Source: a virus. From it: a stretch of 31,607 nt of DNA. Numbering within the stretch: the first letter of the stretch is position 1; each line of letters opens with the position of its first letter. This document shows positions 1 through 31,607 of the stretch, piece by piece. The notes under the pieces are model-generated. The model was not told where the DNA came from, did not search any database, and saw nothing but the letters and a program-made list of their open reading frames with translations. Both the position numbers and the translations under genes were made by a program. The stretch spans positions 1 through 31,607 of IMG/VR virus record IMGVR_UViG_3300021347_000452. The stretch is one strand, 5' to 3'.

Positions 1-1
1 A

Positions 2-121
2 TGGATGGCAGTGGGTGGTCTCGCTGTATTGAGTATCGGTTTGAAGGTCATGACGGCAATTCCCAAGGTCTTGACAAACACTCCGGTTGTCTCTACAATG
101 GTAAGAACTGTTAGTAGGTGA
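2..121 (+). CDS. C-terminal fragment of a small hydrophobic protein (5' truncated)
   Basis: The window opens inside an ORF in frame 2 that ends with TGA at 119-121, one base before the primase ATG at 123. The readable tail is rich in Val, Ala, Leu, Ile and Thr with a few Lys/Arg, which suits the end of a small membrane-associated protein. The tight spacing to the primase start fits a phage early operon. A competing frame-1 ORF (1-114) starts with ATG at base 1 but has an unconvincing composition. Function unknown. Confidence 0.4.
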   Translation, partial: WMAVGGLAVLSIGLKVMTAIPKVLTNTPVVSTMVRTVSR

Positions 122-122
122 T

Positions 123-1124
123 ATGGATTTTATTGATGTAAAGTACATCAATCTGATATCCTCCAGACTTCCAAAATTTAAAAAGGTAAAACCAAACCTT
201 TATAACTTTCGGTGTCCCTGTTGCGGTGACAGTCAGAGACAGAAGAACAAGGCTAGAGGTTATCTCTACCGGGTCAAAAACAATACTAACTACAAGTGTC
301 ACAACTGTGGAATTAGTGTGTCCTTCAATAGTTTTTTAAAGGACTTAGATCCAGAGACACACAAACAATATATCTTTGAGAAGTTTAAGGACGGGAAGAC
401 AGGTAAGAACTTTGCTGCACAAACTCCTGAAGATATATTCAAAAAAGTTGAGACATCTAAACCAACTTTCAAGGAGAAAATCGTGATTGATTTACCAAGT
501 GCATTTCTTGTAAGTAGGTCTAAAGAATATCTAGAGACTAGAGCAATATTTCGTGGAGAGTTTTATTATGCTAAAAACTTCATGGAGTTTGTGAATACAA
601 TCAAACCAGATACGTTCAAGTCTACTCATTACGGCGAAGAACGAATCGTGATTCCTCTTATCAGGAATAACACACTTATAGGAGTTCAAGGGAGAGCACT
701 CTCTACGAACCCTATTAAATACTTAACCATTATGTTGGATGATGATGCCCCTAAAGTTTATGGACTTGACACAATTGATAAAAGACTGCCAGTCTATGTG
801 GTCGAAGGACCCTTTGACAGCACTTTCATCAGCAATAGTGTGGCTCTGTGTGGTAGTGACGGTGAAATTTGTGATCTTGAGAGAAGCGATAAAGTTTTTG
901 TATATGATAACGAGCCCCGTAATAAGGAAATTGTTAATCGAATTGAACGATGTATTGAACGAGGCGAAAGAGTCGTCATCTGGCCCACCAACATTATAAA
1001 GAAGGATATTAATGAATTAATTTTAGATGGTATGACTGAAAATGAAATAATGGAAATTATTAAAAATAATACTTACTTTGGTGCAATTGCTAAATTAAAA
1101 TTAAATCAATGGAAGAGATGTTGA
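123..1124 (+). CDS. 61: DNA primase, T4 gp61-like, with an element-supplied C-terminus
   Basis: This is the primase subunit of the T4-type replisome, which makes RNA primers together with the gp41 helicase. A four-cysteine zinc finger is visible (C31, C34, C59, C62). A Toprim-like core follows: VEGPFDS near residues 227-233 and an acidic YDNE near 261-264. From about residue 297 the DNA becomes markedly AT-rich, and the last 37 codons differ from a second, displaced gp61 tail found at 1738-1845. The present C-terminus was therefore probably brought in by the mobile element that follows. It still ends with a recognisable AKLK...W motif, so the primase should remain functional. The last 24 nt overlap the antisense endonuclease gene. 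Confidence 0.88.
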   Translation: MDFIDVKYINLISSRLPKFKKVKPNLYNFRCPCCGDSQRQKNKARGYLYRVKNNTNYKCHNCGISVSFNSFLKDLDPETHKQYIFEKFKDGKTGKNFAAQTPEDIFKKVETSKPTFKEKIVIDLPSAFLVSRSKEYLETRAIFRGEFYYAKNFMEFVNTIKPDTFKSTHYGEERIVIPLIRNNTLIGVQGRALSTNPIKYLTIMLDDDAPKVYGLDTIDKRLPVYVVEGPFDSTFISNSVALCGSDGEICDLERSDKVFVYDNEPRNKEIVNRIERCIERGERVVIWPTNIIKKDINELILDGMTENEIMEIIKNNTYFGAIAKLKLNQWKRC

Positions 1125-1740
1125 TATATTTGGGACACATTTAAGATGATGTTTTAAATTAGAACAAATGGTTTCTTTTTTACAAAATAAACAACAAAAT
1201 CTATCAGTTCTTTGTTTTTTAAAAAGTGGATGTTTTTCTCCCCTAATTCCAAACATTGGATTATTTGTTCCTTTCATCCTTTCTGAATGGTCTGGTCTTT
1301 TTCTTCTGGCGTGTGGTCTTGGAATACCTTTGGTTTTTTCACTTAATTTTTTATTTCTTTCTTTTGTGTGCTTTTTCCCAGAAAACCCAGATCCAAATTT
1401 ACCATTAGCAACTGCTATTGATTTATTAATATATAAAGGATTTTTATTTACATTTAATTGACGATGAATTTTTTCTTCTTTTTCATAAGCATCTTTTCTT
1501 TTTTTAAATTCCTTTATAATAATTGTTTTAAATAAATGTGGATTATTTTTAATTTCATTTTTCCAAATATTTCTATATTCTTCGGACATTACGGATCCGT
1601 GATATCCACCTTCAACTTTATCAATACTTGTTGACCCAATATAAAATGGAGGAAGATTATTTCCCTTATAAATTGTAAGGTAAACGCAATACATACCATA
1701 TCATTTATATCCTATTATTATTTATAAAAATTTATAATAT
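1011..1740. mobile_element. Homing-endonuclease element inserted in the gp61 3' end
   Basis: This insert of about 730 bp splits the ancestral primase gene at an Ile-Asn dipeptide: GATATT|AAT upstream, AAC GAT ATG downstream. It carries a recoded gp61 3' end, an antisense GIY-YIG gene and that gene's promoter/hairpin. The base composition is conspicuously AT-rich against the flanking DNA. The boundaries come from comparing the two gp61 tails and are good to a few codons. No splice-site logic or intron core was recognised, so it reads as an endonuclease cassette, not an intron. Confidence 0.7.
1101..1694 (-). CDS. GIY-YIG homing endonuclease with zinc-finger tail
   Basis: This 197-residue free-standing homing endonuclease lies antisense to the surrounding operon. 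The N-terminal GIY-YIG signature is CVYLTIY...FYIGST (residues about 3-22). It is followed by NUMOD3-type DNA-binding repeats (GKKHTKERNKKLSEKTKG near 105-122; GTNNPMFG and GEKHPLF further on). A C-terminal CLFC...H...HHLKC cluster looks like a zinc finger. Homing endonucleases of this family nick or cut a cognate allele so that repair copies the element in. Its stop codon lies inside the 3' end of gp61, and a minus-strand late promoter sits about 25 bp upstream of its start. The target is presumably an uninterrupted gp61 gene. Confidence 0.85.
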   Translation of the reverse strand: MYCVYLTIYKGNNLPPFYIGSTSIDKVEGGYHGSVMSEEYRNIWKNEIKNNPHLFKTIIIKEFKKRKDAYEKEEKIHRQLNVNKNPLYINKSIAVANGKFGSGFSGKKHTKERNKKLSEKTKGIPRPHARRKRPDHSERMKGTNNPMFGIRGEKHPLFKKQRTDRFCCLFCKKETICSNLKHHLKCVPNISTSLPLI

Positions 1741-1751
1741 AACGATATGGT
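1695..1751 (-). promoter_or_regulatory. Inverted repeat enclosing a minus-strand late promoter
   Basis: The arms 1695-1710 and 1737-1751 pair almost fully: 8 Watson-Crick pairs, a U.G on the minus strand, then 6 more pairs with one bulge. A minus-strand TATAAATA (1719-1726) lies in the loop. The left arm directly abuts the endonuclease start. The right arm includes the first bases of the displaced gp61 tail (AACGATATGGT), so the stem is completed by target-gene DNA. A transcript starting at the late promoter would lack one arm. Confidence 0.7.
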
Positions 1752-1845
1752 TCTATCTGGACATAATGTTCAGAAGATAGTAGAATCAAATGTATATACT
1801 GGACTACAAGCAAAACTAAAATTCACAACCTGGAAAAAAGTATGA
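1738..1845 (+). pseudogene. Displaced original 3' end of gp61
   Basis: Read in the frame that stops at TGA 1843-1845, this stretch encodes a second primase tail ending AKLKFTTWKKV, parallel to AKLKLNQWKRC at the end of the intact gene. It begins with Asn-Asp-Met, matching the Asn-Glu-Leu at the insertion point. Its TGA overlaps the nrdA ATG (ATGA), which is the compact junction expected of an uninvaded phage operon. It is no longer joined to a start codon and is best seen as a relic of the target gene. Confidence 0.85.
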
Positions 1846-3518
1846 GTAATGGATTAAAGGTTACTAAAAGAGACGGTAACATTGAAAAATTAGATCTCGA
1901 TAAGATGCATAAGATGGTGGAAGTTGCCACTGCAGGTCTTGCTGGTGTGTCTGCAAGTCAGGTTGAGATGACTTCTGGTATTCAGTTCTATGATGGTATT
2001 ACAACTGAAGAGATTCAGGAAATCCTTATTAGAAGTGCTTCTGATCTCATTGATCTAGACCATCCTAACTATCAGTTTGTTGCTGCCAGACTCCTTCTGT
2101 TCTCTTTGAGGAAAAGATTGTTTGGTAAGATGCATGAACTACCAAATCTGACAGATCATATCACCAAACTTGCATATGATAATGTTTATGATAAGGATAT
2201 TTTTGTTAAGTATTCTCTGGAAGAGATTCTAAAGGTAGAAACTTTTATTGATCATGATCGTGATTTTATGTTTACCTATGCCGGATTACGACAGGTTGTA
2301 GATAAATACCTAGTACAAGACAGGAGCACGGGTGAGGTCTATGAGACCCCTCAGTTTATGTACATTATGATTGCATTGACAATCTTCCGTGATTATCCTA
2401 AAGAAACCAGACTATCATATGTCAAACGATACTACGACGCAATCTCCAAACACAGAATCAACATCCCAACACCAATCATGGCCGGAGTTCGGACACCACT
2501 CCGTCAATTTGCATCTTGTGTTCTCGTTGATGTTGATGACACCCTCGATAGTATCTTTAGCAGTGATATGGCTATTGGTAAATACGTCGCACAAAGGGCT
2601 GGTATCGGTATTAACGCAGGCAGAATTCGCGGCATCAATTCTAAAATTAGAGGTGGCGAGGTACAACACACAGGTGTTGTCCCCTTCCTTAAAAAGTTTG
2701 AAAGCACTGTCAGATGTTGCACACAAAACGGTATCAGAGGTGGTTCTGCTACAGTTCACTTTCCTATCTGGCACATCGAAATCGAAGACATCCTAGTTCT
2801 TAAGAACAATAAGGGTACAGAAGACAACCGAGTGAGGAAACTTGACTACTCAATCCAACTTTCAAAGATTTTCTACGAACGTTTCATTACGGATGGAGAA
2901 ATTAGCTTGTTCTCACCGCATGACGTACCGGGCTTGTATGATTCCTTTGGTACTGATAGGTTCGATGACCTATATGTTGGTTTTGAACGAGATGAGTCTA
3001 TTCCAAGAAAGACTGTCGGTGCACAAGAACTCTTTCTAGATCTTCTGAAAGAGAGAGCAGAGACTGGTCGTATCTACATTATGAATATTGACCATTGCAA
3101 TAGCCACTCTTCCTTCAAAGATAAGGTGAACATGAGTAATCTTTGTGTTGCTGGTGATACTAAAATTAAGGTGAGAATTACTACTTCCAAAAAAGTTGAT
3201 GGTAATACAATAGAAACAACTCGTCTCCCTCCTCTTGTAATTGAAATGCAACAACTTGAGGAACTTATTAAAGAAGGTCTTTCTTTAGAACTTGTAGAGG
3301 TTCTTTCTATGGATATTGATACTGCAAATCGTGAAATTGATTATCATCAAATTACTGCATTTGCTCAGACTTCACCTAAGGCAAAAGTAATGAAAATTAC
3401 TGATGAAGAAAGTGGTAAGAGTATTGTTGTTACTCCAGATCATAAAGTTTATACCAAAAATCGTGGATATGTAATGGCAAAGCATCTTAAAGAAACTGAC
3501 ATTCTAAATATTATTTGA
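1842..3518 (+). CDS. nrdA: Ribonucleotide reductase large subunit, N-terminal half fused to N-intein
   Basis: Residues 1-434 are the N-extein of class Ia NrdA, which reduces ribonucleoside diphosphates for phage DNA synthesis. They include an ATP-cone-like N-terminus and the redox cysteine C226 (E. coli C225 equivalent, in FASCVLV). They end at SNL, just before the thiyl-radical cysteine. Residues 435-558 are an N-intein. Block A begins CVAGDTKIKV and block B carries TPDHKVY with the conserved Thr and His. The ORF then stops. The partner half lies at 4244-5344 after an endonuclease gene. The start overlaps the displaced gp61 stop (ATGA). Protein trans-splicing would be needed to make an active enzyme; the extein sum is 767 residues, close to a normal NrdA length. 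Confidence 0.93.
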   Translation: MSNGLKVTKRDGNIEKLDLDKMHKMVEVATAGLAGVSASQVEMTSGIQFYDGITTEEIQEILIRSASDLIDLDHPNYQFVAARLLLFSLRKRLFGKMHELPNLTDHITKLAYDNVYDKDIFVKYSLEEILKVETFIDHDRDFMFTYAGLRQVVDKYLVQDRSTGEVYETPQFMYIMIALTIFRDYPKETRLSYVKRYYDAISKHRINIPTPIMAGVRTPLRQFASCVLVDVDDTLDSIFSSDMAIGKYVAQRAGIGINAGRIRGINSKIRGGEVQHTGVVPFLKKFESTVRCCTQNGIRGGSATVHFPIWHIEIEDILVLKNNKGTEDNRVRKLDYSIQLSKIFYERFITDGEISLFSPHDVPGLYDSFGTDRFDDLYVGFERDESIPRKTVGAQELFLDLLKERAETGRIYIMNIDHCNSHSSFKDKVNMSNLCVAGDTKIKVRITTSKKVDGNTIETTRLPPLVIEMQQLEELIKEGLSLELVEVLSMDIDTANREIDYHQITAFAQTSPKAKVMKITDEESGKSIVVTPDHKVYTKNRGYVMAKHLKETDILNII

Positions 3519-3523
3519 TTTTT

Positions 3524-3577
3524 ATAGGGAGTGTAATGTCTATATTTTATAAATAGTTATGAGATTATACTTCCTAT
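3524..3577 (+). promoter_or_regulatory. Inverted repeat enclosing a late promoter, before the intein-site endonuclease
   Basis: The arms 3524-3537 and 3564-3577 form 14 pairs (two G.U). After one mismatch there are two further pairs. The loop contains the late promoter TATAAATA at 3548-3555. The right arm ends two bases before the endonuclease ATG at 3579. Read-through transcripts from nrdA would form the hairpin next to the start codon, while transcripts begun at the late promoter would lack the left arm. This is the logic known for T4 I-TevI; here it is inferred from sequence. Confidence 0.75.
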
Positions 3578-3578
3578 T

Positions 3579-4250
3579 ATGAAAACATATATTGTGTATA
3601 AAATTACCAATAAGAAAAATAGAAAATCTTACATAGGAAAAACTGAATACTCTTTGGAGCATCGTTGGTCTCGTCATTTATCATCAGCAAGAAATGGTTC
3701 TAAATTTAGATTTCATTCGGCAATTAGAAAATATGGAGAAGATTGTTGGGAATTATCTGTGATTGAAACTTACCAAACTAAAGATGAAAACCTTATCAAT
3801 GAAAAGGAAACTCATTTTATCAAACTATTTGAGAGTTATACTAAAGGTTATAATGCCACTTCAGGTGGAACTGGTGGATGGATGCTTCCAAGATGCTCGC
3901 AGCAGGTTCAGGAACAGTGGAGAAATGATATTTCTATAAGAACTACTGGTTATAATAATCCAAACCATTCTGGATACACTGATGAAGAACTTGTAGAAGT
4001 AGGTGTAAAGTTTGCTAAAAAATATGGATTTATTGGTGGTAGAAAAAGAATAGTTGAGTTTGCTTTTAATGAATTGAATATAAAGTTTCCAAAACACTTT
4101 TCTAAAAATAGATTTGGAGGAGACTATAAAAACTTTTATAAATCTATTGAAGAACAAACTGGATTGGTGTATAATCCTTATTATAGAGACGAAACTCAAA
4201 GAAAACTTGCTAAACAACTTTTAGAACAAAATAGGAGAAAAAAATGTTAA
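3579..4250 (+). CDS. GIY-YIG homing endonuclease inside the fractured nrdA
   Basis: This 223-residue protein has a clear GIY-YIG domain: YIVYKITN...SYIGKT at residues 4-22, HRW near 28-30, and a conserved Glu in INEKETHFIKLF near 73-84. The second half has no repeat I can name; it holds Lys/Arg-rich helices and presumably binds DNA. It sits between the two halves of the split NrdA intein. Its 3' end overlaps the ATG of the C-intein ORF by 7 nt (4244-4250), so the two are probably translationally linked. It is the likely agent that moves or once moved the intein locus. It should be expressed late, from the promoter at 3548. Confidence 0.85.
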   Translation: MKTYIVYKITNKKNRKSYIGKTEYSLEHRWSRHLSSARNGSKFRFHSAIRKYGEDCWELSVIETYQTKDENLINEKETHFIKLFESYTKGYNATSGGTGGWMLPRCSQQVQEQWRNDISIRTTGYNNPNHSGYTDEELVEVGVKFAKKYGFIGGRKRIVEFAFNELNIKFPKHFSKNRFGGDYKNFYKSIEEQTGLVYNPYYRDETQRKLAKQLLEQNRRKKC

Positions 4251-5344
4251 AGATTGAATACCTTGAAGAAGAAATTCCAGTTTATGATATTACTGTAGAA
4301 GGAACACATAATTTCTTCGCAAACGATATTCTAGTTCATAATTGCCAAGAGATTACTCTGCCCACAGAACCTATTAATCATATTGATGAAGATATGCCTG
4401 GTGAGATTGCCTTGTGTATTCTTTCTGCAATCAATGTGGGTAAGATTAAATCTGATGAAGAACTAGAAGATCTTTGTGATCTTTCTGTCCGTGGTCTGGA
4501 AGAACTAATCGACTATCAGGACTATCCTGTACGGGCCGCAGAAGTAGCCACAAAGGCCCGTAGGTCACTAGGGGTAGGATTCATCGGTCTGGCACATTAC
4601 CTGGCTAAACTGGGGTATGATTACGACTCACAGGAGGCATGGGATGCAGTCCATGGATTGTCAGAATCTTTCCAGTATTATCTACTGAAATCTTCGAATC
4701 GGATTGCACAAGAGAAAGGACATTGTGAATACTTTGGTAGGACTAAGTATGCCGATGGTATTCTTCCAATTGATACATATAAAAAAGAAGTTGATGAGAT
4801 TTCATCTCAGGGGTTAGAACATGATTGGGAGGGTCTTCGGGCATCTATTAATACCTTTGGTCTACGGCACTCAACACTGTCCGCACAGATGCCATCGGAA
4901 AGTAGTTCCGTTGTGTCAAATGCAACCAATGGAATCGAACCACCTAGAGACTACTTGTCCATTAAGAAGTCAAAGAAAGGGCCTCTTAAACAAATTGTTC
5001 CCTCCTACCAGACACTGAAGAATAACTATACACTTCTGTGGGAAATGAAAGACAATACAGGATACATTAATGTTGTCTCCGTGATGCAGAAGTTCTTTGA
5101 CCAAGCAATTTCTGGTAACTGGAGTTACAATCCAGAGAACTATCCTGACAATGAAGTCCCTGTTTCTCAGATGGCACAAGATTTATTATCCACATATCGT
5201 TATGGTTGGAAAACAAGTTATTATCAAAACACATATGATATTAAAACTGATGATGTAGTAGAAGAACCAAAACAAGACCTTCAATCACTTCTTCAAGAAC
5301 TTTCTGGTGCCGAAGAGGAAGATTGCGAAAGTTGTAAAATTTGA
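4244..5344 (+). CDS. nrdA: Ribonucleotide reductase large subunit, C-intein fused to C-terminal half
   Basis: Residues 1-33 are a C-intein. Block F reads VYDITVEGTHNFFAN and block G ILVHN, with the penultimate His and terminal Asn needed for splicing. Residue 34 is the Cys+1 nucleophile. It is also NrdA's thiyl-radical cysteine (E. coli C439), in CQE with E36 matching E441. C58 in GEIALCILSA matches C462. The radical-transfer tyrosine pair is Y326-Y327, and the C-terminal redox pair is C361/C364 in the terminal DCESCKI. All catalytic residues of the C-half are present, so splicing should give working NrdA. The start overlaps the endonuclease stop. Confidence 0.93.
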   Translation: MLKIEYLEEEIPVYDITVEGTHNFFANDILVHNCQEITLPTEPINHIDEDMPGEIALCILSAINVGKIKSDEELEDLCDLSVRGLEELIDYQDYPVRAAEVATKARRSLGVGFIGLAHYLAKLGYDYDSQEAWDAVHGLSESFQYYLLKSSNRIAQEKGHCEYFGRTKYADGILPIDTYKKEVDEISSQGLEHDWEGLRASINTFGLRHSTLSAQMPSESSSVVSNATNGIEPPRDYLSIKKSKKGPLKQIVPSYQTLKNNYTLLWEMKDNTGYINVVSVMQKFFDQAISGNWSYNPENYPDNEVPVSQMAQDLLSTYRYGWKTSYYQNTYDIKTDDVVEEPKQDLQSLLQELSGAEEEDCESCKI

Positions 5345-5353
5345 CGAAAGTGT

Positions 5354-5387
5354 AAAGACCTGTTATTATAAATAGTAATAGGTCTTT
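5354..5387 (+). promoter_or_regulatory. 15-bp hairpin with a late promoter at its apex
   Basis: AAAGACCT (5354-5361) pairs with AGGTCTTT (5380-5387), and the stem continues to 15 pairs (two G.U) with a four-base loop TAAA. The late promoter TATAAATA (5367-5374) spans that loop. A possible sigma-70 promoter is superimposed: TTGACG 5341-5346, 17-bp spacer, TATTAT 5364-5369. The hairpin lies between the nrdA stop and the endonuclease ATG at 5398, so it could also act as an nrdA terminator. Confidence 0.78.
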
Positions 5388-5397
5388 ATTTTATCTT

Positions 5398-6081
5398 ATG
5401 GAAGGTCGCATTTATAAAATAACAAATAAGTTAAACCAAAATTTTTATATTGGAAAAACTAAAAAAACTTTAAATCAAAGATTATCGGGTCATTTTAATT
5501 TTGCATTAAGAAGAAATAGTCAATCTCATTTTCATAGAGCAATAAGAAAATATGGTAAAGAAAATTTTATTATTGAAGAAATTGAAGTATGTGAAAATAA
5601 TTTAGGAAGTAGAGAAATGTTTTGGATTTCTAAATTAAAACCAGAATATAACCAAACTCTTGGTGGTGATGGTGGAATTCTTGGATATTCTCATACTGAA
5701 GAAACCAAAAAGATAATTTCTCAAAAGAATACTGGAAAATTTGTAGGAAATAAAAATCCATTCTACAATCAAACACATACAAAAGAACAAAAAGAAAAAT
5801 GGAGTAAAATGAGAAAAGGGCAACCATCTCCTTGTGGATTTTCTGGAAAATCACATAAGGAAGAAAGTAAATCTAAAACTTCTCAAACACTTAAAAACAA
5901 TCCAAATGTAAAAAGAACCAAAGTATTTCAATATGATATTGAAGGAAACTTTTTAAGGGAGTTCCAATCCATTAGTGATGCTTCTAAATTTGTAGGAACA
6001 ACTCCTTCTAATATAAAATATACCTGTGAAGGAAAATTTAATCATTGTAAAGGATACAGGTGGAGTTATGTTAAAATATAA
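5398..6081 (+). CDS. GIY-YIG homing endonuclease between nrdA and nrdB
   Basis: This 227-residue protein has a GIY-YIG signature at residues 4-21 (GRIYKITN...FYIGKT), a Gln-Arg-Leu helix and HFHRAIRKYG near 41-50. NUMOD3-type repeats occupy about residues 98-165 (GYSHTEETKKIIS, KNPFYNQTHTKEQ, GFSGKSHKEES). A NUMOD1-type helix-turn-helix module follows at about 186-227, containing VFQYDIEGNF...SISDASKFVG and ending YRWSYVKI. The domain order is typical of phage free-standing homing endonucleases. It fills the nrdA-nrdB intergenic gap. Its AT-rich codons contrast with those of nrdA. No obvious ribosome-binding site is visible; expression is probably from the hairpin-embedded late promoter. Confidence 0.88.
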   Translation: MEGRIYKITNKLNQNFYIGKTKKTLNQRLSGHFNFALRRNSQSHFHRAIRKYGKENFIIEEIEVCENNLGSREMFWISKLKPEYNQTLGGDGGILGYSHTEETKKIISQKNTGKFVGNKNPFYNQTHTKEQKEKWSKMRKGQPSPCGFSGKSHKEESKSKTSQTLKNNPNVKRTKVFQYDIEGNFLREFQSISDASKFVGTTPSNIKYTCEGKFNHCKGYRWSYVKI

Positions 6082-6155
6082 TAGACCTATGAACCTTGTA
6101 TTATGAAACTTAAATATTTTTTAGAGGTAAATAGAATGTGTGAGTTAAGTTCAGT

Positions 6156-6165
6156 AGAGGAGGAA
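6156..6165 (+). promoter_or_regulatory. Strong Shine-Dalgarno for nrdB
   Basis: AGAGGAGGAA lies eight bases upstream of the nrdB ATG at 6174, making it one of the few extended purine-rich ribosome sites in the window. It supports the ATG at 6174 over the in-frame ATG two codons later. Confidence 0.65.
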
Positions 6166-6173
6166 TAGTCTGA

Positions 6174-7367
6174 ATGTCAATGGAATTTAAGGTTACGGCA
6201 GTGGGTACTAATAATAGTATGAGTGCAGTGAAGGGAATGACAGTATTTAATACTGAAGTTCACGATGCCAAGAAACAACCAATGTTTTTTGGCAAACCCC
6301 TAGGAGTTCAAAGATATGATTCGTATAAGTATCCAGTCTTTGATAAACTTACAACACAGCAATTAGGATATTTCTGGAGACCAGAAGAAGTATCACTTCA
6401 AAAAGATAGAGCAGACTATCATACATTGAGAGCAGAACAGAAACATATATATACTTCTAATTTGAAGTACCAGATTATGCTTGACTCCATTCAGGGTCGT
6501 GGTCCTGGTATGGCATTCATTCCTTACTGTTCTCTTCCTGAACTAGAAGCATGTATGGAGGTATGGGGATTTATGGAGATGATCCATAGTCGTTCTTACA
6601 CATACATCATCAAAAATATCTATCCAGACCCTAGTGATATCTTTGATCATATCATTACAGATCCTAGAATTTTAGAGAGAGCAAAGAGTGTAACTGAATC
6701 CTATGATTCGTTTATCAACAGTGCTCAATCCTGGGGTAATGGTGAACTGTGGTCAACTGATTTTAGAGATACTCATGTGTCTCAGGACAGTATCAAAGAT
6801 GTAAAACGTAAACTCTTCAGAGCAGTTGCAAATGTTAACATTCTTGAGGGTATCCGCTTTTATGTTTCTTTTGCTTGTAGTTTTGCATTTGGAGAACTCA
6901 AACTTATGGAGGGAAGTGCAAAAATTATTTCTCTCATTGCCAGAGATGAAAACCAACACCTTGCAATCACCCAGAACATTTTGAACAAGTGGGCTGCAGG
7001 TGATGATCCTGAAATGAAACAGATCATGAAGGAAGAGGAAGAGTGGTTGTATGCAATGTTTGATAATGCTGTCAATGAAGAGAAGAGATGGGCAGACCAT
7101 TTGTTCAGAGATGGTAGTATGATTGGTCTCAATGATGCTCTACTTAAGAAGTATGTTGAGTGGGTTGCCAATCGTAGAATGAAGGCCATTGGTCTTAAAC
7201 CTGTCTATGATGTTGCTGCGAAGAATAATCCTCTTCCTTGGACACAACATTGGATTTCTTCTAAGGGTCTTCAAGTTGCGCCGCAGCAAACTCAAGTACA
7301 GACGTATGTGGTTGGTGGAATTAAACAAGATGTCAGTAAAGACACATTTAGCGGATTTAAACTCTGA
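6174..7367 (+). CDS. nrdB: Ribonucleotide reductase small subunit
   Basis: This is the class Ia R2 subunit (397 aa), which houses the diiron-tyrosyl radical that NrdA uses. All metal ligands are visible: D81 (DRADYH), E135 and H138 (EMIHSRSY), E225 (NILEGIRFY), E259 and H262 (ARDENQH). The radical tyrosine is Y142. The C-terminal peptide that docks on NrdA ends DVSKDTFSGFKL. A near-identical tail (DVKKDTFSGFQL) occurs again about 1.1 kb downstream at 8437-8469. The present 3' end was therefore probably supplied by the inserted endonuclease element, while the older one was displaced. Confidence 0.96.
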   Translation: MSMEFKVTAVGTNNSMSAVKGMTVFNTEVHDAKKQPMFFGKPLGVQRYDSYKYPVFDKLTTQQLGYFWRPEEVSLQKDRADYHTLRAEQKHIYTSNLKYQIMLDSIQGRGPGMAFIPYCSLPELEACMEVWGFMEMIHSRSYTYIIKNIYPDPSDIFDHIITDPRILERAKSVTESYDSFINSAQSWGNGELWSTDFRDTHVSQDSIKDVKRKLFRAVANVNILEGIRFYVSFACSFAFGELKLMEGSAKIISLIARDENQHLAITQNILNKWAAGDDPEMKQIMKEEEEWLYAMFDNAVNEEKRWADHLFRDGSMIGLNDALLKKYVEWVANRRMKAIGLKPVYDVAAKNNPLPWTQHWISSKGLQVAPQQTQVQTYVVGGIKQDVSKDTFSGFKL

Positions 7368-7371
7368 TTGA

Positions 7372-7425
7372 TTTTAAGACTGAAATGTAGTATTATATAA
7401 ATAATATTAGAGTTCAGTCTTAAAA
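7372..7425 (+). promoter_or_regulatory. Long hairpin with a late promoter at its apex, covering the endonuclease start
   Basis: TTTTAAGACTGAA (7372-7384) pairs perfectly with TTCAGTCTTAAAA (7413-7425). Inside it 7388-7395 pairs with 7402-7409, leaving the loop TATAAA. The late promoter TATAAATA (7396-7403) sits on that loop. The right arm includes the A of the endonuclease ATG (7425), so read-through RNA would bury the start codon. A TTGATT (7368-7373), 17-bp spacer, TATTAT (7391-7396) sigma-70-like match overlaps. Confidence 0.78.
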
Positions 7426-8045
7426 TGAATAACTATATTCTTTACTACTACTTAAGGGAGGACTTTAGTTCTCCCTTTTATGTTGGATATGGAAGACCAA
7501 GAAGAATAAACGCAAGACACTCTAGAAGAAATGGTGCTGAAATTTTACCACCTAGAGAGAGGAGATGGATTGTAAAATCTGGTTTATCTAAAGAAGAAGC
7601 AATAGAACTTGAGATAAAACATATAACACTCTGGAAAAGAGAATGTGATGGTGGAGTTTTGTTAAATCAAAATCTTGGTGGGGAAGGAAAACCTGGAGGA
7701 CAAAAAACAAAAGGTTTTAGTGGTAGAAAGCACACTGAAGAAGCAAAGAAAAAAATAAGTGAAAAAGTAGCAGGTAAAAATAATCCAAGTTATGGTGTTC
7801 CTTGTAATGAAGAACGAAAAAGAAAAATAAGCGAAAGAGCAAAAGAAAGATTTGCCGAAGGTTTTAAATCTCCATCATCAGTAACTTATCTTCTAACAAG
7901 TCCTTCTGAAGAAAAATTTGAGGTATTTGGAGAACTTAAAAAGTTTTGCAGAGAAAATAAAATATCTTATGCAACGATGCACGCAGCAATTCTTTATGAT
8001 AGAAAAGGTCCGAGAAGAAATGGATGGTCGATTGAGAAAGTTTAG
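7425..8045 (+). CDS. GIY-YIG homing endonuclease downstream of nrdB
   Basis: This 206-residue protein has a divergent GIY-YIG motif (YILYYYL...FYVGYG, residues about 4-23), then RHSRR. A Glu-rich helix (LSKEEAIELEIKHI near 55-68) probably carries the catalytic glutamate. NUMOD3-like repeats follow (GFSGRKHTEEAKKKIS, GKNNPSYGVP). A C-terminal NUMOD1-like helix-turn-helix runs from VFGELKKFCRENKIS to RRNGWSIEKV. It begins inside the right arm of the hairpin and overlaps the next ORF by 26 nt. It probably targets intact nrdB near its 3' end. Confidence 0.85.
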   Translation: MNNYILYYYLREDFSSPFYVGYGRPRRINARHSRRNGAEILPPRERRWIVKSGLSKEEAIELEIKHITLWKRECDGGVLLNQNLGGEGKPGGQKTKGFSGRKHTEEAKKKISEKVAGKNNPSYGVPCNEERKRKISERAKERFAEGFKSPSSVTYLLTSPSEEKFEVFGELKKFCRENKISYATMHAAILYDRKGPRRNGWSIEKV

Positions 8046-8472
8046 ATTGTCATTGCCCGAAGATGATTGTGTGGTTAAACTCCAAGAGTATTGTAAGTTT
8101 TCTCTTACTCTATTAAAAATTCCTGTAGTATCTAAACCATTATGTATTGATGCAAACTGTCATAATAATGTAAATCATTATGTAGAAACTTATGGTGGAG
8201 AAAAAATAAGTGGATATTATTTAATCACAGATGTTGATGATGAAACTTATGGATGTGCGATATATCATAGTATTTGGAAAAATACTTATGGAGACTTGAT
8301 AGACATAACACCATTTGATGATGGAAGAGAATATAATATGTTTTCAGTGTTGGATGATACAGAATATTACTCTGGTGTTTCTTATGATGGAAAAGATTAT
8401 AAAATATTAGAACCAGGCCTTAATGTTGTTCAAGATGTCAAAAAAGATACCTTCTCGGGATTCCAACTCTGA
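8020..8472 (+). CDS. Hypothetical protein whose reading frame runs into the displaced NrdB tail
   Basis: An ORF of up to 150 aa opens at ATG 8020, inside the endonuclease 3' end; GTG or TTG starts just after 8045 are also possible. The body has CHNNVNHYVETYGG near 47-60 and AIYHSIWKNTYGDLIDITP further on. From memory this pattern resembles an unnamed bacterial family with a conserved C-H-x-N-V and H-x-x-W...G-x-x-x-D-x-T-P. The last 16 codons are the relic of ancestral nrdB, so the protein is a chance or retained fusion to an NrdB docking peptide. Function unknown. Confidence 0.55.
   Translation: MDGRLRKFRLSLPEDDCVVKLQEYCKFSLTLLKIPVVSKPLCIDANCHNNVNHYVETYGGEKISGYYLITDVDDETYGCAIYHSIWKNTYGDLIDITPFDDGREYNMFSVLDDTEYYSGVSYDGKDYKILEPGLNVVQDVKKDTFSGFQL
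8425..8472 (+). pseudogene. Displaced original 3' end of nrdB
   Basis: These codons encode VVQDVKKDTFSGFQL before the stop, parallel to the intact NrdB end KQDVSKDTFSGFKL. The nucleotide match is high around CAAGATGTCA. The start codon of the next small gene (8435) lies inside this relic, which may be why it has been kept. Confidence 0.8.
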
Positions 8473-8560
8473 TGACCTTCAAAAAATAATCAAATACTAT
8501 AAGAAAATAAAAGCCAAAAAGTTAGACGACTACATATTTCAGGACCATGAAGAAAAGTGA
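8435..8560 (+). CDS. Small Lys-rich protein overlapping the nrdB tail
   Basis: This is a 41-residue ORF: ATG 8435, stop TGA 8558-8560. It begins MSKKIPSRDSNSDDLQKIIK and is followed immediately by the GTG of the SegE-like gene at 8561. It is read in a different frame from the displaced nrdB tail. The gapless junction suggests a genuine gene whose start was embedded in nrdB before the endonuclease insertion. It is basic, probably helical, with no recognised domain. It is short, so confidence is moderate. Confidence 0.5.
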   Translation: MSKKIPSRDSNSDDLQKIIKYYKKIKAKKLDDYIFQDHEEK

Positions 8561-8989
8561 GTGTGTGACTACGAGAACCCCTGGTTGTTTAAAGGTAAAC
8601 CCTTTACCAGTGATCTTATTGGGGATAACTTTGGTTTTGTTTATCTCATTACCAATAAGACCACCGGTAGAAAATATATCGGAAGGAAATACTTGTGGTC
8701 ATTCAGAACCCCTAAAGGAAAGAAGCGCAAGGTAAAACAAGAATCTGATTGGAAAAAATACTATGGTTCATGTCCTGAATTAAAAGAGGATGTGAACCTT
8801 TTTGGTAAGAATAAATTCTCTAGAGAGATACTTTCCTTACACGATACAAAGGGTCAGACTAACTTTGAGGAGACACGTCAGTTGTTTCTGAACGAGGTTC
8901 TGACAGAGAAACTTGACGATGGCACTTCAAAGTATTATAATGCACAAATACTTAACAGATATTACAAAAAAGATTACTGGAAAGACTAA
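8561..8989 (+). CDS. SegE-like GIY-YIG protein
   Basis: This 142-residue protein starts with GTG at 8561. It has a GIY-YIG core GFVYLITNKTTGRKYIGRKY (residues about 27-46), then WKKYYGSCPELKEDV and a Glu in FEETRQLFLNEVLTEKL near 104-120. It closely resembles the SegE-type GIY-YIG proteins widespread next to nucleotide metabolism genes in T4-like phages. Unlike the four invader endonucleases it lacks NUMOD repeats, has no hairpin-promoter leader, and shares the base composition of the core genes. It therefore looks like a resident gene. Confidence 0.78.
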   Translation: MCDYENPWLFKGKPFTSDLIGDNFGFVYLITNKTTGRKYIGRKYLWSFRTPKGKKRKVKQESDWKKYYGSCPELKEDVNLFGKNKFSREILSLHDTKGQTNFEETRQLFLNEVLTEKLDDGTSKYYNAQILNRYYKKDYWKD

Positions 8990-9046
8990 CACATTATAAA
9001 CTGGCATACCACTTCTCCACATTCTCTGAAGGTGTGTTATTGTTAC

Positions 9047-9054
9047 AATAAATA
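9047..9054 (+). promoter_or_regulatory. Late promoter
   Basis: AATAAATA lies 29 bp upstream of the lysozyme-like gene start at 9083. It is the T4-type late box recognised by the phage sigma factor gp55 in related phages. Confidence 0.6.
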
Positions 9055-9082
9055 AACTTTACTTGAATTTATAGCTATTTCA

Positions 9083-9715
9083 ATGACTAGAAAACTTCTT
9101 ACTGGCCTTACTGTTTCAGCAACACTACTTGGTAGTGCATGTGTCGCTGCAAAAACTCTTGACGAGCATCTTGCAGAAGTCACTGGTGAAACAGTAGTGG
9201 AGGAAAAATTTGTTGTAGAAGAACAGAAACCTGTTGTGATTGTGGAGGTTGAGAAGGAATGGAAATGTCCTACATGTTCTCCCAATGAGAAATATGTTCT
9301 TAGTAAACTTCAAGAGTATACTAATATTGATGATCGTAATGCCCTTGCAACAATCATGGGTAATATTAAATCAGAATCTAACTTTCGTGCAAACATTTGT
9401 GAAGGAGGTGCCCGTGTTCCTTATGAACGATGTTATAGTGGAGGATTTGGTTTGATTCAATGGACTACTATCGGACGTTATCGTGGACTTGGAAACTTTG
9501 CTGTTAAGTATGATTGCAATCCAAGTGAATTAGATTGTCAAGTTCGTTGGATGGTTAATGAACCACAGTTTCAAAAAGTACTTCCCGTATTTGAAGGGGG
9601 TGGACAGACAGTATCTTATTACATGAAACCATCATATAGATGGTTGGGTTGGGGTATCAAAGGATATCGTCAACAGTATGCATATGATTATAGTAAGAGA
9701 CTTGTATTAGGTTGA
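9083..9715 (+). CDS. Secreted phage tail lysozyme-like protein
   Basis: This 210-residue protein has an N-terminal hydrophobic signal-like segment (about residues 4-22, ending ACVAAK), then an acidic Glu/Val-rich linker. From about residue 72 a domain resembling phage tail lysozyme begins: KLQEYTNIDDRNALATIMGN followed by IKSESNFRANICEGG, where the Glu of SESNF is the likely catalytic acid. GGFGLIQWTT follows, as in lysozyme-type muramidases. Cys pairs in the body suit export. It may degrade peptidoglycan at entry or lysis. It is expressed from a late promoter and followed after 3 nt by the oxygenase gene. Confidence 0.72.
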   Translation: MTRKLLTGLTVSATLLGSACVAAKTLDEHLAEVTGETVVEEKFVVEEQKPVVIVEVEKEWKCPTCSPNEKYVLSKLQEYTNIDDRNALATIMGNIKSESNFRANICEGGARVPYERCYSGGFGLIQWTTIGRYRGLGNFAVKYDCNPSELDCQVRWMVNEPQFQKVLPVFEGGGQTVSYYMKPSYRWLGWGIKGYRQQYAYDYSKRLVLG

Positions 9716-9718
9716 TTT

Positions 9719-10426
9719 ATGCTTGTAGACGATTCTTTAGTATTTGACAATAATGTTTTTGAAATAAACGAAGACCCAATAATTACTACAATCGATACCG
9801 AGATTGCTAAGATAACAACGATTGATAACTTTTATAAGGATGTAGATGGGGTTATAGCACAACTTCCAAAAATGCCTATAAGTTTAATCTGGGAACAACC
9901 AGATAATAACAAAACTTTTATTGATGCAAGAAAAGTATACCAATCAAATATGCGTGGGACAACACTTCCCTATGCATTTGATGGGTCATTACATACATTG
10001 TTGTCAAATATCATTGAATTTCCTCCAGAAAGAATGGATGTCAGTAAAGAATTTATTGTAAATTGTTTTTCATATACTGAAGACTTTGAATCATTTCTAA
10101 AGGACAACTGGTATGGGTGTCATCGAGACGACCACGACATTCTTCCACTGAATGGTGTTCCTGCTACAGGTCAAGTTGCGATTGTTGTTTTTCTAAATGA
10201 ACACTATGAGGAAGGTGAAGGAATGAACTTCTATGACGTTCCACCTGGTGTAAAAACAAACATTCGTTCTAAAAAATCTGAAGTTAAACAGATACATAGT
10301 ATACAGGGTAAAAAGAATCGTGCAGTTCTTTTTGACTCTCAGTTTCCTCACGGACAACACACACCAACAACTCAGTTCAAGAATGAAATGAGATACACTC
10401 AGGTCATTTTCGTTCCATTGTACTAA
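9719..10426 (+). CDS. Probable 2-oxoglutarate/Fe(II)-dependent oxygenase
   Basis: This 235-residue protein has a double-stranded beta-helix oxygenase pattern. The iron ligands would be H135-x-D137 (GCHRDDHD) and H211 or H214 (FPHGQHTP), with R225 (MRYTQVIF) well placed to bind 2-oxoglutarate. GEGMNFYDVPPG between them fits the core strands. 2OG oxygenases are frequent in marine T4-like cyanophages, but their substrates are mostly unknown. The gene follows the lysozyme-like gene by 3 nt and ends just before the promoter at 10432. Confidence 0.7.
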   Translation: MLVDDSLVFDNNVFEINEDPIITTIDTEIAKITTIDNFYKDVDGVIAQLPKMPISLIWEQPDNNKTFIDARKVYQSNMRGTTLPYAFDGSLHTLLSNIIEFPPERMDVSKEFIVNCFSYTEDFESFLKDNWYGCHRDDHDILPLNGVPATGQVAIVVFLNEHYEEGEGMNFYDVPPGVKTNIRSKKSEVKQIHSIQGKKNRAVLFDSQFPHGQHTPTTQFKNEMRYTQVIFVPLY

Positions 10427-10431
10427 GGCCC

Positions 10432-10460
10432 TTGACACCCGTCAGGGTTTACCCTATACT
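10432..10460 (+). promoter_or_regulatory. Sigma-70-type early promoter
   Basis: Perfect -35 TTGACA (10432-10437), 17-bp spacer, -10 TATACT (10455-10460). It lies right after the oxygenase stop and faces the HNH/tRNA region. Confidence 0.8.
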
Positions 10461-10465
10461 ATAAA

Positions 10466-10532
10466 GGTGGTTGAGAGACCACTGCTGTGACCCCCTTGGT
10501 AGTTCAGGGTTAGAGGCGATAGGAACCAGGTC
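10466..10532 (+). other. Leader between tandem promoters, possible tRNA-like relic
   Basis: The transcript from the first promoter would begin with a small hairpin (GTGGT-TGAGAG-ACCAC). It is followed by CCCCCTTGGTAGTTCAGG and GTTAGAGGC, which resembles the acceptor/D-arm of a tRNA and, loosely, the tRNA-Arg downstream of the HNH gene. No T-arm or anticodon arm follows. It may be a degraded tRNA end or simply a structured leader. Confidence 0.3.
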
Positions 10533-10561
10533 TTGACAGAACCTCTGACTTGATATATAAT
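10533..10561 (+). promoter_or_regulatory. Second sigma-70-type early promoter
   Basis: TTGACA (10533-10538), 17-bp spacer, TATAAT (10556-10561): a full consensus promoter. Transcription would begin a few bases before the HNH gene's ATG at 10581. Confidence 0.85.
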
Positions 10562-10580
10562 ATTGGTTGGAGGTTCAGTT

Positions 10581-11048
10581 ATGAATTCATGTTTGGAATG
10601 TGCCAGTCCCACAAAGAATGCAAAGTTCTGTTGTAGAAGTTGTGCCACATCACACAATAACAGGGCCAGACCAAAACGCAAACCAGAACATAGGTGTGTG
10701 GATTGTGGAAAACCCATAAATGCCAAGAGAGCCCGTTGTAGAGAACACTATGAAATCTGGAGACAGAAACAGGTAGTGGAGGATATGACCCTCTCTGAAG
10801 CCATCTATACCAAACATCACAGGTCTTCTGCGTATGCTTTGGTTAGAACACGCGCCAGAGCCGCCGCCAAGAAATTGGGACTTGACAAATGTCAGAAGTG
10901 CGGTTATGATAAACATGTAGAGATAGCTCATGTCAAAGGCATCTCTACTTTTGAGGGACACACTCTCCTTAGTGTGATAAACTCTCAGAATAATCTGATG
11001 GCATTATGTCCTAATTGTCATTGGGAATTTGACAACTTGCCCCAGTAG
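10581..11048 (+). CDS. HNH endonuclease ending inside tRNA-Arg
   Basis: This 155-residue protein starts at ATG 10581; an upstream TTG at 10563 is less likely. Two N-terminal Cys clusters look like zinc ribbons (CLECASPTKNAKFCCRSC and CVDCGKPINAKRARC). The C-terminal HNH domain reads CQKCGYDKHVEIAHVKGIS...NLMALCPNCHWEFDN, with the zinc cysteines and catalytic His visible. It is transcribed from a consensus early promoter. The last codons, Pro-Gln-stop, are read from the first bases of tRNA-Arg(TCT), so the gene and the tRNA overlap by 10 nt. It is a probable homing endonuclease lodged at a tRNA gene. Confidence 0.82.
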   Translation: MNSCLECASPTKNAKFCCRSCATSHNNRARPKRKPEHRCVDCGKPINAKRARCREHYEIWRQKQVVEDMTLSEAIYTKHHRSSAYALVRTRARAAAKKLGLDKCQKCGYDKHVEIAHVKGISTFEGHTLLSVINSQNNLMALCPNCHWEFDNLPQ

Positions 11049-11113
11049 CTCAGTCTGGATCAGAGCATCGCACTTCTAATGCGTTGGCCGGGAGTTCAAA
11101 TCTCTCCTGGGGT
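11039..11113 (+). tRNA. tRNA-Arg (anticodon TCT)
   Basis: It is a complete cloverleaf of 75 nt. Acceptor GCCCCAG/CTGGGGT has a G.T at the first pair. D-arm is GCTC/GAGC. The anticodon arm TCGCA-CTTCTAA-TGCGT has TCT at 11075-11077. The T-arm is GGGAG-TTCAAAT-CTCTC. No CCA is encoded. It reads AGA codons, which are common in these genes. The HNH gene stop lies within its 5' end. Confidence 0.88.
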
Positions 11114-11117
11114 GTTA

Positions 11118-11189
11118 GCTCGAATAGTTCAGAGGTAGAACACTTGATTTACATTCAAGTTGTCGGGGGTTCGATCCCCTCTTCGAACA
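11118..11189 (+). tRNA. tRNA-Val (anticodon TAC)
   Basis: It is a 72-nt cloverleaf. Acceptor GCTCGAA/TTCGAAC has one C-A mismatch at the second pair. D-arm is GTTC/GAAC. The anticodon arm CTTGA-TTTACAT-TCAAG has TAC at 11150-11152. The T-arm is GGGGG-TTCGATC-CCCTC and the discriminator is A. It starts 4 nt after tRNA-Arg, so both are likely processed from one transcript. Confidence 0.87.
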
Positions 11190-11211
11190 TGTCGTATCAA
11201 TCTAATGAATC

Positions 11212-11460
11212 ATGTTAGTTATCAGATGCAAAAATTGTAATACGGAACTTACGAGTTCTCCAAAGACTCAGACATGTGGTTGTCCTAATAACACCACACT
11301 TACTGATGATAAGATTTCTGCTGTTGATTTATCTAAAGTATTGATTGTATCGAACAATAAACTTGATGATAGTCATAATATATTGACCGCAGCAGACTTG
11401 ATGTATCAGGAACAAAGACGTAGACGTAAGGTAAAGAGACTTGACTTTGAAGTCAGGTAA
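11212..11460 (+). CDS. Small zinc-ribbon protein
   Basis: This 82-residue protein has an N-terminal four-cysteine ribbon (IRCKNCNTELTSS...CGCPNN). A middle segment and a very basic tail follow (QEQRRRRKVKRL). A truncated paralogue with the same ribbon (IRCRSCGKELEGH...CCGCPN) starts at 31499. The role is unknown; the ribbon and basic tail suggest nucleic-acid or protein binding. It begins 22 nt after tRNA-Val. Confidence 0.6.
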   Translation: MLVIRCKNCNTELTSSPKTQTCGCPNNTTLTDDKISAVDLSKVLIVSNNKLDDSHNILTAADLMYQEQRRRRKVKRLDFEVR

Positions 11461-11466
11461 CAGTAC

Positions 11467-11474
11467 AATAAATA
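11467..11474 (+). promoter_or_regulatory. Late promoter
   Basis: AATAAATA lies 18 bp upstream of the Phd-like gene's start at 11492. Confidence 0.5.
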
Positions 11475-11491
11475 AATCAACTACAAATGAG

Positions 11492-11665
11492 ATGATGGAA
11501 GTCTTTACGGTGAAAGAGTATCAAAATCGTTGGGATGAGTTGATGGAAAGGGTAGAGAATGGGGAGACTTTTGGTATAGTCAATGAGAACGGACAGGCTG
11601 CTGTAATGATGCCTGCTGATGATGATACTCTGCGAATATACACAGAACACAACGAAGGTTCTTAA
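11492..11665 (+). CDS. Phd/YefM-like antitoxin-fold protein, orphan
   Basis: This 57-residue protein starts MMEVFTVKEYQNRWDELMER; the ATG at 11495 is equally possible. The pattern is typical of the Phd/YefM DNA-binding antitoxin fold: a short beta strand, a helix over V-K-E, then VENGETFGIVNENGQAAVMMPA. No toxin gene of the Doc, YoeB or RelE type lies beside it. It could be an anti-host-toxin protein or a small repressor. The gene ends 11 nt before tRNA-Ile. Confidence 0.6.
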   Translation: MMEVFTVKEYQNRWDELMERVENGETFGIVNENGQAAVMMPADDDTLRIYTEHNEGS

Positions 11666-11675
11666 TGAAGCGAAA

Positions 11676-11747
11676 GGGACTATCGCATATTGGTTAATGC
11701 CCACTACTTATAACGGTGTGAACCGAGTTCAATTCTCGGTAGTCCTA
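11676..11747 (+). tRNA. tRNA-Ile (anticodon TAT, probable)
   Basis: It is a 72-nt cloverleaf. Acceptor GGGACTA/TAGTCCT has a G.T end pair. D-arm is GCAT/ATGC. The anticodon stem CACTA/CGGTG has an A-C mismatch next to the loop CTTATAA (TAT at 11709-11711). The T-arm CCGAG-TTCAATT-CTCGG is perfect. It would read AUA codons. The mismatch lowers confidence in function. Confidence 0.7.
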
Positions 11748-11831
11748 TTGGGTACAACAAGGAAAGTTGTATTAAACGAAGGGTCCCCTCTGCTGAATCG
11801 TAGATTATCGTGGTCAGACACCCTCGCCCAA
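11748..11831 (+). other. Structured non-coding stretch after tRNA-Ile
   Basis: I see no gene here. TTGGG (11748-11752) can pair with CCCAA (11827-11831). Inside lies a perfect hairpin TACAAC-AAGGAAA-GTTGTA (11753-11771) and a longer GGGT...ACCC arm with inner CTGA/TCAG. No standard tRNA can be threaded through it. It may be a spacer processed out of the tRNA precursor or a small RNA. Confidence 0.3.
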
Positions 11832-11835
11832 AAAC

Positions 11836-11894
11836 GCTTCTTTAGCAATCTGGTGAATGCAGCAGTGATTTGGGTTCAAGTCCCGGCAGAATCA
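11836..11894 (+). pseudogene. tRNA relic lacking the anticodon arm
   Basis: The D-arm region TAGCAATCTGGTGAATGCA (11843-11861) matches the same part of tRNA-Met/Ile2 at 12371-12389 in 18 of 19 bases. A T-arm TTGGG-TTCAAGT-CCCGG and an acceptor pairing in 5 of 7 positions are also present. Only 9 nt separate D-arm from T-arm, so the anticodon arm is missing. CAGTGATT and AATCACTG around the T-arm can form an alternative long hairpin. Confidence 0.6.
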
Positions 11895-11948
11895 CTGTCA
11901 AAATTTTCAAATTACTATATAATATATGTATAACGACATATCACCAGT

Positions 11949-12401
11949 ATGGTATTCTGTAAAGAGTGTGGAAAAGAAGTTCCACAAAGTTCAAAAAAGG
12001 GTGGAAGAAAAAAAGAGTATTGCAATGAAAGTTGTAGAAACAAATGGAGATACAAGAATGACCCTGTTGTCTACAATAGATATACAAACAATCCTTACTC
12101 TACACAGAAACAGAGGGCCTACAGAAACAAATGGAAGGCCCTACAAAGCAAAGGTGGTAAATGTATTCAATGTGGAGAAAGTCATCCAGCCAAATTATGT
12201 TTTCACCATAGAGAACCATCAAAAAAGGAACTTGAACTTGGTTCCAGAACATTTGCAAATAGAAAATGGGAAAACATAAAAGAAGAGGTTGACAAATGTG
12301 ACCTTTTATGTCATAATTGCCATCAAATGTTACACTATGGTGGTAGTTGGGATAAATTTTTAGGGGGGTCTAGCAATCTGGCGAATGCACCGAACTCATA
12401 A
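11949..12401 (+). CDS. HNH endonuclease ending in the tRNA anticodon loop
   Basis: This 150-residue protein has an N-terminal four-Cys ribbon (CKECGKEVPQ...YCNESC), a basic linker and a C-terminal HNH domain. The domain shows CIQCGESHPAKLCFHHREP with the HH pair, then KCDLLCHNCHQMLHYGG. The final 13 codons (GGSSNLANAPNS and the stop) are read through tRNA-Met/Ile2, and the stop TAA (12399-12401) lies in the anticodon loop. The gene lies between a tRNA relic with an almost identical D-arm and the intact tRNA, which suggests endonuclease-driven duplication of the tRNA. Confidence 0.8.
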   Translation: MVFCKECGKEVPQSSKKGGRKKEYCNESCRNKWRYKNDPVVYNRYTNNPYSTQKQRAYRNKWKALQSKGGKCIQCGESHPAKLCFHHREPSKKELELGSRTFANRKWENIKEEVDKCDLLCHNCHQMLHYGGSWDKFLGGSSNLANAPNS

Positions 12402-12437
12402 TTCGGCTAAAGGCGAGTTCGATCCTCGCGACCCCCA
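12364..12437 (+). tRNA. tRNA-Met or tRNA-Ile2 (anticodon CAT)
   Basis: It is a 74-nt cloverleaf with a perfect acceptor GGGGGTC/GACCCCC, anticodon arm CCGAA-CTCATAA-TTCGG (CAT at 12397-12399), T-arm GCGAG-TTCGATC-CTCGC and discriminator A. The first pair is G-C, so it is not an initiator tRNA. Whether it is elongator Met or lysidine-modified Ile cannot be settled by eye. Confidence 0.88.
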
Positions 12438-12439
12438 TC

Positions 12440-12459
12440 GGACAGTTCGCAGACTGTCC
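12440..12459 (+). terminator. Hairpin after the tRNA
   Basis: GGACAGT-TCGCAG-ACTGTCC is a perfect 7-bp stem just after the tRNA, followed by TCTTGAC, not a T-run. It is a weak terminator or a tRNA 3' processing boundary. Confidence 0.4.
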
Positions 12460-12461
12460 TC

Positions 12462-12490
12462 TTGACTCATACAGTCAAAACCCTTATACT
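12462..12490 (+). promoter_or_regulatory. Sigma-70-type early promoter
   Basis: TTGACT (12462-12467), 17-bp spacer, TATACT (12485-12490), 23 bp before the ATG at 12513. It is the same -10 variant as at 10455. Confidence 0.8.
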
Positions 12491-12512
12491 ACTAAGGTCA
12501 ACACGAAAGACA

Positions 12513-12728
12513 ATGACTATTACTTCTAAGTTCAAAAAAGACATCACAACTCTCCGGTCTGCAGCCAATGGGGAATTCTTCCTTGACGTAAAGAATCCAA
12601 AACTTTACAAGAAGGTTCGTAAATTTTATGAGAATGATGGTGTCACTTTTTCTGGTGATCCTCTCGATGATTATGATATTCTCATAGATTGTATTGCAGA
12701 AGACCTTGAAAGTGTGGAAGTTGGTTGA
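12513..12728 (+). CDS. Conserved small phage protein
   Basis: This 71-residue protein begins MTITSKFKKDITTLRSAANG and continues with KLYKKVRKFYENDGVTFSGDPLDDYD. From memory similar small proteins occur in other T4-like cyanophages; no function is known. It is mixed charged and probably soluble. It is first behind the early promoter at 12462 and its stop overlaps the next start (TGATG). Confidence 0.65.
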   Translation: MTITSKFKKDITTLRSAANGEFFLDVKNPKLYKKVRKFYENDGVTFSGDPLDDYDILIDCIAEDLESVEVG

Positions 12729-12964
12729 TGAAAGTTCTTCTAGAACATTTTCCTTATCGATACGTTGAGTGTGGTACATTGGAAATCAATGGTATGCCCG
12801 ACTATCGAATTCAAAAGGCAGACAGTTGGAGTAAACGTTACAGTGATATGTATCTGTGCGATAACCAGATGCAAATGTTGACCGCAATGGAAGACCTAGA
12901 CTATACGAAATGGTTAGATCCGGCAGGAGTTCCTTGTTATGTAAGGGACAGAGTTTTTAGATAA
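12728..12964 (+). CDS. Hypothetical protein
   Basis: This 78-residue ORF starts at ATG 12728, overlapping the upstream TGA by one base. It is rich in Tyr, Asp and Trp (HFPYRYVECGTLEING, DNQMQMLTAMEDLDY). No domain is recognised. Co-transcription with the upstream gene is likely. Confidence 0.6.
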   Translation: MKVLLEHFPYRYVECGTLEINGMPDYRIQKADSWSKRYSDMYLCDNQMQMLTAMEDLDYTKWLDPAGVPCYVRDRVFR

Positions 12965-12965
12965 T

Positions 12966-12973
12966 AATAAATA
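12966..12973 (+). promoter_or_regulatory. Late promoter
   Basis: AATAAATA lies 22 bp upstream of the ATG at 12995. Confidence 0.55.
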
Positions 12974-12994
12974 GAACAGATTTGTATTTCGATT

Positions 12995-13249
12995 ATGTCT
13001 AGTAGAAAAACATCAGATACTGGAGCATATATGTCTCAGTATGATCAGGAAGTGGAAACCAGACTTAAGGCTCTTGAGGCTGGTGTCAAAAAGGTTAGGG
13101 AAGAAGTTCAAAAAAAGAATTCCGCCCCTGCCGTAACTGCTCCTGCTCCGGTTAGTGGTGATCTAGAAGCCAAAGTAGACTTGTTACTTAGTATTCTAAA
13201 ACAGGCACCTGGTCTTAATATTGAAAAACTGTCTAAAGGTAAACTCTGA
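12995..13249 (+). CDS. Small coiled-coil-like structural candidate
   Basis: This 84-residue protein has a helical, charged N-terminal half (YDQEVETRLKALEAGVKKVR), an Ala/Pro/Val-rich hinge (SAPAVTAPAPVSG) and a short C-terminal helix (LEAKVDLLLSILKQ). The layout suggests two helices joined by a flexible linker, as in small virion or assembly proteins. The late promoter upstream agrees. Function unknown. Confidence 0.55.
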   Translation: MSSRKTSDTGAYMSQYDQEVETRLKALEAGVKKVREEVQKKNSAPAVTAPAPVSGDLEAKVDLLLSILKQAPGLNIEKLSKGKL

Positions 13250-13302
13250 TATGAGTTTCTTGCTTCTCTAAAGTGCAAGTGGCTCGGCATGAACCCTATA
13301 CT

Positions 13303-13331
13303 AGGAGGTCTTGACAAAGGCCTCCTTTTTT
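13303..13331 (+). terminator. Rho-independent terminator
   Basis: AGGAGG (13303-13308) pairs with CCTCCT (13321-13326), followed by a T-run to 13331. The loop contains TTGACA, the -35 box of the next promoter. Confidence 0.8.
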
Positions 13332-13357
13332 AATACAATACATACAGAGATATTGTA
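13311..13357 (+). promoter_or_regulatory. Early promoter of the glycan island, with operator-like repeat
   Basis: TTGACA (13311-13316), 17-bp spacer, TACAAT (13334-13339). The -35 lies in the loop of the preceding terminator and the spacer in its right arm. TACAATA (13334-13340) and TATTGTA (13351-13357) form an inverted repeat over the -10 and start site, a possible operator. Confidence 0.7.
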
Positions 13358-13366
13358 ATTATTCAT

Positions 13367-13870
13367 ATGAAGATTGGTTTTAACTGTAGTTCCTTTGACT
13401 TGTTTCATGCAGGACATGTGACAATGTTGAAGATGGAAAAAGAACTATGTGATTATCTTGTAGTTGCTCTTCAGGTTGATCCTACTATTGATAGACCAGG
13501 TATCAAAAACAAACCCACCCAGAGTGTGTACGAGAGGTATGTTCAACTCCAAGGTTGTAAGTATGTTGATGAGATCTTGGTGTATGAAACTGAAGATGAT
13601 TTGTTGAACATGATCAAGACACAGAGGATGGATATTCGGTTCTTGAGTGAGGAGTATAAGGACAGAGACTTCACTGGAAAAGAATATTGTATTGACAATG
13701 GTATCGAGATCCATTATCACTTGAGACGACATAAGTATTCTTCTACTGAACTCCGTAAACGAGTTTATACCCTAGAGAAACAGAGGTTGGATAAACTTAA
13801 ACAGGAACCTGAAGTCAGAGAACCTGCACAATATTCCACAGATATTCTAAAAAAATACGAGGTAAAATGA
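13367..13870 (+). CDS. TagD-like cytidylyltransferase
   Basis: This 167-residue nucleotidyltransferase has the HxGH motif (FHAGHVTML, H14 and H17) and the SSTELR motif near 125-130. Both are typical of glycerol-3-phosphate cytidylyltransferases and related CTP enzymes. The core ends at about 133; the remaining 34 residues are a charged extension not usual in TagD. It would make a CDP-activated polyol or sugar precursor. It is the first gene of the glycan island and overlaps RmlB by 4 nt (ATGA), indicating one operon. Confidence 0.8.
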   Translation: MKIGFNCSSFDLFHAGHVTMLKMEKELCDYLVVALQVDPTIDRPGIKNKPTQSVYERYVQLQGCKYVDEILVYETEDDLLNMIKTQRMDIRFLSEEYKDRDFTGKEYCIDNGIEIHYHLRRHKYSSTELRKRVYTLEKQRLDKLKQEPEVREPAQYSTDILKKYEVK

Positions 13871-14784
13871 GTATTCTAGTTACGGGTGGGGCTGGGTTTA
13901 TTGGAAGTAATCTTCTTCATTACCTAGAACAGTTTGGTGAAGAAGTTATCTGTGTAGATAAACTTTCATATGCTGCAGATGAAACTAATCTTCCAGATTA
14001 TGTAAAGTTTTATCGGACAGATATTGCTGATGAGGAATCAGTAAGAGATGTATTTCAGAATGAAAGTATTACAAAGATTTTTCATCTTGCTGCAGAAAGT
14101 CATGTAGACAATTCAATCAAAGATTGTAAACCTTTCATTTATTCTAATATTATTGGTACTGTCAATCTTCTTCGGTGTGCATTAGAACATGAAGTAAGTA
14201 GATTTATGCATATCTCTACTGATGAGGTGTTTGGTTCTATTGCATATGGTTCCTTCAATGAGATATCACGGTATAGACCAAGGAATCCATACTCTGCGTC
14301 TAAGGCTTCGAGTGATCATTTTGTAAATGCATACCACACTACATACGGATTACCAACTATTATTACAAACTGTTCTAATAACTATGGTCCACGACAATAC
14401 CATGAGAAGATGGTTCCTAAAACTATCTTAAGTCTTATGAATGATAGACCAGTTGATGTGTATGGTAATGGATTACAAATTCGTGACTGGATCTATGTTG
14501 ATGATCATTGTAAGGCCCTTGTAGAACTTTCTAAGAGGGGTAGAGTGGGTCAGAGTTATAATGTTGGTGGTGAATGTGAACTTAAGAACATTGAACTTGT
14601 TCATATGATTGCTAAACTAATGAAGAAAGAACCAAATATTAACTTTGTTGAAGATAGACTTGGACATGATCAAAGATATTCAACATCCAATGATAAGATC
14701 GCAACTGAAACACCTTGGACTGTATCGACACATATCGAAGAAGGTCTCTTAAAAACTATCAAATATTATTATGAACAGAACTGA
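13867..14784 (+). CDS. rmlB: dTDP-glucose 4,6-dehydratase
   Basis: This 305-residue extended short-chain dehydrogenase has a GGAGFIGS NAD-binding motif at 7-14. The catalytic triad is T118-D119-E120 (STDEVFG) with Y142 and K146 (YSASK). AAESHVDNS and GPRQYHEKMVPK are characteristic of RmlB. It converts dTDP-glucose to dTDP-4-keto-6-deoxyglucose, the entry point of dTDP-deoxysugars. No glucose-1-phosphate thymidylyltransferase (RmlA) is present in the window, so the host or a distant gene must supply dTDP-glucose. It overlaps RmlC by 14 nt. Confidence 0.9.
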   Translation: MSILVTGGAGFIGSNLLHYLEQFGEEVICVDKLSYAADETNLPDYVKFYRTDIADEESVRDVFQNESITKIFHLAAESHVDNSIKDCKPFIYSNIIGTVNLLRCALEHEVSRFMHISTDEVFGSIAYGSFNEISRYRPRNPYSASKASSDHFVNAYHTTYGLPTIITNCSNNYGPRQYHEKMVPKTILSLMNDRPVDVYGNGLQIRDWIYVDDHCKALVELSKRGRVGQSYNVGGECELKNIELVHMIAKLMKKEPNINFVEDRLGHDQRYSTSNDKIATETPWTVSTHIEEGLLKTIKYYYEQN

Positions 14785-15307
14785 TACTCCCCTTAAGGAC
14801 GCATTTGTTATTCAAGTAGATAAGTATAAAGATCGTAGAGGATTCTTTCTAGAATCTTACAACTCTAATTCATTCAAAGAGATTGGGTTAGATGTTGAGT
14901 TTGTTCAAGACAATCACTCCAACTCTTCAGTAAATGTCCTCAGAGGACTTCATTATCAGGTAGAGAAACCACAAGGTAAACTTGTTCGGTGTATGTCCGG
15001 ACGGATTCTGGATGTCATAGTAGACTTGAGAGAGTCCTCAGAGACTTTTGGTGAGTCGTATTCAATTGATTTACACTCGCCAGAAGTCATGTTGTGGGTT
15101 CCGCCAGGGTTTGCTCATGGGTTTTATTGTATGCTAGACAACTGTCATGTTGCATATAAAACTACTGACTATTACTACAAAGAGTACGATAGAACTCTTC
15201 TGTGGAATGATAAAGACCTTGGTATTCCATGGTCAACACCAACACCAATCCTTTCGGACAAAGATAAACTAGGTAAGACTATGAGTGAGTGTGAAAAGTA
15301 TGACTGA
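14771..15307 (+). CDS. rmlC: dTDP-4-dehydrorhamnose 3,5-epimerase
   Basis: This 178-residue cupin has the RmlC signatures GFFLESYN, RGLHYQ with the catalytic His at 61, DLR at 85-87, PPGFAHGFY at 111-119 and a Tyr cluster at 134-136 positioned like the catalytic Tyr. It epimerises the RmlB product at C3 and C5 towards dTDP-rhamnose-type sugars. It lies between rmlB and a reductase-like gene, the usual pathway order, with overlaps at both ends. Confidence 0.92.
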   Translation: MNRTDTPLKDAFVIQVDKYKDRRGFFLESYNSNSFKEIGLDVEFVQDNHSNSSVNVLRGLHYQVEKPQGKLVRCMSGRILDVIVDLRESSETFGESYSIDLHSPEVMLWVPPGFAHGFYCMLDNCHVAYKTTDYYYKEYDRTLLWNDKDLGIPWSTPTPILSDKDKLGKTMSECEKYD

Positions 15308-16121
15308 CCTTTCTTTATTTGGAGGAACTGGATATATTGGTTCAACATATGAACGAATGTACCCCGGTAATGTAATCATTCCTCGTGGTCAAAGACATTT
15401 TGATACCAAGAATGTGTTGTATTTTATTAGTACAACAACTAATCAGAATGTCTTTCAGGATCTACAGGTTGATATCGATGTCAATCTAAAAATCTTTACT
15501 GAATTCTTATCGCATTGTAAGAGAACTGATACTGTAATCAACTTTGTAAGTTCAGGATTTGTTTATGGTAATGATATTCTAGATGCTAAAGAGACTGACT
15601 GTTGTAATCCAACTGGGTTCTATTCTATTACTAAAAGATGTGCAGAACAACTTCTGGTCTCTTATTGTGAGACCTTTGGTATCAAGTATCGTATCTTTAG
15701 AATTGGTAATGTCTTTGGTATTGATTCAACAGTATCACAGGGTAAGAATGTTCTAGGTTATATGATCCGTCGTCTGAAGAATGATGACTATATCGTATTG
15801 TATGATGGTGGTAACTATGTCAAAGACTACATGTATGTCGAAGATGTGTGTAGTGCAATGAACTTATTGATGGAGACATCATTTACCAATCAAATCTATA
15901 ATATTGGTACTGGTGTGTCTCGTTCATTCAGAGAAGTTATCGAGTTTGCAAAAAACTATGTTAGGAGTAATAGTGAGTTGATTAGTGTAGAGATGCCTGA
16001 GGAACAGAAGTATCTACAGATTAAAAACTTTACAATGAATGTAGATAAACTTTCATTCTATGGTCATGTTCCAAACCTCACAATTGATACTGGAGTCGAA
16101 ATGATGTGTAAAGCATATTGA
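15300..16121 (+). CDS. NAD-dependent epimerase/reductase, RmlD-like position
   Basis: This 273-residue protein starts at ATG 15300 (MTDLSLFGGTGYIGS), with the Rossmann motif at about 8-14. A GTG at 15285 would add five residues. SSGFVYG and YSITK supply the Ser/Tyr/Lys triad. The position after rmlBC suggests it reduces the 4-keto group, but RmlD hallmarks are not clear and it could be a different reductase or epimerase. It overlaps the rmlC end by 8 nt. Confidence 0.75.
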   Translation: MTDLSLFGGTGYIGSTYERMYPGNVIIPRGQRHFDTKNVLYFISTTTNQNVFQDLQVDIDVNLKIFTEFLSHCKRTDTVINFVSSGFVYGNDILDAKETDCCNPTGFYSITKRCAEQLLVSYCETFGIKYRIFRIGNVFGIDSTVSQGKNVLGYMIRRLKNDDYIVLYDGGNYVKDYMYVEDVCSAMNLLMETSFTNQIYNIGTGVSRSFREVIEFAKNYVRSNSELISVEMPEEQKYLQIKNFTMNVDKLSFYGHVPNLTIDTGVEMMCKAY

Positions 16122-16143
16122 CTACAGAACAATTTTTAGGTAA

Positions 16144-16151
16144 AATAAATA
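16144..16151 (+). promoter_or_regulatory. Late promoter
   Basis: AATAAATA lies in the only clear gap of the early glycan island, 21 bp before the GME-like gene, allowing late transcription of the distal genes. Confidence 0.6.
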
Positions 16152-16171
16152 GTAAGTAACAAATTAAATGT

Positions 16172-17236
16172 ATGTCTGAATTTAAGAAAACCGCACTAGT
16201 ACTTGGTGCGGGTGGTTTTATTGGTAGTCATATGGTGAAGAGACTACGATCAGAAGGATACTGGGTACGTGGTGTTGACCTAAAGAGACCAGAGTATTCT
16301 GACACTGAAGCAAACGAATTCATTCAAGGTGACTTGAGGGATAGAAGTTTTGTCCGTCGTTGTATTCGTACCACTGGTGTCAATGGTGGTTTCTATTCAC
16401 AGATTGTTGACAAGTTTCTGTCACCCTTTGATGAAATTTATCAGTTTGCTGCTGATATGGGTGGTGCGGGATTTGTATTCACTGGTGAGAACGATGCAGA
16501 TATCATGCATAACTCTGTGTCTATCAATCTGAATGTCCTTGAAGAGCAACATCTTCTTAATTTAGATAAGGATGTAAACAAGACTAAGATCTTCTACTCT
16601 GGTTCTGCATGTATGTACCCAGAGCATAACCAACTAGACCCTGATAATCCTGACTGTCGTGAAGAATCTGCATATCCTGCAGCACCAGACTCAGAGTATG
16701 GGTGGGAGAAACTATTCTCTGAGCGTCTCTACTTTGCTTACAATCGTAACCATGGGATCCCTGTTCGGGTTGCTAGGTATCACAATATCTTCGGACCTGA
16801 AGGAACCTGGGACGGTGGAAGAGAGAAGGCACCAGCTGCAATCTGCCGTAAAGTTGCTTACCTCCCGAACGTCGGTGGAGGTATCGAGGTGTGGGGAGAT
16901 GGCTTACAAACTCGTTCCTTCTTGTACATTGACGAATGCATTGAAGCAACTCGACGACTAATGGACAGTGACTTTATTGGTCCTGTGAATATTGGCTCTG
17001 AAGAAATGGTTACTATCAATCAACTCGTAGAGACTGCAGCTAAAATTTCTAATAAAGTAGTTAGAAAGATTTATAAACTGGATGCACCTTTGGGTGTCCG
17101 TGGTCGTAACTCTAACAATGATCTCATTCGTGAGGAACTTGGATGGGATTACTCTCAAAGTCTTGAAGAGGGTATCCGTAAAACATACGAATGGATCTGT
17201 ATACAAATTGAGGAAAGAACTGATGAAAGTCTTTGA
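16172..17236 (+). CDS. GDP-mannose 3,5-epimerase-like protein
   Basis: This 354-residue protein resembles plant GDP-mannose 3,5-epimerase closely in motif order: GAGGFIGSH, AADMGGAGF, SGSACMYPE with C147, SEYGWEKL with Y176 and K180, GTWDGGREKAPAAICRK with K219, WGDGLQTRSFLYIDEC, GVRGRNSNN. The catalytic residues of the Arabidopsis enzyme (C145, Y174, K178, K217) are all matched at a constant +2 offset. It would turn GDP-mannose into GDP-L-galactose or GDP-L-gulose. It overlaps the next gene by 14 nt. Confidence 0.88.
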   Translation: MSEFKKTALVLGAGGFIGSHMVKRLRSEGYWVRGVDLKRPEYSDTEANEFIQGDLRDRSFVRRCIRTTGVNGGFYSQIVDKFLSPFDEIYQFAADMGGAGFVFTGENDADIMHNSVSINLNVLEEQHLLNLDKDVNKTKIFYSGSACMYPEHNQLDPDNPDCREESAYPAAPDSEYGWEKLFSERLYFAYNRNHGIPVRVARYHNIFGPEGTWDGGREKAPAAICRKVAYLPNVGGGIEVWGDGLQTRSFLYIDECIEATRRLMDSDFIGPVNIGSEEMVTINQLVETAAKISNKVVRKIYKLDAPLGVRGRNSNNDLIREELGWDYSQSLEEGIRKTYEWICIQIEERTDESL

Positions 17237-18107
17237 TGTATTTCTATTTGGTTATGAGTTAGATCTACTTGAGATTCGTATGAATCTTCTTGATCCTTAT
17301 GTTGATTACTTTGTATTCAGTGAAGGTGGTAAGACATTCTCTGGTGAAGACAAAGGTTTTGTATTTAAGAAAACTGACAAGAGATTTAAGAAGTTCAAAA
17401 ATAAAATCATCTATACTAAAATTGAAGAACCAACACCTGAACAACTTCATGTACAAGGTGTAAAGTATAATGTAAAGAAAGAATCTTTCATGAGAGATAC
17501 TTTTTACAAGGATAGTATCATGGATGTTCTCAAAGAACATTGTTCTGATGAAGATGTAATCATCTGGTCTGATCTAGATGAAGTACCTAACCCAGAAGTC
17601 ATTGAACAGATTAAAGACTTCTATGAACCTGGTACGGTATATAACTTTGCACAGGATAACTACCAAGCTGCATTGAATTGGTTTGAAACTACGGGCACTA
17701 TTACCTCTCAGACACAAGACTTCTCTTATGAAGAAGAAGGTCCACGTTGGATTGGTACCAAGATGTGTGACTTTGCCACACTAAGTAAGTATTCTTTGAC
17801 TAACATTAGACGTGAACTTCCTCAAGAGAATAATCTAAGGATTTATCCTGGTGGTTGGCATTGGAGTACGGTTGGTAGTGATGAAGAGTGTACTATGTAC
17901 GAGAGAGTGATGAAGAAGATTAAGTCTTCTGCACACACTGAACTCAACAATGAAAAACTGATTAGTGAACTCGAACAGAGATTGAAAGATGGTCGGTCAC
18001 CATTGGGTCAGGACAATGCAGCATACTGTATTACTCACTTTGATGAAGATAGGTTCCCACAGTATCTCATTGACAACCAAGAGAAGTATTCTTATTTGAT
18101 CAAATGA
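17223..18107 (+). CDS. GT17-like glycosyltransferase
   Basis: This 294-residue protein starts at ATG 17223, inside the upstream gene's end. It has the features of glycosyltransferase family 17 (GlcNAc-transferase III type): MKVFDVFLFGYELDLLEIRM at the N-terminus, FSEGGKTFSG near 33-41, RDTFYKDSI, and the metal-binding D117-x-D119 in IIWSDLDEVP. GGWHWSTVG lies near the C-terminus. The sugar specificity cannot be read from the sequence. It overlaps the next gene by 4 nt. Confidence 0.78.
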   Translation: MKVFDVFLFGYELDLLEIRMNLLDPYVDYFVFSEGGKTFSGEDKGFVFKKTDKRFKKFKNKIIYTKIEEPTPEQLHVQGVKYNVKKESFMRDTFYKDSIMDVLKEHCSDEDVIIWSDLDEVPNPEVIEQIKDFYEPGTVYNFAQDNYQAALNWFETTGTITSQTQDFSYEEEGPRWIGTKMCDFATLSKYSLTNIRRELPQENNLRIYPGGWHWSTVGSDEECTMYERVMKKIKSSAHTELNNEKLISELEQRLKDGRSPLGQDNAAYCITHFDEDRFPQYLIDNQEKYSYLIK

Positions 18108-19069
18108 TTGTAACTGAAATCTATAGGGGTTCTGGACTGGGAAACCAGATTTGGAACCTGGTGGTATCTAGAATCCTTGCACATAGACATGGATATAAGT
18201 GGGGCGTAAAAAAATCCACACCATTTAAGGCACGTAAGTTTATGCCTGACTTTGACTATGGTGAAGAAGTAACAGGTGGTCATACTCCTAGAGAGGGACA
18301 ACCACCAGAATCATTACCTGATGGTATCACTCATTACATTCGTGAGAGGAATGATCCTCTTCCACAGTGTGGTCATAGTGGTATCTTTTTTGATCCTGGT
18401 CTATGGAATAATCTTCCTGACAACTCAAAGATTGATGGTCTCTTTCAGTGTTTAGAGTATATCAATGACTGTAAGGATGATATTCGTCAGTGGTTATCTC
18501 ATAATGTAAATGTTACTGAGTATTCTGATGAAGATATTTGTGTCATTCACTTCCGTGGTGGTGAGTATTTGATTACTGCATCATGGTTAGAACCAAAGTT
18601 CTATGAGAATGCCCGTGATAGAATGTTGGAACACAACCCCAATATGAAGTTTGTGGTTGTGACTGATGATCCAGAGAATGCAAACAAGTTCATCCCCTGG
18701 GCCAAGGTAGTAGGTGCAACTACACTCAAGGAACAAGAAGACATTGAACAGGGAACAGGTTTCTTCAAATACAGAGGAGGTAATATCGGTGTTGATTATT
18801 CTATTCTACATAATGCTAGGAACGTCATTATGTCCGCATCAACATTCTCCTTCTGGCCAGTATGGACATCTAATGTCTCACCCAAGGTCATTGCACCCAA
18901 GTACTGGTTTGACCATAAAACTTCCAATGGTTGGTGGAGAGGCGACGATATGATCGTTAAGGATTGGGATTATATTGATAGAGAAGGTAAACTCTTCAAT
19001 GGTCCTGATTGTCAAAAGGGGTATGATCTTTACAGACTCACGACTCCATACTATAATTTTATGAGATAG
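18104..19069 (+). CDS. GT11-like glycosyltransferase with altered active-site motif
   Basis: This 321-residue protein has the frame of alpha-1,2-fucosyltransferase-type (GT11) enzymes: an N-terminal GSGLGNQIWNL, and SASTFSFWPVWTS followed by VIAPKYWF near the C-terminus. The central donor-binding motif reads HFRGGEYL in place of the usual H-x-R-R-G-D-Y. It could use a GDP-sugar other than GDP-fucose, for instance GDP-galactose from the GME-like enzyme two genes upstream; that is speculation. It begins at ATGA with the GT17 gene. Confidence 0.65.
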   Translation: MIVTEIYRGSGLGNQIWNLVVSRILAHRHGYKWGVKKSTPFKARKFMPDFDYGEEVTGGHTPREGQPPESLPDGITHYIRERNDPLPQCGHSGIFFDPGLWNNLPDNSKIDGLFQCLEYINDCKDDIRQWLSHNVNVTEYSDEDICVIHFRGGEYLITASWLEPKFYENARDRMLEHNPNMKFVVVTDDPENANKFIPWAKVVGATTLKEQEDIEQGTGFFKYRGGNIGVDYSILHNARNVIMSASTFSFWPVWTSNVSPKVIAPKYWFDHKTSNGWWRGDDMIVKDWDYIDREGKLFNGPDCQKGYDLYRLTTPYYNFMR

Positions 19070-19077
19070 AGAGTACC

Positions 19078-20373
19078 ATGTATCAGTTGATTGAAAACTT
19101 CATTCAATCCGCTAAGGAGATGGATGATAATGTGTTTCCATTCATGGCTAACAAAGATTGGAAGCCAGGTAACAATGTATATTACTCTGGACCTTATTGG
19201 AATGACCTAGAGGCACAGGAACTTATCTATGCAGTAATGAAAGGTAAGTGGTTGTCCTCTGGTGAGAAGGTGAATAAGTTTGAGAAAGAGTTCTCTAATA
19301 GATTTGATTTCGGTCACTCTGTTATGGTGAATTCTGGTTCATCAGCAAACCTAGTGATGATTGCTGCACTGAAGAAATACTATGGGTGGGAAGATGGTGA
19401 TGAGATTATTGTATGTTCTTGTGGTTTTGCAACTACCATTGCACCAGTGGTTCAAGCTGGTCTGAAGCCAGTCTTCGTTGATATCAACTGGGATGACCTG
19501 AACTGGAATATGGATCAGGTAGAAGAGAAGATTACTGAAAGAACTCGTGCAGTATTCTCTTCTCCTGTTCTAGGTAATGCTTATGACATTGATAGGTTGG
19601 TAGAACTTTGTAAGAGAAAGGATATTCATATCATTGCTGACAACTGTGACAGTCTGGGTAGTAAGTATAAAGGTGACTATCTCACCAAACACGCAGTGGC
19701 TGCATCGTGTTCTTTCTATCCTGCACACCATATCTGTACCATTGAAGGTGGTATGGTGTCATCTAATATCAAGGCTATCGTAGACTTGGCTCGTAGTTTT
19801 GCTTGGTGGGGTCGTGGTTGTTATTGTGTAGGACAACAGAACCTACTCTCTAACGGTGTCTGTGGCCGTCGTTTTGATACTTGGTTAGATGGTTACGAAG
19901 ATGTTGTTGATCACAAGTACGTGTTCTCACAGATGGGTTACAACTTGAAACCACTTGACATGCAAGGTGCAGTTGGGTCAGTTCAACTTCTGAAGTTTGA
20001 TGACATTCATAGACTGAGAAGAAAGAATAAGGAACGCATTCAAAGTATCATTGAGACAATCCCTGGTTGTCGTGTAGTGAATGAGCGTGAGGATAGTGAG
20101 ACAAGTTGGTTTGGTGTTCCCATTGTATGTGATGATAAGAAACTAAAACACTCTCTTGTTGCTCATCTTGAGAAGAATAAAGTTCAGACACGTAACTACT
20201 TTGCAGGTAACATTCTTCTTCATCCTGGTTACTCAGATCTTGATGATGCAATGAAGTATCCTGAAGCCAATAAGGTTCTTAATACAGTATTCTTCTTGGG
20301 TTGTTCACCAGTCATTACTGATGATATGATAGACTACATTGAAACAGTCGTAGAGGATTTTAAAAATGCTTGA
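19078..20373 (+). CDS. RfbH-like sugar 3-dehydratase (DegT fold, His replaces Lys)
   Basis: This 431-residue aminotransferase-fold enzyme carries His in place of the PLP-binding lysine: SFYPAHHICTIEGG, H217 at the lysine position. Cysteines at 190 (DNCDSLG), 248, 250 and 262 match the [2Fe-2S] ligand pattern of CDP-4-keto-6-deoxyglucose 3-dehydratase (RfbH/DdhC, E1). Such enzymes use PMP to remove the C3 hydroxyl, giving 3,6-dideoxyhexose precursors. GDP-type ColD also has the His but lacks the cluster. Its partner reductase (E3, DdhD) is not seen here. Confidence 0.85.
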   Translation: MYQLIENFIQSAKEMDDNVFPFMANKDWKPGNNVYYSGPYWNDLEAQELIYAVMKGKWLSSGEKVNKFEKEFSNRFDFGHSVMVNSGSSANLVMIAALKKYYGWEDGDEIIVCSCGFATTIAPVVQAGLKPVFVDINWDDLNWNMDQVEEKITERTRAVFSSPVLGNAYDIDRLVELCKRKDIHIIADNCDSLGSKYKGDYLTKHAVAASCSFYPAHHICTIEGGMVSSNIKAIVDLARSFAWWGRGCYCVGQQNLLSNGVCGRRFDTWLDGYEDVVDHKYVFSQMGYNLKPLDMQGAVGSVQLLKFDDIHRLRRKNKERIQSIIETIPGCRVVNEREDSETSWFGVPIVCDDKKLKHSLVAHLEKNKVQTRNYFAGNILLHPGYSDLDDAMKYPEANKVLNTVFFLGCSPVITDDMIDYIETVVEDFKNA

Positions 20374-21088
20374 TCTATCCAGAGTTACATGCTTTGCGAT
20401 TGACAATACAAATCGAATAGAAGAAACCATCAATGCACTTCACACCTGTAAGAACGTAGCAAATTTTGGGGAGGTTAAGTTAGTTACCACCCCCAACTAC
20501 GTTGAGAAATACAAGGACGAATGCGCATCTGATGGTATTTTAGTACATGAACAAATTAAACCACTTACTAATATTGATGAATACAATTACTACATTCTTT
20601 ACCACCTTCGCAAACACATTGATACAGAGTTTTGCCTCCTCGTCCAGGATCATGCTTTTATTATTAATCCTGATGCTTGGCGGGAAGAGTTTTTTGAATA
20701 CGATTACATCGGAGCCCCATGGCCAATCAGGGACAGAGCATACATCACTCCCTATGGAGAACATCAAAGAGTAGGTAATGGTGGATTTTCATTCAGATCA
20801 AAGAAACTTTTAGAAGTTCCCCGAGTACAATGGATACCATTCAGAGTTGCAGACGTTGCAAAGGACTTCTATAAGATGTTTGGTAGTAATAATACGAATG
20901 AGGACGGTAATATATGTGTTCACAACAAACATATTTATGAGATGAATGGATGTAAGATAGCTCCAGTAGAGATAGCAAAATACTTTTCATATGAGTCCCC
21001 TGTCCCTGAGAACCAAGGTATAATTCCCTTTGGGTTCCACAATAATCTTCCACCTGGTGTCACCGTGGAGGGTTACAACCCCCGATAA
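20366..21088 (+). CDS. DUF5672-like putative glycosyltransferase
   Basis: This 240-residue protein has the motif set of DUF5672 proteins found in bacterial glycan clusters: FCLLVQDHAFIINP near 94-107, EYDYIGAPWPI, VGNGGFSFRSKKLLE, then EDGNICVHN. QDH takes the place of the usual DxD of GT-A folds. It overlaps the dehydratase by 8 nt. Acceptor and donor are unknown. Confidence 0.7.
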   Translation: MLDLSRVTCFAIDNTNRIEETINALHTCKNVANFGEVKLVTTPNYVEKYKDECASDGILVHEQIKPLTNIDEYNYYILYHLRKHIDTEFCLLVQDHAFIINPDAWREEFFEYDYIGAPWPIRDRAYITPYGEHQRVGNGGFSFRSKKLLEVPRVQWIPFRVADVAKDFYKMFGSNNTNEDGNICVHNKHIYEMNGCKIAPVEIAKYFSYESPVPENQGIIPFGFHNNLPPGVTVEGYNPR

Positions 21089-21091
21089 ATA
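21084..21091 (+). promoter_or_regulatory. Late promoter
   Basis: GATAAATA overlaps the DUF5672 gene's stop, 19 bp before the methyltransferase ATG at 21111. Confidence 0.5.
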
Positions 21092-21110
21092 TTTCAAATT
21101 CATTATTACT

Positions 21111-21794
21111 ATGTCATTTGTTTACCACGCTCCCACATTTGTGGAAGTTGATAATGTGTTCCCTGAAGGTCCGAAGAGAACTGACAATAACACAGCAGCA
21201 TACACACTCAATCACATTACCTTTGCAGAGAATGTAGATGAGTTCGGGGGAGAAGGAGATATTCTGGAGTTCGGTGTCTGTAGTGGTGGTACCCTCCTTC
21301 CTATTGGACAGAAGAACCCATCCCGTAAGGTTTTTGGTTTCGATCACTTCAAAGGTCTGGAAGTCACACAGCAACCAACACCATCATATGCTGGTTGGGT
21401 AGAAAATGCATTCCGTATTGGTGACCCACAGTATACTTGGATTCCCAAAACGGTAGAAGATGTTAAGAGAAAGTGTTCTGTCTCACCTAATATCAAAATC
21501 TTTGTTGAAGATGTTCATGATATGGTAGAGAAAGAACCATCTGATTTTGGTATTGGTAAGGTTGGTGCAATTCATATTGACCTAGACATCTACGAACCCA
21601 CAGTATCCGCATTTAAGTTCATTGATAAGTGTGAGTGGGATAAACTCTACTTCCGTTTTGATGACTGGCATGGTCATGAGCCCGACTATGATCACCATGA
21701 ACGGAAAGCATTTAGAGAATGGATTACCAAACATGGATACAACTTCGAAATATTTGAAGATGGTATCAGTTCCGGTGTGAAAGTATGGAAATAA
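21111..21794 (+). CDS. TylF/MycF-like SAM-dependent O-methyltransferase
   Basis: This 227-residue protein starts at ATG 21111, chosen because the upstream extension is non-homologous-looking and the late box is at 21084. The SAM motif is ILEFGVCSGGTLLPIG; FGFDHFKGL follows. Metal-type acidic residues lie in AIHIDLDIYEPT, and FDDWHG is typical of the macrocin/TylF family that methylates sugar hydroxyls. It would cap or modify a residue of the phage-encoded glycan. It overlaps the next gene by 10 nt. Confidence 0.78.
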   Translation: MSFVYHAPTFVEVDNVFPEGPKRTDNNTAAYTLNHITFAENVDEFGGEGDILEFGVCSGGTLLPIGQKNPSRKVFGFDHFKGLEVTQQPTPSYAGWVENAFRIGDPQYTWIPKTVEDVKRKCSVSPNIKIFVEDVHDMVEKEPSDFGIGKVGAIHIDLDIYEPTVSAFKFIDKCEWDKLYFRFDDWHGHEPDYDHHERKAFREWITKHGYNFEIFEDGISSGVKVWK

Positions 21795-22498
21795 AGGTAT
21801 CAGTAGTCATCCCTTGTTATGAGTATGGTGGTAAGGGTGTCAGATACCTTTCTGATATGTTTAGAACCATCTCACAACAAACACTTAAAGAAGTAGAAGT
21901 TATCATTTCAGACCACAGTGTTGACACCGACATTGAAGAGTTCTGTTATGATAACATTTTTGATCTTGAAATACTTTACTACAGAAATGAAGTAGATAGA
22001 GGTAATGCATCCTCCAATAAAAATGTTGGAATGGACTTTACTAGGGGTAAAGTTGTTAAGATGATGTATATGGATGATTACTTCTATACGAATGATGCGT
22101 TAGAGAAAACTTATAATGCCTTAATGAATTCTGATAAGATGTGGTTGGTCTGTGGTACCAATCACACACGAGACAATGGTAAAACTTTTGATACTTATAT
22201 TGTGCCTCGGTGGAATGACAATATGTTACGGTCCAGAGGTAATAATACCATGAGTGGTGTCTCTGTATTATCATATAAGAATGATAATATGCATGTTCGA
22301 TGGGATCCTAATACATGTATGTTGATGGATGTAGATTTTTACTATTCATTAAGGTCTAAGTATGGTGATTGTATCTACTTAAACGAATATATGATTACTC
22401 AACGGGTAAATAGTGATGCGTTGTCATCCACGATTAGTGACGAGGATGTACAAAAAGAATTTGTGTATTGTAGAGAGAAACATGGCATTACATTATGA
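21785..22498 (+). CDS. GT2 family glycosyltransferase
   Basis: This 237-residue GT-A protein has VSVVIPCYEYGGK at residues 5-17, then ISQQTLKEVEVIISDHS, the usual opening of family 2. RGNASSNKNVGMDFTRGKVVKMMYMDDYF carries the DD-containing metal site. The C-terminus contains ITQRVNSDALSS. No membrane segment is seen, so it is a soluble, single-sugar transferase. It overlaps the next gene by 4 nt (ATGA). Confidence 0.85.
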   Translation: MEIKVSVVIPCYEYGGKGVRYLSDMFRTISQQTLKEVEVIISDHSVDTDIEEFCYDNIFDLEILYYRNEVDRGNASSNKNVGMDFTRGKVVKMMYMDDYFYTNDALEKTYNALMNSDKMWLVCGTNHTRDNGKTFDTYIVPRWNDNMLRSRGNNTMSGVSVLSYKNDNMHVRWDPNTCMLMDVDFYYSLRSKYGDCIYLNEYMITQRVNSDALSSTISDEDVQKEFVYCREKHGITL

Positions 22499-23322
22499 AA
22501 CATTACCTATCAATCGCATCTGTTTTCAAAAATGAAAGCTGGAATCTTAAGGAGTGGGTTCTGCATTACAAGTACCATGGTGTTGATCACATCTACCTGG
22601 TCAATGACTTCAGTGATGATGAGTATATGCCTATACTTGAACCCTTCATTCGTGAAGGATTTGTTACACTCTTCCAAAATAATATCACAGAAAAATATAC
22701 TGGTAGACAGACTGATGTAAACAATCGGTTCTTCTTACCTATCTGTAATGAAACTCAATGGATTGCACAAATAGATCTAGACGAATTTCTATATAGTCCT
22801 AAGACAGTAGACTTAAAAGAAGTCTTAAGGAACTACGAAGAGTACGGTACCGTTGAAACCAACTGGGTATGGTTTAATAGTAATGATCATCTTTATCACC
22901 CTGACGGTGGTTTGGTTAAGAATTTTACTAGTCGTGCTGAATTTGGAGACAGGGTATGGATGACCCATAGATCTCAGAGTGCAACTAATGGTGCAGAGGA
23001 ACCAGAGTGGTTTAATCTTTGGGCACCTAAACAGATTGCAAACACTAGATTTGGTGTACAATCTTTTAATATTCATAAGATATTCACTAGTGGACCTAAC
23101 ATCAATCTATCATTTGTTGGTAGACCAGATGACCCTGAGATACTAAACAATCACTACCAGATTCAATCAAGAGAGTTTTGGGAAAAGATTAAGATGACAA
23201 GAGGTGCATTGAATAACTGGTATGCAGCCAATGCAAGAGGTTGGCATACCTTCTATTCATTAGATGTAGGAGATACTATAGACACAACACTGGCAGAACA
23301 AAACAAGGAGATTGAATTATGA
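22495..23322 (+). CDS. GT92-like glycosyltransferase
   Basis: This 275-residue protein has the features of the GT92/DUF23 group: SVFKNESWNLKEWVLHYKYH near 9-28, GVDHIYLVNDFSDD, then AQIDLDEFLY (DxD), NWVWFNSNDH, and HKIF. Members of this family often add galactose or other hexoses. It overlaps both neighbours by 4 nt. Confidence 0.8.
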   Translation: MKHYLSIASVFKNESWNLKEWVLHYKYHGVDHIYLVNDFSDDEYMPILEPFIREGFVTLFQNNITEKYTGRQTDVNNRFFLPICNETQWIAQIDLDEFLYSPKTVDLKEVLRNYEEYGTVETNWVWFNSNDHLYHPDGGLVKNFTSRAEFGDRVWMTHRSQSATNGAEEPEWFNLWAPKQIANTRFGVQSFNIHKIFTSGPNINLSFVGRPDDPEILNNHYQIQSREFWEKIKMTRGALNNWYAANARGWHTFYSLDVGDTIDTTLAEQNKEIEL

Positions 23323-24125
23323 CTATTGGAATGAACAACCTTGGCAGTAATGGAAGAATTGGTAATCAACTATTCCAATATGCTGGACTTGTAGGTATTG
23401 CAAAGAACAAAGGTTATGACTTTAGAATCCCAGAAGACCAGGAGCTCAGCAAATGTTTTGAAATGCTTCATTGTGGTAACCGTTATGGTCTTATTGACGG
23501 ACCTGAGTGTATTCTTCATGAGTCTCATACATTTGCAGAAGACCTTTTTAATGAGTGTCCTAATCACATTCATCTAAGTGGATACTTTCAAACAGAGAAG
23601 TATTTCAAAGATGCCCAAAGACTATTGAAATGGGATTTTAGATTCAAAGATGATATTATCAATGAAGTAGATTATGTTTATGGTGATATTCTAAGTGCAA
23701 ACCCCGTTTCTATCTGCGTAAGAGAATATAATAATCACTTTGATTATCCTGGTGTATCTAACAATCATCGCAATCTTCCATGGGGGTATTTCGAAAATGG
23801 TATTGAGATGTTAGGTAAGAACAGACCTTATATTGTTTGTTCAAATAATCTTGACCTATGTAAGGATCAAGAAGTATTCAAAGGTGATAACTTCTACTTC
23901 AATGATGTCACAACTAAAGTTGAAAAGTCACACTTTGATCTATGTTTGATTTCAAAGTGTTCAGACTTTATAACATCTAATAGTACATTCAGTTGGTGGG
24001 GAGCATACCTATCACAGAATAAAGATAAGAGAGTGATCGCACCAGATACTTGGTATGGTCCAGGTCTTCAACATATTAGTACAGAAGATCTTATTCCTGA
24101 AACTTGGGAGGTAATTAAATCATGA
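23319..24125 (+). CDS. GT11-like fucosyltransferase homologue lacking the RRGD motif
   Basis: This 268-residue protein has the GT11 opening GRIGNQLFQYAGLVGIA near 12-28, GYFQTEKYF near 88-96 and a C-terminal SNSTFSWWGAYLS...VIAPDTWYGPG. The central motif, normally H-x-R-R-G-D, is ICVREYNNHF here, so the conserved His, second Arg, Gly and Asp are gone. It is related to the intact GT11 protein at 27429. It may be inactive, or may use another donor. Confidence 0.75.
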   Translation: MTIGMNNLGSNGRIGNQLFQYAGLVGIAKNKGYDFRIPEDQELSKCFEMLHCGNRYGLIDGPECILHESHTFAEDLFNECPNHIHLSGYFQTEKYFKDAQRLLKWDFRFKDDIINEVDYVYGDILSANPVSICVREYNNHFDYPGVSNNHRNLPWGYFENGIEMLGKNRPYIVCSNNLDLCKDQEVFKGDNFYFNDVTTKVEKSHFDLCLISKCSDFITSNSTFSWWGAYLSQNKDKRVIAPDTWYGPGLQHISTEDLIPETWEVIKS

Positions 24126-24901
24126 TGGATATTGCAATTCATGATGGTTCACCTGGTCTAGCAAATAGAATTAAAAACTATGCAGGTATCTATAGGACAT
24201 TTAAACAAGCACTGACTCTCAACGTTGCAGACGTTTATATCTTTGAAGATTTACGACTTGCAACGGAAACTGAACTCACCACATATCCTTGTTACGACCA
24301 TTGGAGACTTCCAATTCTTCCTGGTGAGGATGATAAACGAGGAGAATATAAGTACATTGATCTTCTATATGAAGACACTCCTGAGTATTTTGTCGAACAT
24401 TATAGGAAAGCATTTAGTTACTTACAACCTAGACAAGATATTGTAGATTATGTCAATGATTTCTCTGAAGGTTGGAATGATGTAATTGGATTGCATATCA
24501 GATCTTGGTACTGTGACAGACATAAGTATCATAGTAATGAACTATTTGAAAGTATTATAGATACCTTTGACAAAGGTAGAAAGATCTTTCTTTGTGGTGA
24601 CAACAGTGATGTGTTAAAACACTTTGAGAATAAGTATGGTAATCGTATCATCACTCACGAACAGAAGAAATTCAATCATCCACACAAGGCTGAGTCAGGA
24701 CACAACAAGTCTATTCAGTCTACTGTAGACGCATTCATTGACTTGATGCTTCTGTCCAAGTGTGATACTATTGTAGGTACATATGCCTCAACTTTTACTG
24801 AGGTGGCGTGGTGGTTAGGAGATACCAAACCCAAGGTAATCATTCCTGAACCATATAATGTAGAGGAATCATTTAAGAATAGAATTTTTGAGAGACTATG
24901 A
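24122..24901 (+). CDS. Fucosyltransferase-fold glycosyltransferase
   Basis: This 259-residue protein begins MMDIAIHDGSPGLANRIKNY, comparable to the G-L-x-N-R of GDP-sugar GT-B fucosyltransferases (GT11, GT23 and NodZ-like groups). The donor motif reads GLHIRSWYCDRHK near 144-156. The C-terminus has GTYASTFTEVAWWLG and VIIPEP. Substrate unknown. It overlaps the preceding gene by 4 nt and the following epimerase by 4 nt. Confidence 0.65.
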   Translation: MMDIAIHDGSPGLANRIKNYAGIYRTFKQALTLNVADVYIFEDLRLATETELTTYPCYDHWRLPILPGEDDKRGEYKYIDLLYEDTPEYFVEHYRKAFSYLQPRQDIVDYVNDFSEGWNDVIGLHIRSWYCDRHKYHSNELFESIIDTFDKGRKIFLCGDNSDVLKHFENKYGNRIITHEQKKFNHPHKAESGHNKSIQSTVDAFIDLMLLSKCDTIVGTYASTFTEVAWWLGDTKPKVIIPEPYNVEESFKNRIFERL

Positions 24902-25794
24902 AAACTTCCCTTGTTACGGGTGGCGCCGGGTTTATCGGTAGTCACCTGGTGGACAAACTATTATCAATGGGTCATAAGGTGATCGTTCTTGATAATGAAT
25001 CATCTGAAGGTCACGATGACTATCATTGGAACAGTGGTGCAACAAACTATCCTGTAGACATTCGAAATTTTTATCACATTGCTGATAAGTTTAGAGGAGT
25101 TGATTATGTATATCATCTTGCAGCCAAGGCAAGTGTTCAGGCATCGATTGACTTTCCACTTGATACAATGGAAACCCAAGTCATGGGTACAGCCAATGTA
25201 CTTGAAGCTGCAAGACAGTGTGGTGTAGAGAAGTTTATCTACTCATCTACCTCTGCATGTTATGGTAATAAGAATCCTATTCCTAATACGGAAATTATGA
25301 GAGAAGACCCTCTCAATCCTTATGCTATTGGTAAGTTGACTGGTGAACAACTAGTCAAGTCGTATCATGGTCTCCACGGTATGAAGACTGTAGCATTTAG
25401 ATACACCAATGTATATGGTGAGAGGGCCAGACATGTAGGAACATATGCTCCTGCAGTAAGTAAGTTTCTGAAGATGACCCGAGAGGGACAACCCATTACT
25501 ATCTTTGGTGATGGTTCACAACGTCGTGACTTCATTCATGTATCTGATGTAGTCAATGCTAACGCACTGATTAGTTTCATGGAACTTGACAACTGGGGTG
25601 AAGTTTATAACATTGGGTATGGTGAGAACTGGAGTATTAAAGATATTGCAGATGCTATCTCTGATGATCAGGTTTTCTTATCTGGTAAACCTGGTGAGAT
25701 GAGAGAAACTCTTGCAGATATTCGTAAGGCTAAATCAGAACTGACTTGGAAACCTAAAGTAAACATTCTTGATTGGATCAAAACACAACTATGA
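24898..25794 (+). CDS. NAD-dependent sugar epimerase (UDP-hexose 4-epimerase type)
   Basis: This 298-residue extended SDR has VTGGAGFIGSH at 6-16, HLAAKASVQASI, SSTSACYG (catalytic Ser) and YAIGK (Tyr/Lys). FRYTNVYGERA and DGSQRRDFIHVSDV are typical of GalE/WbpP-like and RmlB-like epimerases. The exact substrate (UDP-Glc, UDP-GlcNAc or GDP-sugar) is not readable. It probably makes an additional sugar donor for the island. Confidence 0.85.
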   Translation: MKTSLVTGGAGFIGSHLVDKLLSMGHKVIVLDNESSEGHDDYHWNSGATNYPVDIRNFYHIADKFRGVDYVYHLAAKASVQASIDFPLDTMETQVMGTANVLEAARQCGVEKFIYSSTSACYGNKNPIPNTEIMREDPLNPYAIGKLTGEQLVKSYHGLHGMKTVAFRYTNVYGERARHVGTYAPAVSKFLKMTREGQPITIFGDGSQRRDFIHVSDVVNANALISFMELDNWGEVYNIGYGENWSIKDIADAISDDQVFLSGKPGEMRETLADIRKAKSELTWKPKVNILDWIKTQL

Positions 25795-26597
25795 TTGACC
25801 TATCACAAGCAACATTTATTATTCCTATTAGAATTGAATCATCTGATAGGTTGAGGAATGTCATTACCACGACTGCATTTCTTCTGGAGAACTTCAATAC
25901 AAATATCATCATCAAAGAAGTTGATAGTGAATCTGTATTTGAAAGAGATGCTCTTCCAATTCTTAAAAGTATCTTGGATGTAGATGTAAATGTAAAACAT
26001 ATCTTTGAACAGAGTGATGAACCATTGTTTCATAGACAAAGAGTTCTCAATGAGATGATTATGGAAGCAGATACGGAGATAGTTGTGAACTATGACTGTG
26101 ATGCAATTCTTCCTCTGGAATCATATGAATTATCATACAAAGGTATTCTTGATGGTATCTACGATGTTGTATATCCTTATGCGTCTGGTAACTATCAATA
26201 CCAAGTAGACCCATCAGACAAAGTTGTGTCTCATTTTCTAGAGACATTAGACTATGAGTATCTGAAATCGCATTCTAAAGTTCACGATGCACAGTATGGT
26301 CATGTTCAGTTCTTCAACCGTAATGTTTATATCAAAGGTGGTATGGAGAATGAAAACTTTAGAGCATATGCTCCAGAAGACAAGGAAAGATTTTATAGAT
26401 TCACAAAACTAGGTTATAGTGTAGGACGTATATCTAACTACATATACCATCTTGAACATTCCCGTGGTGAGAACTCTTGGTTCTCAAATCCTCACATGAA
26501 TTCTAACATGTCTGAATGGGATAAGATTCAAAAAATGACCAAAGAAGAACTCATAGAGTATTACTCGGTCCAAAGTTATCTTAAAAAGTATCAATGA
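25791..26597 (+). CDS. GT-A glycosyltransferase, galactosyltransferase-like
   Basis: This 268-residue protein starts at ATG 25791 (ATGA overlap with the epimerase). It opens SQATFIIPIRIESSDRLRNV, has the DxD site in VNYDCDAILP near 97-106, and APEDKERFYRFTKLGYSVGR near 205-224. That last motif resembles the acidic-Asp-containing helix of chondroitin-type and beta-4-galactosyltransferases. Substrate unknown. Confidence 0.72.
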   Translation: MIDLSQATFIIPIRIESSDRLRNVITTTAFLLENFNTNIIIKEVDSESVFERDALPILKSILDVDVNVKHIFEQSDEPLFHRQRVLNEMIMEADTEIVVNYDCDAILPLESYELSYKGILDGIYDVVYPYASGNYQYQVDPSDKVVSHFLETLDYEYLKSHSKVHDAQYGHVQFFNRNVYIKGGMENENFRAYAPEDKERFYRFTKLGYSVGRISNYIYHLEHSRGENSWFSNPHMNSNMSEWDKIQKMTKEELIEYYSVQSYLKKYQ

Positions 26598-27442
26598 AAA
26601 TTCTCAATCTAGGTTCTGGTGGTCAGATAGGTGCATACCTGTCTGACTATCTTCGTAAAAAGGGTCACGAAGTTTTTAATTTTGATATCACAAATGGTCC
26701 AGAACAAGATCTAACTCTGATTCCAAATCTATTTCTCGAACACTATATAAAAGAATCAGACTTTGTATTCTTTCTTGCATTTGATGTAGGTGGATCAAGA
26801 TACTTGAAGAAGTATCAACACACCTTTGACTTTATCAATAACAACACTCGTCTGATGGCGAATGTGTTTGGGTTATTGGAGAAGTATCATAAGAGATTTA
26901 TTTTTGCATCTTCACAGATGGCAAACATGAGTTACTCACCCTATGGTATTCTTAAGACTGTAGGAGAACTATACACTAAATCCCTTAATGGATTGACAGT
27001 TAAGTTCTGGAATGTATATGGTATTGAAAAAGACCATGAGAAGTCTCATGTAATTACTGACTTCATCCGTAGAGGGTTTGAAGAGGGTCAGTTTGAGATG
27101 ATGACTGATGGTACAGAAGAAAGACAGTTCTTGTATGCTGAAGACTGCTGTAAGGGTCTTGAGACTATCATGGAATGTTATACCGATTTCAAACCTGAAG
27201 ATGAACTACACCTGACATCATTCCATTGGAATACAATCAAAGAAGTTGCACAGATTATCTCTGGTCAATTCAATCTAATTGACAGGCCAGTTAGTATTAC
27301 TCCGGGTACTTCGAAGGACAGTGTTCAAATGGACAAGAGGAATGAGGCTAGTAACTATATTCATGCATGGTGGATTCCCGAGACAACAATTGACCAGGGT
27401 ATTACAAAAGTATTCAACGAAATGAAAAATGATTGGGTTTGA
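26594..27442 (+). CDS. Divergent NAD-dependent epimerase/dehydratase
   Basis: This 282-residue extended SDR has a Rossmann opening ILNLGSGGQIGAYLSDYL near 3-20. AFDVGGSRYLKK replaces the usual A-A. IFASSQMANMSYSPYGILK supplies Ser and Tyr-x-x-x-Lys, and TEERQFLYAEDCC is characteristic of the family. It is more divergent than the other epimerases of the island and its substrate cannot be assigned. It overlaps its neighbours by 4 and 14 nt. Confidence 0.75.
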   Translation: MKILNLGSGGQIGAYLSDYLRKKGHEVFNFDITNGPEQDLTLIPNLFLEHYIKESDFVFFLAFDVGGSRYLKKYQHTFDFINNNTRLMANVFGLLEKYHKRFIFASSQMANMSYSPYGILKTVGELYTKSLNGLTVKFWNVYGIEKDHEKSHVITDFIRRGFEEGQFEMMTDGTEERQFLYAEDCCKGLETIMECYTDFKPEDELHLTSFHWNTIKEVAQIISGQFNLIDRPVSITPGTSKDSVQMDKRNEASNYIHAWWIPETTIDQGITKVFNEMKNDWV

Positions 27443-28223
27443 TTATCTTGGAAAGGCTGGACAACTGGGTAACCAGATGTTTCAGTTTGCTGCAACAAAA
27501 GGTATTGCACAAAATCGAGGATATGATATGTGTATCCCTGACCATAATGAAAAAGTCAATGATGGTATAGGTAACATACTTCGTATTGAACTTGATGATG
27601 CGTTTGACATTGAGTGTCAAAGATGTATGATGGGATCGAATATCCTTCAAGAAGAAAGTTTTCATTTCGATGAAACCTTATTCAATAACTGTCCAGACAA
27701 TCTAAGTCTGTATGGTTTTTTTCAAACGGAAAAGTATTTCAAACATATCAAAGATACTATTCGTAGAGACTTTATATTCAAGAAGAGAATTCGAGATGAA
27801 TGTAAAGAAATTGTTGAAGAAGTATTCGATCAAGATCCTATCGCCTTACATATTCGTAGAGGTGATTTTCTAATCAACAGTGGTAATCATCATAACCTTT
27901 CTATTGATTGGTATGAGAAAGCACTGAAGAAGTTTGATCCTGATAGAGAAGTCATCATATTTTCTGATGATATATTCTGGGCATCTGCTCAAGAACTATT
28001 CAAACCTGATAGGTTTATCATCTCCGATGGTAATAGTTCTTATCATGATATGTTTATGATGACACAATGTAGTGACTTCATCATTGCAAACTCTACCTTC
28101 TCATGGTGGGGTGCATGGTTGGCCAACACTGGTAGAGTGATTGCTCCATCTAAATGGTTTGGACCAAACAATGCTCACTTAAATACAAAAGACCTATACC
28201 CAAGTCACTGGGAGATTTTATAA
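27429..28223 (+). CDS. GT11 alpha-1,2-fucosyltransferase-like protein
   Basis: This 264-residue protein has all GT11 motifs: GQLGNQMFQFAATKGIAQ near 11-28, YGFFQTEKYF, the canonical LHIRRGDF near 138-145, and NSTFSWWGAWLA with VIAPSKWFGP at the C-terminus. It would transfer fucose or a related 6-deoxysugar from a GDP donor. It looks catalytically intact, unlike its relatives at 18104 and 23319. The stop and next start share TAATG. Confidence 0.87.
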   Translation: MIGFDYLGKAGQLGNQMFQFAATKGIAQNRGYDMCIPDHNEKVNDGIGNILRIELDDAFDIECQRCMMGSNILQEESFHFDETLFNNCPDNLSLYGFFQTEKYFKHIKDTIRRDFIFKKRIRDECKEIVEEVFDQDPIALHIRRGDFLINSGNHHNLSIDWYEKALKKFDPDREVIIFSDDIFWASAQELFKPDRFIISDGNSSYHDMFMMTQCSDFIIANSTFSWWGAWLANTGRVIAPSKWFGPNNAHLNTKDLYPSHWEIL

Positions 28224-29014
28224 TGGATAAGAACAAATCAGTATATAAACTTAATGGTATTGGTCCGATCTATTGTATCAATCTAGATGGTCAACCAGAG
28301 AGATGGAAGTTTATGGAGGACCAGTTTAAGTACTGGGAGATCAAAGACTACACTCGTATCTCTGCATACGATGGTCGTGAAGACGACTTAAGTGATATCA
28401 TCAAGGGAAGATACCCCGACATGGTTTCATCAGGTGAGGTGGGTTGTGTAACCTCTCACCTGAAGGCTATCAAACATTGGTATGAAACCTCTGATAGTCC
28501 TTATGCAATCATCATGGAAGATGATTGTGACTTAAACCTTGTACGGTTCTGGAACTTTACATGGAAAGATTTTTATAGTAAGATTCCTTATGATTGGGAT
28601 CTTTGTCAGATTGCTATTATTTCAACTGGCGATATCCACATCAAAGTTCACAAGAGATTTGTAAATGATTTCTCAACTGCATGTTATCTTATCACAAGAC
28701 ACCATGCAGAAAAGATGATTCGTCTTCACTGTAGAGGTGACAAGTATAAACTTGATAATGGTGTAAGACCAAGACCAGTTGCAGATGATCTTCTGTATAA
28801 TTCTGGAAATTCTTACGCCCTTCCACTTTTGTTATACAAAACAGAATTGGGTTCCAGTATTCACCCAGAACATGTGGACGTATTCCATAAACAAAACTAT
28901 GAAGCACAGATGAATTTCTGGGCAAATGCTGGAGCTAGAATGACGATTGAAGAACTGATGAATTTTGATCCCTATCTTGGTAGGGTGTCTAACCCCTCAC
29001 AACAAGAGGGTTGA
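28223..29014 (+). CDS. GT25 family glycosyltransferase
   Basis: This 263-residue protein starts at ATG 28223. PIYCINLDGQPERWKFMEDQF is the typical family 25 (LPS glycosyltransferase) opening. RISAYDGRE, SSGEVGCVTSHLKAIKHW and IIMEDDCDLN with its acidic site follow, and TACYLITRHHAEKM matches the later conserved segment. It is the last gene of the island. A small hairpin (28991-29012) closes the unit and overlaps the next promoter's -35. Confidence 0.87.
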   Translation: MDKNKSVYKLNGIGPIYCINLDGQPERWKFMEDQFKYWEIKDYTRISAYDGREDDLSDIIKGRYPDMVSSGEVGCVTSHLKAIKHWYETSDSPYAIIMEDDCDLNLVRFWNFTWKDFYSKIPYDWDLCQIAIISTGDIHIKVHKRFVNDFSTACYLITRHHAEKMIRLHCRGDKYKLDNGVRPRPVADDLLYNSGNSYALPLLLYKTELGSSIHPEHVDVFHKQNYEAQMNFWANAGARMTIEELMNFDPYLGRVSNPSQQEG

Positions 29015-29046
29015 CAAGATCCCACTCTTATGGTACATTATAAATA
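29011..29046 (+). promoter_or_regulatory. Composite early (sigma-70) and late promoter
   Basis: TTGACA (29011-29016), 17-bp spacer, TACATT (29034-29039) is an early-type promoter. The T4-type late box TATAAATA (29039-29046) shares its last base. The genes downstream could thus be transcribed both early and late. The -35 overlaps the last codons of the GT25 gene. Confidence 0.7.
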
Positions 29047-29192
29047 TACTGGTGTTAAAGGTTATATTAACACTAAGTAATAAAACCAATCTCCGCAAAC
29101 TTGAGCAAGGTTTTATATGATAAAATCAGAGACATGTCGAGTCTCTTAACATCCGTAGGTTAATCTCTACGAGACAAAAAAGGTAAACAAAA
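29047..29192 (+). other. Structured 5' leader before the first small secreted protein
   Basis: This is a 146-nt non-coding leader. GTGTTAA/TTAACAC (29052-29073) can form a 7-9 bp hairpin, and GAGAC/GTCTC (29129-29145) a second one. A purine-rich AAAAAAGGTAAA lies just before the ATG at 29193. No riboswitch class was recognised. Confidence 0.35.
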
Positions 29193-29552
29193 ATGTTCAA
29201 ATCTGTATTCGCAGCAGCAGCTGCTCTGTCCATGTCCACTAGTGCCGCTCTTGCAGGTCCCTATGTAAACGTTGAAGCCAATAGTGGTTTTGTGGGATCT
29301 GACTATGTAGGAACCACTACTGATCTTCATGTTGGATACGAAGGTGAGTCTGGTGATCTTGGTTACTACGTTCAAGCTGGTCCTACTTTGGTTGCACCTG
29401 ATGGTGAGGCAACTGAAACTGAATTTGGTGGTAAAGCTGGTCTTGGTGTTGCAGCTACTGAAAACATCAGTCTTTACGGTGAGGTCAGTTGGTTGACCGG
29501 TGATGACGAAACCGGTTATGGAACGAAAGCCGGTCTGACTTATCGTTTCTGA
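29193..29552 (+). CDS. Small secreted beta-barrel-like protein A
   Basis: This 119-residue protein has a clear signal peptide (cleavage probably after ALA near residue 22, before GPYVNVE). The mature part alternates polar and hydrophobic residues with many Gly and Tyr and ends in YRF. An aromatic C-terminal Phe is the outer-membrane beta-barrel signature. It is paralogous to the protein at 29755 (shared AGPYV start and YxF end). It lies upstream of pstS, suggesting a role in phosphate passage or the cell surface under phosphate stress. Confidence 0.7.
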   Translation: MFKSVFAAAAALSMSTSAALAGPYVNVEANSGFVGSDYVGTTTDLHVGYEGESGDLGYYVQAGPTLVAPDGEATETEFGGKAGLGVAATENISLYGEVSWLTGDDETGYGTKAGLTYRF

Positions 29553-29583
29553 TCTTCCATATAAAATAAACATCTAGATGTTC

Positions 29584-29611
29584 GGGGACTCTGACGAGAG
29601 TCTCCTTTTTT
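29584..29611 (+). terminator. Rho-independent terminator
   Basis: GGGGACTCT (29584-29592) and AGAGTCTCC (29597-29605) make a 9-bp stem (one G.U) with loop GACG, followed by six T. It separates the first secreted-protein gene from the Pho-box promoter. Confidence 0.88.
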
Positions 29612-29669
29612 ATGCTTTGGTTTATGGAAGGTTAAAATTAGTATAACCCACTCTATATACTGAGGTTTA

Positions 29670-29724
29670 CTTTAAGTCAACTTAATTTTTACTTAAAGAC
29701 AGATCTGAATGGGTCTGTTATAAT
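29670..29724 (+). promoter_or_regulatory. Pho-box-like triple repeat with -10
   Basis: CTTTAAG at 29670, CTTAAT at 29681 and CTTAAA at 29692 are direct repeats exactly 11 bp apart, the spacing of PhoB sites. A TATAAT -10 (29719-29724) follows about 20 bp after the array, where an activator would replace the -35. This fits use of the host PhoB, known to control cyanophage pstS. Confidence 0.72.
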
Positions 29725-29754
29725 AACCAAGTAATCACATTACACAAAAAACAA

Positions 29755-30111
29755 ATGAAAGCATTCGCAGTTGCCCTGCTCGGTTTGGCGATCTCCGTCC
29801 CCGCCATGGCAGGTCCATATGTAGAGTCCAAGTCGGAGTTCAAAGGAACTGATGAGGAGTTCAGTAAGCAAGTCCACCAAGGACGTGTAGGATATGAGTG
29901 GAAGACAGGAAACTTTGCTCCATACATCGAAGGTGGTGCTGGAGTATCTGTTCCTGATGGTGGTGAGCAAGAAGGTTTTACTGCTCTTGAACTTGGTAGT
30001 AAAGTAAAGATCACTGATAATTTCAGTGCTTATGGTAAGTGGGAGAACATTTTCCAAGATGATTCTACTCGTGATTGGAAAGTTGAAGTCGGCACCAAGT
30101 ATAAGTTCTGA
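29755..30111 (+). CDS. Small secreted beta-barrel-like protein B
   Basis: This 118-residue protein has the signal peptide MKAFAVALLGLAISVPAMAG, the mature sequence probably starting GPYVESK. Its tail ends GTKYKF. The beta-strand-like alternation (VGYEWKTGNFAPYIEGGAG, SAYGKWENIF) suggests a small outer-membrane or periplasmic barrel. It is the first gene behind the Pho-box promoter and lies 10 nt before pstS, so it is likely induced with it by phosphate starvation. Phages with phosphate-regulated pstS are known to carry a neighbouring gene of unknown function; this may be such a gene. Confidence 0.7.
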   Translation: MKAFAVALLGLAISVPAMAGPYVESKSEFKGTDEEFSKQVHQGRVGYEWKTGNFAPYIEGGAGVSVPDGGEQEGFTALELGSKVKITDNFSAYGKWENIFQDDSTRDWKVEVGTKYKF

Positions 30112-30121
30112 GGATTAGATA

Positions 30122-31081
30122 ATGAAACTTAAAGCAATTGCAGCAGCTACAGCAACTATTCCTCTTATGGTTGCCTGTGGTGGATCTAAGGAAACATTTC
30201 AACTAAGTGGAGCAGGTGCTACATTCCCTGCACCATTGTATCAAGCATGGTTTCAAACCATGGCAAGTGAAACTGGAAACCAAGTAAACTATCAAGCAGT
30301 TGGTAGTGGATCTGGTGTCCGTCAGTATGTTGCTAAAACTGTTGACTTTGGTGCCAGTGATGGTGCTGTAAGTGATGAGAAGCAGAAGATTCCAATGGTC
30401 CACATTCCTATGACTGGTGGTGCTATTGTTCCTGCTTACAACTATCCTGGTTGTGATGCCAAGATGACACAGACACAACTTGCTGATGTATATCTTGGTA
30501 AGATTACTAACTGGTCTACCTTTGGGTGTGAAAGTAAAACTATTCTTCCTGTATTCCGTTCTGATGGTAGTGGCACCACAAAAGGTTTCACTAACTCACT
30601 ATCAGCATTCTCTCTTGAATGGGAAGAAACTGTTGGCACGGGTAAGGCAGTAAAGTGGCCTACTGGTGTTGGTGGTAAAGGTAACTCTGGCGTTGCCGCA
30701 CAAGTTAAACAGGTTCCTGGTTCCATTGGTTACCTGAACTATGGTTATGTTGTAAACAGTGACTTCCAACAAGTTGCACTACAAAACAAGGCAGGTAACT
30801 ATGTCAAAGCAAATGCTGAAACATCTGCAGCAGGTCTATCGAGAATCATCCTTGACGATCAGCTTCGTGGTGCTGACGCTAACCCTGCTGGTGCCAATGC
30901 ATATCCTATTGTCTCCCTTACTTGGATCCTAGCGTATCCTGAGTCCAAGGTTGGTGTGAAAGAAACTCTTCGTTATATGTTGAGTGAGAAGGCACAGGCA
31001 ATGTCTGATGGTCTTGGTTATGTTCCTCTTCCTGAGGATCTGAGACAGAAAGCACTTGCTGCTGTTGACAGTATCGAATAA
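30122..31081 (+). CDS. pstS: Phosphate ABC transporter substrate-binding protein
   Basis: This 319-residue PstS has a lipoprotein-type signal ending MVAC (C19). The phosphate-binding loops are visible: GAGATFPAPLY near 30-40, a Ser-Asp at 79-80, and RSDGSGTT at 146-153. SGVAAQV and SIGYLNYGYV later match the family. It captures phosphate in the periplasm for the host PstCAB channel, so the phage supplies only the receptor. It is controlled by the Pho-box-like promoter at 29670 and closed by a strong terminator. Confidence 0.95.
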   Translation: MKLKAIAAATATIPLMVACGGSKETFQLSGAGATFPAPLYQAWFQTMASETGNQVNYQAVGSGSGVRQYVAKTVDFGASDGAVSDEKQKIPMVHIPMTGGAIVPAYNYPGCDAKMTQTQLADVYLGKITNWSTFGCESKTILPVFRSDGSGTTKGFTNSLSAFSLEWEETVGTGKAVKWPTGVGGKGNSGVAAQVKQVPGSIGYLNYGYVVNSDFQQVALQNKAGNYVKANAETSAAGLSRIILDDQLRGADANPAGANAYPIVSLTWILAYPESKVGVKETLRYMLSEKAQAMSDGLGYVPLPEDLRQKALAAVDSIE

Positions 31082-31093
31082 TATAAGTATAGT

Positions 31094-31119
31094 GGGGGAC
31101 AGTAGTCCCCCCTTTTTTT
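31094..31119 (+). terminator. Rho-independent terminator of pstS
   Basis: GGGGGAC-AGTA-GTCCCCC forms a perfect 7-bp stem, followed by C and seven T. Confidence 0.92.
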
Positions 31120-31296
31120 ATGAAAAAGAAAATGAAAAAGTCGGAACAAAAAATTGCAGACTGCGATAACATCTATGATATGATTGAGATGCTACAGTTT
31201 CGTATTGAGGAAATGGAAAATGAACACACGCAATTGATTCGTAAGATGGGAGAACTAAATAGTCGCGTAGACGACTTTTCTACAAATGAAAATTAA
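31120..31296 (+). CDS. Small charged coiled-coil protein
   Basis: This is a 58-residue ORF starting at the A that ends the terminator T-run. It begins MKKKMKKSEQKIADCDNIYD and continues with strong heptad-like Leu/Ile/Met spacing (MIEMLQFRIEEMENEHTQLI), ending SRVDDFSTNEN. It is probably a short coiled coil. It overlaps the next ORF by 11 nt. Function unknown. Confidence 0.55.
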   Translation: MKKKMKKSEQKIADCDNIYDMIEMLQFRIEEMENEHTQLIRKMGELNSRVDDFSTNEN

Positions 31297-31462
31297 TCTT
31301 TGGTACTCTAAGGGTATGAGTCAATGGAGATGGACTCTCTGTGAAGAATTTAGAAATGGTGTTACGAAAGTAGAACAACATGCCGGACAACGTGAGAAAT
31401 TGCGAGATGCAATGAATGATGTTGCCAATACGGTAGAATATATATTAGAAGAAAAATTATAA
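31286..31462 (+). CDS. Small hypothetical protein
   Basis: This is a 58-residue ORF starting MKINLWYSKGMSQWRWTLCE; it is helical and acidic towards the end (NDVANTVEYILEEKL). The start lies inside the previous ORF's end, suggesting translational coupling. No domain is recognised. Confidence 0.55.
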   Translation: MKINLWYSKGMSQWRWTLCEEFRNGVTKVEQHAGQREKLRDAMNDVANTVEYILEEKL

Positions 31463-31465
31463 ATA
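31458..31465 (+). promoter_or_regulatory. Late promoter
   Basis: TATAAATA overlaps the stop of the preceding ORF, 34 bp before the ATG at 31499. Confidence 0.55.
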
Positions 31466-31498
31466 ATTGAAAACTGAAGACTTATAAAGAATTATACA

Positions 31499-31607
31499 AT
31501 GGAAAATATAAAGATTAGGTGTCGTTCCTGTGGAAAGGAATTGGAAGGACATCCAAGTAAGACAGTTTGTTGTGGTTGTCCGAATATGGCAACCATTCGT
31601 GGTGATA
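31499..31607 (+). CDS. Zinc-ribbon protein (3' truncated by window end)
   Basis: The first 36 codons are visible. IRCRSCGKELEGH followed by CCGCPNMAT gives a four-cysteine ribbon that parallels residues 4-29 of the protein at 11212, so the two are paralogues. Function unknown. Confidence 0.6.
   Translation, partial: MENIKIRCRSCGKELEGHPSKTVCCGCPNMATIRGD

What the first reader, a model, noticed from the sequence alone, without database searches (positions are those of the whole stretch)
7330..8472. The same 3'-end capture occurred independently at nrdB
NrdB ends KQDVSKDTFSGFKL at 7367, and an almost identical tail, VQDVKKDTFSGFQL, lies at 8425-8472 after a GIY-YIG gene and a second ORF. Two separate genes in one operon thus show the same architecture, pointing to a general strategy of free-standing GIY-YIG cassettes, not an accident.
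Basis: partly seen in the sequence, partly recalled or inferred. Interest (0 to 1): 0.8.

Follow-up and report, generated by a model that had tools for sequence, protein, structure and literature searches.

The report
Endonuclease cassette splitting overlapping phage genes
In this cyanophage a selfish DNA-cutting gene sits between nrdB and the gene that used to overlap its end, and the second "nrdB tail" is that overlap, duplicated so that nrdB keeps its last codons and the next gene keeps its start.

Summary
In detail: a second copy of the nrdB 3' end (8431-8472; 32/42 nt identical, 5 of 7 codon differences silent) lies after a GIY-YIG gene (7425-8045) and an ORF. Its meaning differs from "3'-end capture as a strategy". 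In many relatives without the cassette the nrdB tail is also, in the +1 frame, the start of a small downstream gene. The second tail is 41/42 identical to such an empty-site nrdB end (L148) and starts the same 41-aa gene (8435-8560). The +1 ORF is present in 21/39 cassette-free nrdB ends, 0/47 first tails of cassette-bearing phages and 28/32 second tails; in second tails the +1 frame is kept while the nrdB frame decays. The last ~87 nt of nrdB switch at ~7280 from the L178 lineage to the cassette-bearing L010 lineage, as co-conversion in homing would leave. The nrdA/nrdB junction follows the same rule: GIY-YIG gene 5398-6081 is followed by a relic of the nrdA end carrying nrdB's ribosome-binding site. 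The window's two other GIY-YIG genes show no such repeat. Only here, among relatives read, is the tail in frame with the ORF (CAA replaces a TAA stop).

The parts
6174..7367 (+). nrdB, class Ia ribonucleotide reductase small subunit, complete
   Evidence: Pfam Ribonuc_red_sm E 1.5e-57; 397 aa
7281..7367 (+). donor-type (converted) 3' end of nrdB; breakpoint at about 7280
   Evidence: informative sites L178:L010 are 189:18 left and 3:20 right of 7280, Fisher p 1.5e-15 at the best split, not corrected for choosing it
7326..7367 (+). left copy of the nrdB tail: real end of nrdB; +1 frame no longer leads into a gene
7370..7427 (+). RNA hairpin with late-promoter-like TATAAATA (7396-7403) in the loop, 3' arm abutting the GIY-YIG start codon
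   Evidence: fold -26.2 kcal/mol, z -6.4; 98% of stem cells paired and 4 pairs with two-sided changes in 20 relatives
7425..8045 (+). GIY-YIG/NUMOD3 free-standing homing endonuclease gene (GIY3)
   Evidence: NUMOD3 E 2.3e-12; homing endonuclease phrog_314 E 8e-15; invariant Y19/G21, R27, E63, N81 among 48 relatives
8023..8472 (+). cargo ORF; relatives end at about 136 aa, here extended by the old nrdB tail because CAA (8431) replaces the usual stop
   Evidence: 42 distinct homologues; weak match to phrog_37148, function unknown
8431..8472 (+). right copy of the nrdB tail: the recipient's old nrdB end
   Evidence: 41/42 identical to the nrdB end of cassette-free L148
8435..8560 (+). small overlapping gene (41 aa, MSKKIPSRDSNSDD...) whose start codon lies inside the right tail
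   Evidence: same gene in L147/L148/L185 and S-B43 starts inside nrdB
8561..8989 (+). SegE-like GIY-YIG protein gene, conserved right neighbour
   Evidence: Pfam SegE_GIY-YIG E 1.4e-54
5398..6081 (+). second, unrelated GIY-YIG gene (GIY2) inserted at the nrdA/nrdB overlap
   Evidence: GIY-YIG E 3.8e-9, NUMOD1 E 9e-9; nrdA and nrdB overlap in 32 of 47 GIY2-free junctions
6142..6163 (+). relic of the old nrdA 3' end with nrdB's Shine-Dalgarno (AGGAGG)
   Evidence: identical 22-mer in nrdA ends of GIY2-free relatives (L013, L043, L050); nrdA tail retained upstream of nrdB in 34 of 46 GIY2-bearing junctions

Best explanation
A mobile cassette (hairpin-controlled GIY-YIG homing endonuclease plus a cargo ORF) entered the junction of two overlapping genes, nrdB and a small downstream gene whose start codon lies 38 nt before the nrdB stop. 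Proposed steps: (1) the endonuclease cuts a cassette-free nrdB 3' end (inferred; cleavage not tested); (2) the break is repaired from a cassette-bearing phage, with the left junction inside nrdB, so the last ~87 nt of nrdB came with the cassette (shown as a mosaic breakpoint); (3) the right junction falls at the old nrdB tail, where a donor that already carries a second tail offers homology, so the recipient's own tail stays to the right (shown: 41/42 identity to an empty-site tail); (4) the two copies then divide the labour: the left serves only as the nrdB end, the right only as the start of the next gene (shown by frame decay). In this window the crossover also removed the cargo ORF's stop, so it reads on through the old tail by accident. 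The nrdA/nrdB junction was split in the same way by another GIY-YIG gene; there the kept piece carries nrdB's ribosome-binding site.
For: Empty sites: in S-B43, SynMITS9220M01 and S-RS29 a +1 ORF starts inside the nrdB end; L147/L148/L185 have the same downstream gene as the window, continuous with nrdB. Right tail: 41/42 identical to L148 against 32/42 to the window's own left tail, and 8431-8902 is 92% identical to L148 without a gap. +1 ORF: 21/39 cassette-free nrdB ends, 0/47 cassette-bearing left ends, 28/32 right copies; Fisher p 1e-9 for the first two. In 11 distinct right copies of the MLPK type six of eight variable columns are silent in the +1 frame and two (one codon) give S/L, while the nrdB frame changes T/A, N/D, S/A, G/R, Q/K and loses its stop in 3 of 11. 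The right copy begins at or within 4 nt of the start codon; unrelated sequence precedes it in L013, L099, L104. Breakpoint at 7280. nrdA/nrdB. Hairpin plus TATAAATA ahead of the gene, conserved with compensatory changes, as reported for T4 I-TevI, segB and Aeh1 mobE (PMC2988022).
Against: Cleavage and homing are not shown. Four distinct right copies (L045, L075, L087/L088, L090) keep a nrdB tail although no gene starts in it, so retention is not always explained by an overlap; there it looks like an unselected remnant. A population-wide rise of identity at the nrdB end of cassette-bearing phages was not found, so co-conversion is visible only for this recent mosaic. Sequences are related, so the Fisher test overstates independence, and a left end followed by an insert cannot by construction carry a long +1 ORF; the stronger evidence is the stops and lost SQDS residues within the left copies. 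Donor and recipient are proxies, not the actual parents.
Confidence: 0.87

Rival explanations
1. One reading: the cassette carries a spare 3' end of its target gene as a general strategy, so that insertion never destroys the target.
For: The left end of nrdB does travel with the cassette in this window, and four right copies keep a tail without an overlapping gene.
Against: The spare is on the other side: the copy outside the cassette is the recipient's. No such repeat at the window's two other GIY-YIG genes or convincingly at related genes in isolates MA01, S-CREM2, B23, S-SRM01. Frame decay shows what the copy is kept for.
Confidence: 0.08
2. Functional mimicry: the cargo ORF acquired the NrdB C-terminal peptide, which in class Ia reductases docks on NrdA, so the fusion binds or inhibits NrdA.
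For: The NrdB C-terminus is the R1-docking peptide in class Ia enzymes (general knowledge); the fused tail is intact (VQDVKKDTFSGFQL).
Against: No other of 42 distinct homologues has the tail; even the nearest cassette relative (L010) has a stop there. The tail DNA is explained by the recipient's overlap.
Confidence: 0.03
3. Illegitimate tandem duplication of the nrdB end inside one genome, unrelated to the endonuclease.
For: Direct repeats flanking an insert can arise this way.
Against: Left and right tails have different nearest relatives (L190/L010 type against L148), and both tails recur around the same cassette in dozens of contigs.
Confidence: 0.02

Closest known systems
Free-standing (intronless) homing endonucleases of T4-like phages (SegA-SegG, MobA-MobE)
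   Same: Free-standing GIY-YIG gene between two essential-region genes, hairpin and late promoter ahead of it, co-conversion-like mosaic next to it (PMC2988022)
   Different: Cutting not shown. The junction was an overlapping gene pair and the overlap is present twice; the review does not use the word duplication at all
MobE between nrdA and nrdB of T4 / Aeh1
   Same: Endonuclease gene at the nrdA/nrdB junction; Aeh1 mobE has the hairpin/late-promoter control (PMC2988022)
   Different: MobE is HNH, not GIY-YIG; in T4 nrdB has its own promoter downstream; in Aeh1 mobE breaks nrdA itself
SegF/SegG-type insertions where downstream promoters lie inside the endonuclease gene
   Same: The downstream gene's expression signals have to survive the insertion (PMC2988022)
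   Different: Here the signals survive by duplication of the upstream gene's end, not by lying within the endonuclease gene
Fractured genes: split inteins with an endonuclease between the halves (Dassa et al. 2009, from memory)
   Same: Describes the nrdA interruption at 3150-4342 of this window
   Different: A different device: the two nrdA parts are joined by trans-splicing and nothing is duplicated

Membership tests
GIY-YIG homing endonuclease | GIY-YIG catalytic domain with conserved Tyr, Arg, Glu, Asn | tested here: inconclusive
   Pfam GIY-YIG not reached by GIY3, NUMOD3 E 2.3e-12; phrog_314 homing endonuclease E 8e-15; residues at the expected places are invariant in 48 relatives, assignment by eye
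Intronless homing element | Endonuclease gene present or absent at a fixed site among close relatives | tested here: met
   Cassette-free sites in L147/L148/L185, S-B43 and others; cassette at the nrdB end in dozens of contigs
Intronless homing element | Co-conversion of flanking sequence | tested here: met
   One mosaic breakpoint at 7280 on the left; not seen as a population-wide trend
Intronless homing element | Cleaves the cassette-free allele and not its own | not testable with these tools
   needs an enzyme assay
T4-type endonuclease regulation | Late promoter inside a hairpin that covers the translation start | tested here: met
   TATAAATA and hairpin ahead of 7425, 5398, 3579 and, more weakly, 1694 on the minus strand; promoter activity not tested
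Mobile group I intron or intein at nrdB | Intron or intein splicing of nrdB | tested here: not met
   nrdB is one uninterrupted frame with no intein domain hit; no Rfam scan was run

The most novel reading that the evidence does not exclude
Homing cassettes of these phages are built to enter overlapping gene pairs: the duplicated overlap serves both as the recombination arm for the next homing event and as a dose-neutral repair of both genes, so that overlaps are preferred, low-cost entry sites.
Probability: 0.2. Interest if true: 0.65.

Novelty: new variant of a known kind. Interest (0 to 1): 0.46.

Why it matters
Phage genes often overlap, so an insertion at a junction should break one partner. 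These loci show, twice in one operon and in many contigs, how an endonuclease cassette gets in without cost: the overlap ends up on both sides and each copy then loses one of its two reading frames. That gives natural experiments in which an overlapping pair is pulled apart, and it warns annotators that a "captured tail" can be the start of an unannotated small gene.

Tried and rejected
Population-wide co-conversion signal at the nrdB end: none. Simple syn/nonsyn counts over all right copies: not discriminating because several downstream gene types are mixed; restricted to one type they are. Structure prediction of the cargo ORF: mean pLDDT 34, unusable, so no fold search was made. The cargo ORF in isolates: only one weak hit, in a human-gut phage contig. 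The same layout around related GIY-YIG genes in cultured phages: not convincing; MA01 has only a 13-nt match. A first hairpin count with the stem one column off gave a false negative and was redone. Literature searches found no description of an overlap duplicated around a homing endonuclease gene, in the open-access library only.

Full report
What is there. The window is a 31.6-kb virus record of a T4-like cyanophage; its nrdB region matches Synechococcus and other cyanophage records. nrdB (6174-7367) is followed by a GIY-YIG/NUMOD3 gene (7425-8045), an ORF that overlaps its end and stops at 8472, and a SegE-like gene (8561-8989). The ORF's last residues, VQDVKKDTFSGFQL, repeat those of NrdB, KQDVSKDTFSGFKL. 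The DNA repeat (7326-7368 with 8431-8473) is far above shuffles, with 32/42 identity and mostly silent codon differences.

The empty site explains the repeat. In cassette-free phages (S-B43, SynMITS9220M01, S-RS29) and in the contigs L147, L148, L185 the nrdB end is read in two frames: as the NrdB C-terminus and, from an ATG 38 nt before the nrdB stop, as the start of a small gene. In L148 that gene is MSKKIPSQDSNSDFIQKLIKYYKKIKAKKLDDYIFQDYEEK. The window's right tail starts MSKKIPSRDSNSDDLQKIIKYYKKIKAKKLDDYIFQDHEEK at 8435-8560, and its 42 nt differ from L148's nrdB end at one position. From 8431 to 8902 the window is 92% identical to L148 without a gap, while L148's last 44 nt of nrdB align with both window copies.

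Relatives show the same division of labour. Two searches of IMG/VR brought in over 80 contig stretches with this GIY-YIG gene, nearly all directly after nrdB and most followed by the ORF. In most of these the right tail begins at the ATG of the next gene, often as TAATG, so that the ORF's stop and the next start overlap. A +1 ORF of at least 35 codons is present in 21 of 39 distinct cassette-free nrdB ends, 0 of 47 cassette-bearing left ends and 28 of 32 right copies. The 0 of 47 is partly built in, since an insert follows the tail; but within the 42 nt themselves many left copies carry +1 stops or have lost the SQDS residues. In 11 distinct right copies of the commonest type, six of eight variable columns are silent in the +1 frame and two give S/L in one codon, whereas the nrdB frame changes five residues and loses its stop in three sequences. 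The right tail is therefore kept as the start of the next gene, not as a tail of NrdB.

Exceptions. Four distinct right copies (L045, L075, L087/L088, L090) keep a nrdB tail with no gene starting in it. I read them as remnants of the same event that selection has no reason to keep. They show that the second copy comes from the insertion process, and that the overlap decides whether it lasts.

How it got in. nrdB of the window follows L178, which has no nrdB-end cassette, at 189 of 207 informative sites up to 7280, and the cassette-bearing L010 at 20 of 23 after it (p 1.5e-15 at the best split, uncorrected). The hairpin spacer and the GIY-YIG gene continue the match to L010. To the right, the window returns to the cassette-free type at the old tail. 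This is what repair of a break from a cassette-bearing donor would leave. The cut itself is inferred. L178, L010 and L148 are proxies for the parents. Across all cassette-bearing phages no general rise of identity at the nrdB end was found, so I claim co-conversion only for this event.

Why the tail is fused to the ORF here. In L010 the codon at the junction is TAA; in the window it is CAA, as in L148's nrdB. The crossover exchanged the stop for the recipient's CAA and the ORF reads on for 13 residues. Forty-two distinct homologues lack the tail. A role in binding NrdA is possible in principle and unsupported.

The second case in the operon. nrdA and nrdB overlap in 32 of 47 junctions without the other GIY-YIG gene, with nrdB's GAGGAGG and GTG start inside the nrdA end. 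With that gene present, 34 of 46 junctions keep an nrdA tail ahead of nrdB. The window keeps only 6142-6163, including AGGAGG, then changes to another nrdB start. The two other GIY-YIG genes of the window show no repeat: one sits between the halves of a split nrdA intein, the other between the primase gene and nrdA on the minus strand. Overlap at the entry site, not GIY-YIG identity, is the common factor.

Regulation. A hairpin with TATAAATA in the loop precedes the gene at 7425 (z -6.4) and those at 5398 and 3579 (z -4.2, -3.2), and a weaker one the minus-strand gene. Four of the six TATAAATA sites of the window lie just ahead of its four GIY-YIG genes. In 20 relatives the nrdB-end stem pairs in 98% of cells with four pairs changed on both sides. 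This is the control described for T4 I-TevI and segB and Aeh1 mobE (PMC2988022).

Comparison. Function-wise this is an intronless-homing element; membership is met for site polymorphism, flanking conversion and regulatory layout, and untested for cutting. What I did not find described, in an open-access library only, is the duplicated overlap. I rate it a new variant of a known kind, of moderate interest.

Noticed in passing
3150-4342: nrdA carries a split intein: N-half at the end of the 1842-3518 frame, C-half at the start of 4244-5344, with a GIY-YIG gene (3579-4250) between; L090 and L098 have the same arrangement.
   Followed up: partly
1101-1694 (minus strand): Fourth GIY-YIG-like gene on the minus strand between the primase gene and nrdA, also with TATAAATA and a hairpin ahead of it.
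   Followed up: partly
8023-8430: Cargo ORF of about 136 aa conserved at 74-91% identity beside the endonuclease, even where the endonuclease is replaced by another (L019, L030); function unknown, weak match to phrog_37148.
   Followed up: partly
8435-8560: Small gene that starts inside the nrdB end; unannotated in S-B43, annotated in SynMITS9220M01. Different downstream genes share the N-terminus M.K..SQDS because nrdB dictates it.
   Followed up: partly
8561-8989: SegE-like GIY-YIG protein gene that many cyanophage records name NAD synthetase (PHROG 447), apparently a propagated misannotation.
   Followed up: no
L013 3053-3644, L045 5003-5536, L075 3829-4398: Further genes lie between the cargo ORF and the right tail, so the site between the two tails behaves as a variable island.
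   Followed up: no

Follow-up and report, generated by a model that had tools for sequence, protein, structure and literature searches.

The closest known systems to the two loci described here are SegB of phage T4 and I-Ssp6803I. In T4 and T6, segB lies between the tRNA-Arg and tRNA-Ile genes and combines a late promoter with a hairpin that masks its ribosome-binding site (PMC2988022). SegB drives inheritance of the tRNA region and cuts inside tRNA genes at the motif RAWTSGAAC, and a tRNA 5' end shares microhomology with the 3' end of segB (PMC13096335). I-Ssp6803I is described as a homing endonuclease targeting a tRNA gene (cited in PMC3984707). A mobile DNA cassette has further been described for T4 MobA with a 50-nt bypass sequence (Bonocora et al., 2011, cited in PMC8300805), and HNH genes in mycobacteriophage tRNA clusters are proposed to spread tRNA genes (PMC6409571). 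Both the action of homing endonucleases on tRNA regions and the proposal that HNH genes in tRNA clusters act as tRNA spreaders are thus already known.

The DNA studied here, a viral contig of 31.6 kb (31,607 nucleotides) that we call the window as a whole, belongs to a T4-like marine cyanophage (host type: marine cyanobacteria). Its nearest named records are the Synechococcus phages S-B43, RB11-B and S-SM2. It carries two HNH genes, HNH1 and HNH2, each ending inside a tRNA gene. tRNAs in the window were called with ARAGORN and Rfam, and relatives of HNH1 were taken from IMG/VR, where 63 loci were left after dereplication (fetched relatives carry labels such as L002). The compared contigs are metagenome assemblies, and both HNH genes are rare among them. 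We propose, with a probability of about 0.72, that at each of the two loci a free-standing HNH homing endonuclease gene and the tRNA that follows it form a mobile cassette, which replaces a resident tRNA.

Two HNH genes and their tRNA genes

Table 1. Features of the HNH1 and HNH2 loci, in window coordinates.
Feature	Position	Strand	Evidence or remark
Leader ahead of tRNA-Arg in relatives; resident; left boundary of the HNH1 insertion	10480-10526	+	29-nt exact copies
HNH1 promoter inside hairpin	10533-10577	+	TTGACA 10533, N17, TATAAT 10556; stem arms 10539-10549 / 10566-10576
HNH1, HNH endonuclease, 155 aa, N-terminal zinc-finger motifs	10581-11048	+	Pfam, PHROG, predicted fold, dN/dS
tRNA-Arg(UCU), assigned to the HNH1 cassette	11039-11114	+	ARAGORN; Rfam 62 bits; co-transferred block
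tRNA-Val(UAC), resident	11118-11189	+	ARAGORN, Rfam; homology with empty L106 resumes at 11114
tRNA-Ile(UAU), resident, next to the HNH2 site	11676-11747	+	ARAGORN, Rfam; stretch 11162-11861 99.0% identical to L002
Remnant of the resident tRNA-Met (its first 26 nt), severed by HNH2 insertion	11836-11861	+	Exact match to L002
Foreign stretch between remnant and HNH2	11862-11948	+	Similar to part of another tRNA (T-arm and 3' acceptor strand), followed by promoter-like sequence
HNH2, HNH endonuclease ORF, 150 aa	11949-12401	+	PHROG HNH family 94 bits; dN/dS
tRNA-Met(CAU), came with HNH2, differs from the resident; Met or Ile2 by type	12364-12437	+	ARAGORN

HNH1 matches Pfam HNH_2 (28.3 bits, cut-off 21) as well as PHROG HNH families. 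The nearest fold for its predicted structure (pLDDT 88.6) is the Gme HNH nicking endonuclease, with a probability of 0.97 but an E-value of 0.07. Together with the invariant residues (CxxC, H117, N138 and CPNCHW), the Pfam match and this fold identify an HNH motif with zinc-binding Cys/His. For HNH2, the assignment of the motif rests on the PHROG match given in Table 1, and a Pfam HNH match was not found. With a dN/dS of about 0.1 for each, both genes evolve under purifying selection. Both are probable homing endonuclease genes.

The two stop codons lie where the preliminary description had placed them. The TAG of HNH1 (11046-11048) coincides with U8-A9-G10 of tRNA-Arg(UCU), giving an overlap of 10 nt, and at the junction (AACTT|GCCCC) the gene touches nucleotide 1 of the tRNA. 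The TAA of HNH2 (12399-12401) corresponds to T36-A37-A38 in the anticodon loop of tRNA-Met(CAU), giving an overlap of 38 nt.

The hairpin upstream of HNH1 (-21.8 kcal/mol, z-score -3.4) would mask the ribosome-binding site GGAGG, which is unpaired in the fold when the 5' arm is left out. Because TTGACA-N17-TATAAT lies within the hairpin, a transcript begun there would have an exposed ribosome site. The hairpin is found again in relatives despite their different sequence (z-scores from -3.0 to -6.8), several of them with TATAAATA in the loop. HNH1 expression is therefore probably limited by a promoter placed in an RBS-masking hairpin, as for T4 homing endonucleases; the same layout has been reviewed for T4 I-TevI, I-TevII, I-TevIII and segB and for Aeh1 mobE (PMC2988022), and it is common, albeit not universal, in genes of the Seg/Mob type. 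The stretch upstream of HNH2 showed no hairpin (z-score 0.03), a point against the cassette proposal.

Uninterrupted relatives of the two sites

Exact copies of the 29-nt leader (10498-10526) were found in 55 IMG/VR contigs. HNH1 occupies this place in three cases, the window, L002 and L003, and in almost all others tRNA-Arg(UCU) stands directly behind the leader. Among named phages, RB11-B, S-SM2 and Bellamy have empty sites. Compared to the empty L106, the window is 91.8% identical up to 10526 and 94.5% identical from 11114, and all in between is replaced; relative to this allele, HNH1 and tRNA-Arg have, as read from the alignment, been exchanged as one unit. Comparison of two filled sites points to the same unit: between the window and L004, a block of about 577 bp comprising hairpin, HNH1 and tRNA-Arg (10540-11116) is 89% identical, as opposed to 70-78% in the flanks, and its right end lies at most 2 nt from the end of tRNA-Arg. 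The tRNA-Arg bodies agree to 97-98% among the window, L002 and L004, which all bear HNH1, versus at most 88% when compared with any HNH-free one. L003 also carries HNH1 and has a different tRNA-Arg, indicating that recombination inside or beside the tRNA occurs as well. What remains of an older tRNA at the left edge of HNH1 is no more than 4 nt (in L003), which may be due to chance and counts against the proposed cassette. A side observation was an RNA that resembles tRNA-Arg(UCU), is widespread and has a D-arm of rewired topology.

For HNH2, the empty allele is provided by L002, which lacks this gene and shares 99.0% identity with the window in the stretch 11162-11861 and 96.8% from 12371 on. 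The tRNA-Met of L002 is intact, reading GCTTCTTTAGCAATCTGGTGAATGCA and then CCGATCTCATAA and onward, and the window retains exactly those first 26 nt; the same 26-mer begins an intact tRNA-Met in 17 of the 17 contigs in which it was found, mostly at this locus. The full tRNA-Met of the window is a different one, with the ends GGGGGTC...GACCCCC versus GCTTCTT...AAGAAGC in L002. Taken together, the remnant, the new tRNA-Met and the matching flanks argue that HNH2 broke the resident tRNA-Met after the D-arm and supplied a replacement. The remnant plus the foreign piece that follows yields a degenerate tRNA score of 18.4 bits. We nevertheless rejected 11836-11894 as a working or permuted tRNA, because its first 26 nt are the severed tRNA-Met of L002. 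An exact-copy search of IMG/VR for the origin of the left flank of HNH2 (11862-11948) returned none.

The comparison of insertion points, proposed in the preliminary description as a check, thus places HNH2 within tRNA-Met and HNH1 at nucleotide 1 of tRNA-Arg, with no insert in the respective relatives. These uninterrupted relatives indicate that each HNH gene came to its tRNA gene along with a replacement tRNA. Judged from such alignments, the tRNA is cargo of the mobile unit in addition to being its target, and the pair of HNH gene and tRNA looks like a mobile cassette that would spread by homing. In the proposed course of events, the endonuclease would probably cut the tRNA gene of a co-infecting phage. 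Repair would then copy the cassette in, such that the endonuclease and its own tRNA oust the resident tRNA, the outcome seen at the empty sites.

The main caution comes from the co-conversion comparison, in which the linked tRNA changes along with the HNH gene and tRNA exchange is also seen where no HNH gene is present. Because cluster tRNAs are exchanged in this way, ordinary recombination could carry the block. Indeed, the tRNAs of the cluster vary more than the flanks even between HNH-less phages, and tRNA turnover as a scar specific to HNH1 is not supported, other tRNAs of the cluster varying too; a few identities close to zero in that comparison are artefacts of how end gaps were treated in the alignment. 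Such variability favours an explanation that we consider unlikely, namely that HNH genes settle in tRNA clusters as harmless insertions, general recombination shuffles the tRNAs with their neighbours, and the overlap just reflects the nearest stop. Against it stands the HNH2 site, where one tRNA was broken while its replacement was brought in, and further evidence on both sides comes from the family as a whole.

Origin of the overlap

HNH1 family members stop inside a tRNA at 23 of the 63 loci, as compared to 13 of 333 control ORFs (other ORFs of at least 100 aa in the same loci; Fisher p = 5e-12), a contrast that is approximate because the control ORFs were called mechanically. The overlap between HNH genes and tRNAs is not a product of chance. 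Among the 23, 20 overlap by at least 4 nt, and 11 lie on the same strand as the tRNA and 12 on the opposite one; the C-terminal tails of the latter are translated antisense tRNA (e.g. RIELGLQV in L070). Arg, Met, Lys, Ile and Leu are among the tRNAs overlapped. The nearest tRNA is Arg(UCU) for 16 of 59 family members versus 9 of 256 others (p = 2e-7), a tie that exceeds the cluster average and, like the nucleotide-exact contact of HNH gene and tRNA seen in several lineages, speaks against mere settlement in clusters. So do relatives that interrupt tRNA anticodon loops: L026 occupies, in antisense orientation, a group I intron that splits the anticodon loop of tRNA-Arg, and L028 was inserted, with a tRNA-Arg-like gene, into that of tRNA-Leu. 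About 18 of the 63 family members have no recognised tRNA within the limits used, which counts against the cassette reading. Overall, the family indicates that the partnership of endonuclease and tRNA recurs in many unrelated phages. Separately, in several lineages with both genes on one strand, G1 of the tRNA seems, by eye, to be the third base of a codon, a suggestive observation.

What the overlap does is a different matter. The preliminary description had suggested that the tRNA serves as 3' coding sequence placed exactly at the likely target. The part concerning location holds, the insertion points being tRNA genes, but a functional coding role does not. The last codons of HNH1 family members change with the tRNA (NLPQ, NLPR, NLPL, NLGK, NLPA), and the last predicted helix of HNH1 ends at residue 152 of 155. 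We therefore rejected a function for the tRNA-coded C-terminal residues, which vary freely and lie past this helix. TAG occupies positions 8-10 in 343 of the 612 distinct tRNAs of the fetched loci. Given the unconstrained residues and the frequent TAG, the overlap is best read as mostly a by-product, in which an HNH gene abutting a tRNA borrows its stop codon; there is no sign that the added residues matter. Both the built-in stop and the lack of constraint would also fit HNH genes that merely settled in the cluster. Under the mobile-cassette reading, the HNH gene would abut tRNA nucleotide 1 without a stop of its own, and the ORF would normally end at U8-A9-G10 because about half of phage tRNAs have a stop codon in that phase.

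HNH2 departs from this pattern. In its relatives L082, L083 and S-SRM01 gp048 the stop falls on U8-A9-G10 of tRNA-Met, 28 nt earlier, and the 3' end of the window gene is one nucleotide out of phase with them, at a G-run. As the relatives stop at the TAG of the tRNA, the long overlap is a local frameshift, a shift by one nucleotide that lets the window ORF read on to the anticodon loop. The 38-nt overlap is private to the window genome, and half-tRNA overlap as a conserved design was rejected. Shorter HNH products in relatives had been named beforehand as a sign that the overlap is incidental; this applies to the long overlap of HNH2.

A broader version of the cassette reading appears improbable to us. 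It holds that phage homing elements of a widespread class unite endonuclease and tRNA in one unit, where the tRNA would provide homology, cargo and stop, RNase P would strip the stop so that the two products are mutually exclusive per transcript, and the nuclease would spread and replace tRNA genes. Distinctly improbable is that the overlap itself was selected, with an RNase P cut at tRNA nucleotide 1 removing the HNH stop, each transcript yielding either tRNA or a complete HNH message, and the nuclease being kept low. The stop does lie 3' of the expected cut in the window, L002-L005, L007, L024, L062, L063, L082 and L087, but not in the close relatives L010 and L018, whose stops fall ahead of the tRNA or at its first position, and the opposite-strand members overlap tRNA 3' ends, where the RNase P idea cannot apply. 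As a regulatory consequence of the overlap, stop removal by RNase P is possible. Finally, an integrase-type insertion at a tRNA attachment site is extremely improbable: HNH2 has a tRNA-Met 5' part on each side, a layout also seen in tRNA-targeting islands, but no integrase was found among the ten proteins scanned (9.0-13.9 kb), the insert of about 0.5 kb holds only the HNH gene, and the two tRNA copies, taken as att repeats, differ in sequence, so that the integrase and exact att repeats of a tRNA-targeting integrative element are both missing here.

Comparison with known systems

The reason why phages carry so many tRNA genes, and such changeable ones, is not settled. If a nuclease moved together with a tRNA and displaced the resident copy, tRNA turnover would have a selfish and testable cause in addition to codon usage and the evasion of defences. 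Stop-codon sharing provides a sequence signature for finding such units in genomes and explains the HNH genes overlapping tRNAs that gene callers report. Deposited genomes contain such cases among the relatives of HNH1 and HNH2: as in the window, the ORF ends inside a tRNA in Felix O1 ORF44 (tRNA-Ile, 7 nt), Henu11 gp64 (7 nt), crAss001 gp101 (tRNA-Gly, 14 nt) and S-SRM01 gp048, the last being the HNH2 relative. The available text of the Felix O1 paper makes no remark on an HNH/tRNA overlap (PMC3185647), and in the literature as far as covered, we found no description of such an overlap or of replacement by endonuclease plus tRNA.

As in Seg/Mob-type elements, filled and empty alleles share the same flanks, and the genes lie outside introns and inteins, no intron family being present among the Rfam matches over 10400-13400. 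For group I introns in particular, no RF00028 match was found in the window region, and the relative L026 is the only one to reside in such an intron. SegB resembles the window genes in being free-standing, in its tRNA region and in its hairpin, and its cuts inside tRNA genes lend context to the cleavage proposed here. It differs in having a GIY-YIG nuclease domain, whereas HNH1 and HNH2 match HNH families, and the available accounts of SegB report no coding overlap with a tRNA, which the window genes have. I-Ssp6803I is intron-encoded and of the PD-(D/E)xK type, in contrast to the free-standing, intron-less HNH genes of the window. The mycobacteriophage proposal is based on presence only, its available text giving neither an empty-site comparison nor shared coding sequence. 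MobA is like the window genes in that an endonuclease gene moves with a functional passenger sequence; in the window, however, an entire tRNA gene is the passenger, and the stop of the endonuclease ORF lies within it.

A tRNA-Arg(UCU)-like RNA with rewired topology

In a tRNA-Arg(UCU)-like RNA recovered from loci compared with the window, the anticodon arm is enclosed by a 3-bp stem, a rewired topology in which the D-loop motif TAAYTGGA lies 3' of the stem-enclosed arm. Across 11 sequences, pairing in the enclosing helix was 100%, with variable pairs represented by four and three pair types; over the whole structure, both sides had changed in 16 of the 20 pairs, a value equalled by none of 500 shuffles. 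Single-sequence folding did not favour the rewired fold, and a literature search returned no description of this RNA. An exact-pattern scan of IMG/VR revealed 55 contigs (42 distinct); 10 of the 55 carried a gene of the HNH1 family, the relatives of the window's HNH endonuclease gene HNH1, at most 1.2 kb from the RNA.

Features of the tRNA regions (L-numbers, loci or contigs compared with the window)
Feature	Locus	Position	Strand	Remark
Leader ACTGCTGTRACCCCCTTGGTAGTTCAGGGTTAGAGGCGATAGGAAC(TACC)	Window	10480-10526		In contigs that share it, just upstream of a tRNA
Phd-like antitoxin ORF	Window	11441-11665		PHROG, 47.6 bits; between tRNA-Val and tRNA-Ile
Rewired RNA	L012	2873-2948	-
Rewired RNA	L014	2871-2945	-
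Rewired RNA	L017, L019, L023, L028, L029, L033, L041
Rewired RNA	L155 (Erwinia phage Ep030)	about 595-680
Rewired RNA	L156 (Felix O1)	about 1570-1655
Rewired RNA	L164-L218 (55 IMG/VR contigs)			Exact-pattern scan; a few duplicate contigs already named
Split tRNA gene	L028	about 1480-2080
Split tRNA gene	L041	about 2870-3520		Weaker case
Group I intron (RF00028)	L026	2853-3529	-	54 bits; anticodon loop of tRNA-Arg
Group I intron (RF00028)	L081	3557-3766	-	69 bits; anticodon loop of tRNA-Met(CAU)
HNH1 remnant	L062	3001-3168		Last 55 codons left
tRNA-Met	L087 (Synechococcus phage S-SRM01, NC_070963)	3411-3483		Directly 3' of HNH gp048; Rfam and ARAGORN
manA RNA motif (RF01745)	L002	3535-3746		Directly 3' of tRNA-Arg gene
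manA RNA motif (RF01745)	L086	2481-2691		Directly 3' of tRNA-Arg gene

Interrupted tRNA genes and HNH neighbours

In L028 and, less clearly, in L041, an HNH gene in antisense orientation and a tRNA-Arg-like gene together interrupt a tRNA gene within or close to its anticodon loop; the joined halves of the L028 gene form tRNA-Leu(UAA). Group I introns occupy two further anticodon loops. The tRNA-Arg intron contains an antisense HNH1 relative, and the tRNA-Met(CAU) intron is immediately adjoined by an HNH1 relative, with a tmRNA gene adjacent. The HNH1 remnant still retains its tRNA-Arg junction. The S-SRM01 record features omit the tRNA-Met and likewise tRNA-Ile (2865-2954) and tRNA-Leu (3526-3598; L087 coordinates).

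Leader and other neighbours of the tRNA genes

A 29-nt part of the leader recurs exactly in 55 cyanophage contigs, and the leader also precedes tRNA-Pro in S-SM2, Bellamy and L082, a carrier of an HNH2 relative. Its 3' end is changed by the HNH1 insertion in the window and in its close relative L002; folded as RNA, its stability was not unusual. For the Phd-like antitoxin ORF, which keeps its position in related cyanophages, an obvious toxin partner was absent. The position 3' of tRNA-Arg is held by tRNA-Val in the window, whereas the manA RNA motif takes this place in L002 and L086.
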